From positions 558,001 to 622,000 of the forward strand of contig NZ_CP071849.1 of NCBI RefSeq assembly GCF_023716565.1: 64,000 bases of DNA. The letters are read 5' to 3'. This stretch comes from Vibrio sp. SCSIO 43136. Lineage in GTDB: Bacteria > Pseudomonadota > Gammaproteobacteria > Enterobacterales > Vibrionaceae. Every line of letters begins with the position of its first letter. The first letter of the stretch is position 1. Under the pieces are notes generated by a model that did not search any database, was not told the DNA's origin, and was given only the letters and a program-made list of their open reading frames with translations. Of the stretch, positions 1-64,000 are shown in pieces. The position numbers and the translations under genes are program-made.

Positions 1-117
1 ACGTTAGGAATCGACGATTAAGGTCTAATTGGGTTAGGTTGTCAGGATAAGAAAACTCAATCAATGGGCTATAATAACTACTAAATTAGTGTGATTATCA
101 AGGAATGATTGATAAAG

Positions 118-1032
118 ATGAATGTTGAACACCTCAAGCTCTTTGTACGTGTGGCATCTACTCATAATATTAGCCTTGCGGGGCAAGAGCTAGGTCTATC
201 TCCCGCCGTTTCTAGTGCTCATATCAATAAACTGGAAGAGGGGCTTGGTGTGCGCTTGGTGCATCGAACCACACGTAAAGTATCGTTGACGGAAGAAGGT
301 CAGGCATTCCTGCCTCACGCAGAAGAGGTGTTAGCGAGTGTTGAGGCGGCAAGGAGTTCAGTAGGTGTTGGGCATAACTTGCCTACGGGGACTTTGAGGG
401 TGACTGCTCCAGCTTCTTTTGGTCGCATGCATATGGTGCCAGCGCTGAAAGGTTTCTTGGACAGGTATCCTGATTTGATTGTCGACTTTCGTTTCTCAGA
501 CTCAATTATTGATCTGGTGGAGGGTGGCTTTGATGTCGCTATCCGTAACGCTGAACTTAAAGACTCGACATTGGTGGCTAGAAAGCTAGCCAGCGATCGT
601 CGTGTAGTGTGTGCGTCTCCAGATTATATTGCCAAATATGGCGCACCATGTACGCCACAAGAGTTGGTAGATCATAGTTGCCTAAACTTAATGGGGTTAG
701 AAACTTGGTCTTTTCAAACCGATAAAGGGCAGGTGAGCATCAAAACACAAGGCCGTTTCCGTACCGATAATGGGGATGCCATGCGAGATGCTACGGTGGA
801 TGGGTTAGGGTTGTCGATTAATTCGACTTGGAGTTGTTATAAAGAGCTTCAAAGTGGTCAATTAGTCGAAGTTTTGTCTGATTACCCATTGGTGTCTGAT
901 ACAGCGTTATGGGCGGTTTATCCAAGCTCTCGTTTGATTGCCCCTAAGGTTCGGGCATTTATTGACTATTTCGTAGAATTCTATGGAGAGCCGACCTATT
1001 GGGACAAATGCTTAGAGCGATCTAAGCTCTAA
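118..1032 (+). CDS. LysR-family transcriptional regulator
   Basis: A 304-residue LysR-type DNA-binding regulator. The N-terminus has the usual winged helix-turn-helix (about residues 1-60, with ISLAGQELGLSPAVSSAHI followed by KLEEGLGVRLVHRTTR), and residues about 88-295 form the periplasmic-binding-like effector domain. I chose the ATG at 118, which gives the typical MNVEHLKLF start, rather than the TTG three codons upstream. A -10-like TATAAT lies at 70-75, but no good -35 was seen. No divergent partner gene is visible because the window begins here, so the target and ligand are unknown. The closest general type is the CrgA/DsdC-like group of LysR proteins, which is an inference from overall pattern only. 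Confidence 0.9.
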   Translation: MNVEHLKLFVRVASTHNISLAGQELGLSPAVSSAHINKLEEGLGVRLVHRTTRKVSLTEEGQAFLPHAEEVLASVEAARSSVGVGHNLPTGTLRVTAPASFGRMHMVPALKGFLDRYPDLIVDFRFSDSIIDLVEGGFDVAIRNAELKDSTLVARKLASDRRVVCASPDYIAKYGAPCTPQELVDHSCLNLMGLETWSFQTDKGQVSIKTQGRFRTDNGDAMRDATVDGLGLSINSTWSCYKELQSGQLVEVLSDYPLVSDTALWAVYPSSRLIAPKVRAFIDYFVEFYGEPTYWDKCLERSKL

Positions 1033-1051
1033 GCATTTTAGATTGTCACCG

Positions 1052-1924
1052 TTACCAAGAAAAGGTTTGGATGATGCGCTCTTTTGCCAGTGGGTTAGCG
1101 GCAATCACTCGGTTAAGATTGGCGAGCATCTCTTGACGAGAGTCCAATAAAAAGCCCTTTTGTGGTAGTAAGTTATTGCCATGATCCCCCCAATAGAAGG
1201 TATCAATATTTAAGTTCTCCAGCAGGAACTTTTCTTCTTCGAGAACTTGGAGTTGAGTTGGCATAATAAAGTCACCTCGTTGAAGTTCCCTTTCCAACTC
1301 TGTACCTGGTTGAATGGCCAGTGCCATTGGGGCAATTTCCTCTGGCTGCATAATGTTGAGGATATCAGTGGTCGCCTTAATATGTTCATACGAACGCTCT
1401 GCCCCACCAAGCCCAAAAATAAACGACTGAAGCACCTGAATACCGGCATCTTTTGCCATTTGTGCTCCTTCAATCGCTTGTTTAGGTGTCATATGTTTCT
1501 TAATATTTTTAAGCACGATAGGATCACCTGACTCTAACCCTGAATAGGCCATATCCAGTCCCGCATCTTTGATTTCAATAAGCTCTTGCAACGATTTGCG
1601 TCGAAAGTCGTTGAGGCCACTGTACAAAGAGATCTTCTTAACCTCTGGGAAAGTTGTTTTGAGCTTATCGAGTACTTTTAGCAAGAACTCTGTTCTTGCA
1701 GCCATAACGTTGCCATCAATGAGAAATATTGACTCGACCTCTGGATAGATGCGCCTTGCTTCTTCAATATCTTTAAACACATCTTGGATATCTCGGACTT
1801 TAAAGCGCTTGTCATCAAACATGCTGCAAAAAGTACAAGTGTTGATGCTGCAACCCAAAGTCGTTTGGATCAGGATGCTGCGGTATTCAGGCCAAGGTCG
1901 ATATACTTTACCCTCGTAGTTCAT
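1052..1924 (-). CDS. Radical SAM protein (unassigned function)
   Basis: A 290-residue radical SAM enzyme. The [4Fe-4S]-binding cysteines are C25, C30 and C33 in GCSINTCTFC. The CX4CX2C spacing differs from the classic CX3CX2C but is common in a COG1032-like subgroup with GCPHNKCTFC-type motifs. Further radical SAM landmarks are LIDGNVMAA and the glycine motif YSGLESGDP. I started at the ATG at 1924, preceded by GGAGAG, rather than the in-frame codon ten residues upstream. It is convergent with the LysR gene and has no neighbour that suggests a substrate. The reaction is therefore unknown; it has no features of AmrS, so it is not an obvious partner of the AmrB-like protein at 17.3 kb. Confidence 0.85.
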   Translation of the reverse strand: MNYEGKVYRPWPEYRSILIQTTLGCSINTCTFCSMFDDKRFKVRDIQDVFKDIEEARRIYPEVESIFLIDGNVMAARTEFLLKVLDKLKTTFPEVKKISLYSGLNDFRRKSLQELIEIKDAGLDMAYSGLESGDPIVLKNIKKHMTPKQAIEGAQMAKDAGIQVLQSFIFGLGGAERSYEHIKATTDILNIMQPEEIAPMALAIQPGTELERELQRGDFIMPTQLQVLEEEKFLLENLNIDTFYWGDHGNNLLPQKGFLLDSRQEMLANLNRVIAANPLAKERIIQTFSW

Positions 1925-2102
1925 GGTGTCTCTCCGCTGTTGCTTTATCAGCAATTTCTCATGCCGCTAATGGCGTTAGTTTGCAAAGAGTTTGACCCTT
2001 TGCATTGGATAGCTAGAGATTACGCTTGGTTGATCTGTTTGATAATTCCCACTTCTAACTAATCAGTTTATAGATTTCATTGATAGTCCCGTTTGGGCAA
2101 AA

Positions 2103-2131
2103 AAACACCCAGCGAGTTGCTGGGTGTTATT
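2103..2131 (-). terminator. Rho-independent terminator
   Basis: The stem ACACCCAGC/GCTGGGTGT is flanked by an A-run on the plus strand, which reads as a U-run on the minus strand. It sits just after the stop of the minus-strand SDR gene. Confidence 0.75.
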
Positions 2132-2146
2132 TGTAGTCGAGTGCGG

Positions 2147-2953
2147 TTAGCTGTATTGGTTAATAATCAAGTCCAGCTTATCGATGAGCGCACTGACTTT
2201 ACCTTTGTCGTAGGTATCTGAGTGAGCGTTAGCAAATCGCTCGATATCGTTATCAAAGTATTTTCCATGGGCGTCGGCAAACTCTTCAGATAACGAGGCT
2301 CTTACCAAAATATCAGCACCCAATGACAAATCGTTGCCCGCCACTCCATAGGCTTCTTTGACCATCTTACTGCCTAAGAAAGACTTAGGGTTTACAGAGA
2401 CAATCATTGGTCCGGTATCTTTATTTTGTTCGCCTAGAGCAGCGCTCCACATGGTCAGAGCCAGCTTGCTTTGGGCATAAGCTTCACCGTCGGATAGACT
2501 CTTGGCTCCACCCAATGCGCTTAAATCGACGCTGGCTTGGGCCGCAGAAGATAAGTTGACGACTCGGGCGTTACCAGTAAGCAGCGGCAATAATTCTTTG
2601 GTCAGAAAATAGGGGGCTAAGGTGTTAACGACAAATCGAACATCTAAGTTTTGTTCGGTGAGCGGCTGGCTGGTGGCGAAGATACCAGCGTTGTTGACCA
2701 ACACATCCAACTTGCCAAAACGCTCTGAGATTTCAGCGACCATCTGTTTTATGTCTGAGAATTTGGACAGATCAGCAACGATGGTTTCCACTGGATTGTT
2801 GGCATCGAGTTCAAACAGCGCTTTTTCTACTTGCTGCAATTTGGCGAGATTACGCCCGTGAACAATAACACTATGCCCTTGAGAAACTAAGATTTTTGCT
2901 GTTTCTAGACCAATACCATCGGTTGCACCAGTGATTAGAATTCGTTTCTTCAT
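2147..2953 (-). CDS. Short-chain dehydrogenase/reductase (SDR)
   Basis: A 268-residue classical SDR oxidoreductase with an NAD(P)-binding Rossmann fold. Visible motifs are the cofactor loop TGATDGIGLETA near the N-terminus, VNNAGIF, the catalytic Ser in VNLSSAAQ, and the YAQSK active-site Tyr/Lys pair. The ribosome binding site AGG lies seven bases before the ATG. It stands alone and is followed by its own terminator, with a palindromic operator-like site about 55 bp upstream. Substrate cannot be predicted. Proteins of this type are often paired with HxlR/MarR-type regulators, but none is adjacent here. Confidence 0.9.
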   Translation of the reverse strand: MKKRILITGATDGIGLETAKILVSQGHSVIVHGRNLAKLQQVEKALFELDANNPVETIVADLSKFSDIKQMVAEISERFGKLDVLVNNAGIFATSQPLTEQNLDVRFVVNTLAPYFLTKELLPLLTGNARVVNLSSAAQASVDLSALGGAKSLSDGEAYAQSKLALTMWSAALGEQNKDTGPMIVSVNPKSFLGSKMVKEAYGVAGNDLSLGADILVRASLSEEFADAHGKYFDNDIERFANAHSDTYDKGKVSALIDKLDLIINQYS

Positions 2954-3002
2954 TACTTAACCTTTTGGGACACACACTTAATAAGGAGTCATGTTAGGGC
3001 CA

Positions 3003-3019
3003 AACTAGTTTGCAAACTA
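3003..3019. promoter_or_regulatory. Palindromic operator-like site upstream of the SDR gene
   Basis: A perfect 12-bp palindrome AGTTTGCAAACT (3007-3018) overlaps a second short palindrome, AAACTAGTTT, so that AAACTA occurs twice in direct repeat. It lies 50-65 bp upstream of the SDR start codon. Position and symmetry suggest a repressor operator; the regulator is unknown. Confidence 0.4.
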
Positions 3020-3174
3020 TAGGCTATGCTATCGAAACACTTTCTATGAAATATTGATAATCTAACCGTCAATTTGTGCGCTTGGTGGCGAATTCAATTT
3101 ATTGAAGGTGGTAGCTTAAATTGGCTTAACTTTTAAGCAGTGCAAACGGAACGTAAACCAAAAGCGAGGTGTTT

Positions 3175-3408
3175 ATGCTAGGCGAAAACCATTCTCTCAC
3201 CAGTGAATATCCTGATAAATTGAGCAAAATTAAACAGCTAATTGCGAGTGATGATCACTTTGCTGATCGGGCTAAAAGATATGATGCTTTAGATAAGGAG
3301 ATTCGTGTACTTGAACTGAGAGGGTCACCCATTGATGACCAAGCCATGCATGACCTAAAAGTTCAGCGCTCGGAGCTTAAAGACTGGCTCCACGCCCAAT
3401 TGAATTAA
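3175..3408 (+). CDS. YdcH-family small protein (DUF465)
   Basis: A 77-residue, charged, alpha-helical protein of the YdcH/DUF465 type. It shows the family pattern of a helical hairpin with DDHFADRAKRYDALDKEI followed by LKVQRSELKDWL. I prefer the ATG at 3175, six bases after GAGG, to the overlapping GTG at 3169. YdcH proteins are widespread in Proteobacteria and have no settled function; a cytosolic coiled-coil role is an inference. It is transcribed alone and closed by a strong terminator shared with the convergent amidotransferase gene. Confidence 0.85.
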   Translation: MLGENHSLTSEYPDKLSKIKQLIASDDHFADRAKRYDALDKEIRVLELRGSPIDDQAMHDLKVQRSELKDWLHAQLN

Positions 3409-3415
3409 ACTCCGA

Positions 3416-3446
3416 AACGGCCAGATACTATGTCTGGCCGTTGTCT
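3416..3446 (+). terminator. Terminator between ydcH and the amidotransferase gene
   Basis: The perfect stem AACGGCCAGA/TCTGGCCGTT has a seven-base loop and lies between two convergent genes. It has A residues on one side and TTGTCT on the other, so it may act on both strands. Confidence 0.7.
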
Positions 3447-3462
3447 ATCTAACCACTTATCC

Positions 3463-4236
3463 TTAGTTAATTTCCGAAATCTGATAATGGGTGACTTCAG
3501 TATCCTGAATGTGAGTAATTGACTGTGTAGGTAGCATTTGCCAACTGCGATTGGATTCTAGTGGTTCGGAGGCTAGGGCGATATTGCTTTGTTCTTGCTT
3601 TATAAACACAGTCGGCGGCATACCATCACTGCTGTATCTCACCACCCAAAATTGTTCGCCGTCAGAAATACACATTGAAGCTTTAAAGGGCTCGATTAAA
3701 CCTTTCTCGACTCTGGCTTGCTCAATCTGGTCGATAGTTTTAGAGATCGCCATGACGGGCTGGTGGATCAGGTCATTGTTCAAAGCGAGCAAAAAAATGA
3801 GTTCGCTATCGGTAGTGCCGCGCTTTGTCAGGTAAAGAGATTCGGGCAAACTTCTCTCGAGCGAGAATTTGATCTGCTCAAACTCACCGATCTGTCCGTT
3901 ATGTAAAAACATCCAATTCTGATGCACGAAGGGGTGGCAATTAGAGCGTGTGACCTGAGTTCCGGTCGATGAGCGCACATGGGCCATAAAGCGGTGTGAC
4001 TTGATATGGTGAGTGAGAGACTTTAGGTTCTCATCACTCCAAGCAGGCATGACTTCGTGAAATTGTCCGGGTTCCTGTCGCTCTTGGCTATACCAGCCTA
4101 AACCAAAACCATCGGCATTGACTCTTGTAACGGCTTTTCTTGCCTCCATGCTTTGATGAACCAGTGAGTGCTCCGGTTCGTAAATAAGCTCGTCGAGATA
4201 AATCGGTTTCCCTTGATAGGCTAACCATCGGCACAT
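3463..4236 (-). CDS. Class II glutamine amidotransferase, YafJ-like
   Basis: A 257-residue class II (Ntn-type) glutamine amidotransferase. The start was set at the ATG at 4236 because it places Cys2 (MCRWLAYQG) as the N-terminal nucleophile after Met removal. The family motifs GFGLGWY, RSSTGTQVTRSNCHPF and FLHNGQIGEF are present. It lacks any fused synthase domain, as in YafJ/YhcS-type single-domain proteins, so the ammonia acceptor or acylated product is unknown. The longer frame upstream of this Met carries no conserved sequence. Single gene, convergent with ydcH. Confidence 0.9.
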   Translation of the reverse strand: MCRWLAYQGKPIYLDELIYEPEHSLVHQSMEARKAVTRVNADGFGLGWYSQERQEPGQFHEVMPAWSDENLKSLTHHIKSHRFMAHVRSSTGTQVTRSNCHPFVHQNWMFLHNGQIGEFEQIKFSLERSLPESLYLTKRGTTDSELIFLLALNNDLIHQPVMAISKTIDQIEQARVEKGLIEPFKASMCISDGEQFWVVRYSSDGMPPTVFIKQEQSNIALASEPLESNRSWQMLPTQSITHIQDTEVTHYQISEIN

Positions 4237-4321
4237 TCCATTGTTCCTTTGTTGTTGAACTATCCATAGATGACACCACAATTTGCCATCGCTTGCAAAG
4301 AGTGAGGTTTATATAAACTAA

Positions 4322-4347
4322 AAAGGGCACTCAATTGAGTGCCCTTT
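4322..4347 (-). terminator. Terminator downstream of the outer-membrane protein gene
   Basis: The perfect inverted repeat AAAGGGCACTC-AATT-GAGTGCCCTTT is followed by a T-run when read on the minus strand, 23 bp past the stop codon. Confidence 0.85.
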
Positions 4348-4369
4348 GATATCTAATCTTTAGCTAGAA

Positions 4370-5254
4370 TTAGAAGCTGTAGTTCAGACCAACTTTAGTG
4401 AATACGCGAGCTTTGTTGAAGTCGCCTTTCTGGTTTTCTTGCTCAGCTTGGTAGTTACCTTCGAAAACAACAGCTAGGTTGTCTTGTAGCTTGTAAGAAC
4501 CAGTGATACCAGCACGGTGACGCAGTTTAGATTCAGTCGCCTTGTTTGTGTTTTCTAGGTCACGAGATAGGTCGTAACGAACGAAAGGAGTTACTGTTAG
4601 GTCGCCGAATTTTTGAGTGAACATAGCACGTAGTTGCCACTCGTTGTTGCCTTTGTCTTGACCGTCAGCTTTAGCTGCTTCGTTGTAGAAAGATACACGA
4701 GCGCTTTGAGTGTCGTTAAGAGCAACGTTTAGACGGAAATCTAGCTCAGACTTAAGAGCAGAAGTGTTTTTCGCATTTACGCTGTCAACGATTTTAACTG
4801 GAGCAATGAAACCGTCTAGTGCTAGAGCGAAAGTGTCGTCTAGTTGGTAAGACATGTTCGGGTGGAAACGGTACTCTGTAGCGTGACCTTTTTTGCCGAT
4901 AGAAAGTTCATTGTTGTCGTGACGAATAGCGAACATAGGTGCAACAGTGAAAGCATCGTTAAAACTGTGCTTGTAAGTTACCATGTACTCTTGACGTGCA
5001 CGGTCAGCTTTACCAGCGTTAACAGCAGCCTGATCGTTAACCATTTGCTTGTCGCTGTGCTTGAAGCCAACTGTTAGCGGAAGGTCAGCAACTGGGTTGA
5101 AGCCTGCTGCTAGGTAAGGAAGAACGTTGTCGTTCTCAGCGCGGAACTCAGAGTTGTAGAATTCGTGCTCAACACCAGACTCGATGTATGCTGCTTGTGC
5201 TGTAGTCGCAGCAGCCATAGCTGCAACTAGAGTAGTTAGAGTAATTTTTTTCAT
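4370..5254 (-). CDS. Outer-membrane beta-barrel protein (KdgM/OmpG-like monomeric porin)
   Basis: A 294-residue exported protein. Residues 1-21 form a signal peptide ending AQA/AY, and the mature part is built of alternating hydrophobic and charged stretches typical of beta strands, ending in a C-terminal Phe (GLNYSF) as outer-membrane barrels do. I started at the ATG at 5254, not the adjacent GTG. Composition and size recall the oligogalacturonate-specific porin (KdgM) family found in vibrios, but substrate is not established. The long untranslated leader and own terminator indicate a separately transcribed, probably abundant protein. No sugar-utilisation genes are adjacent. Confidence 0.7.
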   Translation of the reverse strand: MKKITLTTLVAAMAAATTAQAAYIESGVEHEFYNSEFRAENDNVLPYLAAGFNPVADLPLTVGFKHSDKQMVNDQAAVNAGKADRARQEYMVTYKHSFNDAFTVAPMFAIRHDNNELSIGKKGHATEYRFHPNMSYQLDDTFALALDGFIAPVKIVDSVNAKNTSALKSELDFRLNVALNDTQSARVSFYNEAAKADGQDKGNNEWQLRAMFTQKFGDLTVTPFVRYDLSRDLENTNKATESKLRHRAGITGSYKLQDNLAVVFEGNYQAEQENQKGDFNKARVFTKVGLNYSF

Positions 5255-5618
5255 CACTGCTTTTTCTCTTTGGATTAGGGAAAATACGAGAAGATACTAC
5301 GTTGTATCTTTCTTGGGTTCGCATTATAGGTATTACATTGAATTTGTAAATATAGAAATGTCAGTAGAATGCAAAATCAATTTAACTATATAAATTTCAT
5401 GCGGTTATGTTTTGCGCAAACGGTTGCACCTTTGGGGGGCTGAAAAGGTGTTAAGGTAGATATATATTATTTGAATTCAATGGCTTAATTAGAGGTTGGC
5501 TCATGCCCTGACTTTGAGGGAAGTAGGGGATGAGGATGGTAGCAGTTCAGTTGTAGAGGAAAGTCAAACTTAGCGTTTGACGTTTTATAATCAAAAATAA
5601 AGCAAGAAAAGACTAGGT
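5255..5618. other. Intergenic region upstream of the porin gene
   Basis: This 364-bp AT-rich region should hold the porin promoter and 5' leader. A LacI-type palindrome GCAAACGGTTGC (5416-5427) lies about 160 bp before the porin start. A stem GTCAAAC/GTTTGAC (5563-5581) followed by GTTTTAT sits near the end of the acetyltransferase gene and may be a weak terminator. No convincing ORF was seen. Confidence 0.4.
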
Positions 5619-5891
5619 TTAGGCGACTAAATGATGCCATTGTGGGTGTTTTTTGAGGTAGTGCTGAACATAACTACACTCGGCGATAATCTTCACACCA
5701 AGTTTTTCTACCTCTGGCAAAAACGCTTCCATCATCACACCGCCTTTTCCTTGTCCTCTTAAACTAAGCGGCACGGAAGAGTGGTCAACGACCATGATGT
5801 TGTTATCCCATCGATAGGTGAGTCTGGCCCATGCTTGAGGCGCTAACTCGATTCTAAATTCTTGCGAGTTTGAATCGTGAATGATTTGCAT
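5619..5891 (-). CDS. Small GNAT-fold N-acetyltransferase (YjdJ/COG2388-like)
   Basis: A 90-residue minimal GNAT domain. The acetyl-CoA pyrophosphate-binding loop is visible as LRGQGKGGVMMEAF, and the family ending AECSYVQHYLKKHPQW is present. Proteins of this short type are often called YjdJ-like or CTL-domain acetyltransferases; the acceptor is unknown. It lies upstream in the same orientation as nothing else close, with 76 bp separating it from the end of ltaE, so co-transcription with ltaE is possible but not shown. Confidence 0.85.
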   Translation of the reverse strand: MQIIHDSNSQEFRIELAPQAWARLTYRWDNNIMVVDHSSVPLSLRGQGKGGVMMEAFLPEVEKLGVKIIAECSYVQHYLKKHPQWHHLVA

Positions 5892-5967
5892 TGTTTCTGT
5901 CCTTCGTTTGCGGCGATAGTTAGGTAATAAGGGTAGGCGCCAAACATGTCGTTAGCGCCTGTCTTTA

Positions 5968-6975
5968 TTATAGTGCTGCTTTTAACGCTGAAATCATGCT
6001 ATCGATTGCTGGCTTGTCGATATCAAGATGGGTAACAAAGCGCATTGGTCGACTTGGCGACAGTAATATGCCTTGCTGTTTTAGCTGCTCGCAAACACTT
6101 TCGAGATCAATGTGGTCTGCAACTTTACTAAACACTATGTTGGTTTGAACGTTTTCAACGTTTACATCAAAACCTTCAATGGTGTTGAGTGCTTGGGCGA
6201 GATACTTTGCGTTCTCGTGGTCTGTCGCCAATCTTGCTACATTTTCTGTCAGTACCATCTTTCCCGCTGCGGCCAATATTCCGGCTTGTCGCATACCGCC
6301 GCCAAGCATCTTTCTTACACGGCGAGCTTTTTCGATAAAGGCTTTATCTCCTAGCAGCAGCGAGCCAATCGGTGCACCGAGTCCTTTGGATAGGCAGATA
6401 GTCATCGAGTCAAAGTGCTTTGCTATTTCGATGATGTCGACATTGAGTGCAACCGCAGCGTTGTAGACACGTGCACCGTCTAGGTGGAGCTTAAGATTGT
6501 GTTTGTCTACAAAGCGACGAGCATCAGCAAGGTAGGTCAACGGTAGTACTTTACCATTGATAGTATTTTCTAGGCTTAGTAGTTTGGTGCGTGCGAAATG
6601 AAAGTCATCAGGCTTGATAGCCGCTGCAAGCTTATCGAAATCAAGTGAGCCATCTTTTTCATTTTCGATGGGCTGAGGTTGGATCGATCCCAGAACCGCT
6701 GCTCCACCTGCCTCATAACGATAGTTGTGTGCTTGCTGACCACATAGGTACTCATCACCTCGTTCACAATGGCTCATAAGACCCAATAAATTGGCTTGGG
6801 TACCCGAAGAGGTGAAGAGTGCTGCTTGAAAACCATGGCGCTCTGCCGCCCATTCTTCTAACTCATTAACCGTTGGATCGTCACCATAGACATCGTCTCC
6901 AACGAGTGCGTCAGCCATCAATTGGCGCATCTTTGGGCTAGGTCTTGTTACGGTATCTGAACGAAAATCAATCAT
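5968..6975 (-). CDS. ltaE: Low-specificity L-threonine aldolase
   Basis: A 335-residue PLP enzyme of fold type I that cleaves L-threonine or L-allo-threonine to glycine and acetaldehyde. It begins with the family signature MIDFRSDTVTRPS. It contains TSSGTQANLLGLMSH, the aspartate region LHLDGARVYNA, and the Schiff-base lysine in CLSKGLGAPIGS. A strong AAGGAGG lies seven bases before the ATG. Length matches the family. It is divergent from the MFS transporter gene; the spacer holds a CRP-like site nearer the transporter. Confidence 0.95.
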   Translation of the reverse strand: MIDFRSDTVTRPSPKMRQLMADALVGDDVYGDDPTVNELEEWAAERHGFQAALFTSSGTQANLLGLMSHCERGDEYLCGQQAHNYRYEAGGAAVLGSIQPQPIENEKDGSLDFDKLAAAIKPDDFHFARTKLLSLENTINGKVLPLTYLADARRFVDKHNLKLHLDGARVYNAAVALNVDIIEIAKHFDSMTICLSKGLGAPIGSLLLGDKAFIEKARRVRKMLGGGMRQAGILAAAGKMVLTENVARLATDHENAKYLAQALNTIEGFDVNVENVQTNIVFSKVADHIDLESVCEQLKQQGILLSPSRPMRFVTHLDIDKPAIDSMISALKAAL

Positions 6976-7185
6976 TTATGCCTCCTTGTTCTATAGCCCT
7001 ACCTTGTCATGTTTTAGCCCAGATGCAAACGATTAGTTGTGAGGCTACCTACTCTGTGAAGAGAGTCGGGCGTTAATTTCCTGTTAAGTAGCGATTAACT
7101 CATCCCTAACAAAGTGATTTTCCTCACAAATGTCTCGGTCAAAAACAAAGCGGTTGAAACAATCCGCACGTATGACGTTAAACGG

Positions 7186-7201
7186 TGTGATGTTGGTCAC
7201 T
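7186..7201 (+). promoter_or_regulatory. CRP-like binding site upstream of the MFS transporter
   Basis: TGTGA-TGTTGG-TCACT matches the CRP consensus at nine of ten defined positions. Its centre is about 100 bp before the transporter ATG and about 220 bp from ltaE. The position suggests cAMP-CRP activation of the transporter gene. The rest of the 318-bp spacer holds nothing else clear. Confidence 0.65.
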
Positions 7202-7293
7202 GTATGTAGGGGTGATAACTTTTTAGTATCCAAAACAGTTATTTAATTGCTGCTTGAATCACAAGTATAAGTATTAGAAAAGGAATTTAACTC

Positions 7294-8634
7294 ATGAATA
7301 AACCACGACTGTCATTTTGGCAAATCTGGAATATGAGCTTTGGCTTTCTCGGTATTCAGTTCGGTTTTGGTCTTCAAAATGCCAACGTAAGCCGTATTTT
7401 CGAAACGCTAGGTGCGAGTATTGACCAGATCCCGCTGCTATGGATTGCGGCACCATTGACCGGGCTTTTGGTCCAACCAATCATTGGCTATTTTAGTGAC
7501 CGTACTTGGACCAGTATCGGCCGCCGTCGCCCATATTTCCTTGCGGGTGCGATTTTCTCTTCTTTAGCGCTCATTATCATGCCTTATTCGCCTTATCTGT
7601 GGGTCGCTGCGGGTATGCTTTGGATTTTGGATGCATCTATTAACGTATCGATGGAACCGTTTCGTGCCCTGGTAGCAGATAACTTGCCGTCAGAGCAACG
7701 TACCAAGGGTTTTGCGGTGCAAACATTCTTTATCGGTGTTGGTTCGGTGATCGCATCAGCGATGCCTTACATCGTGACCAATGTGTTTGGTGTTGCGAAT
7801 ACGGCGCCTGCGGGTGAGATCCCGGATTCTGTGAAGATATCTTTCATTTGTGGTGCGGTGGTTTTCTTAGGCTCGATCATGTGGACCGTTTTACGTACCG
7901 ATGAATACTCACCTGAGCAAATGGCGAAGTTTGAAGGCGAGTCGGTAGAGCAGCCTGAAGAAAACAAAGCGACTTTTGCTGAAATCATTGCGGATCTCAA
8001 GGCGATGCCAAAAACCATGCTTCAATTAGCTTTGGTTCAGTTTTTTTCTTGGTTTGCTTTGTTTGCAATGTGGATTTACACCACATCGGCGGTGACTAGC
8101 GAGATATATGGCGCTCCAAGCCCTAGTTCAGAGCTGTACAACGTGGGTGCGGATTGGGTTGGTCTGTGTTTTGCTGCGTACAACGGTGTTTCTGCGCTGG
8201 CAGCGTTTGCACTGCCTTGGCTGGCAGAACGTACGAGTCGTAAGTTTGTGCACTGCTTGTCACTGATCATTGGTGGTGTGAGCCTAGCGTGTATTTCGTT
8301 GGTTACTCAGCCAGATATGTTGATGCTAAATATGGTAGGTATTGGTATCGCTTGGGCAAGTATCCTGTGTATGCCATACGCTATTCTTGCAGGTGCCCTT
8401 CCTTCGAAGAAAATGGGCTTCTACATGGGTGTGTTTAACTTCTTTATCGTACTGCCACAAATCACCGCAGCGGGTATCTTAGGTTACTTCACAAGCCAAG
8501 TGTTTGAAGGAAACGCAATGATGTCGTTGGTGTTGGGCGGCTGTTCTATGATTTTTGCAGGCTTGATGGTTACTTTCGTTAAGGATCAAGATGAGCCAAA
8601 TCAACAACCTCAAGCTGAGTTGGCACAAGCATAA
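7294..8634 (+). CDS. MFS transporter of the SLC45/GPH type (probable sugar symporter)
   Basis: A 446-residue polytopic membrane protein with about 12 hydrophobic segments. The SLC45/glycoside-pentoside-hexuronide signature DRTWTSIGRRRPYFLAG follows the second membrane segment. A longer cytoplasmic loop of about 60 residues in the middle (EQMAKFEGESVEQPEENK) separates the two six-helix halves. Relatives transport maltose, maltodextrins or sucrose by cation symport; the substrate here is unknown. The CRP-like site upstream supports a carbon-source role. It is transcribed alone and ends at a strong bidirectional terminator. Confidence 0.85.
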   Translation: MNKPRLSFWQIWNMSFGFLGIQFGFGLQNANVSRIFETLGASIDQIPLLWIAAPLTGLLVQPIIGYFSDRTWTSIGRRRPYFLAGAIFSSLALIIMPYSPYLWVAAGMLWILDASINVSMEPFRALVADNLPSEQRTKGFAVQTFFIGVGSVIASAMPYIVTNVFGVANTAPAGEIPDSVKISFICGAVVFLGSIMWTVLRTDEYSPEQMAKFEGESVEQPEENKATFAEIIADLKAMPKTMLQLALVQFFSWFALFAMWIYTTSAVTSEIYGAPSPSSELYNVGADWVGLCFAAYNGVSALAAFALPWLAERTSRKFVHCLSLIIGGVSLACISLVTQPDMLMLNMVGIGIAWASILCMPYAILAGALPSKKMGFYMGVFNFFIVLPQITAAGILGYFTSQVFEGNAMMSLVLGGCSMIFAGLMVTFVKDQDEPNQQPQAELAQA

Positions 8635-8652
8635 TATTTGTTGACCAAAACG

Positions 8653-8685
8653 AAATGCCCGAGCTATGACTCGGGCATTTTTTTA
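8653..8685 (+). terminator. Bidirectional terminator between convergent transporter genes
   Basis: The stem AAATGCCCGAG/CTCGGGCATTT is followed by a seven-T run on the plus strand and overlaps the stop codon of the convergent EamA gene. Confidence 0.9.
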
Positions 8686-9558
8686 TCGGGAAAAGAGTTT
8701 TTTGGGTGAAAACCCGGTCACCAACATGGTACCAACTAAAACCACGCTAGTGCCGATTAACGTGCTCATACCAATCGGCTCATCGAGTATCAAGTATCCC
8801 CACAAGATGCCAAAAATTGGGATCATAAAGGTAACAGTGAGCGTCGATGTAGGACCAATGCGCTCGACCAATCCAAAATAGAGTAAGAAAGCAATGCCGG
8901 TACAAATGACGCCCAGAGCAATTACAGATGAGATTTCTATCGCTGAAGGAACTGCTCTCATCGGAATGATAGCCAATAATGGCAGTAGCCAAATTGTTGC
9001 TGCCCACATGCTGCCGTGTGCATTGTTGAAAGAAGAGATGTTTGGGGCGATTTTAGTGTAATTGGTTGCCAGTCCGTAACAGCCTGCGGCTAATGCCCCT
9101 GCGACTAGGGGAAGAAGGTTTGCTGTTTCTGAGCCAGAGAAGTCTGGGCCAACAAGTATCGTGACGCCACAAATACCAAATGCCATGCCAAGTAAAGATT
9201 TAGGAGTGAGCGGGGTGCGGTGCCATAGGTAACCGATCAAGGCTCCCCACATAGGTGCAGTGGAGTTGAGAATCGAGAGTGTAGAAACTGTCAGACTTTG
9301 CGCAGCATAGCCAAAGAATAAGAAAGGCAAAGCACTATTAAATAGACCAAGCACCATAAAATGTCTCCAATGACGAGTGAACTCAAGTTTTCTCTTAAGG
9401 TAGATGGCGACGACAAGCAAGCTCAATGCTGCGAACCCCACTCGTGCTTCAACTAGAAATGCGGGGCCAAATGTATTGGCGGCGACCCGCATAAACAAAA
9501 AAGACCCACCCCAAATAGCAGCAAGTAATACTAGGCGTAAGAAACTAGAGAGATCCAT
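8683..9558 (-). CDS. EamA/DMT-superfamily transporter
   Basis: A 291-residue membrane protein with ten predicted hydrophobic helices in two EamA repeats (about 10-140 and 150-285). AAIWGGSFLFMRVAA opens the first repeat, and ERIGPTSTLTVTFMIPIFG with the LDEP motif marks the second. The ATG at 9558 is preferred over a TTG four codons upstream because TGGA lies seven bases before it. These proteins export amino acids or small metabolites; the substrate is unknown. Its last codons overlap the terminator shared with the MFS gene. Confidence 0.88.
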   Translation of the reverse strand: MDLSSFLRLVLLAAIWGGSFLFMRVAANTFGPAFLVEARVGFAALSLLVVAIYLKRKLEFTRHWRHFMVLGLFNSALPFLFFGYAAQSLTVSTLSILNSTAPMWGALIGYLWHRTPLTPKSLLGMAFGICGVTILVGPDFSGSETANLLPLVAGALAAGCYGLATNYTKIAPNISSFNNAHGSMWAATIWLLPLLAIIPMRAVPSAIEISSVIALGVICTGIAFLLYFGLVERIGPTSTLTVTFMIPIFGILWGYLILDEPIGMSTLIGTSVVLVGTMLVTGFSPKKLFSR

Positions 9559-9877
9559 TGAATTGTCCAAGTGGAGAAAAAGAGTGGTTAATTTGTCCTA
9601 TTTGGCCCATATAGGCAATAAAAAACTGAATTTTTACCGGGCTAGCAATATACACGGCGCACGATGGGAGCAGGTCATATCAGTCTTAGAAGTTATTAAT
9701 TATGCTAGAAATATTACAAATATTCGGTAGTATTGCCCGCCATCTGTGACGTGCATTTAGTGTTAATTATGTAGACTTCGGAATGCTAGGCCTTATTTTG
9801 AAAGCCACACCGACAATTCTATTGTTTAACCATACCTAACAGTTTACCCAATCTTTACCGTCTATTTAGGGCTAACC
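9559..9877. other. Divergent intergenic region, nothing definite seen
   Basis: This 319-bp AT-rich spacer separates the EamA gene from the chemoreceptor gene. It presumably contains both promoters. I see no clear operator, small ORF or RNA structure. Confidence 0.4.
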
Positions 9878-11764
9878 ATGTTCAAAAAGCTATCTTTAAA
9901 GAATAAGCTGGCGCTTTCAGCAAGTGTGGCGATTCTTTCACTTGGAGCAATCAGTGAACTGATTTCGTTCCAAAGTTCTTTAAGTCGATTAGAAGTCGAG
10001 GTCGAGCAGCGCCTTCAAAGTACAACCACTGCATACAACCATTACGTATCAGATTGGCTACGTTCTAAGGAGCGAGCACTGGCTTCTATCCCAGCGAGTG
10101 TTGGAGATTCTCCAATCGTTCCTCACTTAGAGCAAATTCGAGACGCAGGCGCTTTTGACAATATCTTTTTGGCCTATCCCGACGGCAGCCAAAAGAACGC
10201 CAATGGGGTGACCCTTCCGCCAGGTAACGATGATCCACGCAAATGGGGTTGGTACACCAACGCTAAAGCGAAGCCTGGTCAAGTTTTTCTAGATAATCCT
10301 ACCGTTGCAGCGGCGACGGGAGCGAATGTCGTGTCAATGGGCTTGTTAACTCGTGTTGGTCATCAAGATCTGGTACTTGGCGCTGATGTTGAGATCACTG
10401 ATATTGTCCAAGGTTTAGATAAGGTAATTCTTCCGGGCGAGGGTTACATGTTTATCGCTAATAGCAGCGGTAATATCTATACTCACTCTGATGCCAAGCT
10501 TCTCAATCAGCCTTTGTCCAAACTTGGTATTGCATTTTCTGATGTACAAAAAGCGGCAGCAACTAATGATGAGCTTAAGGTAACGATCAAAGGCGATACG
10601 TACGTATTGTTTGCAAAACCAATTGGCAATACTAGCCTAATTACGGTTGCGATTATCGATGAGGGTTCACTGCTTGCGCCAATTTACAGTGCAATGTGGA
10701 GCCAATCTATTGCGACAATTATTGCCCTAGTCGTAGTGACCTTGCTGTTTAATTTACTGTGCTCAATTTTGTTCCGTCCATTGGCGAGTGTTTCTGATGC
10801 GCTGGCACAAATTGCTCATGGTAGTGGTGACCTAACTCAGCGTATTCCTGTTGTGAATAATGATGAGGTTGGGGCGCTAGCAAATAACTTTAATACGTTT
10901 GTTGAAAGCTTAAATACCCTGATTGGTAAGATTCGTTCACAAGCGACGGATCTAAAAGCACAAGCTGAAGTGGGTTCGGTGAGAACGAATCGTTCTGTAT
11001 CTGAGTTGAATAATCAACATCAAGAAATCACTATGGTTGCAACTGCGGTAACAGAGATGGCTTCGGCAACTCAAGAGATCGCATCTCACGCCGAGCAAAC
11101 GGCTCAAGCTGCGCAGAACTCATCAACCAGCACCAGTAATGGATTGGCGCTAGTGGTAGATACTAAAGCATCTATTAATAATCTTGCTGGCGAAGTCAAC
11201 GAAACAGGTCGAGTAATTTCGGACTTGAGTCAGCATGCTAAAGAGATTGAAACAGTACTAGCAACTATCCAAGATATTGCAGAACAAACGAACCTGCTGG
11301 CGCTGAATGCGGCGATCGAAGCGGCGCGTGCGGGTGAGCAAGGTCGAGGCTTTGCGGTGGTTGCTGATGAAGTTCGCGTGCTTTCTCAGCGAACCCATTC
11401 CTCAACCGAAGAAATCAAGTCGACGATAGATACACTGCAAAATACCACCTCACAAGCGGTAGAATTGATGGATACCAGTTCTAAGCTGGCGCTTCATACT
11501 GTAGAAGATGCTGACAGAGCGGCGCAAGCGTTGGAGGAAATCAATAGTTCAGTTGCACTTATCACCGATATGGCCACTCAGATTGCTACAGCGGCGGAAG
11601 AGCAGACACATGTCACAGGTGAAATTACACAAAATGTCACCAGCAATAAAGATGTGACTGATCAACTCGTTGCGGGGGCACAAGAATCACTGTCGGATTC
11701 AGACTCTCTCAAGCATCAAGCGGATTCGCTGAGCCAAGACGTAGCAACGTTTAAATTAAGTTAA
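9878..11764 (+). CDS. Methyl-accepting chemotaxis protein with dCache sensor domain
   Basis: A 628-residue transmembrane chemoreceptor. Membrane helix 1 is at about 11-30 and helix 2 at about 275-298; between them a periplasmic region of about 245 residues has dCache features (GWYTNAKAKPGQVFLDNPTV, GYMFIANSSGNIYTH). A HAMP domain (RPLASVSDALAQIAHGSGDL) and the signalling coiled coil follow. The hairpin tip [19 protein letters not shown] is intact. No NWETF-like CheR tether is present at the C-terminus. The ligand is unknown; related Vibrio receptors sense amino acids. Confidence 0.93.
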   Translation: MFKKLSLKNKLALSASVAILSLGAISELISFQSSLSRLEVEVEQRLQSTTTAYNHYVSDWLRSKERALASIPASVGDSPIVPHLEQIRDAGAFDNIFLAYPDGSQKNANGVTLPPGNDDPRKWGWYTNAKAKPGQVFLDNPTVAAATGANVVSMGLLTRVGHQDLVLGADVEITDIVQGLDKVILPGEGYMFIANSSGNIYTHSDAKLLNQPLSKLGIAFSDVQKAAATNDELKVTIKGDTYVLFAKPIGNTSLITVAIIDEGSLLAPIYSAMWSQSIATIIALVVVTLLFNLLCSILFRPLASVSDALAQIAHGSGDLTQRIPVVNNDEVGALANNFNTFVESLNTLIGKIRSQATDLKAQAEVGSVRTNRSVSELNNQHQEITMVATAVTEMASATQEIASHAEQTAQAAQNSSTSTSNGLALVVDTKASINNLAGEVNETGRVISDLSQHAKEIETVLATIQDIAEQTNLLALNAAIEAARAGEQGRGFAVVADEVRVLSQRTHSSTEEIKSTIDTLQNTTSQAVELMDTSSKLALHTVEDADRAAQALEEINSSVALITDMATQIATAAEEQTHVTGEITQNVTSNKDVTDQLVAGAQESLSDSDSLKHQADSLSQDVATFKLS

Positions 11765-11768
11765 CTGG

Positions 11769-11797
11769 AATGCCCTGCCGATGCAGGGCATTTTTTA
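11769..11797 (+). terminator. Terminator of the dCache chemoreceptor gene
   Basis: The stem TGCCCTGC/GCAGGGCA with a CGAT loop is followed by TTTTTT, immediately after the stop codon. Confidence 0.9.
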
Positions 11798-11827
11798 TCG
11801 AGTTAATTGTAAGTACGATATCAGGTA

Positions 11828-12255
11828 CTAAGCGCCAATCAGCAGACAAATCAAGGAGCTCAAAATCATGAATACTTTGCGGCTTCTCAGCTCAAGCGCA
11901 TAAGGCGATTGGGAAAAAATGACTACGGGTATACCCAAAATGCCTCGTGCAATAAACACTGATGAGATGAGATGAGATGAGATGAGATGAGATGAGATGA
12001 GAGCTAACAGAACCTTTCTATATGGAATTGTGACTGAGGTGATTACAGGACTCCATCCAATGAGAGCACATACAAATAATGCAGCAGCAATAAAGGCGGT
12101 GATTAATGCAGGGTAGTGACGGACCTGTTCGCTCATTGTGGCCATCTGTTCTCCTGCGCCAAAAAAGCGATACCAAGCCGGCCCACAAAAATAATCGCTA
12201 CATGTATTAGCCCAGCGATGAAAGTAAGAGTTCCCGCCATGAGGTAATAGTGCAT
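11828..12255 (-). pseudogene. Frameshifted small membrane protein with GPAWYRFFGAGE motif
   Basis: Two overlapping frames together make one small membrane protein. The first frame starts at the ATG at 12255 (MHYYLMAGTLTFIAGLIHVA) and ends at 12133. The second frame carries GPAWYRFFGAGEQMA and then an ORF at 11828-12145 (MATMSEQ...) with three more hydrophobic segments. WYRFFGAGE directly after the first helix is the hallmark of a common four-helix membrane family, so one base appears to have been lost in or near the ATTATTTTT run at the end of the first helix. A TAG ends the second frame at LLIGA, after which YLISYLQL follows in frame, possibly a premature stop. A pentanucleotide repeat lies inside it. 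The function of the family is unknown to me. Confidence 0.6.
11961..12000 (-). repeat. Pentanucleotide tandem repeat, eight copies (TCATC on the coding strand)
   Basis: Eight perfect head-to-tail copies of GATGA (plus strand) fill 40 bp inside the broken membrane-protein gene, encoding ISSHLISSHLISS. Because the unit is five bases, gain or loss of one copy would change the frame. Two, five or eight copies would keep the current frame. Such repeats are typical slippage sites. Confidence 0.95.
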
Positions 12256-12492
12256 TTGCGCTCCTTGTCTACAAATAGGCCAGCTATTTTTGACCAATAG
12301 TGTTCTCTGACTAGCAAATGAATGGGGTTTTGTGAGTTGTTCGTAAGTATCTCATACCTATGATCCCCCAAGCTTAGGGTAAATAGCCTATTAATTCGAA
12401 ATTCAATAGGTAAAAATATCATCACATTGATCGCAATACATACTGTGCGGACTGTAAAATAACCACTTGATTAAAAAAGACTAAAAATAGTG

Positions 12493-12520
12493 TTGACCAA
12501 AAAACTCAATGCGCTAAAGT
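12493..12520 (+). promoter_or_regulatory. Promoter of the tRNA cluster
   Basis: TTGACC (12493-12498) and TAAAGT (12515-12520) are separated by 16 bp. They are followed by the GC-rich discriminator ACGCCCCG that is typical of stringently controlled stable-RNA promoters, 33 bp before the first tRNA. Confidence 0.75.
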
Positions 12521-12552
12521 ACGCCCCGTTCCCGAGACAAAGGGAACACGAA

Positions 12553-12626
12553 GGCGTGTTGGCAGAGTGGCTATGCAGCGGATTGCAAATCCGTGGACCT
12601 CGGTTCGACTCCGGGACGCGCCTCCA
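12553..12626 (+). tRNA. tRNA-Cys (GCA)
   Basis: 74 nt including an encoded CCA. The acceptor stem GGCGTGT pairs with ACGCGCC (one G-U pair), the anticodon loop ATTGCAAAT reads GCA, and the T loop is GGTTCGACTCC. It is the first gene of the array. Confidence 0.95.
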
Positions 12627-12629
12627 TTT

Positions 12630-12705
12630 GCGACACTAGCTCAGTTGGTAGAGCGCAACCTTGCCAAGGTTGAGGTCACGAGTTCGAACCTCGTGTGTCG
12701 CTCCA
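12630..12705 (+). tRNA. tRNA-Gly (GCC)
   Basis: 76 nt with an encoded CCA. The acceptor GCGACAC pairs with GTGTCGC, the anticodon stem CAACC/GGTTG encloses TTGCCAA, and the T loop is GTTCGAACC. It follows tRNA-Cys by three bases. Confidence 0.95.
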
Positions 12706-12780
12706 AATTTTGGAGTGTGGAACCTGTAAAGGTTCAGTGCTTAAAGATGGTGTCTAACCCATCGCAATAAAGAATTGCGT

Positions 12781-12867
12781 GCCCTGGTGGTGGAATTGGT
12801 AGACACAAGGGATTTAAAATCCCTCGACGTTCGCGTTGTGCCGGTTCAAGTCCGGCCCGGGGCACCA
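12781..12867 (+). tRNA. tRNA-Leu (TAA)
   Basis: 87 nt class II tRNA with a long variable arm and an encoded CCA. The anticodon loop TTTAAAA between AGGGA and TCCCT reads UAA. Two degenerate copies of its 3' half follow directly. Confidence 0.95.
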
Positions 12868-13057
12868 TCTACAAAATAGAAAATTTGATGGATTCAAAAT
12901 CCCTCGCCATTCACGATGTACCGGCCGAAATGTCGGACCATCAATTCCGGCCCGGGGCACCATCTACAAAATAGAAAATTTGGTGGATTTAAAATTCCTC
13001 GCCATTCACGATGTACCGGCCGAAATGTCGGACCATCAATACCGGCCCGGGGCACCA
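12868..13057 (+). repeat. Two tandem 95-bp repeats carrying tRNA-Leu 3'-half remnants
   Basis: Units at 12868-12962 and 12963-13057 differ at only a few positions. Each has an AT-rich 19-bp spacer, then an anticodon-arm-like segment (GATTCAAAATCCCTCG or GATTTAAAATTCCTCG), a variable-arm-like segment and the acceptor end CCGGCCCGGGGCACCA, all aligned with the preceding tRNA-Leu. The 5' acceptor strand and D arm are missing. The T loop is replaced by a longer segment containing CCGAAATGTCGG. They cannot fold as normal tRNAs and look like duplicated tRNA fragments. Confidence 0.9.
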
Positions 13058-13092
13058 TCTACAACAAATAATCGGTAAAAACCATTATTTAA

Positions 13093-13166
13093 GGCGTGTT
13101 GGCAGAGTGGCTATGCAGCGGATTGCAAATCCGTGGACCTCGGTTCGACTCCGGGACGCGCCTCCA
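13093..13166 (+). tRNA. tRNA-Cys (GCA), second copy
   Basis: Identical over 74 nt to the first tRNA-Cys, including the 3-bp spacer to the following tRNA-Gly, so the Cys-Gly pair has been duplicated as a block. Confidence 0.95.
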
Positions 13167-13169
13167 TTT

Positions 13170-13245
13170 GCGACACTAGCTCAGCTGGTAGAGCGCAACC
13201 TTGCCAAGGTTGAGGTCACGAGTTCGAACCTCGTGTGTCGCTCCA
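13170..13245 (+). tRNA. tRNA-Gly (GCC), second copy
   Basis: Differs from the first tRNA-Gly by one base in the D loop (AGCTCAGCTGG instead of AGCTCAGTTGG). The anticodon is GCC and CCA is encoded. It is the last gene of the array before the terminator. Confidence 0.95.
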
Positions 13246-13249
13246 AATC

Positions 13250-13283
13250 AAAAGGCCCGATTCATTGAATCGGGCCTTTTTGC
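13250..13283 (+). terminator. Terminator of the tRNA array
   Basis: A long perfect stem AAAGGCCCGATTC/GAATCGGGCCTTT with a four-base loop is followed by T residues, five bases after the last tRNA. Confidence 0.92.
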
Positions 13284-13300
13284 ATGCATCTCTTGATTAA

Positions 13301-14805
13301 GGACAGGCACTTCTTAATTTTTAAGGACACACACCTTAAAAGGCTTCACTTCATTCGGGACAGGCGTCTCAGAGTAGCTATCTATTTCTTTTTTAAGGAC
13401 ATACACCTTAAATGGCTTCACTTTATTTGGGACAAGCGTCTCAAAGTAGCTTCGCAATAAGCATGTTAAAGGACAGACACCAAAAGAAATAGTGCTCTTA
13501 AAAGATCAAGGGTATGTACCCTGCCTAAGTCTAATCAATTTTGGTGGCCTGGCATAATCTCTTTCACGCAAATCTGGTAGATTTACTCATACGACGTATA
13601 CGCTTCAAAAATAAACGTAGTTAGAACGCAGTACGAGTAACCAGCAAGTGCTGGCATTAAACGTAAGGTTAAGAAGAGATACTTATTCGAGAGAATAAAA
13701 GTGAATCTTGGACTTATTTAGTGCAGATTTTGCATGCTCTATCAGAGAAATACCACCGATTGCAGTGGCGTGCCGTTTCTCTAGTAGAGTGCAAGCACCT
13801 AACCATCGTTCTTGATTAATATTGAGTCGAACTAATATTGGAGGAATTGAACTGTGCATCGAGCATTTCCCAGCTCTCAGTTGCTTTGCGCTCCAATCAA
13901 CTAACTCTAAATAATCAATGAGCCTAAACGGAAGGCCATCGAGGGAGGTGTTCGCTGAACCAACAAATGGGTGAAGGCACGGAGCAGTTTCAAGATTTTG
14001 CTGTAGTGCTTGGATTCGTGCACTTATTGAGGTGAAATCAGAGCTTTCTGGAGTCTTGGCGACCCCAGCACGTACTGGATTGAGATCAACATAAGCCATC
14101 GCAGCGGCAAGAGCTTTTTCATCTAATAGTGCTTGGCTCTTAAAGCGACTCTCCCAGAAATGCCCTGTGTAGTTATCTTCTTGGTTGGCTCGACAAGCAA
14201 TGTCGTAGTTGAGTTCTTTCATAAACCAACTTAGCGACCACAAGCGTTCACGCCAAGACTCAATAATCTCCCAACATTTTAGCTCTTCTGCTTCACAAGA
14301 AAGTTGCTTTTTCTGCCACCTTTTAATCAGCGCAGGAAGTTTGTGTAGTAGTCCCCATCGCTCAACGACTTCACTTAAAGTAAGCGCACAAGCCTTGTCC
14401 CGATTGATGTGAAGAACCACGTGGAAATGGTTGCTCATCACAGCGTAAGCGCAAACATCAATACAGTATGTACGTGTAAGAGACAGAATTTTAGCTTCTA
14501 TCCACGCCCTACGATGTTCATAGCTTTTATTGGTGAGTTCGTCGATTCCGCACAAATAGCTACGCCGAACACAGCGAGAAACGCAGTGGTAATAGGGTGT
14601 TGCATCTACTGAGATGAGGTTTTTTCTAGGTGTTGTCATAGTCGATAATAAGGAGGATTTTTGAGTAACGTAACAGCCTGCTTGGGATAGAAATGAGAGC
14701 AGTGGCGTTTTTGTTAGAAAATCAGTCTAGATTCATACTTTTGGTGTGTGTCCTGAATAGAGGAATGGGAGTGGTGGAAGTTCAGGGAATATTCGGTGTG
14801 TGTCC
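13301..14805. mobile_element. RAYT element: Y1 transposase with flanking GGACA-type repeats
   Basis: On the left, GGACA-type motifs occur at 13301, 13325, 13358, 13397, 13430 and 13471. They include two imperfect direct repeats of about 60 bp (13321-13380 and 13392-13452) that contain TTAAGGACAYACACCTTAAA and GGCTTCACTT. On the right, the inverted form GGTGTGTGTCC occurs at 14743-14753 and 14795-14805. The transposase gene lies between. This arrangement is that of REP-associated tyrosine transposases, in which the repeats are the likely substrate. Borders are approximate. The 437-bp stretch 13246-13682 holds only these repeats and the tRNA terminator. Confidence 0.75.
13683..14639 (-). CDS. 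REP-associated tyrosine transposase (Y1/IS200-like)
   Basis: A 318-residue single-stranded-DNA transposase of the Y1 HUH group. The metal-binding HUH motif is SNHFHVVLH (about 94-102). The conserved block AMAYVDLNPVRAG (about 185-197) carries the catalytic Tyr region typical of TnpA-REP/RAYT proteins. It starts MTTPRKNLISVDATPYYHC, the usual opening of large marine gammaproteobacterial members. The frame is intact, so the protein may be active. It sits between sets of GGACA-type repeats, next to the tRNA array and an IS3 element. Confidence 0.9.
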   Translation of the reverse strand: MTTPRKNLISVDATPYYHCVSRCVRRSYLCGIDELTNKSYEHRRAWIEAKILSLTRTYCIDVCAYAVMSNHFHVVLHINRDKACALTLSEVVERWGLLHKLPALIKRWQKKQLSCEAEELKCWEIIESWRERLWSLSWFMKELNYDIACRANQEDNYTGHFWESRFKSQALLDEKALAAAMAYVDLNPVRAGVAKTPESSDFTSISARIQALQQNLETAPCLHPFVGSANTSLDGLPFRLIDYLELVDWSAKQLRAGKCSMHSSIPPILVRLNINQERWLGACTLLEKRHATAIGGISLIEHAKSALNKSKIHFYSLE

Positions 14806-14879
14806 TCAAATAGGGGGACCGTCGTTATCTAAAAAAGCCCTGAATGAGTGAAGTGACCCCATAAAGTTGGACATTTCTG

Positions 14880-15683
14880 TTAAGCGGCTTGCAAGGCCTG
14901 ATTTCGATATTCAATCGGAGTCAGGCCTTTTAGTTTTACCTTAATCCGCTTGGTGTTGTAATACTCGATATACTCTTCAATCTGCTCTATAAGATCGTTG
15001 GCATCATTAAATGATTGATTGTGGTACATCTCTGTCTTAAGCAGTGCGAAGAAGTTCTCTGCCACTGCATTATCTAAACAGTTCCCTTTTCTCGACATGC
15101 TCTGTGTTAACCCATTATCGGTAATTTTCTTCTGATATAACTGATGTCGATATTGCCAGCCTTGATCACTATGTATGATCGGTTTTGAGTGCTTATCCAG
15201 CTTCGAGATCGCTTCTGTTAGCATATCAGTCACAAGAGGCAATCGTGCGTTCTTGGCGACTTTATAAGCGACAACCTCTTGAGTAAACAAGTCAACCACT
15301 GGTGACAGATAGACTTTTTGGCCTTTTACTTTGAACTCAGTAACATCGGTTACCCATTTTTCATCTGGTTTAGTTGCCGTGAAGTCTCTTTCTAAGATAT
15401 TTGGCGCACTTTTGCCTGTTTCCCCTCGATAAGAGCGATACTTCTTGGGTCTAACGGTTGATTTTAGACCTAGTTCTTCCATCAGTCGCTGGACCGTCTT
15501 GTGGTTTATTACGAACTCCAGCTTCTTTAACTCAAGGTGAATACGGCGGTACCCATACCGACCCTTATGCTCATGATAAATTGATTTAATTAACTCTCGT
15601 TCAATCGTATAGCTATCCGAGCGCTTACTCGCTTGTACTTGATAGTAGAACACACTTTTTGGCAGCTCGAGTGCTTGGAGCAA
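14880..15683 (-). CDS. IS3-family transposase OrfB (DDE integrase part)
   Basis: 267 residues from the first usable start codon, but the frame is open back to the slippery site near 15728-15733, so it is probably made as the C-terminal part of an OrfAB fusion. An HTH-21 region (KGRYGYRRIHLELKKLEF) precedes the rve integrase core. The catalytic triad is visible as WVTDVTEF, IIHSDQGWQY and LDNAVAENFFALLKTE. It ends in the usual EYIEYYNTKRIK and LKGLTPIEYR. All catalytic residues are present. It belongs to the IS150-like group by overall pattern. Confidence 0.93.
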   Translation of the reverse strand: MLQALELPKSVFYYQVQASKRSDSYTIERELIKSIYHEHKGRYGYRRIHLELKKLEFVINHKTVQRLMEELGLKSTVRPKKYRSYRGETGKSAPNILERDFTATKPDEKWVTDVTEFKVKGQKVYLSPVVDLFTQEVVAYKVAKNARLPLVTDMLTEAISKLDKHSKPIIHSDQGWQYRHQLYQKKITDNGLTQSMSRKGNCLDNAVAENFFALLKTEMYHNQSFNDANDLIEQIEEYIEYYNTKRIKVKLKGLTPIEYRNQALQAA

Positions 15684-15721
15684 GTGTTTTAGTGGGTGTA
15701 TTTCTCTGAGAGTTAGAGCAA

Positions 15722-16231
15722 TTACCGTTTTTTCTTTATTTGACGGCGTCTCTTTTCCTGCTCTAACTCCTCTAACTTTTTTAGGACAGCATTCTCCGCT
15801 CTCAAGTACGCTAACTCCTCTTTCAGCTCCTCCAAAGTCTTATCATCATCGGATGTAATAGGATGTTGAGGTTGCTGTTTCATAAGAGGTCTGCCTACTT
15901 TCTGAGGCTCGAGCCCTTTAATACCTTGTTCTCTGTATCTTTTTAGCCAAACAGAGAGTGTTCCAGGGGTCGAGAGGTTTAAGAAGGCACTAGTGTGCGT
16001 CAGAGACCAGCCATTCGTCCACATTAAATTAATCGCTTCTAGCTTCGTTTTAGCCGTTGAAGCATGATTTGTGGGAAGAAAAGAGTTAGTACCATGAATA
16101 GCAAAGACTTGCGCCCAGTACCTAATTTGTCTAGAGGAAATGGAATATTCTTTAGCTAACAGGCGAGATGGCACACCACTTAAGCATTGCTTAGCAATGA
16201 TGCACTTCAACTCACGACTATATTTGGACAT
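15722..16231 (-). CDS. IS3-family OrfA (helix-turn-helix protein)
   Basis: About 169 residues from the ATG at 16231 (MSKYSREL). Two helix-turn-helix repeats lie at about 1-50 (LAKEYSISSRQIRYW) and 65-105. A C-terminal leucine-zipper-like coiled coil (LEELKEELAYLRAENAVLKKLEEL) follows, as in IS150-type OrfA proteins. The last codons AAG-AAA-AAA-CGG form the A6 slippery run. A -1 shift there enters the OrfB frame without a stop, supporting programmed frameshifting to OrfAB. Confidence 0.92.
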   Translation of the reverse strand: MSKYSRELKCIIAKQCLSGVPSRLLAKEYSISSRQIRYWAQVFAIHGTNSFLPTNHASTAKTKLEAINLMWTNGWSLTHTSAFLNLSTPGTLSVWLKRYREQGIKGLEPQKVGRPLMKQQPQHPITSDDDKTLEELKEELAYLRAENAVLKKLEELEQEKRRRQIKKKR

Positions 16232-16312
16232 AAAAGACCCCCAATAATTGGTGTCCAACTATTGGGGGTCAGTTCAGAGTGTCAGGGCTTTGGTTGTTTC
16301 GGTTTAGTGCGA

Positions 16313-16912
16313 CTACATCTTTGTCAGGTACGTTACTAGCTCGAAGTATTGGTCTAGCGATTGGATGTTGTTTGTGACAACTAAGTACTTGTCGTTGACG
16401 ATGACAGAAGGTACGCCGCGTAAGCCTGCGCTTTGGAAGGCTTTATCGAAGCGTTTTTGCATTGAGTCAACGTTGAAGCCTTTGTATGCACCATCAAACT
16501 TTTTACCGTCGATACCGTTATCAATGAAGAGCTGACGAATCGCCGCTTCGTCTTTTGGTGGTTGTTTGTAATCATGGATCTGGCGGAACATCACAGGGAT
16601 CATTTTGTCCTCAACTTTTAGTGCAACCATGGTCGCATAAGCCTTAGACATTGGTAGGCCCATACTGCCACCCATGAAAGAAGGATGTACTTTTTGAACT
16701 TTTACGTTGGGATCTAGCTTAGTTTTTAACTGAGCAAAGATCGGTTCGAAGTCTTTACAGTGTGGGCAGTAAAAAGAGAAATACTCAGTAACGATAGGTT
16801 TGGACGATTTAGGTCCGTTCAGAACTTGGTAGTGATCACCTTCGTTAAATTTCGCTGCATGGGCTGATACTGCAAGCATTAGGCCTGCAAAAAGAGTGAA
16901 TAGCTTTTTCAT
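16313..16912 (-). CDS. dsbA: Periplasmic thiol:disulfide oxidoreductase DsbA
   Basis: A 199-residue DsbA, an oxidant that introduces disulfide bonds into exported proteins. It has a signal peptide of about 19 residues (ending SAHA/A), the active site [11 protein letters not shown] at about 49-52, and the cis-proline loop [10 protein letters not shown]. It resembles Vibrio TcpG/DsbA clearly but not closely, and it is not next to an rdoA/srkA gene as the usual copy is, so it may be a paralogue. The GGAG ribosome binding site seven bases before the ATG lies in the 3' arm of a long hairpin whose 5' arm is in the preceding 99-codon ORF. The IS3 element ends 41 bp past the stop, so the native terminator region may be displaced. 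Confidence 0.95.
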
Positions 16913-16918
16913 GTTGGT

Positions 16919-16972
16919 ACTCCAAAATAATATTAAAAAATCAAATAGTTTGTTGATTTGAATATTTTGGAG
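16919..16972 (-). promoter_or_regulatory. Hairpin sequestering the dsbA ribosome binding site
   Basis: On the minus strand CTCCAAAATATT (5' arm, 16972-16961) can pair with AATATTATTTTGGAG (3' arm, 16933-16919) with a small bulge. An inner AAATCA/TGATTT pairing extends it. The 3' arm contains GGAG, the dsbA Shine-Dalgarno sequence. The 5' arm is made of the CCT-CCA-AAA-TAT codons of the upstream ORF, whose stop codon lies in the loop side of the structure. This is direct sequence geometry; regulation is inferred. Confidence 0.65.
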
Positions 16973-17240
16973 GGCGGAACAGTGTTGAAGCTAACGAGGC
17001 GGTTTTTTCCGTCAAATCGTCAATATGTGGAGCGAAAGTGCTACTTGGTTGTGCAAAAGTCACAACAGGATTAGTTATCGGGGCTTTGGCAGGGCAACTG
17101 CTACACTGTGTGGTGGCCTGTGCGGCAGGCGCATGCTCCGCAGCAGCGGTATTTGCACAGATCTCTTCACTAATTGATTCGTTGAAGGTATAACCGATAC
17201 CAACAACTAAAACGAACAGTAAAACTAGATACTTACCCAT
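16941..17240 (-). CDS. 99-aa exported leader-like protein upstream of dsbA
   Basis: Residues 4-19 are a hydrophobic signal or anchor helix ([16 protein letters not shown]), so the rest is probably periplasmic. It carries C28, H36 and a CSSC motif at 46-49, followed by an Ala/Pro/Thr-rich linker, and ends [13 protein letters not shown]. The stop is 28 bp before dsbA and the ribosome binding site of the ORF itself is weak. The size, Cys motif and RPP near the end resemble DUF2946/CruR copper-responsive leaders, and the layout recalls SecM and VemP. I do not recognise a direct homologue. Whether it works as a protein, a regulatory nascent chain or both is open. Confidence 0.6.
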
Positions 17241-17318
17241 ACAGAACGAAGTATTACCAAAGACTTACGCCATCATATCACTGACCTATCACCGAAACTA
17301 GTGCTAACGCCAATGCTA

Positions 17319-18107
17319 TCAATTGCCTGATTGGTAAATAACAAAGCTGCTATATCCTACTACTCTTGAGCGGTGCTCTGTTAGTTCACCAGAGTTACTG
17401 TATTTAAGTTCCTCTATCTTAAAACTGTCATCTTTTATCATCTCAAGAAACGCATTGATGGCGGTAAATCCTAGCGCTCGCTTTTCATCAAGCTCAGGTG
17501 TTTTGGTCTCGATCATCTGTTTGGTTTGCTGATCAAAACCTATTGCCTCTTGGTACCGCAATGACTCACTCAAGTCACTGCATACAACCATTAATGTATC
17601 GCTGCCCCATAGAGGCTCAATGATTTGAGCTAGCCGATGGACTTGTATTTCTCCAACCAATATTGGAATGATTCTGGCATCCGGCAAGCAGGCATGAAGG
17701 AAGGGGAGTTGTAGCTCCAGGCTGTGTTCTGGGGCATGAACGGCGTCGGCGAAATGTGCTTCTGGATGTAGCGAAAGCGCACCGGTCGCATCGGTGTCGA
17801 TTGGCACTTCACCCACCGGAGTAGAAAACTCTTTCGCACCCGATAAAACGATACCATCAAAATGAAAATGATGGCTCGCTCCAAGCAAAATGATGTTGCG
17901 ATATACCTTTGGGCTGTACTTGATATAACGAAAGGCGCATGCCGCAACGTCACCTGAGTAATCGTAACCCGAATGAGGCACGATAATGGCACGAATGTTT
18001 TCAATGGCTGAAGCTGGCTCGCTCAACCATTGGTTCATTTGATCTATGAGTGTAGCAGGGCAGTTGGGGTAAAAATGCCCAGCGACACTTGGTGGTCGCA
18101 CCTTCAT
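17319..18107 (-). CDS. amrB: MEMO1/AmrB family protein
   Basis: About 262 residues of the MEMO-like family, known as AmmeMemoRadiSam system protein B. It opens with the family signature VRPPSVAGHFYP. Metal/active-site-like residues are visible in IIVPHSGYDYSG, LLGASHHFHFDG, HAPEHSLELQLPFL and VVCSDLSESL. I started at the ATG at 18107; the upstream extension of 25 codons has no conserved sequence. The usual partners AmrA and AmrS are not adjacent, so this is an orphan copy. The diguanylate cyclase gene ends 83 bp upstream of this start and in the same direction, so they may be co-transcribed. The biochemical function is not settled in bacteria. Confidence 0.88.
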   Translation of the reverse strand: MKVRPPSVAGHFYPNCPATLIDQMNQWLSEPASAIENIRAIIVPHSGYDYSGDVAACAFRYIKYSPKVYRNIILLGASHHFHFDGIVLSGAKEFSTPVGEVPIDTDATGALSLHPEAHFADAVHAPEHSLELQLPFLHACLPDARIIPILVGEIQVHRLAQIIEPLWGSDTLMVVCSDLSESLRYQEAIGFDQQTKQMIETKTPELDEKRALGFTAINAFLEMIKDDSFKIEELKYSNSGELTEHRSRVVGYSSFVIYQSGN

Positions 18108-18190
18108 CGAACATCCCTTGTTTTGATGATACTGGCAATAAGTATAGGAAATCGAGAAGGTTTTAGTGAGATGAATAGCCAATAAATGTT

Positions 18191-19285
18191 TTAAACCACC
18201 ACATAGTCATTTTTGCCGGCATGTTTGGCTTGATACATAGCATCATCTGCGATGCGTAACGCTTGGGCAGGTTCAAGCAAGGAGCTGTTGTAAAAGTTAA
18301 TACCGATACTGGCGGATAAGTTGTGTTCGATATCTTCTAACGTCGACATTTGGTCAAGTTTGAAGAGGTCTATGATTGATTCGACGAGTTGAATGGTTTG
18401 CTGGTCGCTATCAACAGAAGATATGTACACGGCAAATTCATCTCCCCCGATGCGTGCAATATCGTATTTCCCTAATTGTGGGTACGCTTCTAGGCAGGTA
18501 GATTTCAGTTTTTGTCCGAACTCGGCCAGTACGGTATCACCTTTGTCGTGACCATAGATATCGTTAATAGGCTTGAAGTTATCCAAGTCGATATAGACCA
18601 GTGCTGAACGCTTTGCTTTGTTGTTCACTGTGCTGTGATAGAGAACGGACAAAAATGCCGATCGGTTTGCAATACGAGTCAGCGAGTCTAAGTACGCTAA
18701 GGACTGAATGTCTTCTTTATGCATTTGCATCAAGTATTCATCGGACTTGGTCTGAAAGTTAACTAAAATCAAACACATACCGCACAATGCAGCTAAGGTA
18801 AGCACAAATCGAACTTCTACTGCTGGACTATAGTTGGTTGGCATGACATCCATATAACTGTCAAACACAAATACGGCTGAAATTGAGAGCAAAAATAGAG
18901 GAATAAGTCGTATGCCTACTCGAAATGGGATGATGAATATACTGATGGCGATAATAGGGTAAACCCAAAGTAATCCGGTATCTTCACGTCCACCTGTCCA
19001 AATCAACAGCCAAGAAAGTGAGTAAAGGATAAAATTAAGGCTGATGAGACCAGCCGTGCGATGCTTTCTCAATAGGAATATATTGGCGCTGCCCCAAATC
19101 ACAAACCCCAACAGCAGGTTGGCAAGAAAATAGCTTTGGTTAATGTAGTTGAGAACGCTAAATAAGCTTAAAAAGAGCAGTCCAAATATGGTCAAACTAT
19201 TGACCATCATGTCTTGTCGTCGTTGCCTATCTTGAACGACTTCAGCAAGTTTTTCAGCGATAAAACTGTGAGAAGAATGTGACAC
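18191..19285 (-). CDS. Membrane diguanylate cyclase (GGDEF)
   Basis: A 364-residue protein. About five hydrophobic helices occupy residues 28-165 with no recognisable sensor domain, followed by a GGDEF domain at about 195-364. The domain contains DSLTRIANRSAFL, the metal site YIDLDNFKPIND, and an intact ARIGGDEFAVYI active site. No RxxD inhibitory site is present five residues before GGDEF (GKYD occupies the place). It should synthesise cyclic di-GMP from GTP; the input signal is unknown. It is transcribed towards amrB. Confidence 0.92.
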   Translation of the reverse strand: MSHSSHSFIAEKLAEVVQDRQRRQDMMVNSLTIFGLLFLSLFSVLNYINQSYFLANLLLGFVIWGSANIFLLRKHRTAGLISLNFILYSLSWLLIWTGGREDTGLLWVYPIIAISIFIIPFRVGIRLIPLFLLSISAVFVFDSYMDVMPTNYSPAVEVRFVLTLAALCGMCLILVNFQTKSDEYLMQMHKEDIQSLAYLDSLTRIANRSAFLSVLYHSTVNNKAKRSALVYIDLDNFKPINDIYGHDKGDTVLAEFGQKLKSTCLEAYPQLGKYDIARIGGDEFAVYISSVDSDQQTIQLVESIIDLFKLDQMSTLEDIEHNLSASIGINFYNSSLLEPAQALRIADDAMYQAKHAGKNDYVVV

Positions 19286-19393
19286 AATCGCCCTTTATTA
19301 TTTAAGTCTTACAAGAATATTAGACAAATATGGGCTAAGTGGTGCGAAGTTAAAAGAGTAAACTATCAAAAAGATGAGTTAAAGCAAGTTTGT

Positions 19394-19441
19394 AAAAAGC
19401 ACTTAGCCGTCAATAAGAACCGGTTGATGACCAAGTGCTTG
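19394..19441 (-). terminator. Terminator downstream of scrA
   Basis: The stem AAGCACTT/AAGTGCTT has a long loop and is followed by a T-run on the minus strand, 15 bp past the scrA stop. It is weaker than a compact hairpin terminator. Confidence 0.55.
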
Positions 19442-19455
19442 GGGGGAATTGAAGA

Positions 19456-20892
19456 TTAAGCAGTCGCTTGTTTTAGCGCTCGACGCTGTTTTGCTCCTAA
19501 AACAAAAGTTAATGCGAAAGCGATACCAAATGACAGCAACATACCGATAACGTAATAAGTGATGTTCTCTGGGCGAATCGAGATGATGCCAGGAAGACCT
19601 GCCGCACCTAATGCCTGTGCTTTTACGTTGAATACAGTGATAAATGCACTCGAAATTGCAGCGCCAATGATTGCGGCAATGAACGGGTAGCGTAGTTTCA
19701 GGTTAACACCAAACATTGCAGGCTCAGTGATACCTAGCAGCGCAGTTACACCAGATGGCATTGCAATGCCTTTTAGTTTGGTATCTTTTGTACTTAGGCC
19801 AACAGCAAGTGCAGCCGCACCTTGAGCAACGTTAGACATAGCAGCGATTGGGAAAATAAATGTACCGCCGGTGATTGCAATGTCAGCGAGCAACTGAGTT
19901 TCGATAGCGATGAAGCTGTGGTGCATACCAGTAATAACGAACGGTGCATAGATGAAGCCAAATAACGCACCACCAACGAAACCTGCAGAGTCATATAGCC
20001 AATTTAAGCCATCACCGAGCAAGAAGCCGATATCACGAGTGAATGGACCCACTAAAGTAAACGTTAAGAAGCCAGTGATGAAGATGGCAAGCATGGGTGT
20101 CAGCAGGTTATCAAGCACCGATGGGACAAATTTGCGTAGGCCATTTTCCACCTTTGCCAAAATGAATGCAGAAACAAGGACAGGCAGAACCGAACCTTGG
20201 TAACCCACTTTTTGAATCTCAAAGCCAAAAATATTCCAAACGGGGATGCTTCCTGCCACACTTGCGCCGCCAAAGCCCCAACCATTTAGCAGATCTGGGT
20301 GAACCATGAGCATGCCTAGTGCCGCTCCCAAGAATGGGTTGCCTCCAAACTTCTTAGATGCCGAAAATGCCAATAAAACAGGAAGATAAACGAAAGGAGC
20401 ATTGGCGAAAGTATTGATCATGTTGGCGAGATCCGCCATACCAGGGTATGCCTCTATCAGTGACTGTCCTTCGATGAACAAGCCCTGCGCAGTGAGTAAG
20501 TTAAATACCCCCATCAATAGACCGCCAGCGACAATGGCCGGGATGATTGGAACAAAGATGTCTGACAATCCTTTTACTGCTCGTTGCAGTATGTTCTGTT
20601 TTTCTGCGCCTGCTGACGCAACTTCGCTGGTACTCATTTCAGACATACCAGTGAGCTTCGCCATTTCTGCATGAACTTGGTTAACAATGCCTGAGCCAAA
20701 TATAATTTGGTATTGACCAGCCACCTTAAACTGACCTTTAACACCATCCAGATCACCAATCGCTTCTTCGTCGATTAATGATTCGTCTTTCAGGGCAAGA
20801 CGTAGGCGAGTGGCACAGTGTGCAAGAGCGTGTATGTTTTCTTTGCCACCAAGTAACTCCAGCAAGCGAGCGGCAACTTTAGGGTAATCCAT
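19456..20892 (-). CDS. scrA: Sucrose PTS permease, EIIBC component
   Basis: A 478-residue phosphotransferase permease that imports sucrose and phosphorylates it at the 6-position. The EIIB domain (1-85) has the phosphorylated Cys26 in HALAHCATRLRLAL, and the EIIC membrane domain (about 105-460) includes the conserved GITEPAMFGVNLKLRYPF. No EIIA domain is fused, so it needs a separate glucose-type EIIA (Crr), as ScrA proteins usually do. The adjacent ScrR regulator and ScrB hydrolase define the substrate. A ScrR-like operator lies 28 bp upstream of the start codon. Confidence 0.93.
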   Translation of the reverse strand: MDYPKVAARLLELLGGKENIHALAHCATRLRLALKDESLIDEEAIGDLDGVKGQFKVAGQYQIIFGSGIVNQVHAEMAKLTGMSEMSTSEVASAGAEKQNILQRAVKGLSDIFVPIIPAIVAGGLLMGVFNLLTAQGLFIEGQSLIEAYPGMADLANMINTFANAPFVYLPVLLAFSASKKFGGNPFLGAALGMLMVHPDLLNGWGFGGASVAGSIPVWNIFGFEIQKVGYQGSVLPVLVSAFILAKVENGLRKFVPSVLDNLLTPMLAIFITGFLTFTLVGPFTRDIGFLLGDGLNWLYDSAGFVGGALFGFIYAPFVITGMHHSFIAIETQLLADIAITGGTFIFPIAAMSNVAQGAAALAVGLSTKDTKLKGIAMPSGVTALLGITEPAMFGVNLKLRYPFIAAIIGAAISSAFITVFNVKAQALGAAGLPGIISIRPENITYYVIGMLLSFGIAFALTFVLGAKQRRALKQATA

Positions 20893-20917
20893 GTTTATCT
20901 CCAGAACTCATTTTATT

Positions 20918-20935
20918 TTCGGGAACGTTTGCAAA
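20918..20935. promoter_or_regulatory. ScrR operator upstream of scrA
   Basis: TTCGGGAACGTTTGCAAA is a LacI-family half-palindrome around ACGT. The same sequence in opposite orientation lies before scrB. It overlaps the probable scrA promoter and is divergent from scrR. Confidence 0.75.
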
Positions 20936-21108
20936 ATGGATTCTTAACTTAGATGCTCGTTTCGTCAAAATTTATTGGCCATATTGTGAAATTGATCGGT
21001 ATTTATTTTTATTTTGTATGCGAATCACCAGTCTTAGGAGATTTCCTATCGAGGAAAAAGCGGATAAAATTGCAAACAATCCCAATAATCGACAAGGAAT
21101 ACGCTGTA

Positions 21109-22107
21109 ATGGCGAGTTTGCATGACGTGGCACTGTTGGCTGGTGTGTCTAAATCGACCGTCTCCCGAGTGATAAATGATGAATATGGCGTAAAAGAAGC
21201 TACAAAAGTTAAGGTGCGAAAGGCGATAGATGAGTGTGGCTATCTACCGAATCAGGTCGCAAAGGACTTAAAGTCACAAAAAACGAATTTGGTGGGTGTG
21301 ATTGTTCCTAGGGTCGCATCGAATGCCTCAGGGCAGGGTATAGATGGATTGAGTCATGTCTTTGAGACTTGTGGGAAGCATGTTTTGCTGGCAAATAGCC
21401 AACTAGACTATCGGAAAGAAATTGATTTTATTCAGCTATTTAACCAAAAACGTGTTGAAGGGATCATTTTGTATGCGACCCATATTGATGCTCAGCTGGT
21501 AGATGCGATTAAGTTGTCCCGTGTTCCCGTCGTCCTTGTGGGACAAGATGGTTCTTTGTTTGGTGTACCGAGCGTCATTCATGATGATGTGAGAGTGGGC
21601 TTTAGAGCAGCGTTGCGCCTGGTACAAGCAGGGGCCAAAAACATTGGTTTTATTGGGGTAACTAGCCAAGACATAGCGGTTGACCAGCTCCGTTATCAAG
21701 GGCTCTCGCAGGGAATGCAGCACGCAGGACTTGGTGAGCCATTGTTCCACAGTCGAGGTGAGTTTGCGATTGATTCGGGTAAGCAGCAAGTGCTTGAGCT
21801 TATCAAGCAGTATCCGGACTTAGACGGTTTGTTTTGCGCAACTGACCGAATTGCGATAGGTGCTATTCAAGGTCTTAGTGAAGCAGGCAAGCATGTCGGT
21901 AAAGAGGTCAAGGTGCTTGGTGTGGGGGATGATGAGTTGGCGTGTGTGGTTTCTCCACAGTTGTCTACTTTTAACTATCCTTTTGATAAGGCGGGAGAAA
22001 TGGCTGCTAAAGTATTGCTCGAGTTGATAGAAGGCAAGCCGCAGATCATGAGCAAGCACGTACTTTCCTTTACCGAAGTGGATAGGCAGACTTGCAAATC
22101 AAGTTAG
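21109..22107 (+). CDS. scrR: LacI-family sucrose operon repressor
   Basis: About 332 residues. The N-terminal helix-turn-helix ASLHDVALLAGVSKSTVSRVINDE is the LacI signature, and residues about 60-330 form the sugar-binding periplasmic-binding-like domain ending in VDRQTCKSS. I started at the ATG at 21109; the frame is open upstream but encodes no conserved sequence. It lies between scrA (divergent) and scrB (same direction). Two identical operator cores next to both structural genes support repression of the locus; the inducer is probably fructose or a sucrose phosphate, by analogy with other ScrR proteins. Confidence 0.92.
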   Translation: MASLHDVALLAGVSKSTVSRVINDEYGVKEATKVKVRKAIDECGYLPNQVAKDLKSQKTNLVGVIVPRVASNASGQGIDGLSHVFETCGKHVLLANSQLDYRKEIDFIQLFNQKRVEGIILYATHIDAQLVDAIKLSRVPVVLVGQDGSLFGVPSVIHDDVRVGFRAALRLVQAGAKNIGFIGVTSQDIAVDQLRYQGLSQGMQHAGLGEPLFHSRGEFAIDSGKQQVLELIKQYPDLDGLFCATDRIAIGAIQGLSEAGKHVGKEVKVLGVGDDELACVVSPQLSTFNYPFDKAGEMAAKVLLELIEGKPQIMSKHVLSFTEVDRQTCKSS

Positions 22108-22207
22108 GTTTATCCGGTAGTTAGACTTGCTCGATTGGGGGGTATTTTTCTGTCCATGCCCCTCTTTTAACGACATCTGACTTGAAACTTGAGCAATAAT
22201 TATCTAT

Positions 22208-22225
22208 CTTGCAAACGTTCCCGAA
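22208..22225. promoter_or_regulatory. ScrR operator upstream of scrB
   Basis: TTGCAAACGTTCCCGAAA is the exact reverse complement of the core found before scrA. It lies 23 bp before the scrB start codon, where a bound repressor would block transcription. Confidence 0.75.
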
Positions 22226-22247
22226 AATATTTACTTAAGGCAGTCAC

Positions 22248-23858
22248 ATGAATCAAGAGCACATTTTGTCCCTTTGTGGTGGGGAAGACAATCTAACCAG
22301 AGTCCTGATTGATGGTGATTCAGTGACCATCGAAGTTACTGACCTGTCTCTTAGTCAGTTTGCTATCGAGCAGTGTGACCTAGCATTAAATCAATATACT
22401 TTTGCCGCAGAAGAGAAACCTGACCAAACGGTTTGTGCTGCGTTAGGGCGTGTTATCGAATCAAACCAGCGCAAGAAGCTCTTGGGTGTCACAACTCCAG
22501 TAGAGAGCAATCATCGTCCAACTTGGCATGTATCACCGCCTCAAGGTCTGCTTAATGATCCCAATGGATTCATTTTGCATGATGGCATTTATCACCTGTT
22601 TTATCAGTGGTCTCCATTTGAGTGTTTGCACAAAGATAAATACTGGGCCCATCTGACCAGCTCCGATCTTGTTAACTGGGCATGGCAACCTGTGGCATTA
22701 ACCCCAAGTGATTGGTTTGACAGTCATGGTGTGTTTTCAGGACATGCACTTAGTGTGGGCGATGAACTGAAGCTGTTTTACACGGGCAATGTTCGTATTG
22801 GACCAGAAAGAAAAAGGCTAACCTCTCAATGTGTAGCGACATCGAATGATGGCGTTATATTTGAAAAACAAGGCACGGTGATCGCTATGCCTCCGCAAGG
22901 CGTCACGGAGCATATTCGTGACCCCAAAATAGTGCCTTATCAAGACCACTACCGAATGCTTTTAGGGGCACAAACCGAAGGGCTACAAGGGCGCTTAGCT
23001 ATCTACCGATCTGATGACCTTCAAGATTGGCACTACATGGGATTGATGGGGCAAGAGTTTGGCGATCTAGGTTACATGTGGGAGTGCCCAGACATGTTCA
23101 CTCTTGGCGAGCAGGAATTTGTTGTCATTGGCCCTCAAGGAATTGAATCCTCGAGTGAGTACCATACGATCCCCCATCATAATGGGATTGCCAAAGGTGT
23201 GTGGGTAGGTGATGAAAAGCTAGTACTCTCGGGTTTTGAACACCTAGACCATGGTTTCGATTTCTATGCGCCGCAAACGGCAATGACAGAGTCAGGCGAG
23301 CGAGTGATGAGCGGCTGGATGGGACTACCTGATGAAGTCGACCATCCAAGTGCGGATGATGGTTGGGTACATCAATTGACGGCCCTTCGTAGCCTTTCGT
23401 TTGAGTCGGGTAAGCTTCGCCAACGTCCATTTTCTGGCTATGAGCAGTTGCGCCAAGGAAAAATGCATTTCGAAGATGGTCAACTTGATGTCGGTACTAA
23501 GAGTTTCGAGCTTAAGATCACTTTGGAGTGGGGCAGTGAACTTAAGCTGTTTGATAACCGTCACCACCATTTATCCATCAGACTGGATGAGTCTACCCAC
23601 ACCTTACTTCTAGATCGAAGCCAAACACTATTGAGGGACGGGGATACTGTGCGTGAACTAAAACTCGAACCCCATCCAGTTGAGCTTACCATCTTAGCCG
23701 ATACCTCTAGTGTAGAAGTGTTCATCAATGACGGTGAATACGTAATGACATCAAGAGTATTCACCCCAACAGATGCAACGAACATATCTGTATCAGATGA
23801 GTTTAAAGATGCCACCTTGTGGAAATTAGCCCCCGCAAGCGAACCCTTTAAGGCGTAA
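22248..23858 (+). CDS. scrB: Sucrose-6-phosphate hydrolase (GH32)
   Basis: A 536-residue cytosolic invertase that splits sucrose 6-phosphate into glucose 6-phosphate and fructose. GH32 motifs are present: the nucleophile Asp in GLLNDPNGF, HIRDPKIVPY for the transition-state-stabilising Asp, and the acid/base Glu in WECPDMF. The five-bladed propeller occupies about 85-400 and a beta-sandwich the C-terminus. An extra N-terminal 80 residues precede WHVSPPQG, as in other Vibrio ScrB proteins. No fructokinase gene is linked here. A strong terminator follows. Confidence 0.94.
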   Translation: MNQEHILSLCGGEDNLTRVLIDGDSVTIEVTDLSLSQFAIEQCDLALNQYTFAAEEKPDQTVCAALGRVIESNQRKKLLGVTTPVESNHRPTWHVSPPQGLLNDPNGFILHDGIYHLFYQWSPFECLHKDKYWAHLTSSDLVNWAWQPVALTPSDWFDSHGVFSGHALSVGDELKLFYTGNVRIGPERKRLTSQCVATSNDGVIFEKQGTVIAMPPQGVTEHIRDPKIVPYQDHYRMLLGAQTEGLQGRLAIYRSDDLQDWHYMGLMGQEFGDLGYMWECPDMFTLGEQEFVVIGPQGIESSSEYHTIPHHNGIAKGVWVGDEKLVLSGFEHLDHGFDFYAPQTAMTESGERVMSGWMGLPDEVDHPSADDGWVHQLTALRSLSFESGKLRQRPFSGYEQLRQGKMHFEDGQLDVGTKSFELKITLEWGSELKLFDNRHHHLSIRLDESTHTLLLDRSQTLLRDGDTVRELKLEPHPVELTILADTSSVEVFINDGEYVMTSRVFTPTDATNISVSDEFKDATLWKLAPASEPFKA

Positions 23859-23867
23859 CATATCGCT

Positions 23868-23899
23868 AACAAGCGGCCGTTTATTGGCCGCTTGTTTAT
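23868..23899 (+). terminator. Terminator of scrB
   Basis: The perfect stem AACAAGCGGCC/GGCCGCTTGTT is followed by T residues. It lies between scrB and the convergent oxidoreductase gene. Confidence 0.88.
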
Positions 23900-23924
23900 G
23901 AATATAGCTCTAGTGTCTCTCTGA

Positions 23925-24917
23925 TTAATCCCTCGGCGCAAAGGGATATCTCACTCCCGCATTCTCCAAAATAGTATCCATCACTTTCATGGTGTTGATA
24001 GTCGCCGTTGGGCTCATGTTGTCACTCGTGGTTTGCCCTTCAATTAAACATTGATGAACTTCATCGACTTGATATTCAAATCCACTTGCTCGCTGAGGTA
24101 AATGTTTGGTGATCGGAGTTTGGTTGATTTTGCTCAGTGTTGCTTTGGATGCATCCCAAAAACAGCCATCGACAACGATTTTCCCTTCTGTCCCATGGAT
24201 TTCAAATCGATTCTCTAGCTCTGCGAGAAACGTACAGGTAAATTGACTTGTAATTTGGCCATAGTCGAGCAGGACACTGCATTTCTCATCGACACCCGTA
24301 TCACCTACTACGACCGATGAATGAACGTTAACGGGCTCTTTTTCAATAATGAACTGGGAGAGGGCGATACAATATACCCCAGTATCCAACATGGCACCGC
24401 CTGCGAGATCAAGGCTAAATAAACGGTCGGTTTCATCTTTGGGCGGTTTAAAACCAAAGCTTGAATTAAGAGTAACCAATTCCCCAATTTCGCCATCGCT
24501 TACCCATGCCTTTACCTGCTGCCAGATAGGCAAAAAGCGAGTCCATAACGCTTCCATTAAGAAGGTTTGCTGCTCATTCGCTAAGGAAAACAGTGCTTCA
24601 CTCTGTTTTGCTGTAACTGTTAACGGCTTTTCACACAAAACCGCCTTTTTGTGGTTTAGGCAGGCTTTAACGGTATCGAAGTGGTAGCGATGCGGACTGG
24701 CAATGTAGATGGCATCAATCTCTGGGCTTTCAATAAGCGTCTGATAGTCTTCAAAAACGGTGGGAATTTGATATTGATTGGCAAATTCTTCAGCTCGGCG
24801 TTTATCTCGGCTAGCAACGCCTTGCAAATAGCCATCGCCAATGTCGGCAAAGCCTTGTGCGAAACGGTTGGCGATACGACCTGGAGCGATGATCCCCCAA
24901 CGAATTTTTGCTTGCAT
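23925..24917 (-). CDS. Gfo/Idh/MocA-family NAD(P)-dependent oxidoreductase
   Basis: A 330-residue dehydrogenase. The N-terminal Rossmann domain (1-120) opens with WGIIAPGRIANRF and contains the conserved lysine in VLCEKPLTV. The C-terminal alpha/beta domain (about 130-330) contains LDLAGGAMLDTGVY, the region that normally holds the catalytic His or Tyr. Substrates of this family are mostly sugars, inositols or diols; no specific one can be named. It is convergent with scrB but has its own ribosome binding site (AAGG), so a link to sucrose use is only positional. Confidence 0.9.
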   Translation of the reverse strand: MQAKIRWGIIAPGRIANRFAQGFADIGDGYLQGVASRDKRRAEEFANQYQIPTVFEDYQTLIESPEIDAIYIASPHRYHFDTVKACLNHKKAVLCEKPLTVTAKQSEALFSLANEQQTFLMEALWTRFLPIWQQVKAWVSDGEIGELVTLNSSFGFKPPKDETDRLFSLDLAGGAMLDTGVYCIALSQFIIEKEPVNVHSSVVVGDTGVDEKCSVLLDYGQITSQFTCTFLAELENRFEIHGTEGKIVVDGCFWDASKATLSKINQTPITKHLPQRASGFEYQVDEVHQCLIEGQTTSDNMSPTATINTMKVMDTILENAGVRYPFAPRD

Positions 24918-25013
24918 GCATTCATCCTTATTGCATTCTGCTTACGAAACTCACGCCATTGTAAATCTGAATATACTTTGTCGTACCGATGTAACTCACA
25001 TCTCGGTAAGAAA

Positions 25014-25055
25014 TAAAAAAAGCCCCTTGAAACAGTTGCTTCAAGGGGCTTTTAT
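25014..25055 (-). terminator. Terminator downstream of tkt
   Basis: The stem AAAGCCCCTTGAA/TTCAAGGGGCTTT has an eight-base loop and T residues on the minus strand, 15 bp beyond the tkt stop. Confidence 0.9.
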
Positions 25056-25069
25056 TCACGGTTTATCTA

Positions 25070-27061
25070 TTAGCTAAGTAGTTCTTTCGCAGTGTCTACG
25101 ACATTCTCAACGGTAAAGCCAAACATCTTGAACAACTCGCCTGCAGGTGCAGACTCGCCAAATGTTGTCATACCGATGATACGGCCATCAAAGCCAACAT
25201 ACTTGTACCAGTAATCGGCAATACCCGCTTCAATAGCAACACGTGCAGTGACATCAGATGGTAGAACTGACTCACGGTATTCTACGTCTTGCTTATCGAA
25301 TGCATCGGTTGATGGCATTGAAACAACACGTACTTTTTTGCCTTCTTGTGTCAGTTGCGCTGCTGCATTCACTGCAAGCTCTACTTCAGAACCTGTCGCA
25401 ATAAGAATAAGCTCAGGCTTGCCTTCACAATCTTTCAGGATGTATGCACCTTTAGCAACATTTGCCAGTTGCTCTGCGTCACGCTCTTGCTGCGCAAGGT
25501 TTTGACGGGAGAAAATCAGTGCCGTCGGGCCGTCTTTACGCTCAATCGCCAGTTTCCAAGCAACTGCAGATTCAACTTGGTCACATGGACGCCATGTGCT
25601 CATGTTTGGTGTGACGCGAAGTGAAGCAATTTGCTCAACAGGCTGGTGGGTAGGGCCATCTTCACCTAGACCGATAGAGTCGTGGGTGTACACTTGGATG
25701 TTCTGTACTTTCATCAGAGCAGCCATGCGCATTGCGTTACGAGCGTACTCCATGAACATTAGGAATGTTGCACCGTAAGGGACAAAACCACCATGAAGTG
25801 CGATACCGTTCATGATCGCTGTCATACCGAATTCACGAACACCATAGTGGATGTAGTTGCCTGAGAAATCAGTCGCTTCTAGAGATTTAGAACCCGACCA
25901 CATCGTTAGGTTAGATGGTGCAAGGTCGGCAGAACCGCCCATGAACTCAGGCAGCATTTCACCAAAGGCTTCTAATGCGTTTTGAGAAGCTTTACGTGAC
26001 GCAATGTTTGCTGGGTTTGCTTGTAGATCTGCAATGATTTGGCTTGCTTTCTCTTCCCATTGCGCTGGTAGGTCACCGTTTACGCGTCGTTTGAACTCTG
26101 CGGCAAGTTCTGGGTGAGCTGCTGCATACGCAGCAAACTTCTCGTCCCACGCTGCTTCCTTCTCTGCGCCAGCTTCTTTCGCTGACCACTGCGCATAAAC
26201 GTCTTGCGGAATTTCAAACGGACCGTGCTCCCAACCTAAAAACTCTCGTGCTGCTGCAATTTCTTCGTGACCTAGTGGTGCACCGTGACAATCGTGTGAA
26301 CCAGATTTGTTTGGAGAACCGAAACCGATAACGGTTTTAGTACAAATCAGAGTAGGGCGAGGGTCTGCTTTCGCAGCAATGATAGCAGCGTTGATTGCTT
26401 CAGGATCGTGTCCATCTACCGCTGGGATAACGTGCCAGCCGTATGACTCAAAGCGTTTAGGCGTGTCGTCTGAGAACCAGCCTTCTACATGACCATCAAT
26501 TGAGATGCCGTTGTCATCCCAGAATGCGATCAGTTTGCCAAGGCCAAGCGTACCTGCAAGAGAACAGGCTTCGTGCGAGATGCCTTCCATCAGACAGCCA
26601 TCTCCTAGGAAGGCATAAGTGAAGTGATCTACGATGTCGTGATCTGGTTTGTTGAACTGAGCAGCCAGCGCTTTCTCAGCCATCGCCATACCAACAGCGT
26701 TGGTGATGCCTTGACCAAGAGGACCAGTGGTGGTCTCAACGCCCGGTGCGTAACCATATTCTGGGTGGCCTGGCGTTTTAGAGTGCAATTGACGGAAGTT
26801 TTTCAGATCGTCAATAGAAAGCTCGTAACCGCTTAGGTGCAGCAAAGAGTAGATAAGCATAGAGCCGTGTCCATTAGACAGTACAAAACGGTCACGGTCA
26901 GCCCACTCTGGGTTGCTTGGGTTGTGGTTAAGGTGAGAGCGCCAAAGCACTTCTGCAATATCTGCCATACCCATAGGTGCTCCTGGGTGACCTGAGTTTG
27001 CTTGTTGCACCCCATCCATGCTCAAAGCACGAATAGCATTCGCCAAATGTTTACGATCCAT
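25070..27061 (-). CDS. tkt: Transketolase
   Basis: A 663-residue thiamine-diphosphate enzyme of the non-oxidative pentose phosphate pathway that moves two-carbon ketol units between sugar phosphates. The TPP motif is [20 protein letters not shown] (about 155-175). Also visible are [14 protein letters not shown] near the N-terminus, [14 protein letters not shown], and the pyrimidine-domain sequence [11 protein letters not shown]. Length equals that of bacterial TktA. It is 87 bp downstream of talB in the same direction, so the two likely form one operon. Confidence 0.97.
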
Positions 27062-27148
27062 AATAGTTTCCAGTTTTCCGAACTTTTAAAAATTAGTGGG
27101 TTAAAGCGGAAGGCTCTAACCCTAAATAGTGGTTATCGCGAGCTGAAC

Positions 27149-28099
27149 TTACAGCTTAGCTTCGATCATCGCTTCTAGCTTGCCTTGGTCGACAGCGAAA
27201 TTACGGATGCCTTCTGCTAGCTTTTCAACAGCCATTGGGTCTTGGTTGTGATCCCATAGGAATTGAGCGTGAGTCATAGGCTCTGGGCGCTCAGATTTGT
27301 CTGCCGTCGCAACCAGTTTTGCCTCCACTTCGCCTTGAGCTTCTTCTAGCTCAGACAGTAGTGCAGGTGCGATAGTTAGGCGGTCACAGCCCGCTAGCTC
27401 AAGAATTTCTCCGATGTTACGGAAGCTTGCACCCATAACGACAGTTTCATAGCCGTGTTGCTTGTAGTAGTTATAGATTTTAGATACTGACAACACACCT
27501 GGGTCTTCAGCTGCTTCAAAATCACGACCTTCTTTCGCTTTGTACCAGTCCATAATACGGCCAACAAATGGAGAAATTAGGAATACGCCTGCTTCCGCAC
27601 AAGCACGAGCTTGGGCAAATGAGAATAGAAGCGTTAGGTTACAGTTAATACCTTCTTTCTCTAGGATTTCTGCGGCACGAATACCTTCCCAAGTTGATGC
27701 TAGCTTGATAAGGATACGGTCGTTAGAAATACCAGCATCGTTATACATCTTAATCAGTTGACGAGCCTTAGCCACGCTGCCTTCAGTGTCGTAAGAAAGA
27801 CGGGCATCAACTTCGGTCGAAATACGGCCAGGGATGGTGGTTAGGATTTCTTTACCGATGTTAACTGCCAGCATGTCACAAGCATCTTGTACTTGCTGCG
27901 CTTTATCGTCACTTTGACCTTTAGCGTACGCAATCGACTGATCGATAAGAGGGGCATAAGCTTCAATTTGAGCGGCTTTCAAAATAAGCGAAGGGTTGGT
28001 CGTTGCATCTTCTGGCTGATATTTCTTAATCGCATCGATCTCCCCGGTGTCTGCAACAACAGTGGTTAGTTTGCGTAGTTGTTCTAGCTTATTGCTCAT
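27149..28099 (-). CDS. talB: Transaldolase
   Basis: About 316 residues from the ATG at 28099 ([20 protein letters not shown]), the standard TalB start; the longer frame is not conserved. It transfers dihydroxyacetone units from sedoheptulose 7-phosphate to glyceraldehyde 3-phosphate. The Schiff-base lysine is in [12 protein letters not shown], and [11 protein letters not shown] and [11 protein letters not shown] are conserved. It heads the talB-tkt pair, is divergent from a SorC-type regulator, and an extended 416-bp intergenic region separates them. Confidence 0.97.
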
Positions 28100-28515
28100 T
28101 CTGTAATTCCTATGTTGGGCTATGGCTTGGTCCGACATCATGTGGGAGTGTGCAAGCAGTAAAGATAGTGTAGTAATCCCCCAGAAAAATTCTGGGCAAT
28201 TGCTCAAGTTGTTTTATCCAACTGAACCTATGTGGTGAGCATCCGTTCAATTGGTGAGTAAATGATGTCTCATGTTTAACGTAATTGGGCCTAAAGGCAA
28301 AGGGTAAACTTTGTTTAAAGTGACGGCTATCAACCTTTTTCTAAGCCTTGATGGGTATAAACGTTTGCGTGAATTTGGCGGGTCATTTTGGTTATGCAAA
28401 ACCAAGGTATGTGAACCGTGAACATGTGTAACGCTAATGAGCAAATGTTTAGACTGGCAGCACTTGTTTAGGTACTATTAGCGGGTTTAGCAATGCCGTC
28501 AGGAAGAGAGCGACA
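28100..28515. other. Divergent regulatory region between talB and the SorC-type regulator
   Basis: A 416-bp region without a credible gene. It should contain the talB promoter and that of the regulator. The only clear element is a LacI/PurR-like palindrome at 28355-28370. The regulator's own ribosome binding site (GGAAGAG) lies at the right end. Confidence 0.5.
28355..28370. promoter_or_regulatory. PurR/LacI-type operator-like site
   Basis: On the minus strand it reads ACGCAAACGTTTATAC, matching the PurR box core ACGCAAACGTTT completely but not the last four bases. It lies 146 bp before the SorC-type regulator and 256 bp before talB. The bound protein could be PurR or another LacI-family member. 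Confidence 0.45.
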
Positions 28516-29505
28516 ATGAATACTCAAGACACCAATGTCGAAAATAGCGATCTGCTTACCGAGATCGCTGTGGCTTATTACCAACAAGGGGCAACTCAAG
28601 AAGAGATCTCAAAGAAGTTTGCTATCTCCCGTGCCAAAGTTGGTAGATTATTGAAGCAAGCCAGAGATGAAGGCATTGTTGAAATTACGGTTAAGTATCA
28701 CCCTGTATTTAGCGCTCAGATTGAACAGCGATTAGTGGAACGCTTTGGGGTGAAGCGTGCTCTGGTGGCGCTCGACCAAGCGGATGAAGAAGCACAAAGA
28801 TTGCAAGTGGCGGGATTGGTTTCTAATTACCTCAGTAGCAGCCTTAAAAATGGCAATGTTGTTACCGTTGGACAGGGGAGAAATGTTTCGGCTGTCGCCC
28901 ACCATGTTGGGGTTATCACGCCAAAAGAAGTGAAGTTTGTCTGTGGTATCGGAGGAATACACCCAAGAGGCGGTATGTTTAACGCAGACCACATTTGCCG
29001 CCAATTGGCGAAAAAGTATGGCGGTACATCAGAAACGCTTTATGCGCCAGCTTATGCGGAAAACAAAGAGCAGAAGATGGCCTTTATGCAAAATGGGACA
29101 GTCAAACAAACATTGGATCTTGCACGTAAAGCGGATGTCGCTTTGGTTGGCATCGGTGACATGAGTGAAAACAGCTATATGGTTGATCTTGGTTGGTTCA
29201 CTCCAGATGAGGTGGTGCAATCTCGTTTACATCAAGGAGTCGTTGGAGACTTTGCCGGCTACGACTTTTTTGATATTTCAGGCAGGGCGGCGAATACCGT
29301 AATGAGTGACCGAGTGATTGGTTTGGGCATCGAAGAGTTTCGCCCAATTGCTGAAGTCATCGCTATTGCTGCGGAAAATAGCAAGCCACTTGCCTTATTA
29401 GGTGCTTTAAGGACAGGCGTCATTGATGTTATCGCAACCTCAGTGAGTAATGCGCTTACCGTGCTAAACCTCGACGAACAAATGAACGCCGTAGAAGGGC
29501 AATAA
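28516..29505 (+). CDS. SorC/DeoR-type sugar-binding transcriptional regulator
   Basis: A 329-residue regulator. An N-terminal helix-turn-helix (about 12-55: LTEIAVAYYQQGATQEEISKK with FAISRAKVGRLLKQA) is followed by a SorC-type sugar-phosphate-binding domain (about 60-320) with CGIGGIHPRGG and VALVGIGDMSENSYM. Proteins of this type bind phosphorylated sugars. Its divergent position next to talB-tkt suggests control of those genes, by a pentose or related phosphate; that is an inference. Confidence 0.9.
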   Translation: MNTQDTNVENSDLLTEIAVAYYQQGATQEEISKKFAISRAKVGRLLKQARDEGIVEITVKYHPVFSAQIEQRLVERFGVKRALVALDQADEEAQRLQVAGLVSNYLSSSLKNGNVVTVGQGRNVSAVAHHVGVITPKEVKFVCGIGGIHPRGGMFNADHICRQLAKKYGGTSETLYAPAYAENKEQKMAFMQNGTVKQTLDLARKADVALVGIGDMSENSYMVDLGWFTPDEVVQSRLHQGVVGDFAGYDFFDISGRAANTVMSDRVIGLGIEEFRPIAEVIAIAAENSKPLALLGALRTGVIDVIATSVSNALTVLNLDEQMNAVEGQ

Positions 29506-29533
29506 TTAGGCCGTGCTGGCCTATTACATGGCT

Positions 29534-30409
29534 TTAGTTAAAGCAGCGTAGAAGATGGTTAAATCTTGCTGCAAGTGGCCTGCGTCTTTTATGCACTAGT
29601 GACAGCGTTTCTGTCAGTTGTGATTTAGCAGGATAGATATAGAGCTCATCTATTTTATCAAATGCCTCCACGGCGGTTTGTGGTAGTACTGTGAAACCCA
29701 ACCCTTGAGAAACAGGCAGTAAGATTTGGTGCAATTGGTTGATATAGCCGTGAATTGGAACTTGTTGCGTTTCTAAAGCCGCAAAGGGCTCATCAACACT
29801 TTTGGCAAGATATTTAGCGAGATAGTGTCGACAATCGGGGTGATCGATAACACCAAGTTGAGTCAGTGTCTCTGGCGATAAGTCTTGGTTGCGGAACGCT
29901 TTCGGTAACACGAGACACAATGTCTCCTCACCGATCACCTGGGCATCAAAAAGTTGTGAGTCGACTTGCTCTGCGACAATACCGACATCAAGCAAACCAG
30001 CCTTTATGTCACTCAATATCTTACGGCTAGGCGCAACTTCCATATGGAAGTTAAGTTCGGGAAACTGACCTTGGATCTGAGTGAGTCGTGGGTAGAGCTT
30101 GAGCGCCATAGCCCCCGAGCAGCCGATTTTACAAGTGCCCTTATTAGGGTCATCTTCTTTTAGCCCAGAGAGTAGTTCAGTTTCGAAAGCTTGTTGTTGT
30201 TTGGCATACTCATAGACAGCTTGGCCTTGCTCGGTGAGGTCGAACTCTTTGCCATCTCGGATCAAAAGATCACAGCCACAGGCTTGTTCAAGCTTTTTAA
30301 TATGCTGGCTAACCCCTGGTTGGGTCATGTACAGGGCTTCCGCCGTGCGAGTGAAGTGTCCTAGTTCAACTAGTTTGATGTAGGTGGTCAGCCAAGTAGT
30401 GTTGAGCAT
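29534..30409 (-). CDS. LysR-family transcriptional regulator
   Basis: A 291-residue LysR-type regulator. The helix-turn-helix is HFTRTAEALYMTQPGVSQHI (about 18-37), followed by the usual linker helix and an effector domain from about residue 88. It is convergent with the SorC-type regulator and its upstream neighbour is the GGDEF/EAL gene in the same orientation, 70 bp away. No divergent target gene is present, so the regulon is unknown. The start was taken at MLNTTWLTTYIKLVE, the typical N-terminus. Confidence 0.9.
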   Translation of the reverse strand: MLNTTWLTTYIKLVELGHFTRTAEALYMTQPGVSQHIKKLEQACGCDLLIRDGKEFDLTEQGQAVYEYAKQQQAFETELLSGLKEDDPNKGTCKIGCSGAMALKLYPRLTQIQGQFPELNFHMEVAPSRKILSDIKAGLLDVGIVAEQVDSQLFDAQVIGEETLCLVLPKAFRNQDLSPETLTQLGVIDHPDCRHYLAKYLAKSVDEPFAALETQQVPIHGYINQLHQILLPVSQGLGFTVLPQTAVEAFDKIDELYIYPAKSQLTETLSLVHKRRRPLAARFNHLLRCFN

Positions 30410-30479
30410 CGCATAACAATCCGTTATTGAAAGTTCAATAACGGATAATTATATGTTCCAAATTTAGTGAGGTAAATCG

Positions 30480-32801
30480 TTAAGCTTGCGGTCTTGCGTT
30501 AGGTGGAGCATCGGTAACGTTTGGTTGGCGTACTAGGTGTTGGAATAGTACCGCCCGAAGCTGAGGCAGTGTCATTGGTTTTGCGTAGTAATAACCTTGG
30601 TACAAATCACAATCGAACATTCTTAACTGGTGGACATGGCCTTCACATTCAACTCCCTCTGCAACCACTTCTCGGTCAAAGTTTTTGGCAATTGAGATGA
30701 TGTTTTGAACCATTCTTAGCGCCTTTTCGTCGGTAAGGATTTCATCGATAAAGCTCTTGTCGATTTTGATCTCATCGAACGGCAGTTCACCTAACATAGA
30801 TAGAGAAGAGTACCCGGTACCAAAGTCATCTAAGGAAATACGAATACCGAGCTCTGCGAGCTGATTGAAAAGGGGTTTGACGGATTCGAGATCCTCAATA
30901 AATAAGTTCTCGGTCAATTCCAAGGTCAAATAGTTATTCTCGTAATTAGTGGCTTTCAATGTCTTAAGCAGCTTCTCAAGGAAGTCGCGTTGCACAATTT
31001 GTCTGACCGAGATATTGATGGCGGTATGGAAGCGGTAATTCAACTCGGTCTGTAGGCCTTTCATATCACTGAGAGCGATCTCTAGTACCAGATCTCCAAG
31101 CTCTGGCATCATGCCACAAGATTCAGCAATAGGAATAAATTGATCAGGTGGCACAAACCCAAGTTCTTTATCTTCCCAGCGAACTAGGGCTTCTACGCCG
31201 TGAAGCTCACCTTTTCTATTTAGCTGTGGTTGATAGGCCAAATAGAGTTCTTTTTTGGCGATTGCACGACGAAGCTTCTGCTCAATCTGAATTTCTTTTA
31301 GATAGGCTTGCTGCAATGTCGGGGTAAAGAAAGCATGAGCATTTCTTTTCTCTTTGGCCTGATACATGGCGATATCGGCACAACGCAATAACTCGTCGAG
31401 TGTTTTACCTTGCTTTGGATATTGGGTGATACCAATGCTACATCCGAGAATAAAGCTAAATTTATCAACGTAATACGGCTGAGCTAACGTGCTAAGGATA
31501 TTCTTAGCATAGTCTTCGATGCGGTCTTTATAAGCATCAGGGATAATAACGACAAACTCGTCACCACTTTCACGAATCAATACCATGTCTGATTCGATTT
31601 CACCTTCTATGCGCAAAGCGATTTGGTTCAGAACCTTGTCACCTGTTTCATGACCTGCACTGTCATTGACTCGCTTGTAATGGTCCATGTCGATGTATAA
31701 CAGGGTAAAGGGTGCTCGCTTGTCACCAAACCAACGGTGTTGTTTGTCGCGCAGAAAATGGCGGTTAGGTAGCCCAGTTAGTGGGTCGTGATGCGCTTGA
31801 TACAAAAGCTCTTCTACACGAAGTGTCTCGTTACGATGAATCGAGCGAATCGAGAGGTAGAAAACCGCCTGTAAAACGATAAACACTGCAATGTAAGGAA
31901 TGATTGAGACAACAAACTCATACCAAATATGACTTCGCGAAATTTGAGCAAATGCCCACATATTATATCTTGGTAAGAATTTAACCGTCGTTGTCGTCGG
32001 TTCTAGCCCGAACTGGTTCCGATACCCCATGTTAGCGGTAACAGGGGAACTACTGCTTTTTACTTGTTTTAGAGATAGTCCATTGGTGACGGCGATATTC
32101 TCAAGTACGGCATTTACTTCATCACTATCGAGTAGATCTGCATAGGTTACAGGGGCGTCCTTTCCTGTGACATATTGGTAGTAGTAGTCGCTGCGCAGTA
32201 GGCCAATAAGCTGTTCGTTGTGGCCATGCAAATCGATATTAAATAGGCTAGATTGGTCTAGCTTCAGACCAGCGGTCATCACGGCGATCGTTTCACCATG
32301 GTCATTTCGAATCGCTTTACGAACAGGCATCATGACTTGGTCTAAGTCATTTTTGTAGTAAGAACGCCCAACCACCATTTTGTAGCTGTTGACCGCATCG
32401 AGAAAGGAATCTCTAGTGTGTTTTTGTTTTAACAGGTTGCTTTGAGACTGACTATCAATATTCGAGCTGGTTAAAAGCACATCGCCTTCAGGAGACACTA
32501 AACCAAAGGCAGAGATGTTACTGTTGAGTTCAAGCAAGCTAGCCAGCCAGCGCTCTTTAGCAGACGTTGCCATGTCCGTTTCAAGCAACAAGCGCTCTGC
32601 TATCATGTCGAGCATCATTTCTTGGTTATCAAGTAATGATTGAGTTCCACTAGAAAACAGTTCAATGGCATTGTACTGCTCGTCTTTGTGTAACTTATCG
32701 ACATTTAAAAACTGCTGCCAAATCGTAAATAAAAACAGCCCAGTACTAAACAGTACTAGGAAGCGGTATAACATCCAGATGTTTTTCTTGAAATGGGCCA
32801 T
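30480..32801 (-). CDS. dCache-GGDEF-EAL protein, probable c-di-GMP phosphodiesterase
   Basis: A 773-residue membrane protein. Helices at about 12-30 and 300-320 flank a large periplasmic dCache-like domain. The GGDEF domain (about 335-495) has the altered active site RESGDEF instead of GGDEF. The EAL domain (about 510-755) keeps GVEALVRW, LELTENL, LDDFGTGYSSLSML, KIDKSF and AEGVE, so phosphodiesterase activity is likely. The changed SGDEF may still bind GTP or be active; this cannot be told from sequence. It is transcribed alone. Confidence 0.92.
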   Translation of the reverse strand: MAHFKKNIWMLYRFLVLFSTGLFLFTIWQQFLNVDKLHKDEQYNAIELFSSGTQSLLDNQEMMLDMIAERLLLETDMATSAKERWLASLLELNSNISAFGLVSPEGDVLLTSSNIDSQSQSNLLKQKHTRDSFLDAVNSYKMVVGRSYYKNDLDQVMMPVRKAIRNDHGETIAVMTAGLKLDQSSLFNIDLHGHNEQLIGLLRSDYYYQYVTGKDAPVTYADLLDSDEVNAVLENIAVTNGLSLKQVKSSSSPVTANMGYRNQFGLEPTTTTVKFLPRYNMWAFAQISRSHIWYEFVVSIIPYIAVFIVLQAVFYLSIRSIHRNETLRVEELLYQAHHDPLTGLPNRHFLRDKQHRWFGDKRAPFTLLYIDMDHYKRVNDSAGHETGDKVLNQIALRIEGEIESDMVLIRESGDEFVVIIPDAYKDRIEDYAKNILSTLAQPYYVDKFSFILGCSIGITQYPKQGKTLDELLRCADIAMYQAKEKRNAHAFFTPTLQQAYLKEIQIEQKLRRAIAKKELYLAYQPQLNRKGELHGVEALVRWEDKELGFVPPDQFIPIAESCGMMPELGDLVLEIALSDMKGLQTELNYRFHTAINISVRQIVQRDFLEKLLKTLKATNYENNYLTLELTENLFIEDLESVKPLFNQLAELGIRISLDDFGTGYSSLSMLGELPFDEIKIDKSFIDEILTDEKALRMVQNIISIAKNFDREVVAEGVECEGHVHQLRMFDCDLYQGYYYAKPMTLPQLRAVLFQHLVRQPNVTDAPPNARPQA

Positions 32802-33080
32802 GAACTTCCTGTTAGCCTTGCGAGAGCTGCTCTTTTTATTATCCTTGTATACTCAGTTAAGTCACGTAACCGCTCTAAGTCTACTATCTCCATTGTGAGA
32901 CTTATCAAAAAATACTATAAAAATAAGCTCATTGGTACGCTTTAGTTATATCAAAAGCATTGTATGCAAACTTCGTCACTATCTCAGACCCAAGTAGCCA
33001 CAATTAAGCGTATGATAGTTGGGGATATTCCAACTAAGTGGGTACAGGACTAAATTGGTCTGTAGCCCACTTAAGGCTAT

Positions 33081-33914
33081 TTACTTATTTATCGGTAAGG
33101 CTTGGTCTTGTCCCCATTCTGCCCACGAACCATCGTAGACAGCCAGCTTGGTATATCCTGCCTGGTGCGCTGCCAATATAAGAATAGCGGCTGTCACCCC
33201 AGAACCACAGCTTGCGATGATTCTTTGCGATAAGGTAATTTCTAGTTGGTCAAATAGATGCGCTAACTCTTGTGGCGTTTTAAGGTGGTCACCATTAAGC
33301 ACTGTTGCGTATGGAAGTGAAAGCGAGTTAGGGATGTGACCACTGCGAAGACCTTTGCGAGGCTCCGGCACTTGTCCATAAAAACGGGCTTTGGCACGTG
33401 CATCGAGAATTGTCCAAGAGCTTTGGCCCGAGGCGAATAGAACTTTGTCGCTATCTGCAAACCATGGTGGTTGGAAATTAGCAACAAAGTCACCGTTTTT
33501 ATCGTTTGGTGCAGACAAGTTGGCAGTGGTTTTATAGCCACAATTGACCCAAGCTTTGATCCCTCCGCTTAGCACTTTCACCTTGTCGTGACCAAAACAC
33601 TTAAACATCCACCAAGCCCTTGGTGAGGCGTATGTTCCCGTGTCGTCGTAAACGATGATTTCACTGTCCTGATTGATGCCCATTTGTTGCATTCGTCGCT
33701 CGAACTTTTCCGCGCTAGGCAACATATGAGGTAGTGTGCTGTCTTCATCGCTAATATCTTGGTCATAGTCAAATCGTTGTGCAGTGGGGATATAACCCAC
33801 AGAAGCTTTTTCAGGTGCGCCTGGCACGAGAATGTCCAAGCTAGCGTCTAAAACAACAAGATTAGAGTCATTAATATGAGCGGCGAGCCAATCGGCAGTA
33901 ACGATTTCAGTCAT
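33081..33914 (-). CDS. sseA: 3-mercaptopyruvate sulfurtransferase-type rhodanese
   Basis: A 277-residue two-domain rhodanese that moves sulfane sulfur to thiophilic acceptors. The inactive N-terminal domain is followed by the active one with CGSGVTA, in which Cys236 is the persulfide-bearing residue; the G-S-G loop is typical of mercaptopyruvate rather than thiosulfate sulfurtransferases. It ends the block moeA-moeB-hypothetical-sseA, all with gaps of nine bases, so it is co-transcribed with molybdopterin genes. This suggests, but does not prove, a role in sulfur supply for molybdopterin. Confidence 0.9.
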   Translation of the reverse strand: MTEIVTADWLAAHINDSNLVVLDASLDILVPGAPEKASVGYIPTAQRFDYDQDISDEDSTLPHMLPSAEKFERRMQQMGINQDSEIIVYDDTGTYASPRAWWMFKCFGHDKVKVLSGGIKAWVNCGYKTTANLSAPNDKNGDFVANFQPPWFADSDKVLFASGQSSWTILDARAKARFYGQVPEPRKGLRSGHIPNSLSLPYATVLNGDHLKTPQELAHLFDQLEITLSQRIIASCGSGVTAAILILAAHQAGYTKLAVYDGSWAEWGQDQALPINK

Positions 33915-33923
33915 AGAAGTTCC

Positions 33924-34238
33924 TTAAGACCTAACGGTTTGGCATTTTATGAGCTGTAGGCGATCATTTTGGCCAAACAAGGTGGATATGGGTTGTAGGG
34001 TGGCAATATCACCAGCTTCACAGCGAGCGTTCGGGTCGATATTTAGCCTTAGATGCTCGCCTTGATGAGAAAATGTGATGTAGTGGCGATGGCCATCAAG
34101 TGATTGGGTAACGATTCTTTGTTCGACAGTGACTCGAATTGGATCAGGGGCCGCTGTTGAATTAGTCCTGCCAGTAAGTAGGTAAAGCAAGACGATACCT
34201 GAGATAAGAAGCGTGATTGCTTTGAGTATCGTCTGCAT
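33924..34238 (-). CDS. Hypothetical membrane-anchored protein in the moe operon
   Basis: A 104-residue protein I do not recognise. Residues 5-22 are one hydrophobic helix (LKAITLLISGIVLLYLL); the rest is a soluble beta-rich domain with C74 and C99 that would lie outside the cytosol. It is nine bases downstream of moeB and nine bases upstream of sseA, in the same direction, so it belongs to that operon. The start at ATG 34238 has a GGAAAAA-type weak ribosome binding site. No motif of a known molybdopterin enzyme is visible. Confidence 0.7.
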   Translation of the reverse strand: MQTILKAITLLISGIVLLYLLTGRTNSTAAPDPIRVTVEQRIVTQSLDGHRHYITFSHQGEHLRLNIDPNARCEAGDIATLQPISTLFGQNDRLQLIKCQTVRS

Positions 34239-34247
34239 TGATTTTTC

Positions 34248-34997
34248 CTACTGGCTGCAAGTTGGGCAGTTTGGCAGCTTCGCCAGCTTCATTTCTCGCC
34301 AACTCATGCTCATGGCATCAAGGATCAATAGTTTACCTTCTAGAGTCGTGCCCATGTTGGCAAGCACCTTGATACACTCTAGCGCTTGTGTCGCACCGAT
34401 AATGCCGACCAGAGGTGCCATCACACCCGCTTCAACGCAGGTCAGTGCTTGAGCTCCAAACAAAGCACTCAAGCACTGGTAGCAAGGGGCATCATCAAGA
34501 TAGGTGAAGACACTTACTTGTCCTTCCATGCGAATAGCAGCGCCACTGACAAGCGGAGTCTTATGCTGATAACAAAGTGCGTTGAGTTGGTTGCGAGTAT
34601 CTACATTATCGGTGCAATCGAGCACAATGTCGTGTTCAGCCACTAGCTCTGCCAACTCTGATTGGTCGCACTTTTTATTGATAGCCACTAAGTTCAGGTA
34701 GGGATTTAACTGCTCCAATGCTAACTTGGCAGATTCCACCTTGGGCAAGCCAACGGTTTTATCATGATGGAGGACTTGGCGTTGCAAGTTAGACAGTTCC
34801 ACCTGGTCGAAGTCGACCAGTGTCATGTGCCCTATACCCGCAACGGCTAGATATTGCGACGCCGCACATCCAAGACCACCTGCACCTATAACCAATACTT
34901 TGGCCTGTTTTAATGCTTCCTGACCTTCAAAGTCAAATTGCTTTAATATGATTTGGCGGTTGTAGCGAAGCATCTCTTGGTCAGACAAAATTTCCAT
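34248..34997 (-). CDS. moeB: Molybdopterin-synthase adenylyltransferase
   Basis: A 249-residue E1-like enzyme that adenylates the C-terminus of MoaD. The ATP-binding loop is IGAGGLGCAASQYLAVAG (about 36-53). RYNRQI near the N-terminus contains the conserved arginines. Zinc-binding Cys pairs CYQC and CPTC are present, and LTCVEAG carries the usual Cys of this fold. It lies nine bases after moeA in a moeA-moeB-hypothetical-sseA operon. ThiF is the alternative for this fold, but the moeA context supports MoeB. Confidence 0.93.
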   Translation of the reverse strand: MEILSDQEMLRYNRQIILKQFDFEGQEALKQAKVLVIGAGGLGCAASQYLAVAGIGHMTLVDFDQVELSNLQRQVLHHDKTVGLPKVESAKLALEQLNPYLNLVAINKKCDQSELAELVAEHDIVLDCTDNVDTRNQLNALCYQHKTPLVSGAAIRMEGQVSVFTYLDDAPCYQCLSALFGAQALTCVEAGVMAPLVGIIGATQALECIKVLANMGTTLEGKLLILDAMSMSWREMKLAKLPNCPTCSQ

Positions 34998-35006
34998 CGC
35001 AAGACC

Positions 35007-36242
35007 TTAGTAAAGCGTGTGATTAAACAGTTGCAGTTGTACGGTTTCGCCCACTTCGACGTTACCACGATCTCTTTCAAGTACAGCAAAACAGTTGGCA
35101 AGACTCATGGAGCGAAATGCGCCAGAGCTTTGGTTGCCAGTGCTTTCGACATAGAATTTACCGTCTTCAATGGTGTATATCGCACGTTGGTAGTCTGTAC
35201 GACCAGGACCTTTTTTGAAACGAGAGCGAGTGATGGCAGGAATAGACGGTTGTGGTTTCCACTGAGTATGACCGTGCAACTTAGCGATCAATGGCTGTAC
35301 CAGTTCATACATGGTCAACATCGCAGACACTGGATTGCCAGGAAGGCCGCAGAATAGGGCATCATCTAACTGACCAAAGGCAAAGGGTTTACCGGGTTTG
35401 ATGGCTAGTTTCCAAAAACCGATTTCACCGAGTTCTTCAAGGATATCTTTGGTGTAATCTGCTTCGCCAACACTTACACCGCCAGATGTAACGACTACAT
35501 CAGCCACTTGCTGAGCTTTTTCAAAGGTTGCTTTGAGCTGCACTGGGCAATCAGGAATAATCCCAAGGTCGATGGCTTCACAGCCAAAGTTGACGATAAG
35601 CGACTTAATGCCATAACGGTTGCTGTCGTAGATTTGTCCCTCGCCTAGCGGTTCGCCAATTTGCTTGAGTTCATCGCCAGTTGAGAAAAATGCGACTTTA
35701 GGGCGGCGAATGACTTCGACTTCCGCGATACCCAAAGAGGCAACCATAGGAATATCGCGAGGGGTTAGGCGATGACCAGCACTCAAGACTAGGTCGCCGA
35801 CGTTGATGTCATCACCCAGTGGACGGATGTTGTTTTGTGGTGCGACGTCGGTTTGAGTAAAGACAATACCTTGTTCAGTTTGTTGGGTGTTTTCCTGCAT
35901 GATGACAGCATCGCAACCTGCAGGGACTGGCGCACCTGTCATGATGCGAACGCAGGTACCTTCTGGCCATTCGCCATCAAATGGTTGGCCTGCAAAAGAC
36001 TTTCCTGCCAAAGGCATCGCTATATCTGGTTTAAGCTCCGCAATGCGAATTGCGTATCCATCCATTGCAGAGTTGTCGAAAGGGGGAACAGAAATAGGGG
36101 ATTCTATCGCTTTGGCAAGCACTCTTCCTTCAGCCTGCGGTAAGGGTAAAGTTTCCGTGTCTTGAATTGGGGAAACACTCGACAACATTTTCTCCATCGC
36201 CGTCTCAATTGCCATTAGACCCGGCGCATCACAACAACCCAT
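35007..36242 (-). CDS. moeA: Molybdopterin molybdenumtransferase
   Basis: 411 residues from the ATG at 36242 ([20 protein letters not shown]), preceded by AGGAATGTAAT; the frame upstream is not conserved. It inserts molybdenum into adenylylated molybdopterin. Visible motifs are [27 protein letters not shown] (MoCF-BD region), [13 protein letters not shown] and [15 protein letters not shown]. It is the first gene of the moe-sse operon and divergent from folE, the usual arrangement in vibrios. Length and domains are normal. Confidence 0.95.
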
Positions 36243-36404
36243 ATTACATTCCTGTTCGTTATTATTGGATATCGGCTGAACCATAGCATAAATCATGCTT
36301 TGACATCAGTAACCCAACGCAAAATATGGGTGTAATTGTGGCTAAATCCGAGTATCCTTGTCAGCTATTTTAAAAGGGTCCAATCAAGCATGGGAGAGGT
36401 AAAC

Positions 36405-37058
36405 ATGTCAGGTCTGAGTGCATCAGCCAATTTGGTTAGGGACGCATTGATCGAGAAAGGTATTGAAACACCACTCGTACCAAACAACATCAGCCGAGAA
36501 GAGAAAAAAGAGCGCATCGAACATCATATGCGTGAAATCTTGTCGCTGCTGGAGCTAGATTTGTCCGATGACAGCCTAGAAGAAACGCCACACCGCATAG
36601 CTAAGATGTACGTTGATGAGGTGTTCTCAGGGCTAGATTACGCAAACTTTCCTAAGATCACCGTTATTGATAACAAAATGGCGTGTAGCGAAATGGTTCG
36701 CGTAAAAGACATCACCGTGACTAGTACTTGCGAGCACCATTTAGTGACCATCGATGGTAAAGCTGCTGTCGCCTATATCCCGCGTAAGAAGATCATTGGT
36801 TTGTCCAAAATCAATCGCATTGTTCGCTTCTTCGCTCAGCGACCTCAAGTACAAGAGCGCATGACACAGCAAATCCTTGTCGCTTTACAAACACTATTAG
36901 AAACCGATGACGTTGCGGTCACTATGGATGCGGTACACTACTGTGTGAAATCACGTGGTGTGATGGATGCGACCAGTGAGACCACAACCACAGCTCTAGG
37001 TGGGATTTTTAAGTCTAACCCAGCTACTCGCCATGAGTTCCTGCACGGTTTACGCTAG
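36405..37058 (+). CDS. folE: GTP cyclohydrolase I
   Basis: 217 residues from the ATG at 36405 ([12 protein letters not shown]), which has GAGAGG upstream; in-frame starts further up lack a site. It converts GTP to 7,8-dihydroneopterin triphosphate, the first step of folate synthesis. The zinc ligands lie in [12 protein letters not shown] and [24 protein letters not shown] and [20 protein letters not shown] are family signatures. Size equals E. coli FolE. It is divergent from moeA. Both products use GTP-derived pterins, though the enzymes act in separate pathways. Confidence 0.96.
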
Positions 37059-37082
37059 TCCAACGAGTTAAGTTCCAAACAA

Positions 37083-37117
37083 AAGCCCCGAAGTAGCAAT
37101 ACTTCGGGGCTTTTTAG
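37083..37117 (+). terminator. Bidirectional terminator between folE and the HBM chemoreceptor gene
   Basis: The stem AAGCCCCGAAGTA/TACTTCGGGGCTT with a small loop is followed by T residues on the plus strand and has A residues upstream, so it can serve both convergent genes. Confidence 0.9.
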
Positions 37118-37140
37118 TCGGGTAGAAATGATAGCTGGGA

Positions 37141-38907
37141 TTAAGCGCTGGTTTTAAACTGCTTAACCGCTTCGTCCATTTCTTGCGCTTGGCTAGAGAC
37201 GCCATTGACTTCTTCTAAACACTGTTTTGCAGAGACCATGTTGCCATCTGAAATTGATTGTAGTTCAGTAATCGATTCAGCCACTTGATTCATCACAATG
37301 CCTTGTTCTTCAATGGCAGAAGCAATACGCTCAGAATTGCTTTGGATGTTTTCCATATCAACGATGATTTGTGAGAAGTTGCCATCCAAAGTTTGAGAGA
37401 ACTGTTTGGTTTCTTCGCCTTGACGGTTACATTGCTCAATATCGTCAACCACGGTCGACATTTGGCTTTGGATAGAGGTGACCACTGAGGTGATTTCTTG
37501 AGTCGAATCGTGGGTACGACTTGCTAATGCGCGAACCTCATCAGCAACCACGGCAAATCCGCGACCTTGCTCACCCGCACGAGCGGCTTCGATAGCTGCG
37601 TTAAGTGCCAACAAGTTTGTTTGTTCTGCGATGCCTTGAATCATCTCTACCGCACCACCAATTTGTGCCACAAACTGATCAAGTGACGCAATTGATGCTT
37701 GGCTGTTGGCGAGTGTCGCGGAAAGCTCGTTGATGTTATCAACCGTATCACTCACCACGCTGCGACCAGAGCTTGCATTGTTAGCAGCTTGTTGCACACC
37801 TTCTGCCGCTACGGCAGTGCTTTCGGAAATCTCACTAATGGTCGATACCATCTGTTGTACAGCGGTGGCCATCGATGTGGTGTGCTGTGCTTGAACTTCA
37901 AACTGTTCGATAACACTTTGAAGCTCGCCCTGCATTGCGTCTGTGCTGCTAAACAGCATTTGCGACTTCTCCTGTGACCCAGAAACGAGCTCTTCAATTT
38001 TGGTCAAAAGATCATTGAAGTAGCTGCCTAAGGTAACCAACTCATTCTTACCGTGTAGGTTAGTGCGCATACCAATGTTGTTGGTTTCTGAAATCTCTCT
38101 AATTGTGTCTAGAATTTCGTTGATGTTGCGAGAAATAGAGATGATCATTTGTGCCATTAAGGCACCAATGACGGCGATAATGATTGCAGAGAACAGAAGC
38201 TTGGTGCGTTCTAAGCTATTTTGGTGTTCAGTCACCCCTTGCTCCAAAATTTCTGCCGCATGACCAAACTGCTCCTCAATCTGGTGTGAGCCACCACGGA
38301 CATCACCCTTTAGCCCTTCATTATACTTGAGACCAATAGTTTTAAGCTGGTTGACCACGGCTTGGGCAGTGGCAAGAAGTTCTGGTGTTGACTCGTCCTT
38401 AATTAACTCTGGTTCTAAGCTACCTGAGAACACTTTTTGGTCGAAAGCAGCGAGGTGGAAATCACCTTCGTAGTCAGCAAGATCATAGGCTTTACCTAGC
38501 TCACGCTTGTACGCACCTAATAAACCAGATTTATCATCGAGCCCTAATGTGCGGTAGGCGTTAACTAAATTAACAAAGGTCGTTTGGTAGTTCTTTAGAT
38601 CCTGTCCAAGCCGAGTAGGGTAGTCAATGCCGTATTCCGTCAAAGTATTTGAGATAGATTGGTTAATGTTTAGGAATGTATCAGCATTTTTGTTGAAAGT
38701 AGCGAGGTACTTGTCGTTGCCACGTAGTAAGAAGTCTTTTTCATTGCGGCGAAGATTGAGTAGGCGAACCTCGAGCTCTGCAAGTTGAGTGCGAGCACCA
38801 TTTAAAGTAGATACCGTGTTTGAAAAATAGGTCGACATAGCCAATGAGGCAACTATGCCAAAAATAGATACAAGTCCAGCGACAATGAGGCGTGATTTGA
38901 TATTCAT
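37141..38907 (-). CDS. Methyl-accepting chemotaxis protein with HBM sensor domain
   Basis: 588 residues from the ATG at 38907 ([13 protein letters not shown]). Helix 1 is at about 8-28 and helix 2 at about 240-260. Between them, [22 protein letters not shown] is the hallmark of the helical bimodular (HBM) ligand domain known from TCA-intermediate sensors such as McpS. The HAMP region and cytoplasmic coiled coil follow, with intact tip [19 protein letters not shown]. No CheR-binding pentapeptide is at the C-terminus. The ligand is unknown. Confidence 0.93.
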
Positions 38908-39229
38908 AATAGTAACTTTTACTTGAGTTCCAATTAAGCAGTCTAGTACCAATAACCACACTAAATGTGACGGTTATGTGACAACTGCGGACGTAAAGCA
39001 AAGTGCGGGTTGATGCCCGTCTATCAAATCCAACTGACAGTGAGTGATTGCACATTCACTCTTTTTAATAAGAATAGTCCATTTCTATGGAAGTCAAAAT
39101 GTTATCGGAAAAACGCTAGAGAGTATAGCGTTCCAAATAGATTTTTATAAGATTAATCAATAATTTCCGACTGTGTGTTAGGGCACTAACCTAAGACTCG
39201 AATCTAATCGAGATATGGAGGAGTTTACA
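38908..39229. other. Intergenic region upstream of the HBM chemoreceptor gene
   Basis: This 322-bp AT-rich stretch should hold the chemoreceptor promoter. An imperfect inverted repeat CTCGAATCTAATCGAG lies near 39197-39212, just before the small ORF described next. Nothing else was identified. Confidence 0.4.
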
Positions 39230-39289
39230 GTGTTAATGGTTTGTCGTCATACCTTGTGCGGGTTTCTGACGTACATTTTACAAAAGTAG
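39230..39289 (+). CDS. Candidate 19-aa small protein with strong ribosome binding site
   Basis: A GTG-started ORF encoding VLMVCRHTLCGFLTYILQK, read as fMet at the start. A perfect GGAGGA lies seven bases upstream, stronger than most ribosome binding sites in the window. The sequence is hydrophobic with a Lys end and two Cys, and could be a membrane miniprotein. A Rho-independent terminator begins three bases after its stop, so start signal, ORF and terminator form a complete small unit. No homologue is known to me; it may also be a leader or chance ORF. Confidence 0.4.
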   Translation: MLMVCRHTLCGFLTYILQK

Positions 39290-39291
39290 TT

Positions 39292-39323
39292 GCAGTGGCT
39301 ACGAGTGCAGCCACTGCTTTTAT
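39292..39323. terminator. Terminator between the small ORF and the FKBP gene
   Basis: The perfect stem GCAGTGGCT/AGCCACTGC with an eight-base loop is followed by TTTTAT on the plus strand and can serve the convergent FKBP gene on the minus strand. Confidence 0.8.
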
Positions 39324-39324
39324 G

Positions 39325-39798
39325 TTATTTGAAGTCGATGAGCTCTACATCAAATATTAGTGTGGAACCTGGTTTGATTGGGCCAGCACCACGAGTTCCG
39401 TAAGCAAGATTGCTAGGAACGAATAGACGAAGTTTTTCACCCCTAGTCATCAACTGCACACCTTCTTGCCATCCAGCAATCACTTGCCCGAGGTTGAAGC
39501 TGATCGGTTCGTTGCGCTCAACAGAGCTATCGAACACAGTGCCATCAATTAGCGTACCGTGATAATGCACAGTCACTGTGCTGTTAATGGTTGGACGCTC
39601 TTCGCCATCACCTTGAGTAAGTACTTGGTATTGAAGGCCAGATTCTGTCGTGATCACACCTTCTTTTTGACCATTTTCAGCCAAAAACGCTTGTCCAATG
39701 GCAAAGTTTTCGTCGTTAGCTTTATGATTTGTCCAGGTGCGGTAGATAAAAAAGCCCGCCAAGACAAAGATGATGATTGGAAAAACAATCTTAGACAC
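39325..39798 (-). CDS. FKBP-type peptidyl-prolyl isomerase, membrane-anchored
   Basis: A 157-residue protein. Residues 5-22 are an N-terminal hydrophobic anchor (VFPIIIFVLAGFFIYRTW), and about 65-157 form an FKBP domain with VTVHYHGTLIDGTVFDSS, FNLGQVIAGWQEGVQLM, YGTRGAGPIKPGSTLIFDVEL. The active-site aromatic residues typical of FKBPs are retained. It should catalyse proline isomerisation on the periplasmic side. It lies 12 bases downstream of a DsbA-like lipoprotein gene, so the pair may act together in protein folding outside the cytosol. Confidence 0.92.
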   Translation of the reverse strand: MSKIVFPIIIFVLAGFFIYRTWTNHKANDENFAIGQAFLAENGQKEGVITTESGLQYQVLTQGDGEERPTINSTVTVHYHGTLIDGTVFDSSVERNEPISFNLGQVIAGWQEGVQLMTRGEKLRLFVPSNLAYGTRGAGPIKPGSTLIFDVELIDFK

Positions 39799-39810
39799 TT
39801 GCTATCCTTT

Positions 39811-40443
39811 TCATTGAGAAGTTTTAGAAAGCAGGTAGTTTATCGTTTTTACGAGATCATTAACATCCTCATGTCCTGATGTGATCAGCTCATACTTTCC
39901 TTTAATAATGAAGGTAGGTACACCATTGATTTGGCTTTGCTGCGTGATTTCATCGGCTTCATTGAGCAGTTCAAATAACGCCTTTTGCTGAATTTCATCG
40001 AATTGATATGGGCTAACCAAGCCATACTCATTGAAAAGGCTTTCGAGTGCTTGTTGGCGAGCCTCACCAGTGGTGTAGTCTTGAGATTGCATTACCGAAA
40101 ACAGTTTTTCCATCATCTCATGGTCTGGAGTGCTGTCTAACTGCATTTGTGCTGCATAATAGATTAGAGCTGCAACTTGTGCGCTTTCATTGAAGGTAAT
40201 GTGTACTTTACCAATCGGTTTGTTGATCCCTTCTTCAATCTGCGGGATCACTTTTTCCATGCTGCGACAATGGCCACAGGTAAGGGAGAATACTTCCGTA
40301 ACAGGCGTAATAGAGTTTTGTTTGAGCTCGGTAGGTAGTAGTTTGTATTGCTCGCCGAGTTTCGGCTCGGCAGTGTCGCTACAACCAATCAGTGCGAGAG
40401 AAGACAAAACCAGTGTAGCTAGAGATAGCTTTTTTATAATCAT
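39811..40443 (-). CDS. DsbA-family thiol:disulfide oxidoreductase lipoprotein
   Basis: 210 residues from the ATG at 40443 (MIIKKLSLATL). The lipobox is LALIGC with Cys21 as the acylated residue. A thioredoxin-like DsbA domain has the active site LTCGHCRSMEKV and the cis-proline loop GVPTFIIKGKYEL. CGHC differs from the CPHC of dsbA at 16.3 kb, which often changes redox potential. It is the second DsbA-like protein in the window and is paired with an FKBP gene. The lipid anchor should keep it at a membrane, and substrate is unknown. Confidence 0.9.
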   Translation of the reverse strand: MIIKKLSLATLVLSSLALIGCSDTAEPKLGEQYKLLPTELKQNSITPVTEVFSLTCGHCRSMEKVIPQIEEGINKPIGKVHITFNESAQVAALIYYAAQMQLDSTPDHEMMEKLFSVMQSQDYTTGEARQQALESLFNEYGLVSPYQFDEIQQKALFELLNEADEITQQSQINGVPTFIIKGKYELITSGHEDVNDLVKTINYLLSKTSQ

Positions 40444-40741
40444 TTGTATTTTGTAACCTTTTAGGTGGAAACTTGGTGCTAGGTATTCAGTTGGAGGCAA
40501 CACCAAGTGACGCTAAATGCTCTTTCTAGAGCTGAATCGATATATTTAGAGGATAACTTGTATGAATGGTTCAATCTGTTTTAGGAACTGTGACTGGACG
40601 CAAGGAAGTTTACCTAATATGTTCAAAAACTAAGCGTTACCATCGAGATTGAAAAACAATTGTGAATTGGGCTTAAAGGAATCCCCGTTTTTGCCGATAC
40701 TAGGAGTATCAGCTCAACACTGAGATTAAGGTCAAACAAGA

Positions 40742-41440
40742 ATGAAGATTCGATTTACACTCATTGCGCTAATTAGTGCAGTCCTGATGTCAGGCTGTGA
40801 GTCATTAGCGCCCCCAAGTATGCTAGACACAGCACCGCAAACCGAAGCGGAAGTTCGTTATCCAGATTGGGGTGAGGAAGAGCAAGATCCACAAGCTCGC
40901 GTAAATCAAATGCGAGCACAGCAAAGCCAACCTTCGCCATTAAATAGCCAAACGAACAGCTCTCGTATGGTCAGTCAAGGCAGCATGATGGCCACCAAGC
41001 CATCAGGAAATGCGATGGCTCAAATGAGAGATTTGCTCGCTTATATGGAAAAAAAAGGGCTGCGTTACGATGTCATACCCGGTCAACATACGATTGTTAA
41101 GCTAGAAGAAACGATTCGCTTTCAGACGGGATCTGCGGCGATCACCTCTGGCTCTCGAGTTTGGTTAGAAGATCTTGGGCGATTTCTATCTAATAATCCC
41201 CAAATCAGCACCGTGATCGATGGTCATACCGATAGTGTTGGCAGTAACCAAGTTAATGATCCTTTGTCAGATAAACGAGCCACCCAAGTAAAGTTACTTT
41301 TTACCCAATCTAACGTACCGGCAAATGCGGTATACACTCGCGGATATGGGAAGCATCTGCCAAGTTGTTCAAACTTGTCTAAGACAGGAAAAGCATGCAA
41401 TCGCCGAGTAGAAATCATGTTTATCGGCACTGTTCAATAA
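40742..41440 (+). CDS. OmpA-family lipoprotein
   Basis: A 232-residue outer-membrane lipoprotein. The lipobox is LMSGC with Cys19. A low-complexity Gln/Ser/Asn/Pro linker (about 50-100) follows, then an OmpA-like peptidoglycan-binding domain (about 115-230) with VIDGHTDSVGSNQVND, LSDKRATQVKLLF and CNRRVEI. The conserved Asp and Arg that contact diaminopimelate are in HTDSVG and NRRVEI. It likely links the outer membrane to peptidoglycan. It is a stand-alone gene with its own terminator. Confidence 0.9.
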   Translation: MKIRFTLIALISAVLMSGCESLAPPSMLDTAPQTEAEVRYPDWGEEEQDPQARVNQMRAQQSQPSPLNSQTNSSRMVSQGSMMATKPSGNAMAQMRDLLAYMEKKGLRYDVIPGQHTIVKLEETIRFQTGSAAITSGSRVWLEDLGRFLSNNPQISTVIDGHTDSVGSNQVNDPLSDKRATQVKLLFTQSNVPANAVYTRGYGKHLPSCSNLSKTGKACNRRVEIMFIGTVQ

Positions 41441-41460
41441 TAAGCAAAAGATTTACAAAT

Positions 41461-41486
41461 GAGCGACTATTGAGTCGCCCTTTTTG
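41461..41486 (+). terminator. Terminator of the OmpA-family gene
   Basis: The stem GCGACT/AGTCGC with an ATTG loop is followed by CCTTTTTG. It lies between convergent genes. Confidence 0.75.
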
Positions 41487-41488
41487 TT

Positions 41489-41821
41489 TCAGCTGCCTCT
41501 TGGTGCAAACATAATAATCGCCATTCCAAACAGCGCCACACTTGCCCCGACTAAATCCCATAATGTTGGACGAATGCCATCGACCGCCCATAACCATAAA
41601 ATCGCAACAAAGATATAGACCCCGCCATAAGCAGCATATACTCGACCAGCAGCGGTTGGGTGCAGCGACAATAGCCATGCAAACAGGGCTAGGGAAATAG
41701 CAGCGGGCAGAAGAAGCCATGCGCTTTTATCTTGCTTGAGCCATAGATAAGGTAAGTAGCAGCCGATGATTTCGGCTAAGGCAGTAACAAAAAATAGGGC
41801 TAGGGTTTTAATTTCAGGCAT
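41489..41821 (-). CDS. ynfA: YnfA-family small membrane protein
   Basis: A 110-residue protein with four predicted membrane helices and the family pattern [35 protein letters not shown] and [18 protein letters not shown]. YnfA proteins (UPF0060) resemble small-multidrug-resistance transporters and some have been linked to efflux, but this copy's substrate is unknown. It lies eight bases after the CopD-like gene in the same direction, so they are co-transcribed. Confidence 0.9.
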
Positions 41822-41829
41822 GTTGTTTT

Positions 41830-42273
41830 CTACATTAACCAGCCAGCGCGGAAAGAGACGCCGACAATCACAAATAAGATCGATAAAACGGTCACAGGAA
41901 TGATGTGCAACGCCATATCCACCAAGTTCTTTTCTGAAAGCTTGGGAATCACTCGAAACCTTGCATCCAGAGCAAGCGCAAAGGTAAGAAACAGCAAGGT
42001 TAACTTAGCCGCAATCCCATGTGCTAGCGGTATCGACATATCAAACCATAGGCTAACGTCCGGTAGCATACGATAGGCGAGCATTAAACCGGTGATGATT
42101 TGAATTATCAAAGCTGGCATTCCGATTTTCTCGTACACCGACTCAAACTCAAGTAACTGTTTCGCACTGCGGTTCTTCAAAACTCTTGGCAAAATGACCA
42201 CGGATAGAACAATGTGGCCACCCGTCCAAATGGTGGCAGCTAAAAGGTGCAAGGTGAGAAGTAATCCGTACAT
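41830..42273 (-). CDS. CopD-family membrane protein
   Basis: A 147-residue protein with four membrane helices and His residues in helix 1 ([16 protein letters not shown]), the position used by CopD-like proteins. [17 protein letters not shown] and [16 protein letters not shown] match the small CopD/DUF2269-like group. Copper handling is the usual guess for the family, not shown here. It is the first gene of the pair with ynfA and stands upstream in reading direction. Confidence 0.8.
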
Positions 42274-42376
42274 AAGCAGTTAATCCATGAAAATAATTCT
42301 CACTATTATTTCAGTTGGCGTAGCGTATTTCTTTGATCAATTCGTACTCAGTGAAACTAACTCGGCAAATAAACGA

Positions 42377-42403
42377 AAAAACCACCCAGATAGGGTGGTT
42401 TGT
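42377..42403 (-). terminator. Terminator downstream of fhs
   Basis: The stem ACCACCC/GGGTGGT with an AGATA loop is followed on the minus strand by TTTTTT, 20 bp past the fhs stop. Confidence 0.88.
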
Positions 42404-42423
42404 CGATTCGAGTTTGGATTAAT

Positions 42424-44166
42424 TTAGCTCAGTCCAATAATGTTGCCATCTTCATCAATGTCGAGATTCATGAAGGATGGCTTTTCAGCAAGACCTGGCA
42501 TGGTCATTACGTTACCGCACAGTGCGTAGATGAAGTTAGCACCAGCACAGAGTTTTAGCTCACGTACTGAGACATCAAAACCTGTTGGAGCACCTTTTAC
42601 TGCGGTATCTGTCGAAATAGATAAAGGCGTTTTCGCCATACACACCGCCAGCTTGTCAAAGCCATGCTTTTTAAAGGTAGCTAACTGCTGTTTCGCTAGA
42701 TCAGACAGTTCAATCTTTGCTGCGCCGTAACCAACTTCCGTTACTGCCATCAGCTTCTCTTCTAGCGTTTGTTCAAGCGTATATAGAGGGGTGAACTCAG
42801 ATGGAGTTTCACAAGCATCTACTACCGCTTGCGCAAGTTTTGCAGCGCCTTCGCCACCTTTGCCAAATGCTTCACTGATTGCAACTTTTGCTCCCATAGC
42901 TTCAACCCATTCGCTAAGAAGAGCTAGCTCTGCATCCGTGTCTTGTGGGAATCGGTTGATCGCAACGACTGCAGGCACCTTGTATTTGGCAACATTGTTG
43001 ATGTGCCATTTTAGGTTCTCGAAGCCAGCTTCAAGTGCGTTACGGTCTTCACCGAAGATTGCATCTGGTAGTGGCTGCCCCGGACGTAGGTCATAAAGGC
43101 CTGAGTTTGCTTTTAGGCCACGCAGAGTTGCGACCACTACAGCACAGTCTGGGCCATGACCAGACATGTTCGCCTTAATGTTACAAGCTTTCTCAAAGCC
43201 CATGTCTGAACCGAAACCACCTTCAGTAACGGTAAAGTCAGCCAGCTTGGTTGCGATACGGTCAGCGATGATAGATGAGTTACCGTGTGCGATGTTGGCA
43301 AAAGGGCCTGCATGAATTAGCGTAGGAACACCTTCTAGTGTTTGCATCATGGTTGGCTCAATCGCATCTTTCATAGTGACTGTCATTGCACCAGCAACTT
43401 TCAGATCTTCTGCGGTTACTGGCTCGCCATCAAGATTGTACGCCATAACGATACGACCAATGCGTTTACGCAGGTCATGCAGGTCTGATGCTAGTGCAAG
43501 AATCGCCATCAATTCTGATGCCGCTGAAATATCAAAACCGTCTTCACGTTCGAAACCGTTGATGGTTTTGTTTGGCTGGTTTTTGCCCACAGTGATCATG
43601 CGAAGTGCACGGTCGTTGTGGTCCATTACGCGTCGCCAAACCACATTTTCTGGGTCAATACGAAGGGCAGGGATGCCGTTCTTCTCAGCGTAAGCATCAT
43701 AGCCTAGACGCTGCTCATGATAGATGCGTGCATCGATAGCAGCAGACGCTAGGTTGTGTGCAGCGGTTACTGCGTGGATGTCGCCAGTTAGGTGAAGATT
43801 AAGCTCTTCCATAGGTGCAACTTGGCTAAAGCCACCACCCGCAGCGCCGCCTTTAACACCAAATACAGGGCCCATAGAAGGCTGGCGAATACATGCCATT
43901 GCAGATTGGTTGATTTTTGCTAGGCCTTGAGCAAGACCGATCGTTGTTACGGTTTTGCCTTCACCTAGTGGTGTTGGTGTAATTGCCGTGACGACAACTA
44001 ACTTACCACGCTTTTTTTCCTCTAAGCGTGATAGACAATCTAGTGAAATTTTTGCTTTGTGGCGTCCTTGCGGATTGATTTCTGATTCTTCTAGCCCGGC
44101 CTTGCGCGCTACAGTATCAATCGGTGAAAGTGGAGTGGAACGACAGATTTCGATGTCACTCAGCAT
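42424..44166 (-). CDS. fhs: Formate-tetrahydrofolate ligase
   Basis: A 580-residue enzyme making 10-formyl-tetrahydrofolate from formate, THF and ATP. The P-loop is [16 protein letters not shown] (about 63-78), and [32 protein letters not shown] and [16 protein letters not shown] are family signatures. Length is normal. A PurR box 31-46 bp upstream of the start codon suggests regulation with purine synthesis, which uses the product. It is transcribed alone. Confidence 0.97.
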
Positions 44167-44196
44167 GAATACCCCCTACATGCCAAAAAGCTGGTT

Positions 44197-44212
44197 ACGG
44201 AAACGTTTGCGT
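44197..44212. promoter_or_regulatory. PurR box upstream of fhs
   Basis: On the minus strand it reads ACGCAAACGTTTCCGT, which agrees with the enterobacterial PurR consensus ACGCAAACGTTTTCNT in all but one defined base. Its position just before the fhs start codon fits repression by purines. Confidence 0.8.
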
Positions 44213-44317
44213 GCGAAATATACCTTGGTATTTGTCTTTGTAAAGCCTTTTATGTGGTGATAAATGCCAATTGACTAAACTCTAACTTATTTGCACTTCA
44301 AACCTAGGTGAACACAT

Positions 44318-44518
44318 GTCTCTCCCCCCTTTTCAAGGGGGAGTCAGAGGGGGTTAAAAGTAGAACTCAAAGCGTAAAAAAGGTTTGCTAGTTGAGCTAG
44401 GTTTTTAGCGAGCACCATCAAATGTATTGACCATGCATTATCACAACAACCCCTCCCAGTCTCCCCTTAGCGGATAACTCATCGAAAATACATACACTTC
44501 CGATCAAGGGGAGGAGCA
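44318..44518. repeat. Non-coding inverted-repeat element of about 200 bp
   Basis: The left end has CTCCCCCCTTTTCAAGGGGGAG followed by TCAGAGGGGGTT. The right end has AACCCCTCCCAGTCTCCCCTT and, 28 bp on, AAGGGGAGGAG. The inner arms AAGGGGGAGTCAGAGGGGGTT and its counterpart are imperfect inverted copies, about 90 bp apart. Each end can also fold on itself. The middle has no ORF. The symmetry suggests a MITE-like or REP-like element. It lies between fhs and gsk. Confidence 0.6.
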
Positions 44519-44542
44519 TCCTTTGCCAATCTGACTAGTGTA

Positions 44543-44573
44543 TAAAAGCCAGCTTATCGCTGACTTTTAAAAC
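44543..44573 (-). terminator. Terminator downstream of gsk
   Basis: The stem AAAAGCCAGC/GCTGACTTTT (one mismatch) is flanked by A and T runs, five bases past the gsk stop on the minus strand. Confidence 0.75.
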
Positions 44574-44577
44574 AGGA

Positions 44578-45882
44578 TTAACGATCCCAGTAAATCTCTT
44601 CCAAGCTATCTTCACGCTCAGGAAGTGCTCGAGATAAGCGAGGCGCATGCTGGGTTAACACCTCATAGCTTACACGGTTAGCATATTTACAAATCTGCGA
44701 TAGCGAAGAGTAGCTTAAATACGCTTGCGAGTGCTTATCTGAATCGACCACGTTTGCTTTGTGGTAGAGATTTGCAGCCATGTCGTGAAGCAGAGTTGAG
44801 AGTGCAGCATCACCAGCACCGTTAGTGTTTTTAATTTCTAGAGGACCGCCTAAGTATGGCTCAATATGAGAGTAGACTTTAATCGGTTGTTCACAATCGG
44901 ACTTGCGCATGGAGCGGCTAAACTCAAACTGGTTAAAGTTTTCGATGCTGCCTTCACGCATTGGGTTGTTCGATTCACGCTTAGTGCTTTCTTCAGTGTA
45001 GCCCGCCATATATAGCCCTTCAGGGCCTGCCGTGCACAAAACCAAGTCAACCCACTCTAGGGCTTTGTCTGCCGCTTTCAATGGATCTAACTCGCCTGTT
45101 AGCGCTTCGCCTTCTTCTTCATTCATCGCAACAACAGTGATGTTGTCACGCAGATACTCTTGCCACCACTCGGCTTTGCCTTCGATGACGTATTTGGTAC
45201 CAAGGGTTAGAACCACAGGCACATTGTTCTCTTTCGCCAACTCAATTGCACGCTGAACCGCTTTAGGCATTGGGTCTTCTGGCTTGCCACGCATAAGGTA
45301 AGAAGAAACAACAAGCGCTGCTGCTTTCTTGAAAATGTGTGGTGGCACGCTTTCGGGATTAAGCTGGTTCATGTGACCTTCGTTGATGGCAAAGGTACGC
45401 TCACCATCATCGCTGATCAGGGTGTAACAACGACCAATCGGGCCATCAACGGTCTCAAGATAGTTAAGATCCATACGAGAGGAGGTGTTACACAGATAAC
45501 GATATGCGTATGATCCAACTTCGATATTCTTGCTCATCACACCCAGCAGAACGGATTTGCTGTCAGCAAGCACAGAGTAGTTGTGCAGCGTATTACCAAT
45601 GGTATCGCCAGGGTGTTCATGGGTGATAAGACGTTTTTCTTTTAGTTCCTGATATAGAGCGTCCGCTTTGCTCTCTTCTAGAACGAGGGAGTGACCTTTA
45701 CTTAGGTCGTATTTCTCTAGGAAGTCATCATCGACACGAGCTTCGATATCTACGATGGTTTGACCCACACCCACAATTGTCGGGCGATGAAGTTTCGGTG
45801 CCTGACGGATCTGGTTGATTAATGGATCACGAGAGTGGCTCGGAAAGTAGTGTTTAGACTTACGCTGACCAGGAAATTTCAT
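44578..45882 (-). CDS. gsk: Inosine/guanosine kinase
   Basis: 434 residues from the ATG at 45882 (MKFPGQRKSKHYFP), which is the standard Gsk N-terminus; the upstream codons are not conserved. It is a PfkB-family nucleoside kinase that phosphorylates inosine and guanosine in purine salvage. GVGQTIVDIEARVDDD is the N-terminal substrate-binding region. The catalytic motif is NTNGAGDAALSTLL, whose GAGD contains the base Asp. It lies downstream of no purine gene, but fhs next to it carries a PurR box. Confidence 0.95.
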   Translation of the reverse strand: MKFPGQRKSKHYFPSHSRDPLINQIRQAPKLHRPTIVGVGQTIVDIEARVDDDFLEKYDLSKGHSLVLEESKADALYQELKEKRLITHEHPGDTIGNTLHNYSVLADSKSVLLGVMSKNIEVGSYAYRYLCNTSSRMDLNYLETVDGPIGRCYTLISDDGERTFAINEGHMNQLNPESVPPHIFKKAAALVVSSYLMRGKPEDPMPKAVQRAIELAKENNVPVVLTLGTKYVIEGKAEWWQEYLRDNITVVAMNEEEGEALTGELDPLKAADKALEWVDLVLCTAGPEGLYMAGYTEESTKRESNNPMREGSIENFNQFEFSRSMRKSDCEQPIKVYSHIEPYLGGPLEIKNTNGAGDAALSTLLHDMAANLYHKANVVDSDKHSQAYLSYSSLSQICKYANRVSYEVLTQHAPRLSRALPEREDSLEEIYWDR

Positions 45883-45992
45883 GGAAAAAACGGGGTTATG
45901 AAAACAAGGTGCGAATTCTATCACAAAAATTTAGTGAGGATTACATTTGTTGCAATCAATTTGTCATCAAGTTTTGTTTAAGAGGCAATAGT

Positions 45993-46021
45993 AAAACAGG
46001 GCGATAATTCGCCCTGTTTCG
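45993..46021 (-). terminator. Terminator downstream of creA
   Basis: The perfect stem AACAGGGCGA/TCGCCCTGTT with a short loop lies six bases past the creA stop and has T residues on the minus strand. Confidence 0.85.
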
Positions 46022-46027
46022 ATTCAA

Positions 46028-46495
46028 CTATTTGGTAGCCACTGGCTCTACATAAGCCGCCGTTCCCCACAGTGGTACCGTAGACAAACTGTGCTTGAAG
46101 CTGCCTTCGGTCTCTTTTGTTGTGTATGACAAGTAAAGTAGGGTTTGGTTTTCAGCATCGTAAATACGACGAACCTTCATCGATTTGAAGAAGATGCTCT
46201 TAGATTGCTTAAATACCACTTCCCCCGATTTGCTCTTGTCGATACTCGCGATCATCTCAGGAGTGATGTCACCAGTTTGGCGACAAGAGATTGAGCTGTC
46301 ACTTGGATCAGCCAAACTCAAGTTGGCTTCAACGGATGCAATATGACAGGTTACACCGGGGATCTTGTCGTCATCAAGGTTAGATATCTTGATGTCTTTT
46401 AGTGTAAAGATACCCAGAGAAACATCACCCACTTCATTATCAGAGCAGCCCATTAGGGCTACTGAAAGCCCAAGAATTGCAGCGAGTTTTTTCAT
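46028..46495 (-). CDS. creA: CreA-family lipoprotein
   Basis: A 155-residue exported protein of the CreA family. The N-terminus has a lipobox-like LMGCSD with Cys17, and the body carries VGDVSLGIFTLKDIKI, GVTCHIASVEANLSLADPSDSSISC and VFKQSKSIFFKSMKVRRIYDAENQTLLYLSYT, all family-typical. The two inner Cys could form a disulfide. CreA has no known activity. In E. coli it lies next to creBCD, but here it stands alone. Confidence 0.92.
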   Translation of the reverse strand: MKKLAAILGLSVALMGCSDNEVGDVSLGIFTLKDIKISNLDDDKIPGVTCHIASVEANLSLADPSDSSISCRQTGDITPEMIASIDKSKSGEVVFKQSKSIFFKSMKVRRIYDAENQTLLYLSYTTKETEGSFKHSLSTVPLWGTAAYVEPVATK

Positions 46496-46655
46496 CGTTA
46501 AGCCTCAGTTAGTTGTGTGTGCCCAGTCTTCTTCGATTCAGCGAGAATTCAACGCCTTGTTAGCGTTTCTCAGGAAAAATTGGGAAGACTCAGTAAGATA
46601 GAGTAACCAAGAGTATAACGACTTGTTGGTTAATGTTTATAGCATTTAGCAACAA

Positions 46656-47105
46656 TTATTCACTCTGATCGGATTTTTCTGCGTAATAGTGAAGCAGTTC
46701 CGTCAATGTTTTAACCCAAGCGAGAGCATCTTTTGGTGGGGTTTGCAGGATTTCTTCGACTTTAGCGCAATGCACTTCTAGGCTAATGGCCTTTTCTAAG
46801 TTGAAAGAGATTGCGTAGAAATGCCACAACAATAGGCGACTCATGCGTTGAATGTTTTGCTTCGCATTGTCAGACTCTTCAAAAGCCAAGATTACCTGAC
46901 CAAGTGCGATTGCGCTCATACGCAGCATGGCATCAAACTGTGCAGCTTTCATGCGTTCTTCGTTGTCGGTCTCTTCGTTCTCGAATGTGAACAGCTCGCT
47001 CATCATATCTTCTGGCACCATACGAGTGAGAATGCGCATGCTAAATTCTTCCAGTTCGTGCCTAGGCATGGTTACCAAACATTCAAAGCTGTAATCACGT
47101 TCCAT
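46656..47105 (-). CDS. Hypothetical acidic alpha-helical protein
   Basis: A 149-residue soluble protein that I do not recognise. It is acidic and helical throughout, with no signal peptide or membrane segment. It begins MERDYSFECLVTMPRHELEEF and ends in KSDQSE. Codon use resembles its neighbours, so it is probably a resident gene. It lies between creA and a divergent dCMP-deaminase-like gene, 160 bp from the former. No catalytic motif is visible. Confidence 0.75.
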   Translation of the reverse strand: MERDYSFECLVTMPRHELEEFSMRILTRMVPEDMMSELFTFENEETDNEERMKAAQFDAMLRMSAIALGQVILAFEESDNAKQNIQRMSRLLLWHFYAISFNLEKAISLEVHCAKVEEILQTPPKDALAWVKTLTELLHYYAEKSDQSE

Positions 47106-47294
47106 AAAAAGTCTCCAACGGTTAGGGGGCGCATAGTCTACCCAGCTTTAAGTTCAGTTTACAGTGTAAATAGGCACTTGGTAGCGAACTAATTGGGTTA
47201 CTGGTGTGATGACTAAGAAAAGTCGTACAAGATCAAAATTTTGCGTTATTATTTGCTCAATATCACACGATTAACTGGCATTAAGAGGCAGACG

Positions 47295-47744
47295 ATGATT
47301 TCTAAGTGGGCAGTCCGATTCTTTCAGATGGCTGAACTGGTTGCATCTTGGAGTAAAGATCCATCAACACAAGTTGGTGCGGTAATTACCAAAGCTAACC
47401 GCATTGTATCGGTTGGTTTTAATGGTTATCCGCACGGTATTTCTGACAGCGCAGATACTGATGAGCGTGATATGAAATACTTAAAAACGCTTCATGCAGA
47501 AGAGAATGCCATCCTATTCGCCAAGCGCGATTTGGATGAGTGTGAGATCTGGGTAACTCATTTTCCTTGCCCGAACTGTGCAGCGAAGATCATTCAAACA
47601 GGTATCAAAGCGGTGCATTGCCCTGAGCAAACGGAAGACTTTTTATCGCGTTGGGGCGAGAAAATTCAAGTCAGCCAAGACATGTTTGAGCAAGCTGGGG
47701 TGGAGGTAGATTGGTTACCACTGGCCGAACTTGATATGAAATAA
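47295..47744 (+). CDS. Deoxycytidylate deaminase-like protein
   Basis: 149 residues from the ATG at 47295 (MISKWAVRFFQMAELVASW); the preceding in-frame residues lack a ribosome binding site. The zinc-dependent deaminase motifs HAEENAI (His ligand and catalytic Glu) and FPCPNCAAKI (two Cys ligands) are intact. The opening WSKDPSTQVGAVI is typical of dCMP deaminases. Size matches the small bacterial members. It may make dUMP for thymidylate synthesis or act on a related nucleotide. A strong terminator follows. Confidence 0.9.
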   Translation: MISKWAVRFFQMAELVASWSKDPSTQVGAVITKANRIVSVGFNGYPHGISDSADTDERDMKYLKTLHAEENAILFAKRDLDECEIWVTHFPCPNCAAKIIQTGIKAVHCPEQTEDFLSRWGEKIQVSQDMFEQAGVEVDWLPLAELDMK

Positions 47745-47750
47745 CATTTA

Positions 47751-47776
47751 GAAGCCTGCTTTTGCAGGCTTTTTTA
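47751..47776 (+). terminator. Terminator of the deaminase gene
   Basis: The stem AAGCCTGC/GCAGGCTT with a TTTT loop is followed by TTTT, seven bases past the stop. Confidence 0.92.
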
Positions 47777-47867
47777 CGAAAAATCCAACCTTAAACGCCT
47801 TCCTATTCATTAGTATTAGCTACAATTGTAATTGTTAATACTTTCCTTTTAATTGTGGGGAGAAGCT

Positions 47868-48818
47868 GTGAAGCGAGCCTTGTACTTATTTACGCTATGG
47901 GTTGTTGCGAGCCTCATAAGCCCCAGTTACGTTTACGCCTCAGTGACGCCATCTCTAGAGCCAGATACTTTTGTCATCGGTGTTATCAGTTCCAACCCTA
48001 AAAAAGCCATTAAACGAGCAGGTCCGCTTGCAAAGTATATTGCCGAGCGCTTGCGACCATTTGGCGTTCAACATGGCAAAGTGATTGTTGCACCCGACAA
48101 CAAACGAATGTCCCGTTGGTTGGCCCAAGGTCGAGTCGATATGGTGTCTGAAACCGTATTTTCTGCCAATGAGTTAATAAAGGAAAGTGGGGGGGCCATT
48201 CCTATTGCTAAACGCTGGAAAGGTGGCCTTGCTGAATATTACACGGTGTTTTTCTCGAAACAGAGTATGGATATTAGGGGTTTTGAAGACCTGGTTAATA
48301 AAACGGTTGTGTTTGAAGACCGTGGCTCTACAAGTGCTTTCTACATTCCTGCTGCGATCTTGCTCGATAGTGGTTTTGAGCTGTTTGAACTCACCTCTCC
48401 GAGAGAGTCTCCTCCCGAAGGGAAAATTGGTTACTTATTTGCCGATGAATTAACCAAAGCGGGTGGTGAGATAAACATGTACTCGTGGGTATACAACGGG
48501 ATTGTGTCAGCGGCGGCTTTTAGTAGTGAAGATTGGGACTCGGATATTGCACCCAACATTAAGGAAACTCTGCATATATTTTACCAAAGCCGTTCATTAG
48601 CACGTTCTTTGGAACTCATTCGCCCAGGTATGGCTCCTGCGATGATAGAAGCGATAGAACAAGCTTTGCTGGATATGCATGAGAGTGAAGAAGGAAAAAT
48701 CGTCCTTAAGCGCTACAAGAAAACCACTAAGTTTGAGGCTGTCGATGAACAACTCATGAAGGACTTAGAGTGGGCCAAGAACTTAAAATCACTTGTTGAC
48801 GATAATTTGGTGAACTGA
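47868..48818 (+). CDS. PhnD-like periplasmic substrate-binding protein
   Basis: About 316 residues from the GTG at 47868, which has GGGGAG upstream; an in-frame TTG five codons earlier has none. A signal peptide ends near VYAS. The mature part is a type 2 periplasmic-binding fold of the PhnD/phosphite family with FVIGVISSNPKKAIKR, WLAQGRVDMVSETVFSA, NKTVVFEDRGSTSAFYIPA. There is no ABC transporter gene nearby. The GGDEF-EAL gene follows five bases later, so it probably acts as the ligand-binding input of that protein. Confidence 0.9.
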   Translation: MKRALYLFTLWVVASLISPSYVYASVTPSLEPDTFVIGVISSNPKKAIKRAGPLAKYIAERLRPFGVQHGKVIVAPDNKRMSRWLAQGRVDMVSETVFSANELIKESGGAIPIAKRWKGGLAEYYTVFFSKQSMDIRGFEDLVNKTVVFEDRGSTSAFYIPAAILLDSGFELFELTSPRESPPEGKIGYLFADELTKAGGEINMYSWVYNGIVSAAAFSSEDWDSDIAPNIKETLHIFYQSRSLARSLELIRPGMAPAMIEAIEQALLDMHESEEGKIVLKRYKKTTKFEAVDEQLMKDLEWAKNLKSLVDDNLVN

Positions 48819-48823
48819 CGTTA

Positions 48824-50962
48824 ATGAAGCTACTTAGCCGTATTACCATCGCTAACACCGTGTTGGTCATCATCGCCATGGCCGCACTAAGCTTTGTGCA
48901 GCTATTAGTGTTTCGCCAAGGCTCTGATGTTGTGATGAAACAAACCACGGAGTTGGTCTCTCAGAGCTTAACTAACCAGTTAGAAGCGCGAGCTAAATAT
49001 ACCGCCAACTATTTAAGTGACTCACTGATTAACCCTATGTACACCTATGACATGGAAGGGATCTACGATTTACTTAAACCAGCACTAGACAGCGAAGAGT
49101 TGGAACGAGTAGTGGTCTTCGATGCGAAAGGGCACACCTTTCATACCGGGTTGAGAGTCGACCCGAATTATGGTCAGGCGGTTGAGAACAAACAACTGCT
49201 CCATCGCATACTTAATCTTAAGAAACCCTACTCAAAAATAGACTCAGACTTCTTCACTTATGGCGTGCCCTTGATGATTGGGGATGAGCTACTCGGTGGC
49301 CTTTACTTGAGTTTCTCACTCGAGATCATTCAAGAGCAAATTCATGAGACTCAGGTGGTTATTCAAAATGTTAAGCATGGTGCTCAAACAGAGATCACTT
49401 TTGGTGCGGTAGGGTTAGCTGTCCTATTTAGTGCATTGGCGATAGGCGTCTCTTTCATTGTCACTAATTCAATTATTTCACCTTTGGCAGATCTCATCAC
49501 GCAAACCAAACGGATCTCTAAAGGGGAGCTTGACTCGGTGAGTACCGAGATCCGACGTAGTGACGAACTTGGCGACCTCGCTGCTTCATTTAATGAAATG
49601 TCAGCAAGCTTGATTGAGCGTCGTAAAGCAATAGAATTCCTTGCCTATCACGATCATCTCACTGAACTACCAAACCGAACCAAATTTACTTCGTTGGTAG
49701 AAACTTTATTGGTCCAGCGTCGATTCAATCATGAGCCGTTAATGATTCTGTTTGTTGATTTGGATGACTTCAAAGCCGTCAATGACAACTTCGGCCATCA
49801 AGCGGGTGATAGGTTGCTCATCCAAGTCGCTAATCGGTTTAGGCGTACGATTGTTGCTAGTCGCCCAACATATGCACCGAGTGAAGACGTTGTGCTATCA
49901 AGAATCGGTGGTGACGAGTTCTTGATTTGCTTACCTGAATGTAAGTGTGAGGGCATTGTTGAACGGCTTATTCAGGATTTGATCAATGAGATCCGTCGCC
50001 CGATCATCATAGACAATGAACAGTTAGTGGTCGGGGGCAGTATAGGTATTTCTCGTTACCCTGAAGATGGCATGACGGCGGACGATTTGGTTAAGTGCGC
50101 TGATATTGCTATGTATCACGCCAAAACCAACGGCAAGAACATGTACTGTTTCTTTACTGATGAAATGCGTGATGCGGTACTGAAGAAATCCATGATGGAG
50201 CGTCGCCTGCATTTGGCGATGAAGACGATGGAACAATTTGCGGTTTGGTATCAGCCATTTTTTGATACTAAAACCGGCAGCCTGATTGGTGCTGAAGCGC
50301 TTCTACGTTGGAATCACCCAGAAAAGGGTACCATCCCACCAGATGAATTTATCACGGTAGCAGAAGAGTGTGGTTTGATTGTAACCTTGGGAGAGTGGGT
50401 GATTTCTCAAGTTTGTCAGCAGCTCAAAAGTTGGCAGGATCATTTGGGGGATAATTTCTATATCTCGGTTAATTTGTCAGCAAAACAGCTTTACGGTCAA
50501 CAGGTGGTAAAGGCTTTCTACAATCACATCGAAGCTTCTGGCATTGATAGTTCTAGGCTGCACATCGAGGTGACGGAGAGTCTATTGATGAGTAATGAGC
50601 GCGAAGCGGCGTGCTCGCTCGAGCAGTTACGTTCTAAGGGCATGCAGGTATGGCTGGATGATTTTGGTACCGGCTTCTCGTCACTTAACTATTTGCGTCA
50701 GTTTAAAATGGACGGTTTGAAAATCGATAAAAGCTTTGTACGAGACATTGAAACCGATGCCAATGATCGAACCTTGTGCAAAACCATTATTTCACTGGCG
50801 CACGATTTGGGGCTAGATATTGTTGCTGAAGGGATTGAAACTCAAGCTCAGTTGGACTTTCTAGTCGCTGAGGGTTGCCGCATCGGACAGGGGGATTTGT
50901 TCGCTTCTGCGATGTGTTCAGATAGTTTTGAGCAACGCTTTTTCATCAAACAAGTCAGTTAG
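48824..50962 (+). CDS. HAMP-GGDEF-EAL protein paired with a PhnD-like sensor
   Basis: A 712-residue membrane protein. Helices at about 7-27 and 190-212 flank a periplasmic domain of about 160 residues. A HAMP domain (about 215-265), a GGDEF domain (about 270-440, active site SRIGGDEFLICL intact) and an EAL domain (about 455-705) follow. EAL motifs GAEALLRW, IEVTESLL, LDDFGTGFSSLNYL, KIDKSFV and AEGIE are kept; the usual QGYLF near the C-terminus is changed to QGDLFASAM. Both cyclase and phosphodiesterase activity look possible. The five-base gap to the PhnD-like gene supports a two-component sensor. Confidence 0.92.
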   Translation: MKLLSRITIANTVLVIIAMAALSFVQLLVFRQGSDVVMKQTTELVSQSLTNQLEARAKYTANYLSDSLINPMYTYDMEGIYDLLKPALDSEELERVVVFDAKGHTFHTGLRVDPNYGQAVENKQLLHRILNLKKPYSKIDSDFFTYGVPLMIGDELLGGLYLSFSLEIIQEQIHETQVVIQNVKHGAQTEITFGAVGLAVLFSALAIGVSFIVTNSIISPLADLITQTKRISKGELDSVSTEIRRSDELGDLAASFNEMSASLIERRKAIEFLAYHDHLTELPNRTKFTSLVETLLVQRRFNHEPLMILFVDLDDFKAVNDNFGHQAGDRLLIQVANRFRRTIVASRPTYAPSEDVVLSRIGGDEFLICLPECKCEGIVERLIQDLINEIRRPIIIDNEQLVVGGSIGISRYPEDGMTADDLVKCADIAMYHAKTNGKNMYCFFTDEMRDAVLKKSMMERRLHLAMKTMEQFAVWYQPFFDTKTGSLIGAEALLRWNHPEKGTIPPDEFITVAEECGLIVTLGEWVISQVCQQLKSWQDHLGDNFYISVNLSAKQLYGQQVVKAFYNHIEASGIDSSRLHIEVTESLLMSNEREAACSLEQLRSKGMQVWLDDFGTGFSSLNYLRQFKMDGLKIDKSFVRDIETDANDRTLCKTIISLAHDLGLDIVAEGIETQAQLDFLVAEGCRIGQGDLFASAMCSDSFEQRFFIKQVS

Positions 50963-50999
50963 GCCATCGAACCAGTCTTGATTCAATGGCTTAACTATT

Positions 51000-51920
51000 T
51001 TATTGGGCCAGCAGGTAATCAAGTCCACCACAAATCGCTGCAACCTGTGCAAGATTACACTCTTGCTCGGTGACTTTCGGGCTATCCGGGTACACTTCAG
51101 TGGTTGTGCCGTATTGGCAATTGCTTAAACCGCTACACAATCCTAACGACTTGGTCGGGTAATTAATCACGCCGTGCTGAACGATTGGTGAGCCGATGAT
51201 TTTATTGTCGGCATCAGGCGGTGCGATGTGAGTGACTTTTTCAACCGCTTGAATGATGGCGCTTTGGAAGGCTTCATTTGGGTTGTCGGTATCGCCAACT
51301 AGGTAGAAACCGTCTGGTACATTGTCTTCGATATAACTTTTGCCATCTCGAGCGGCAAGGGCAGGACGGAATTCACTTTCATCGGTGTCTGTCGTCTCAT
51401 GAAGATCGATATGGGCGAACACGTTCGGTGTGTGTTCAGTGACCAATGCCATTAAGGATGCAGATTCTTGCGCTGGACTGTCTGGGTAGAAAGAGCGGTT
51501 GGGGTCAATGGCGTGTGGATTCCAACGGTTGATGGTCTCATATCCCCATGGGCTCACACATGGCGCGATCAGGAAATTAAATTCACTGGCATACTTCTCA
51601 ATAGCATCGCTTGCAAATAGCAGAGCACCTTGAACGCCACTGGTTTCGTAGCCGTGTACACCGCCAGTAATTAAAATGGTTGGCTTACCTTCATCCCACA
51701 CTTTGCTCTTTAGGGCTTTGAGAGGGTAGCGAGATGGCTCAATGTCGAGAGCACCGTAATCTACAACCACAAGGGTCGAGCTGATGTTTTCTAGCTTATC
51801 TAGGACTTGTTGCTGGTAGCTGCGTTTAACGCTGGTTTGTTGATACCAGGCGTGTTTTTCCTTGTCTGTCCAAGGCGTATTCGGTGTACCAATCGGGTAG
51901 TGATGTTGGGTTTGGCTCAT
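51000..51920 (-). CDS. M14-family metallopeptidase / succinylglutamate desuccinylase-like
   Basis: A 306-residue zinc hydrolase of the M14/AstE-AspA fold. Zinc ligands are visible in TGGVHGYETSG (HxxE) and the later HIDLHETT. The substrate-binding NR pair is in IDPNRSFYPD, and the catalytic Glu may lie in TTTEVYPDSP. No signal peptide is present, so it is cytosolic. It is 12 bases downstream of selO in the same direction and probably co-transcribed. The substrate could be a peptide or an N-acylated amino acid. Confidence 0.88.
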   Translation of the reverse strand: MSQTQHHYPIGTPNTPWTDKEKHAWYQQTSVKRSYQQQVLDKLENISSTLVVVDYGALDIEPSRYPLKALKSKVWDEGKPTILITGGVHGYETSGVQGALLFASDAIEKYASEFNFLIAPCVSPWGYETINRWNPHAIDPNRSFYPDSPAQESASLMALVTEHTPNVFAHIDLHETTDTDESEFRPALAARDGKSYIEDNVPDGFYLVGDTDNPNEAFQSAIIQAVEKVTHIAPPDADNKIIGSPIVQHGVINYPTKSLGLCSGLSNCQYGTTTEVYPDSPKVTEQECNLAQVAAICGGLDYLLAQ

Positions 51921-51932
51921 ATTGCGTGTGTC

Positions 51933-53354
51933 CTAGGTTCCACAAAATGTTTGGTAGTATCGATCGCCATCTTCAGGTGTATCTTGATAGCGAGATGTGT
52001 CTTGAAGCTGTTGATAGGGCGAGCCTACCACAGTGAGAAACGCTTGCGCAGCCTTGTCGTTATATTCGCTTACACACTGATCAATAATTGACTCTACGTG
52101 ATGATTTCTTGGAATAACTAGTGGGTTGGCCGCTGTCATCTGTTCCAATGCATTGGACGATTCCTGCACCGCATTCCACCATGTATCAAATGGTGCAAAG
52201 TTCAACGCACTGACAAGTTTACCATTGGCAACACTTTGGGTGAGTGATACGAAAGTACGTGTATAGTCTAGCTCTTTCTCTAAGAAGGCTTGAAGTAGAG
52301 TGTCGATCAGATCTCTTGGAGGTTCGTTTGTATCTAGCCCAAACTTGCTAGCCATCATTTGATAATAAGCGGTTTTAAACTTGTCACTAAAACCAACAAT
52401 GATTGGCTCAAGCACAGCGACGGCCTTATCACTGTCTGTATCCACTAGCGGCAGCAATGCTTCGGCTAACCTTGCCATATTCCACTGCATGATCCATGGT
52501 TGATTGCCAAAGCTATAGCGGCCTTGTTCATCAATGGAGCTATAAACCGTGTGCGGATCATAGACTCCCATCATGGCGCAAGGTCCAAAGTCGATGGTTT
52601 CGCCTGAAATGGTGGTGTTGTCGGTGTTCATCACACCGTGAATAAAACCGACTCTCATCCACTCACTGACAGTGTGTATTTGCTTATATACCACCGCTTG
52701 TAAGAACTGTGAGACTTTGTCTTCAGCCTTAGTAGAGATATGTGGGTAATGCCTTTTAATGGCAAAATCCAACAAGTTTTCTAGGTCTTGTTTGGAGCCG
52801 TTGGCGGAAAAATATTGGAAAGTTCCGACACGTAAGTGGCTTGCCGCTATACGAGTGACAATGCCGCCAGCTTCAAAGCCTTGGCGCATCACTTGATCGC
52901 CAGTACCTACGACTGCAAGGCTTCTGGTCGTTGGAACACCCAACCCAGCCATCGCTTCACTCATTAGATATTCTCGAATGGCAGGGCCAAGCGCACTGAG
53001 GCCGTCTCCTCGGCGAGAATAGCGTGTACGACCTGACCCTTTTAGTTGGATATCCCAAATCTCATTGGGCGCAGTGTGTAATTCACCGAGTAGGTGTGCT
53101 CTTCCATCTCCTAGCGACGGGTTGTAGTGACCAAACTGGTGGCCTGCATAGGCTAGAGCTACGGGCTCGCTCTCTTCTAGAAGCGCTTGACCAGAAAATA
53201 GTAATGCAGCGTCTTCGGTAGCTAAATCTTCGAAGCCTAGTTTTGATGCGAGGTTGGTATTCCAAAACAGTAGGCTTGGTTTAGAGACCGTTGCAGGGAG
53301 ACAGGCTTGATAAAATGCGTCTCCAAGTTGGGTGTAACTGTTTGTGAGTTTCAC
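51933..53354 (-). CDS. selO: Protein AMPylase SelO (YdiU)
   Basis: 473 residues from the GTG at 53354 (KLTNSYTQLGDAFY follows), with AAAGGA six bases upstream; a TTG ten codons earlier has no such site. SelO is a pseudokinase that transfers AMP from ATP to Ser, Thr or Tyr of target proteins in redox control. Family landmarks are YAGHQFGHYNPSLGDGRA, IQLKGSGRTRYSRRGDG, GVMNTDNTTISGETIDFGPC. The metal-binding Asn/Asp are retained. The C-terminus, ending at TFCGT, has a single Cys instead of the Sec of eukaryotic SelO. Confidence 0.94.
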   Translation of the reverse strand: MKLTNSYTQLGDAFYQACLPATVSKPSLLFWNTNLASKLGFEDLATEDAALLFSGQALLEESEPVALAYAGHQFGHYNPSLGDGRAHLLGELHTAPNEIWDIQLKGSGRTRYSRRGDGLSALGPAIREYLMSEAMAGLGVPTTRSLAVVGTGDQVMRQGFEAGGIVTRIAASHLRVGTFQYFSANGSKQDLENLLDFAIKRHYPHISTKAEDKVSQFLQAVVYKQIHTVSEWMRVGFIHGVMNTDNTTISGETIDFGPCAMMGVYDPHTVYSSIDEQGRYSFGNQPWIMQWNMARLAEALLPLVDTDSDKAVAVLEPIIVGFSDKFKTAYYQMMASKFGLDTNEPPRDLIDTLLQAFLEKELDYTRTFVSLTQSVANGKLVSALNFAPFDTWWNAVQESSNALEQMTAANPLVIPRNHHVESIIDQCVSEYNDKAAQAFLTVVGSPYQQLQDTSRYQDTPEDGDRYYQTFCGT

Positions 53355-53399
53355 TTTACGTCCTTTAAGGTGAATGTTGCCCAAGATTACCGATTATGG

Positions 53400-53921
53400 T
53401 TAGGGTCTGCGAGCCAGATCTCGAGCTAGAATAAGCGCAAGTCCAAAGACTTGGAAGAACAGAGCGAGATTCTTGTAGTAATCATACTGCTCTTGTTGAT
53501 GTTTCATTATTTCGCTGATATCGATAATTTGCAGATAGTAGTCGTCTATTTGATTACGTTGGTTGGCCTGTTCTAGATCAATGGTTTGGTTAAGTTCACC
53601 CAGCGTTTGCTGGCTGGGCAGTGCGACATCTGTGCCAATCCAAACTGAGAGCTGCTGCTTTAAGAAGTCAGCGCCTTGCGCTTGCTGCTCTTCTGGCATT
53701 GCAGTGAATAGCACTAAGGTTTCTCGCTTTCTCTCTAGGGTATTGATTCTCTCCCATGCACGATCAATCGCATAGAGATGTTGAGTCTTCTCTCTTTCTA
53801 GTTCAGATGAGATGTGTTCAAACTGGTCGAGTTGAACGCCGGTAATGATGAGCGCCACCACGTTAAGCATCAAGCCCATTAGTACTACGACCCAAGCTGG
53901 GGGTTTAAGCCATTTCAACAA
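53400..53921 (-). CDS. Hypothetical membrane protein with coiled-coil periplasmic region
   Basis: A 173-residue protein I do not recognise. A membrane helix at about 10-30 and another at about 150-168 bracket a largely helical, Gln/Glu-rich region with coiled-coil features (LEREKTQHLYAIDRAWERIN). It ends with two Arg residues at the cytoplasmic side. The start is TTG at 53921, following GAGG. It lies 45 bp upstream of selO in the same direction and divergent from the glycosyltransferase gene. No enzymatic motif is seen. Confidence 0.7.
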   Translation of the reverse strand: MLKWLKPPAWVVVLMGLMLNVVALIITGVQLDQFEHISSELEREKTQHLYAIDRAWERINTLERKRETLVLFTAMPEEQQAQGADFLKQQLSVWIGTDVALPSQQTLGELNQTIDLEQANQRNQIDDYYLQIIDISEIMKHQQEQYDYYKNLALFFQVFGLALILARDLARRP

Positions 53922-54037
53922 ATTGATACCTCGTCAGTAACACAAGTGTTAATTGAAAATGAATATTGCCATCAGTCCCCATTAATGACGCTACACATAC
54001 ACTGCTATCATCCAATCAAGAGAAGCAGGACAAGAAA

Positions 54038-54769
54038 ATGGAACCTATCAGTATCGTAGTTATCACGCTCAATGAAGAGAAACGCATTGCAAACCTATTA
54101 CAAGATCTCAGCAATCAAACTTACCAAAAATTCGAAGTAGTGTTAGTTGATTCAAATAGTAATGATAGCACTGTAGAAATCGCCCACTCTTTTAAAGACA
54201 AGCTACCTGCGTTAAAAGTTCACACTATGGATAAACGTGGGGTTAGTCTAGGCCGTAATACCGGTGCCGAACTTGCCACTCACCAGCGCCTACTTTTTTT
54301 AGACGCAGACGTACGATTGGATGGCGATTTTCTCTCTCGTGCCATGACCCAGATTGATAAGACCAAGTTGGAAGTCTCAGCGGCATACATGGGCGCAGAT
54401 AAGTTGTCATTTGCGTATAAAGCAGGCTATGGCGTATTTAACGCTGGGTTATTCGCTACTCAGTTTTTCTTCCCGACGGCGGTAGGTGCTTGCATCTTCT
54501 CAACCAAACGACTCCATCAGGAAATCGGTGGGTTCGATGAGCAAATTGTGCTTTGTGAAGATTGCGATTACGTCAAACGAGCCGCTCAGACTTGGCGTTT
54601 CCGAATGCTGCCAGTGAGTTTCCAATTTGACCCACGCCGTATGGAACAAGATGGCTTTTTCACCATGGGCTTAACCTACTTAAAAGCCAATGTGCGACGT
54701 TTCCTGTTTGGCGAGATGCGAAACAATGAAATGGAATATAAATTTGGCCACTACAGCGAACAAAACTAG
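54038..54769 (+). CDS. Family 2 glycosyltransferase
   Basis: 243 residues from the ATG at 54038, which has AGGA eight bases upstream; the longer frame is not conserved. It is a GT-A fold enzyme with SIVVITLNEEKRIANLL at the N-terminus, VDSNSNDSTVEIA, the DxD-like metal site LFLDADVRLDG and CEDCDYVKRA. It has no membrane helices. The next gene starts directly at its stop codon (TAGATG), so translation is coupled to the DedA-LssY protein. The acceptor is unknown; surface-polysaccharide or lipid glycosylation are plausible. Confidence 0.9.
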   Translation: MEPISIVVITLNEEKRIANLLQDLSNQTYQKFEVVLVDSNSNDSTVEIAHSFKDKLPALKVHTMDKRGVSLGRNTGAELATHQRLLFLDADVRLDGDFLSRAMTQIDKTKLEVSAAYMGADKLSFAYKAGYGVFNAGLFATQFFFPTAVGACIFSTKRLHQEIGGFDEQIVLCEDCDYVKRAAQTWRFRMLPVSFQFDPRRMEQDGFFTMGLTYLKANVRRFLFGEMRNNEMEYKFGHYSEQN

Positions 54770-56035
54770 ATGTCGACATGGATTCTCTTTGTTGGGGCGC
54801 TGCTGGATGCGTTGATAGGCCCCAACTTACTTTTTCCGGGTGAACCCTTTTTCCTTGCTGCAGGTGTTGAGCTTTTTTCAGGCAGTTGGATAGCTGTTGT
54901 GGCGGTACTTGCAGGTGGTTTTCTAGGAGACCAGATCAGTTACTTTGTTGGTAAGTACCAAGGCAGTCGCTATCTAAAACGCTACGCAGCCAACAGACCT
55001 AAGGTTCGCAGAGCCGTGGCTCGATGCCGACTGCTGATGAGAAAACGTATTCACACGGTATTGGTCGTGAGTCGCCTACTTGGTCCAGTTGCTTGGGTGA
55101 TGCCATTTTTAGCTGGAACCCAAAAAGTGCCTTGGCTAACCTTTACTTTGTTCAGCTCCGTTGGTTTGGTGCTTGGTATCGGTCAATTCATCTTTTGGGG
55201 GTATATGGGCGCAGCGGGAGTAGAATATATCCCTTGGCTCAATCCGATCCAAGCCTACGTGTCAGAGCATTATTTGACTATGCTAGCCGTCATGGTGAGC
55301 GTTGGTATGAGCTATTACTTGTTTAAGCAACGCAAAAGTTTAGCTTCGGTAAAGTCCGTCTCTTTCTTACTTTTTACGCTTTCACTGGCTAACTATCAGA
55401 ACTTTTTTGCCAATGCGGACGATAACTTACTCAAAGTAGAGCCAGCTACGCCAGTGCATTGGTCTGAACTTGAGTTGGTTGCTTATCCGGGGTATGGGCA
55501 AGGTTATGCGGCACAAGCGGTTAACCTGATTTATGTAGGAGAGTCGCCTAGAACCTTAATGCTTGAGCTAGGCTGGATTGAGAACAAAACCTTCTCACGT
55601 CATGACTTGGATTTATTAGATTACCTTTCGCTAATCAAGGCGGGCACACCACCGGTATCAGATTTGATTTGGAGTGGAAGACCACAAGATCTTGCGTTTC
55701 AAGAAAAGGGCACCTTGCTCAAACGCAATCACTTGCGCTGGTGGTATGCTGGCCTGTATCAAAACACCCCTGTTTGGGTGGGTGCGGTAAGCTTTGATGA
55801 CGGATTAGCAATTAAGAAACACACGGGTATCGTGACTGTGTTACATGCCATCGATCCAAACGTAGATAGGATGCGAGATAAGTTAAAATCTCAACTCTTT
55901 AGTGTCAATGTAGAGCATGAGTTGATCCCACTGGCTCAGTCAATGGCGGTGAACGAGTCGAGAGATTATTACACTGATGGGCGGGTGTTAGTTATTAACC
56001 ACTCTGAGCAGTTAAAACTTGCAAATATTTGGTAG
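54770..56035 (+). CDS. DedA/VTT membrane protein fused to a LssY C-terminal domain
   Basis: A 421-residue fusion. Residues 1-190 carry a DedA-type (VTT/SNARE-associated) membrane domain with LLFPGEPFFLAAG, GGFLGDQISYFVGKYQG, and SRLLGPVAWVMPFLAG. Residues about 240-400 match the LssY C-terminal domain with SDLIWSGRPQDLAFQ, LLKRNHLRWW and VWVGAVSFDDGLAIK. LssY-like proteins are linked to type I secretion and lipid phosphatase function, but this pairing is not well characterised. It is translationally coupled to the glycosyltransferase. DedA members are proposed lipid-carrier flippases. Confidence 0.85.
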   Translation: MSTWILFVGALLDALIGPNLLFPGEPFFLAAGVELFSGSWIAVVAVLAGGFLGDQISYFVGKYQGSRYLKRYAANRPKVRRAVARCRLLMRKRIHTVLVVSRLLGPVAWVMPFLAGTQKVPWLTFTLFSSVGLVLGIGQFIFWGYMGAAGVEYIPWLNPIQAYVSEHYLTMLAVMVSVGMSYYLFKQRKSLASVKSVSFLLFTLSLANYQNFFANADDNLLKVEPATPVHWSELELVAYPGYGQGYAAQAVNLIYVGESPRTLMLELGWIENKTFSRHDLDLLDYLSLIKAGTPPVSDLIWSGRPQDLAFQEKGTLLKRNHLRWWYAGLYQNTPVWVGAVSFDDGLAIKKHTGIVTVLHAIDPNVDRMRDKLKSQLFSVNVEHELIPLAQSMAVNESRDYYTDGRVLVINHSEQLKLANIW

Positions 56036-56040
56036 AGAAA

Positions 56041-56077
56041 AGCGCTTACCCTTGCATAGAAGCAGAGTAAGCGCTGG
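56041..56077. terminator. Terminator between the DedA-LssY and kefB genes
   Basis: The stem AGCGCTTAC/GTAAGCGCT has a long 17-base loop and lies between two convergent genes. It lacks a strong T-run on the plus strand, so efficiency is uncertain. Confidence 0.5.
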
Positions 56078-56083
56078 GTGCGA

Positions 56084-57997
56084 TTAATCGAGTTTATCAG
56101 CATAACCTTTTGGAGGAGGTGTCCAGCCTCGCTCGCTTCTGGTATGTCTGTCGCTGCGATCTTTTTGCATCTCTTCAAAGATAGATTCTTCGAGTTGGAT
56201 GAAGAGGTCTCGGTAATTGTTGTCAAAGCGAACTTCGTCACTGCCGCCTTCCCAAGCCTTATATAAAAGGTCAGACTTCGCGTCCTCAACCCGTTTGTAG
56301 CTGCCTTTTTGTTGCTCGATAAGGAATGGGTGTACGCCTAGTGTGCGCAGGGCATGGCCCCCAATTTCTAGTGCAGAGTGATAAGTTTCTGACTCGATAA
56401 TGTCAGCGCCAGCTTGGCGAAGTTGGTAGTTATGGCCGCGGTCAAACGCTCTCGCAATCACAACCACCTTAGGGTAGGTGTGCTTGATGTACCTGACTAG
56501 CTCAACACAAGCTTCTTGACCATCCATAGCGACGACTACAGCAGCCGCATGCTCGATCCCTGCGGTGTGCAGTAAGTCTGGTCGAGTGGCATCACCAAAG
56601 TAGGCTTTGGTGCCTATCTGGCGCACGGCGTCTACTTGATTAGCTTGATGGTCGAGAACGACGGTTTTGATACCATTGCTGACCAATAAGCGGTTGACGA
56701 TTTGGCCAAATCGACCGACACCCGCCACTATCACTGTCCCCATTTCTTCGATCTGATCAGGCTCTTTGTCATTCGATTTCTGTTCATATCGAGGCAAGAT
56801 CACTTTATCAAACAAAATGAACAGCCCTGGAGTTAGGAACATAGATATTGCTACCACCAGCGATAGTGTTTGTGCCAGATCGGTTGGCAATACATGGTTT
56901 TGAACACTGAAACTTAACAGTACAAAACCAAATTCCCCTGCTTGCGCAAGACTTAGGCCAAATAGCCAACGGTCGCTGTTTTTGATGCGGAAAATAAAGG
57001 CGAGTGAGAATAGCACCAGTGCTTTAATCACCATGACCCCTAAGGTAAGGCCGATGATGATAAAGAAATCACTGAATAGGACAGCAAAATCGATGCCCGC
57101 CCCAACGGTGATGAAGAATAGCCCCAGTAACAAGCCTTTAAATGGATCGATGTTGGATTCTAGCTCGTGTCTGAATTCACTGTTTGCTAACACTACGCCT
57201 GCTAGGAAGGTCCCCAATGCAGGAGACAGTCCAACCAAACTCATCAGAGCTGCAATACCAATCACTAACATGAGTGCAGCGGCAGTAAAAATCTCTCGCA
57301 GCCCCGAGCTTGCAACGAATCTAAACAGTGGACGAGACAAATAATGTCCAGCAAAGACCACACCTACGATTGAGGCAGTAATGACTAGTCCATATGCCCA
57401 GCCTGGAAGGCCAGCGACTAAGCTCAATTCTTCATGGTGCTCGGCTGCGGAATGAGCTGCACTCTGCGCTTTTTCAACCAGCTCTGGTAGAGATAACAAA
57501 GGAATGAACGCCAGCATTGGAATGACGGCGATATCTTGGAACAGCAACACGGAAAATGCGTTTTGTCCGCCTTCGGTTTTTGATAAACCTTTTTCACTAA
57601 ATGTTTGCAATACGATGGCGGTAGAAGACAGGGCGAAAATGAGACCAATAGTCAGAGCGATTGTCCATGTGATACCCAATGCCATCGCAATTGCCATCAC
57701 GATGACGGTTGTAGCACCCACTTGCAATCCGCCTAATCCGATCAAGCGGTTGCGCATTGCCCACAGCATTTTAGGTTCTAGTTCTAAGCCTACGAGGAAC
57801 AGCATCATCACCACACCAAATTCAGCAAAGTGCTGTATGGTAGTAGTTTCATCTCCCACAAGGCCAATCACAGGGCCAATGACGACCCCAGCAATCAGAT
57901 AACCGAGTACTGAGCCTAGACCCAGGCGTTTAGCAATAGGGACTGCGATAACGGCCGCTACAAGGTAAATAAAAGCTTGGAGGAACAGACTGGTCAT
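56084..57997 (-). CDS. kefB: KefB-type potassium/proton antiporter
   Basis: A 637-residue CPA2-family transporter. About 12 membrane helices occupy residues 1-400 (GVVMMLFLVGLELEPKMLW, STAIVLQTFSEKG, FLAGVVLANSEFRHELESNI), followed by an RCK/KTN domain opening with IVAGVGRFGQIVNRL at about 430. In the Kef system, glutathione adducts open the channel during electrophile stress. The oxidoreductase gene upstream overlaps its start by four bases, as expected for Kef ancillary proteins. KefC is the alternative name; the two are hard to separate here. Confidence 0.9.
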   Translation of the reverse strand: MTSLFLQAFIYLVAAVIAVPIAKRLGLGSVLGYLIAGVVIGPVIGLVGDETTTIQHFAEFGVVMMLFLVGLELEPKMLWAMRNRLIGLGGLQVGATTVIVMAIAMALGITWTIALTIGLIFALSSTAIVLQTFSEKGLSKTEGGQNAFSVLLFQDIAVIPMLAFIPLLSLPELVEKAQSAAHSAAEHHEELSLVAGLPGWAYGLVITASIVGVVFAGHYLSRPLFRFVASSGLREIFTAAALMLVIGIAALMSLVGLSPALGTFLAGVVLANSEFRHELESNIDPFKGLLLGLFFITVGAGIDFAVLFSDFFIIIGLTLGVMVIKALVLFSLAFIFRIKNSDRWLFGLSLAQAGEFGFVLLSFSVQNHVLPTDLAQTLSLVVAISMFLTPGLFILFDKVILPRYEQKSNDKEPDQIEEMGTVIVAGVGRFGQIVNRLLVSNGIKTVVLDHQANQVDAVRQIGTKAYFGDATRPDLLHTAGIEHAAAVVVAMDGQEACVELVRYIKHTYPKVVVIARAFDRGHNYQLRQAGADIIESETYHSALEIGGHALRTLGVHPFLIEQQKGSYKRVEDAKSDLLYKAWEGGSDEVRFDNNYRDLFIQLEESIFEEMQKDRSDRHTRSERGWTPPPKGYADKLD

Positions 57998-58614
57998 ACA
58001 TTCGACTCCTTATTTACTTTGTCTAAGTAGTAATTAAGCTTTTCAGCACTACTTGCTTGTGCAATGTCTATCTTATCGTCTACAAGCCAACTAAGAAGCT
58101 CTCCATAGCGAGCTGCATGAGACTCGATTCGCTTTTCTTCTAAAGCGGTACGTGCACCAAACAGAGCAAATGGTGGAAGGTAGTTCATGCCCGTGAGTGA
58201 GGCCATTTGTTCAAGCGGTTGTAGCAATTGGCGAATGGTGAAATGGTTATAGCCATCAGCATGGTAGGCTTCAGCTTTGCCGCCGGCAGAAAGGACACAC
58301 AAGAAGGTTTTGCCGTTCAGTGCCTCACCACCATTGCCATAGGCAAATCCATACTCCAGTACCAAGTCTTGCCACTCTTTGAGTATAGCTGGAGTGGAGT
58401 ACCAATAGAGAGGAAACTGGAAAATGATCACATCGTGGTCGATTAAGCGTTGTTGTTCCCTATCGATATTGATTCCATAGCTTGGGTACTCTTGATATAG
58501 GTCGACACAAGTCACTCCTTCTGATTTCTGAGCGGCTTTAAATAGCGGTGCGTTAACTTCTGAACGATGCTGTGATGGATGGGCATATAGCACCAAGACA
58601 CGTTTTTTACTCAT
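57994..58614 (-). CDS. Kef ancillary NAD(P)H oxidoreductase (KefF/KefG family)
   Basis: A 206-residue flavodoxin-fold quinone-reductase-like protein. VLYAHPSQHRSEVNAPLF binds FMN or FAD phosphates; FPLYWYSTPAILKEWQD and FLCVLSAGG are family motifs. In E. coli such proteins bind and activate KefB or KefC. It overlaps the antiporter start (ATGA), so both proteins are made in fixed ratio. KefG is the usual partner of KefB and KefF of KefC; sequence alone does not decide which this is. Confidence 0.9.
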   Translation of the reverse strand: MSKKRVLVLYAHPSQHRSEVNAPLFKAAQKSEGVTCVDLYQEYPSYGINIDREQQRLIDHDVIIFQFPLYWYSTPAILKEWQDLVLEYGFAYGNGGEALNGKTFLCVLSAGGKAEAYHADGYNHFTIRQLLQPLEQMASLTGMNYLPPFALFGARTALEEKRIESHAARYGELLSWLVDDKIDIAQASSAEKLNYYLDKVNKESNV

Positions 58615-58725
58615 AGATATCCTTAAATGAAGTAGCTAAAACTTAGTACACTACTCAATAGAGTTACTATCTATTCTTGGTGTTAATTGATTGTTTGGCA
58701 ATTATAAATTTAACGGATTTAAAAA

Positions 58726-59109
58726 TTAGCTAGTGAGTGACAGCGCCAATATATACAACGCACTCCCCCCTAAACTCAGTAGTGTGGCTAACATCCCCGT
58801 GATACGAAAGCGCAACTGCTCTTTAACTTGTGATACCCCATAAGCGTGAATGATGCGGCCGATTAGTAGCAGTGCTCCAGCAATATGAAGGAAGAGGGCA
58901 TTGCCTCCATTTTGCTCAAGCATGTAGAGCAATATGAGGGTTAAAGGCACATACTCGGCGAAATTGCCATGAACACGGCTGGCACGCAGCAGTTCTTTAC
59001 TCTCTCCTGTCCCTACGGCGATTTTCTCTTTTCTGCGTAAGGTGAAAGTACGATTGCTTAGGTACATGAAGACTAGCGCCAGCAATGCGGCGTAAACTGG
59101 GGTGATCAT
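58726..59109 (-). CDS. MAPEG-family membrane protein
   Basis: A 127-residue four-helix membrane protein of the MAPEG superfamily (membrane-associated proteins in eicosanoid and glutathione metabolism). The family pattern RVHGNFAEYVPLTLILLYMLE with LLIGRIIHAYG is visible. Bacterial members may be glutathione transferases; the active-site Arg and Tyr are not certain. Its ATG overlaps the stop of modF (ATGA), so it is co-translated with it, an unusual pairing. Confidence 0.88.
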   Translation of the reverse strand: MITPVYAALLALVFMYLSNRTFTLRRKEKIAVGTGESKELLRASRVHGNFAEYVPLTLILLYMLEQNGGNALFLHIAGALLLIGRIIHAYGVSQVKEQLRFRITGMLATLLSLGGSALYILALSLTS

Positions 59110-60569
59110 ATTGGCTCCTTAATTACCACATTGGCGTGGTAGCACGCTTTATCTGGGTTGTATTCAAATTCAAGAAAGTGCTGGATACTGTCCAAGCTGT
59201 CTGCTTGATAGTGGGAAACATAAAGCAGTTGACATAACTTTTCTTTGGCGATCATTTCCAAAGCGCTTTTGACCAAGCGGCGGCCTAAGTAATCTAAGCC
59301 TTGGTATGGCTCATCTAAAATCAATAACGTTGGCTGTTTCACTATGGCACGAGCAATCAAAAGCAGCCGTTGTTGCCCATATTCCAGCGCTTTAAATGGT
59401 GTTTTGGCAAATTGCGTCATATGTAATATTTCAAGCCACTCTTCCGCCAATTGCACTTGTTTCTTACTTGGCTGGTCATAGAGTCCAATCGAATCGAAGA
59501 ACCCTGATAGGATGACGTGCAGGGCACTGCAATTGACTCGGTATTGAAGGTGGAGAGCGGAGGAAACCATGCCAATGTGCTGTTTGATCTCCCAAATCGT
59601 TTCGCCGCTACCACGTTTGTTGCCAAAGATATGAATGTCATTGGAGTAACACTGTGGGTGGTCACCAAAAATGAGCCCGAGTAAGGTACTTTTTCCACAG
59701 CCGTTAGGGCCTTTAACCTGCCAGTGCACACCTTTGTCTATTCGCCAGTTTACGTCTGAGAATATGGTTTTGTCGGTGTAGGCGACTTTGCCGTTATTGA
59801 GTTCGAATATTGGGTTTTCAAATGGTGATTGATATTGCGCACTGCGGATGAGGTCGAGCATTTGTTCACTTTGCTGCGCCGATTGTGCCTTTAGCTGAGC
59901 GATAATCGGGTGACTGTCCCAATCCTGTTTGCTTAATACACTGTCCATTGTGCCGTGATTAAACAGTGCAATTTGGTCAATCCAATCAGGAATATCTTCT
60001 TCACGGTTAAATACCACTATGAGTTGCGTAGTCTTAGACAGTTGACTGAGCAGTGATGAGAGTGCAGCGTGGTGTTCAACATCGAGTCCGGTAAATGGAT
60101 TTTCCAAGACAATCACGTCAGGCTCACTCCCCAACGCTCTGGCCAGCATGACACGGCGAGTCTCGCCGGTAGAAAGCACCCGAAACCCTGAGTGAGCAAG
60201 GTGAGTAATATCTAAGCCTTGCATCAATGCGTTGGCGGAGCTTTCATCTTGGCAGACGTTTAGAATCAGAGATAACACGGAGCTCCCAGTATCAATACGA
60301 TCAAGAAAGTCGGTGTCATCATTGGCGATTTCCATCTCAAGCAGACGTTGTTGCTCGGTCAATGAGACTTGTGCGACTTTACGACCTGATAGCTCAAACT
60401 GACCAGAGTCCGGTAAGATCTCCCCACATAACAGATCGCCTAGCAGAGTGCCCACATCACCATCGCCGTTAAATACGCCAATACACTGATCGGTAGGAAT
60501 GCGCCAATGAGGGATGTTGAGAGTGGTGTGAGGTCTTTTGACGAGGATCTCTTCGAAGGTTATTTCCAT
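59106..60569 (-). CDS. modF: ModF-type tandem ABC ATPase
   Basis: A 487-residue soluble protein with two ABC domains, at about 1-225 and 255-485. Domain 2 has an intact Walker A (GPNGCGKSTLLGL) and Walker B (LLILDEPYQGLD). Domain 1 has a degenerate Walker A region (FNGDGDVGTLLG) and LEN instead of LDE in Walker B (VIVLENPFTGLD), but keeps the signature LSTGETRR. Domain 2's signature is altered to LEYGQQR. So one composite ATP site should be active and the other dead. ModF is associated with molybdate transport, but its role is unclear. No modABC lies nearby. Confidence 0.88.
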   Translation of the reverse strand: MEITFEEILVKRPHTTLNIPHWRIPTDQCIGVFNGDGDVGTLLGDLLCGEILPDSGQFELSGRKVAQVSLTEQQRLLEMEIANDDTDFLDRIDTGSSVLSLILNVCQDESSANALMQGLDITHLAHSGFRVLSTGETRRVMLARALGSEPDVIVLENPFTGLDVEHHAALSSLLSQLSKTTQLIVVFNREEDIPDWIDQIALFNHGTMDSVLSKQDWDSHPIIAQLKAQSAQQSEQMLDLIRSAQYQSPFENPIFELNNGKVAYTDKTIFSDVNWRIDKGVHWQVKGPNGCGKSTLLGLIFGDHPQCYSNDIHIFGNKRGSGETIWEIKQHIGMVSSALHLQYRVNCSALHVILSGFFDSIGLYDQPSKKQVQLAEEWLEILHMTQFAKTPFKALEYGQQRLLLIARAIVKQPTLLILDEPYQGLDYLGRRLVKSALEMIAKEKLCQLLYVSHYQADSLDSIQHFLEFEYNPDKACYHANVVIKEPI

Positions 60570-60679
60570 TCCTACTGCCTGAGTCTATTTTGTTATCAGA
60601 CTGTTATATCAGGCTTTGTTACGGATGCGAATGAAAAATATAAGTGAATGCTGTATTGGTCACTTCTTCATCAATGAAA

Positions 60680-60711
60680 AAAGCCCGCATTGAATCATCA
60701 AAGCGGGCTGA
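60680..60711 (-). terminator. Terminator downstream of the amidohydrolase gene
   Basis: The stem AGCCCGC/GCGGGCT with a 14-base loop is followed on the minus strand by TTTTTTC, 20 bp past the stop. Confidence 0.85.
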
Positions 60712-60730
60712 TTAAGCTTAGCATTTTTGG

Positions 60731-62419
60731 TTACATTTCGTAGACCAACTTACCGTTAAAGTAGGTCTGTTTGACTTTGGTTTGGTGCAGTTTGCGAATT
60801 TCACCGTCAAAGATGTCATTTTCTAGAACGATAAAGTCTGCGAACTTGCCTTTTTCAATTGAACCAAGTTTGTCACCCAAACCAATCGCTTTTGCGCCAT
60901 TTAATGTCACGATCTCTAGTGCTTCGTCTAGCGAAATAGCACTGAAATCAAATGCGGTATCTACAGACCCACCAGGGACTTCACGTGTCACTAAAGACTC
61001 AATCGCTAGCCACGGGTTAGGAGAGAACGCAACTGTCCAATCTGAACCATAAGAAATGAGAGTGCCTTTGGCCAGTAACTGGCGAATTGGCCACATGTAT
61101 TTGACCCGTTTCATGCCGATATCTTTTTCAATGACTCCAATCGCATCAGATGGGAACCAAAGGGCAGGGGAAGCTTCATAAACTACATTCAATTTATGGA
61201 AGCGTTTGTAATCTTCAGGGTTGATAAAGGTACCGTGCGCAATACTGTGGTAGCGGCCATCGTTACGGATTGGCAGTTGCTCTAAGTTGTCGAGCATCAA
61301 ACGGATAGAGCGATCACCGATTGCATGCACTTTAAATACATAACCTTGTTTTTCAAGGCGTCGCATTTCTTCCATCACGTCTTCTTGCGGAATACGCAAT
61401 GTACCGCCGTACTTGGTGCCAATGAAAGGTTCGAGCATTACCGCTGTTCTGCCCGCTGCTGAACCATCAAGAATGTATTTGATCCCATAGGGATAAACGA
61501 ACTCGCTGGCTAAGGATTCATTGTTGTCAATTAGGTATTGCTGAGCAGCTTTTGCTGACTCTTCTGGAGTGTTTAGCGGTGAGGAAATGCTCACGTGCAT
61601 GCGTATTTCCATTTCATCCTTGCCTTCGAGGTATTTGTACGCGTCGAAATTACGTTTCACTCCGTAGGCATCGTTCATCGCGGTTACGCCGTAAGAATGC
61701 ATCTCATCGAAGAAAGGTTTAAGACCACTATCAGCCCACTCTTCGACACTTGGGTTATCAAGTGCAGCAATTACCCACTCAGAGACGGTTTCACGAACAA
61801 CGCCCGTTAGTTCACCATTTTCATCTTTAACGAAAATACCTCCTGCAGGCGGTTCTCGATCTTTGGTGATCCCGAGCTCTTTAAGTGCCATGGAGTTGAG
61901 TAGCATAGCGTGAGCCCCTTGGTCCCAAAGGGCGACTGGCCTGTCGTCGATGACGGCATCAAGCGCAGATTTATGCGAAGGCGTCGTGGTACCAGAGATG
62001 TATTCTCCGTTGTCAGCTAGCCAATTGAGATTACCACCGTAGATCCATTTCTTATCAGGATTGTTTTTACGATAGGTTTTGAGCGTTTCAACAACCGTTT
62101 CCCACGGGTCTAGAGGAGAGACAAATATATTCATATAGTTGTCAGCGCCCATGTCGGGGTGGATATGGTCATCGATCATCCCGGGCATAACTACCTTGCT
62201 GTCAAGATTTACCATTTTTGTGGAGGCGTCTTGGTGCATTTTTACTTTGGAATAAGCGCCGACGTCGACAATCTTGCCGTCTTTAACGGCAAACGCTTCT
62301 GCCCAAGGCATCGCTTTGTTTACAGTATAAACTTTAGCGTTATAGAAAATGGTATCTGCATCAGCAAGTGCGCCAAAACTGGCGCACGCAACTAGCGTGG
62401 CAATGGCTAACCTTTTCAT
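60731..62419 (-). CDS. Exported amidohydrolase-family protein (YtcJ-like)
   Basis: A 562-residue protein. Residues 1-20 are a signal peptide (ending GALADA), so it is probably periplasmic. Metal-binding residues are in MPGMIDDHIHPDMGADN, and FKVHAIGDRSIRLML, IAHGTFINPEDYKRF and SYGSDWTVAFSPNPW. Typical amidohydrolase family 3 members hydrolyse N-acyl or carbamoyl bonds. The substrate is unknown. It is transcribed alone. Confidence 0.9.
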   Translation of the reverse strand: MKRLAIATLVACASFGALADADTIFYNAKVYTVNKAMPWAEAFAVKDGKIVDVGAYSKVKMHQDASTKMVNLDSKVVMPGMIDDHIHPDMGADNYMNIFVSPLDPWETVVETLKTYRKNNPDKKWIYGGNLNWLADNGEYISGTTTPSHKSALDAVIDDRPVALWDQGAHAMLLNSMALKELGITKDREPPAGGIFVKDENGELTGVVRETVSEWVIAALDNPSVEEWADSGLKPFFDEMHSYGVTAMNDAYGVKRNFDAYKYLEGKDEMEIRMHVSISSPLNTPEESAKAAQQYLIDNNESLASEFVYPYGIKYILDGSAAGRTAVMLEPFIGTKYGGTLRIPQEDVMEEMRRLEKQGYVFKVHAIGDRSIRLMLDNLEQLPIRNDGRYHSIAHGTFINPEDYKRFHKLNVVYEASPALWFPSDAIGVIEKDIGMKRVKYMWPIRQLLAKGTLISYGSDWTVAFSPNPWLAIESLVTREVPGGSVDTAFDFSAISLDEALEIVTLNGAKAIGLGDKLGSIEKGKFADFIVLENDIFDGEIRKLHQTKVKQTYFNGKLVYEM

Positions 62420-62595
62420 GACTTCTCCTTAAGAATGAAAAACTTACTTAATCGGCAATTCTACGCAAGTAAATCAGAGCAGACCTGATTTTTTATAAAT
62501 TGCGCTGAATTTCAGTGAGTTTTTGCGTAATAGTCACAATAAGGCTAGCAGAAGATTACGGTTTGACGCTCGTTGCTGACTGAATTTCGTTTGAT

Positions 62596-64000
62596 TCAGA
62601 ATCCTTCGGTAACTTCAAACACCATAGGCTCTTTAGTGTAAGGGTGTGCAATCTCTAATCTTTGTGCATGAAGGTGCAACCTATTGGCCTTGGTGCCATA
62701 TAGGTCGTCGCCAATAATTGGCATGTTAAGACCTTGTTGGTGGGCGCAATGAACGCGAAGCTGATGCGTCCTTCCCGTATGAGGGTGTAGGTAGAGCTTG
62801 GTGGCGTTCTCATACCGTTCAATGACTTCAAAACTGGTGTGAGCAGCTTTGCCATGCTCGTAACAAACCAGTTGTCTTGGGCGATCATCTAGATCACCAC
62901 GCAATGGTAGGTTTATCTCGCCACTCTGTTTATCTAATACTCCTTCGATGGTTGCCACATATCGCTTGCCGACTTCTCGGGTGATGAACTGCTTTTGCAA
63001 ACTTTTATTGGCTCGTCGAGTTAAAGCGAAAATCAAAATGCCTGATGTCGACATATCGAGTCTATGAATGACGAATGGTCCTTCGATATCAGGAAACATC
63101 TCACACACACGGGTATAAACAGAATCTTTGATGTGTTTTCCCGGCACGGAAAGAAATTCAGCAGGTTTGTTGACCACGACGATGGCTTCATCTTGGTACA
63201 GTACTTCTATCTCTTTTCCCTGTGCTGGATTGGTTAACAGCGGGTTCGCTTCCACATCTAAACCGACCAACATGTGACCTAAAATTGGCTCGCATTTCGC
63301 TTTACACGATGGGTAAAAACGACCGTGTTGACGTACTTCTGATTTCGGAGATACTCCCCACCAAAACTCAGCCATAGCTATCGGCGTCAAGTTGTGAAGA
63401 TATGCGTATTGAAGTAACTTAGGCGCTGCACACTCACCAGAGCCCGCTGGGATCGTCTCATCAAAAATCTCAGTCAGTGCTTTGTTCTCACCATTGGCAT
63501 TGAGAAAGGTGTAGTTAGAGAAGAGGCGGTGTTGCAGTGCATTTGAGCGTTTGGCTCTTAACTCTTGAAGTGTGCCAATCTCTTGTTGCAACAGGTTAAG
63601 CTTGCTCTCAACGCTATCGATATTATTTTTGTGGTCTCGCTTGAGATCTTTAATGCGATATTTTTCAGCGATACTTTCTTTTCCAAGCTCACTCATCACT
63701 TGTTCCAACGCATCACCTGTTAAGTTCTGCTCGGCATCCGCTCGCAACTTCTTACGACGAGCACGCCCTTCGATCATCACTTGACGAAAAGCTTCGATTT
63801 CAGCCTCACCTTGTGCCGTTTGTTCGGCCAATGTCTGTTTTAGCGCATCTATTTCTGGATTTGCTTTCAGAGTGTTGATTTGGCGGTTGATGTCATTGAT
63901 TGCATGAGTTTCGCTGCGGAAAAAACCGTCTTCATCCAGCATGTCGTAAACTGGTGGTACAAAACCGGGTAGATGATTGGAGTCGGCAATTTTTCCTGAA
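62596..64000 (-). CDS. RluA-family pseudouridine synthase, 5' end cut by the window edge
   Basis: At least 468 residues; the frame is open to the end of the window (HLPGFVPPVYDMLDEDGFF precedes the visible in-frame Met), so the start lies beyond 64000. A long N-terminal extension contains a charged coiled coil (about 20-110 of the visible part). The catalytic domain has VVNKPAEFLSVPG, the catalytic Asp in VIHRLDMSTSG and HPHTGRTHQLRVHCAH. It isomerises uridine to pseudouridine in rRNA or tRNA. The RNA target of these long RluA proteins with an N-terminal extension is unknown. Confidence 0.93.
   Translation of the reverse strand, partial: SGKIADSNHLPGFVPPVYDMLDEDGFFRSETHAINDINRQINTLKANPEIDALKQTLAEQTAQGEAEIEAFRQVMIEGRARRKKLRADAEQNLTGDALEQVMSELGKESIAEKYRIKDLKRDHKNNIDSVESKLNLLQQEIGTLQELRAKRSNALQHRLFSNYTFLNANGENKALTEIFDETIPAGSGECAAPKLLQYAYLHNLTPIAMAEFWWGVSPKSEVRQHGRFYPSCKAKCEPILGHMLVGLDVEANPLLTNPAQGKEIEVLYQDEAIVVVNKPAEFLSVPGKHIKDSVYTRVCEMFPDIEGPFVIHRLDMSTSGILIFALTRRANKSLQKQFITREVGKRYVATIEGVLDKQSGEINLPLRGDLDDRPRQLVCYEHGKAAHTSFEVIERYENATKLYLHPHTGRTHQLRVHCAHQQGLNMPIIGDDLYGTKANRLHLHAQRLEIAHPYTKEPMVFEVTEGF

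Follow-up and report, generated by a model that had tools for sequence, protein, structure and literature searches.

A dsbA-linked leader family in Vibrio: a candidate nascent-chain sensor of the CopL/CutF kind

The leader and its dsbA neighbour in the window

The window (the whole stretch of DNA analysed, 64,000 nucleotides) carries on its reverse strand a 99-codon open reading frame, here called the leader, followed downstream by a dsbA paralogue: the stop codon of the leader and the ATG of dsbA (at 16912) are separated by 28 bp. A sequence-only reading had described an ORF of this length at this distance from dsbA, with CSSC at residues 46-49 and FRPPK near its C-terminus, and these coordinates were confirmed. 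The features of the locus are:

16941..17240, minus strand: leader (uORF), 99 aa, CopL/CutF-like nascent-chain sensor candidate
17184..17231, minus strand: hydrophobic N-terminal segment seen in the sequence (residues 4-19), signal sequence or anchor
17157..17159, minus strand: third Cys (residue 28), at -61 from Arg89
17094..17105, minus strand: CSSC (residues 46-49), with Cys at -43 and -40 from Arg89
16965..16979, minus strand: FRPPK (residues 88-92; R89, P90, P91, K92), presumed motif of putative pausing
16963..16972, minus strand: 5' arm of the predicted hairpin, CUCCAAAAUA, formed by the Pro-Pro-Lys-Tyr codons
16938..16959, minus strand: predicted inner helix (16959..16953 with 16944..16938), spanning the leader stop codon
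16920..16929, minus strand: 3' arm of the predicted hairpin, UAUUUUGGAG, containing the dsbA GGAG (16920-16923)
16313..16912, minus strand: dsbA paralogue with CPHC active site, presumed target

No obvious Shine-Dalgarno (SD) of its own was seen by eye before the leader, no intrinsic-terminator-like site was found in 16850..17420, an Rfam scan returned tRNAs only, and a promoter scan gave one site versus 1.2 expected. Pfam and NCBIfam models did not match the leader, and single-sequence searches retrieved only the leader itself; relatives were therefore reachable only by way of the dsbA neighbour. With a profile of 30 relatives from which the window was excluded, on the other hand, the leader alone, out of 1092 reading frames in the window, matched significantly (E 1.1e-9, the runner-up being at 0.091).

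The genome of the window has four DsbA-like matches, and a second leader of the same kind was not seen in it. The nearest other dsbA (52% identical) lies behind a gene ending ...LTPQW, which we take for srkA/rdoA, the kinase gene that dsbA normally follows. Directly downstream of the leader-linked dsbA is a two-ORF rve/HTH transposase (14880..16258; IS3-like by its domains), which may cut off whatever once lay 3' of dsbA. Elsewhere in the window are a second DsbA-like protein with CGHC (39811..40506), which shares 25% identity with the window DsbA and may be a lipoprotein, and, at 12553..13245 and 13683..14639, a tRNA-Cys/Gly/Leu cluster with a repeated Cys-Gly pair and an adjoining RAYT-like ORF assigned by eye and without a Pfam match.

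Leader-dsbA pairs across genomes and their copper-gene kin

Second-copy and canonical dsbA were distinguished by score and place, which for 39 loci was done prior to discovery of the leader. All 39 of these second-copy loci (38 genomes of the genus) carry, 41-209 bp ahead of dsbA, a same-strand ORF that contains Cys and has [RK]PP towards its C-terminus, and by eye most of these ORFs begin with a hydrophobic segment; under the identical ORF rule none of 50 canonical-type loci has such an ORF, and the upstream gene, inspected at 20 of these 50, ends alike in all 20. A profile of 31 leaders (A1) was run on 227 genomes of the genus, with strong and weak matches divided by hand on E-value: each of the 92 strong ones (the window and 91 at E <= 1e-17) immediately precedes a same-strand dsbA. 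A leader thus stands directly 5' of dsbA in at least 91 of the 227 genomes (about 40% of the sampled species), such genome counts being lower bounds because the search scored part of the candidates per genome and the best were listed. With three more loci from two sister genera the set comes to 95, of which 55 were found via the leader profile; its extraction rule demanded [RK]PP and two Cys, and no locus failed it. At the 95 loci the spacer between leader and dsbA is mostly short (28-206 bp, median 85). The sequence-only reading had made conservation the touchstone of its proposal, and the ORF, the PP motif and the Cys pair do recur next to dsbA throughout the genus, with the leader absent at the 50 canonical loci.

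The proline motif [RK]PP is present at 95/95 loci, mostly as YRPPI (47) or FRPPI (38), less often as YKPPI (4) or LRPPI (2), and once each as FRPPK (the window), MRPPK, KRPPK and FKPPI. What held of the proposed RPPK conservation is therefore the [RK]PP: RPPK itself is a minority form (3/95), the usual one being [YF]RPPI. The earlier comparison with RAPP/RAGP-type arrest motifs did not hold, as the family motif is [YF]RPP[IK] and not R[AG]PP; R-[A/G]-P-P occurs in none of the 95 dsbA leaders, all of which read [YFLMK][RK]PP[IK]. Counted from the Arg/Lys, Cys is at -40 in 88/95 leaders, at -44 in 87/95, at both in 86/95 and somewhere from -43 to -46 in 95/95. The CSSC singled out earlier is accordingly kept as a Cys pair at fixed spacing and not as a sequence: CxxxC is the usual motif, and the window is exceptional, no other of the 95 loci combining a Cys at -43 with one at -40. 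Many relatives have a third Cys at -58 to -65 (window, -61), 89/95 have His at -48 to -44, where the window leader has none, and 52 of the 95 have vicinal CC at -45/-44. The window leader also has no Met in the stretch scored for Met/Cys content. Only two residues remain after PP in 74/95 leaders.

Codons for the Arg, the second Pro and the Ile of the motif vary, which points to selection on the peptide, and conservation of the RPP codons as RNA only was rejected as a full explanation because synonymous changes are common. For the first Pro of RPP, nevertheless, 93/95 loci (L002, L066-L104 and L145-L199) use CCT or CCC, which make up 334 of the 691 other Pro codons in these leaders. By comparison of the loci, the leaders form a dsbA-linked family with a fixed Cys-to-PP spacing.

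The weaker A1 matches in the genus are paralogous leaders which also end in RPPI and have Cys at -40 in 21/23. As judged by eye, 19 weaker-match loci comprise 13 before RND efflux sets, four before DUF411-type genes, one before a Met-rich protein and one remnant (L117); domain models, applied to one RND and one DUF411 locus, gave OEP, CusB/CusF and CusA (L110) and DUF411 (L109). Alignment of A1 with 21 paralogous leaders by hhalign had a probability of 99.7% (E 2.7e-25, 122 columns). In this comparison set 16/21 leaders were seen before Cus-type efflux, DUF411 or other copper-type genes, and both the 21- and the 23-leader copper-type sets include L200-L204 from sister genera, where the downstream genes were unread and gave no dsbA match. 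On this profile comparison, the dsbA-leader family is homologous to the leaders of copper-efflux and DUF411 genes. The dsbA leaders have less Met (mean 1.2 vs 3.5) and less Cys (3.5 vs 5.1) than the 23 copper-type leaders; moreover the Ile codon is ATA in 14/23 copper-type leaders vs 5/95 dsbA leaders, and a codon-level effect on pausing is possible.

CopL_fam (NF033807) matches 11/31 dsbA leaders and 17/21 copper-type leaders weakly, below its 40-bit cut-off (best E 1.2e-4 among the dsbA-leader relatives; 30.1 bits for the first copper-type leader). The window leader has no match to NF033807; the link to CopL runs through the copper-type leaders. Two CopL matches above the cut-off (L225 and L238) end in FRPPIA and NRPPIA and carry their Cys 37 to 53 residues ahead of the Arg, and the sub-cut-off matches from the class mostly look similar. 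A likeness to DUF2946/CruR copper leaders had also been noted from the sequence. It stands as kinship with CopL-resembling leaders of copper genes and fails for DUF2946 itself: Pfam DUF2946 (PF11162) matches 0/31 dsbA leaders, and hhalign of the dsbA leaders with 7 DUF2946 proteins gave a probability of about 1%. PF11162 weakly matches 7/21 copper-type leaders (best E 0.0014), and some dsbA leaders are named DUF2946 in their sources despite the absent Pfam match.

The flanks of 16 leader-dsbA pairs fall into several different sets, partly common to relatives (L072 with L092, L082 with L100), and L074, L079 and L104 have one downstream gene in common. The free DsbA tree suggested that the leader had captured dsbA independently several times; however, a single clade of all leader-linked dsbA was not rejected (p-AU 0.06), grouping of the window with the main group had p-AU 0.63, and the position of the window DsbA within the tree is unsure. 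Plasmid transfer as the source was set aside, as the leader had no plasmid match and the 42 plasmid records with a DsbA match were all below 60% identity; so was synteny with the upstream Memo gene, as no dsbA lay within about 1.5 kb at 29 Memo loci in other genomes.

Some single loci depart from the common arrangement. One genome (G220) has two leader-dsbA pairs on one contig (L084, L085) and no further dsbA match at E <= 1e-30. In another (G116; L105, L196) the leader-linked dsbA is broken and matches as two fragments; the matches listed for this genome include no other dsbA at E <= 1e-20. In G212 a short leader remnant without dsbA (L117), likely a loss of the target dsbA, lies beside a gene that looks by eye like a PPIase gene; a PPIase-like gene also lies 3' of dsbA in L100. 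Outside the family of the window, one leader-dsbA pair was seen (L269, in G793; DsbA 62% identical), which suggests spread or an older origin of the pairing, and the other leaders read along with it are mostly 5' of copper-type genes.

A recurrent predicted hairpin over the dsbA start

In the window, the predicted minimum-free-energy (MFE) structure pairs CUCCAAAAUA (16972..16963) with UAUUUUGGAG (16929..16920) and covers the GGAG, in agreement with the earlier claim that the RPPKY codons pair with the dsbA GGAG. Against dinucleotide shuffles the z-scores were -2.69, -4.62 and -4.30 for three overlapping stretches. Most spacer shuffles, though, also leave GGAG paired with the CCUCC supplied by the Pro codons (mean 0.96 for GGAG); for the SD zone the shuffles give 0.70 against 0.76 in the window, whose hairpin score barely exceeds that of its shuffles. 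The window alone is thus no proof of a selected hairpin, and the evidence is recurrence and covariation elsewhere.

Pairing of a motif-independent SD zone was scored at the 95 loci against the region between the PP codons and +40, using 60 spacer shuffles per locus. The pairing probability exceeded 0.5 at 82/95 loci, versus 1/95 for the shuffle means; 68/95 loci beat at least 95% of their own shuffles and 27/95 do not. Masking the footprint of a ribosome at RPP raised predicted openness at 90/95 loci. Of the 39 loci chosen before the leader was discovered, 32 exceeded 0.5 while none did so in its shuffle mean, and the mask opened 37. In a version restricted to a recognisable SD (which left out 4 of 40 loci), 35/36 loci exceeded 0.5 and 22 beat 95% of shuffles. 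The 13/95 loci without a hairpin above 0.5 include both G220 copies and the G116 copy. Although the SD zone is more open at canonical loci (median 0.47 vs 0.23 at leader-linked ones), the folded stretches differ in make-up.

Covariation was assessed by swapping arms between loci. The duplex of a locus's own arms was stronger than the mean of swapped arms at 83/95 loci and in 51/61 cluster representatives (p 3.9e-9), the 61-cluster count being the safer one because the loci are related and p-values overstate independence. Own arms were within the strongest 5% of swaps at only 24/95 loci and 15/61 representatives. In the window the own-arm duplex is -12.2 kcal/mol vs swap means of -5.0 and -7.4. 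The covariation that the sequence-only reading had looked to for its hairpin is thus present, alongside the high pairing probability at 82/95 loci. In most relatives inspected the 5' arm comes after the PP codons, whereas those codons make up the arm in the window. Comparison of the loci places the dsbA start within a recurrent, co-varying predicted hairpin whose 5' arm starts at or just after the PP codons.

Proposed control of dsbA, rival readings and known systems

On the comparison of leaders and by analogy with known systems, we think it probable that the ORF is translated and acts as a CopL/CutF-like regulatory leader, controlling the adjacent dsbA paralogue by pausing-dependent unmasking, with copper(I) as ligand; pausing, ligand and direction of control on dsbA are what we infer. 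The leader would be exported during its own synthesis. With [FY]RPP at the peptidyl-transferase centre (PTC), the Cys pair 40 residues behind would be just out of the ribosome towards SecY, at or slightly past the tunnel exit, where copper(I) bound to the pair (and to His in most relatives) would restrain the chain and lengthen the pause, much as has been suggested for CutF. With the 5' arm covered by the paused ribosome, the Shine-Dalgarno would be free and dsbA would be translated, and DsbA might repair or protect periplasmic thiols under copper stress. Without ligand, the chain would be pulled out, translation would finish and the hairpin would close. Pausing-dependent unmasking of dsbA is favoured because the anatomy matches CutF, with dsbA as target. 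As to the ligand, copper is by analogy the favoured and likelier one for the family, with thiol oxidation as its rival, more so for the bare CxxC of the window: the window leader, which lacks Met in the scored stretch as well as His at -48 to -44, may have a different ligand. Several points speak against the favoured reading: the dsbA leaders are poorer in Met and Cys than the copper-type leaders, [FY]RPP[IK] is not the R[AG]PP arrest motif, the CutF proline motif alone gave no stalling, and the hairpin is missing or weak at part of the loci.

Under the redox alternative the nascent leader would be a test substrate of the disulfide system, and its Cys pair, by becoming oxidised or by staying unoxidised at low DsbA levels, would alter pull and pausing and so feed back on dsbA. 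This has some appeal, in that dsbA encodes a thiol oxidase, few features are as constant as the Cys pair even as most Met has disappeared, the window leader is a bare CxxC without neighbouring His, and a thioredoxin-linked arrest peptide with a Cys pair, described in the available part of PMC12992588, is a related hint; we still judge it unlikely, as His at -48 to -44 in 89/95 leaders and vicinal CC in 52 look like a metal site, a pair 40 residues away from the PTC is unlikely to have reached DsbA in the periplasm, and the kin leaders serve copper genes. A little less credible is a fuller version, in which a thiol-oxidising system would read the leader Cys pair, [FY]RPP[IK] would be a non-RAPP pause motif and, in the lineage of the window, a copper leader would have been stripped of its metal ligands to a bare CxxC redox switch.

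Control might alternatively be transcriptional, with a paused ribosome shielding the leader RNA from Rho and the hairpin of little weight. CruR, with its Cys and PP motifs, is a precedent (PMC9426467, as far as that text was available), and some loci have no hairpin or have long spacers; the spacers are mostly short (median 85), however, and the masking helix recurs and co-varies, which makes this account quite improbable. The signal-like N-terminus, the Cys pair and the conservation with dsbA would also suit an exported partner of DsbA, a small thiol or metal-binding protein whose C-terminal RPP is no pause site. Such a protein would hardly explain a strict Cys-to-PP spacing with otherwise little conservation, or why only two residues follow PP in 74/95 leaders and the start-masking RNA begins there, and we give it very little credence. 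The idea of a chance ORF with chance motifs could draw on the single-sequence searches that gave no other homologue; it is practically dismissed by the window-free profile, which finds the ORF at E 1.1e-9, and by the agreement of position and spacing with 94 other loci.

The family links the disulfide machinery to leaders of the CopL/CutF kind, familiar from copper genes, in about 40% of the sampled species. The 95 leaders make up a natural alignment with a fixed sensor-to-pause spacing and a co-varying switch hairpin, through which two questions become directly testable: which signal, copper or oxidation, the Cys pair reads at the tunnel exit, and whether [YF]RPPI brings about pausing as a motif in its own right, separate from RAPP. 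Should the redox alternative be true after all, which we doubt, dsbA would be tuned by oxidation of its own leader on the way out.

VemP and SecM are pausing leaders which unmask a downstream start, and the dsbA leader resembles them in this. It differs in target and sequence: by eye the window leader lacks RxxxWKxxNxxY, a motif given in the available part of PMC10987492. The RAPP/RGPP uORFs of a 2025 EMBO J paper (PMC12992588) are short, have a C-terminal Pro-Pro and mostly a localization signal, and occur in front of copper, thioredoxin and DsbA-family genes, the motif ratios being high for the latter two. Arrest peptides before dsbA are thus already in print as an idea; their motif is R[AG]PP, whereas the dsbA-leader family has mainly [YF]RPP[IK], which is unnamed in the available part of that paper. 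CruR of Bordetella pertussis (DUF2946) is likewise an exported uORF with a Cys pair and a C-terminal PP motif before the controlled gene, but has a RAPP motif, 45 intervening residues, Rho-dependent termination and a pause relieved by copper (PMC9426467, as available). The word dsbA is absent from the main texts of this paper and of the sec/yidC survey (PMC10987492), and we found no report of the Vibrio leader-dsbA family in open-licence papers, supplements aside.

Also among the closest systems is CutF of Rhodobacter capsulatus, a Sec-type leader with CxxxC, PP near its C-terminus and a stem-loop over the downstream Shine-Dalgarno; in the available text, copper on CxxxC is proposed to slow export at the PP motif and so to open the stem-loop over the next start, the proline motif alone gave no stalling in the published test, and the Cys pair, at 45 residues, is located by the authors in the SecY vestibule (PMC9973294). 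There the target is cutO and the distance is 45, versus dsbA and 40 here, and the words dsb and Vibrio are absent from the main text (PMC9973294). CopL of Xanthomonas/Stenotrophomonas (NF033807) is similarly a small Cys-rich leader-like protein with a C-terminal RPP; the target in the window is dsbA and not a copper oxidase or efflux gene, and the dsbA leaders have fewer Met and Cys. Such leaders are known for copper genes; here the presumed target is dsbA.
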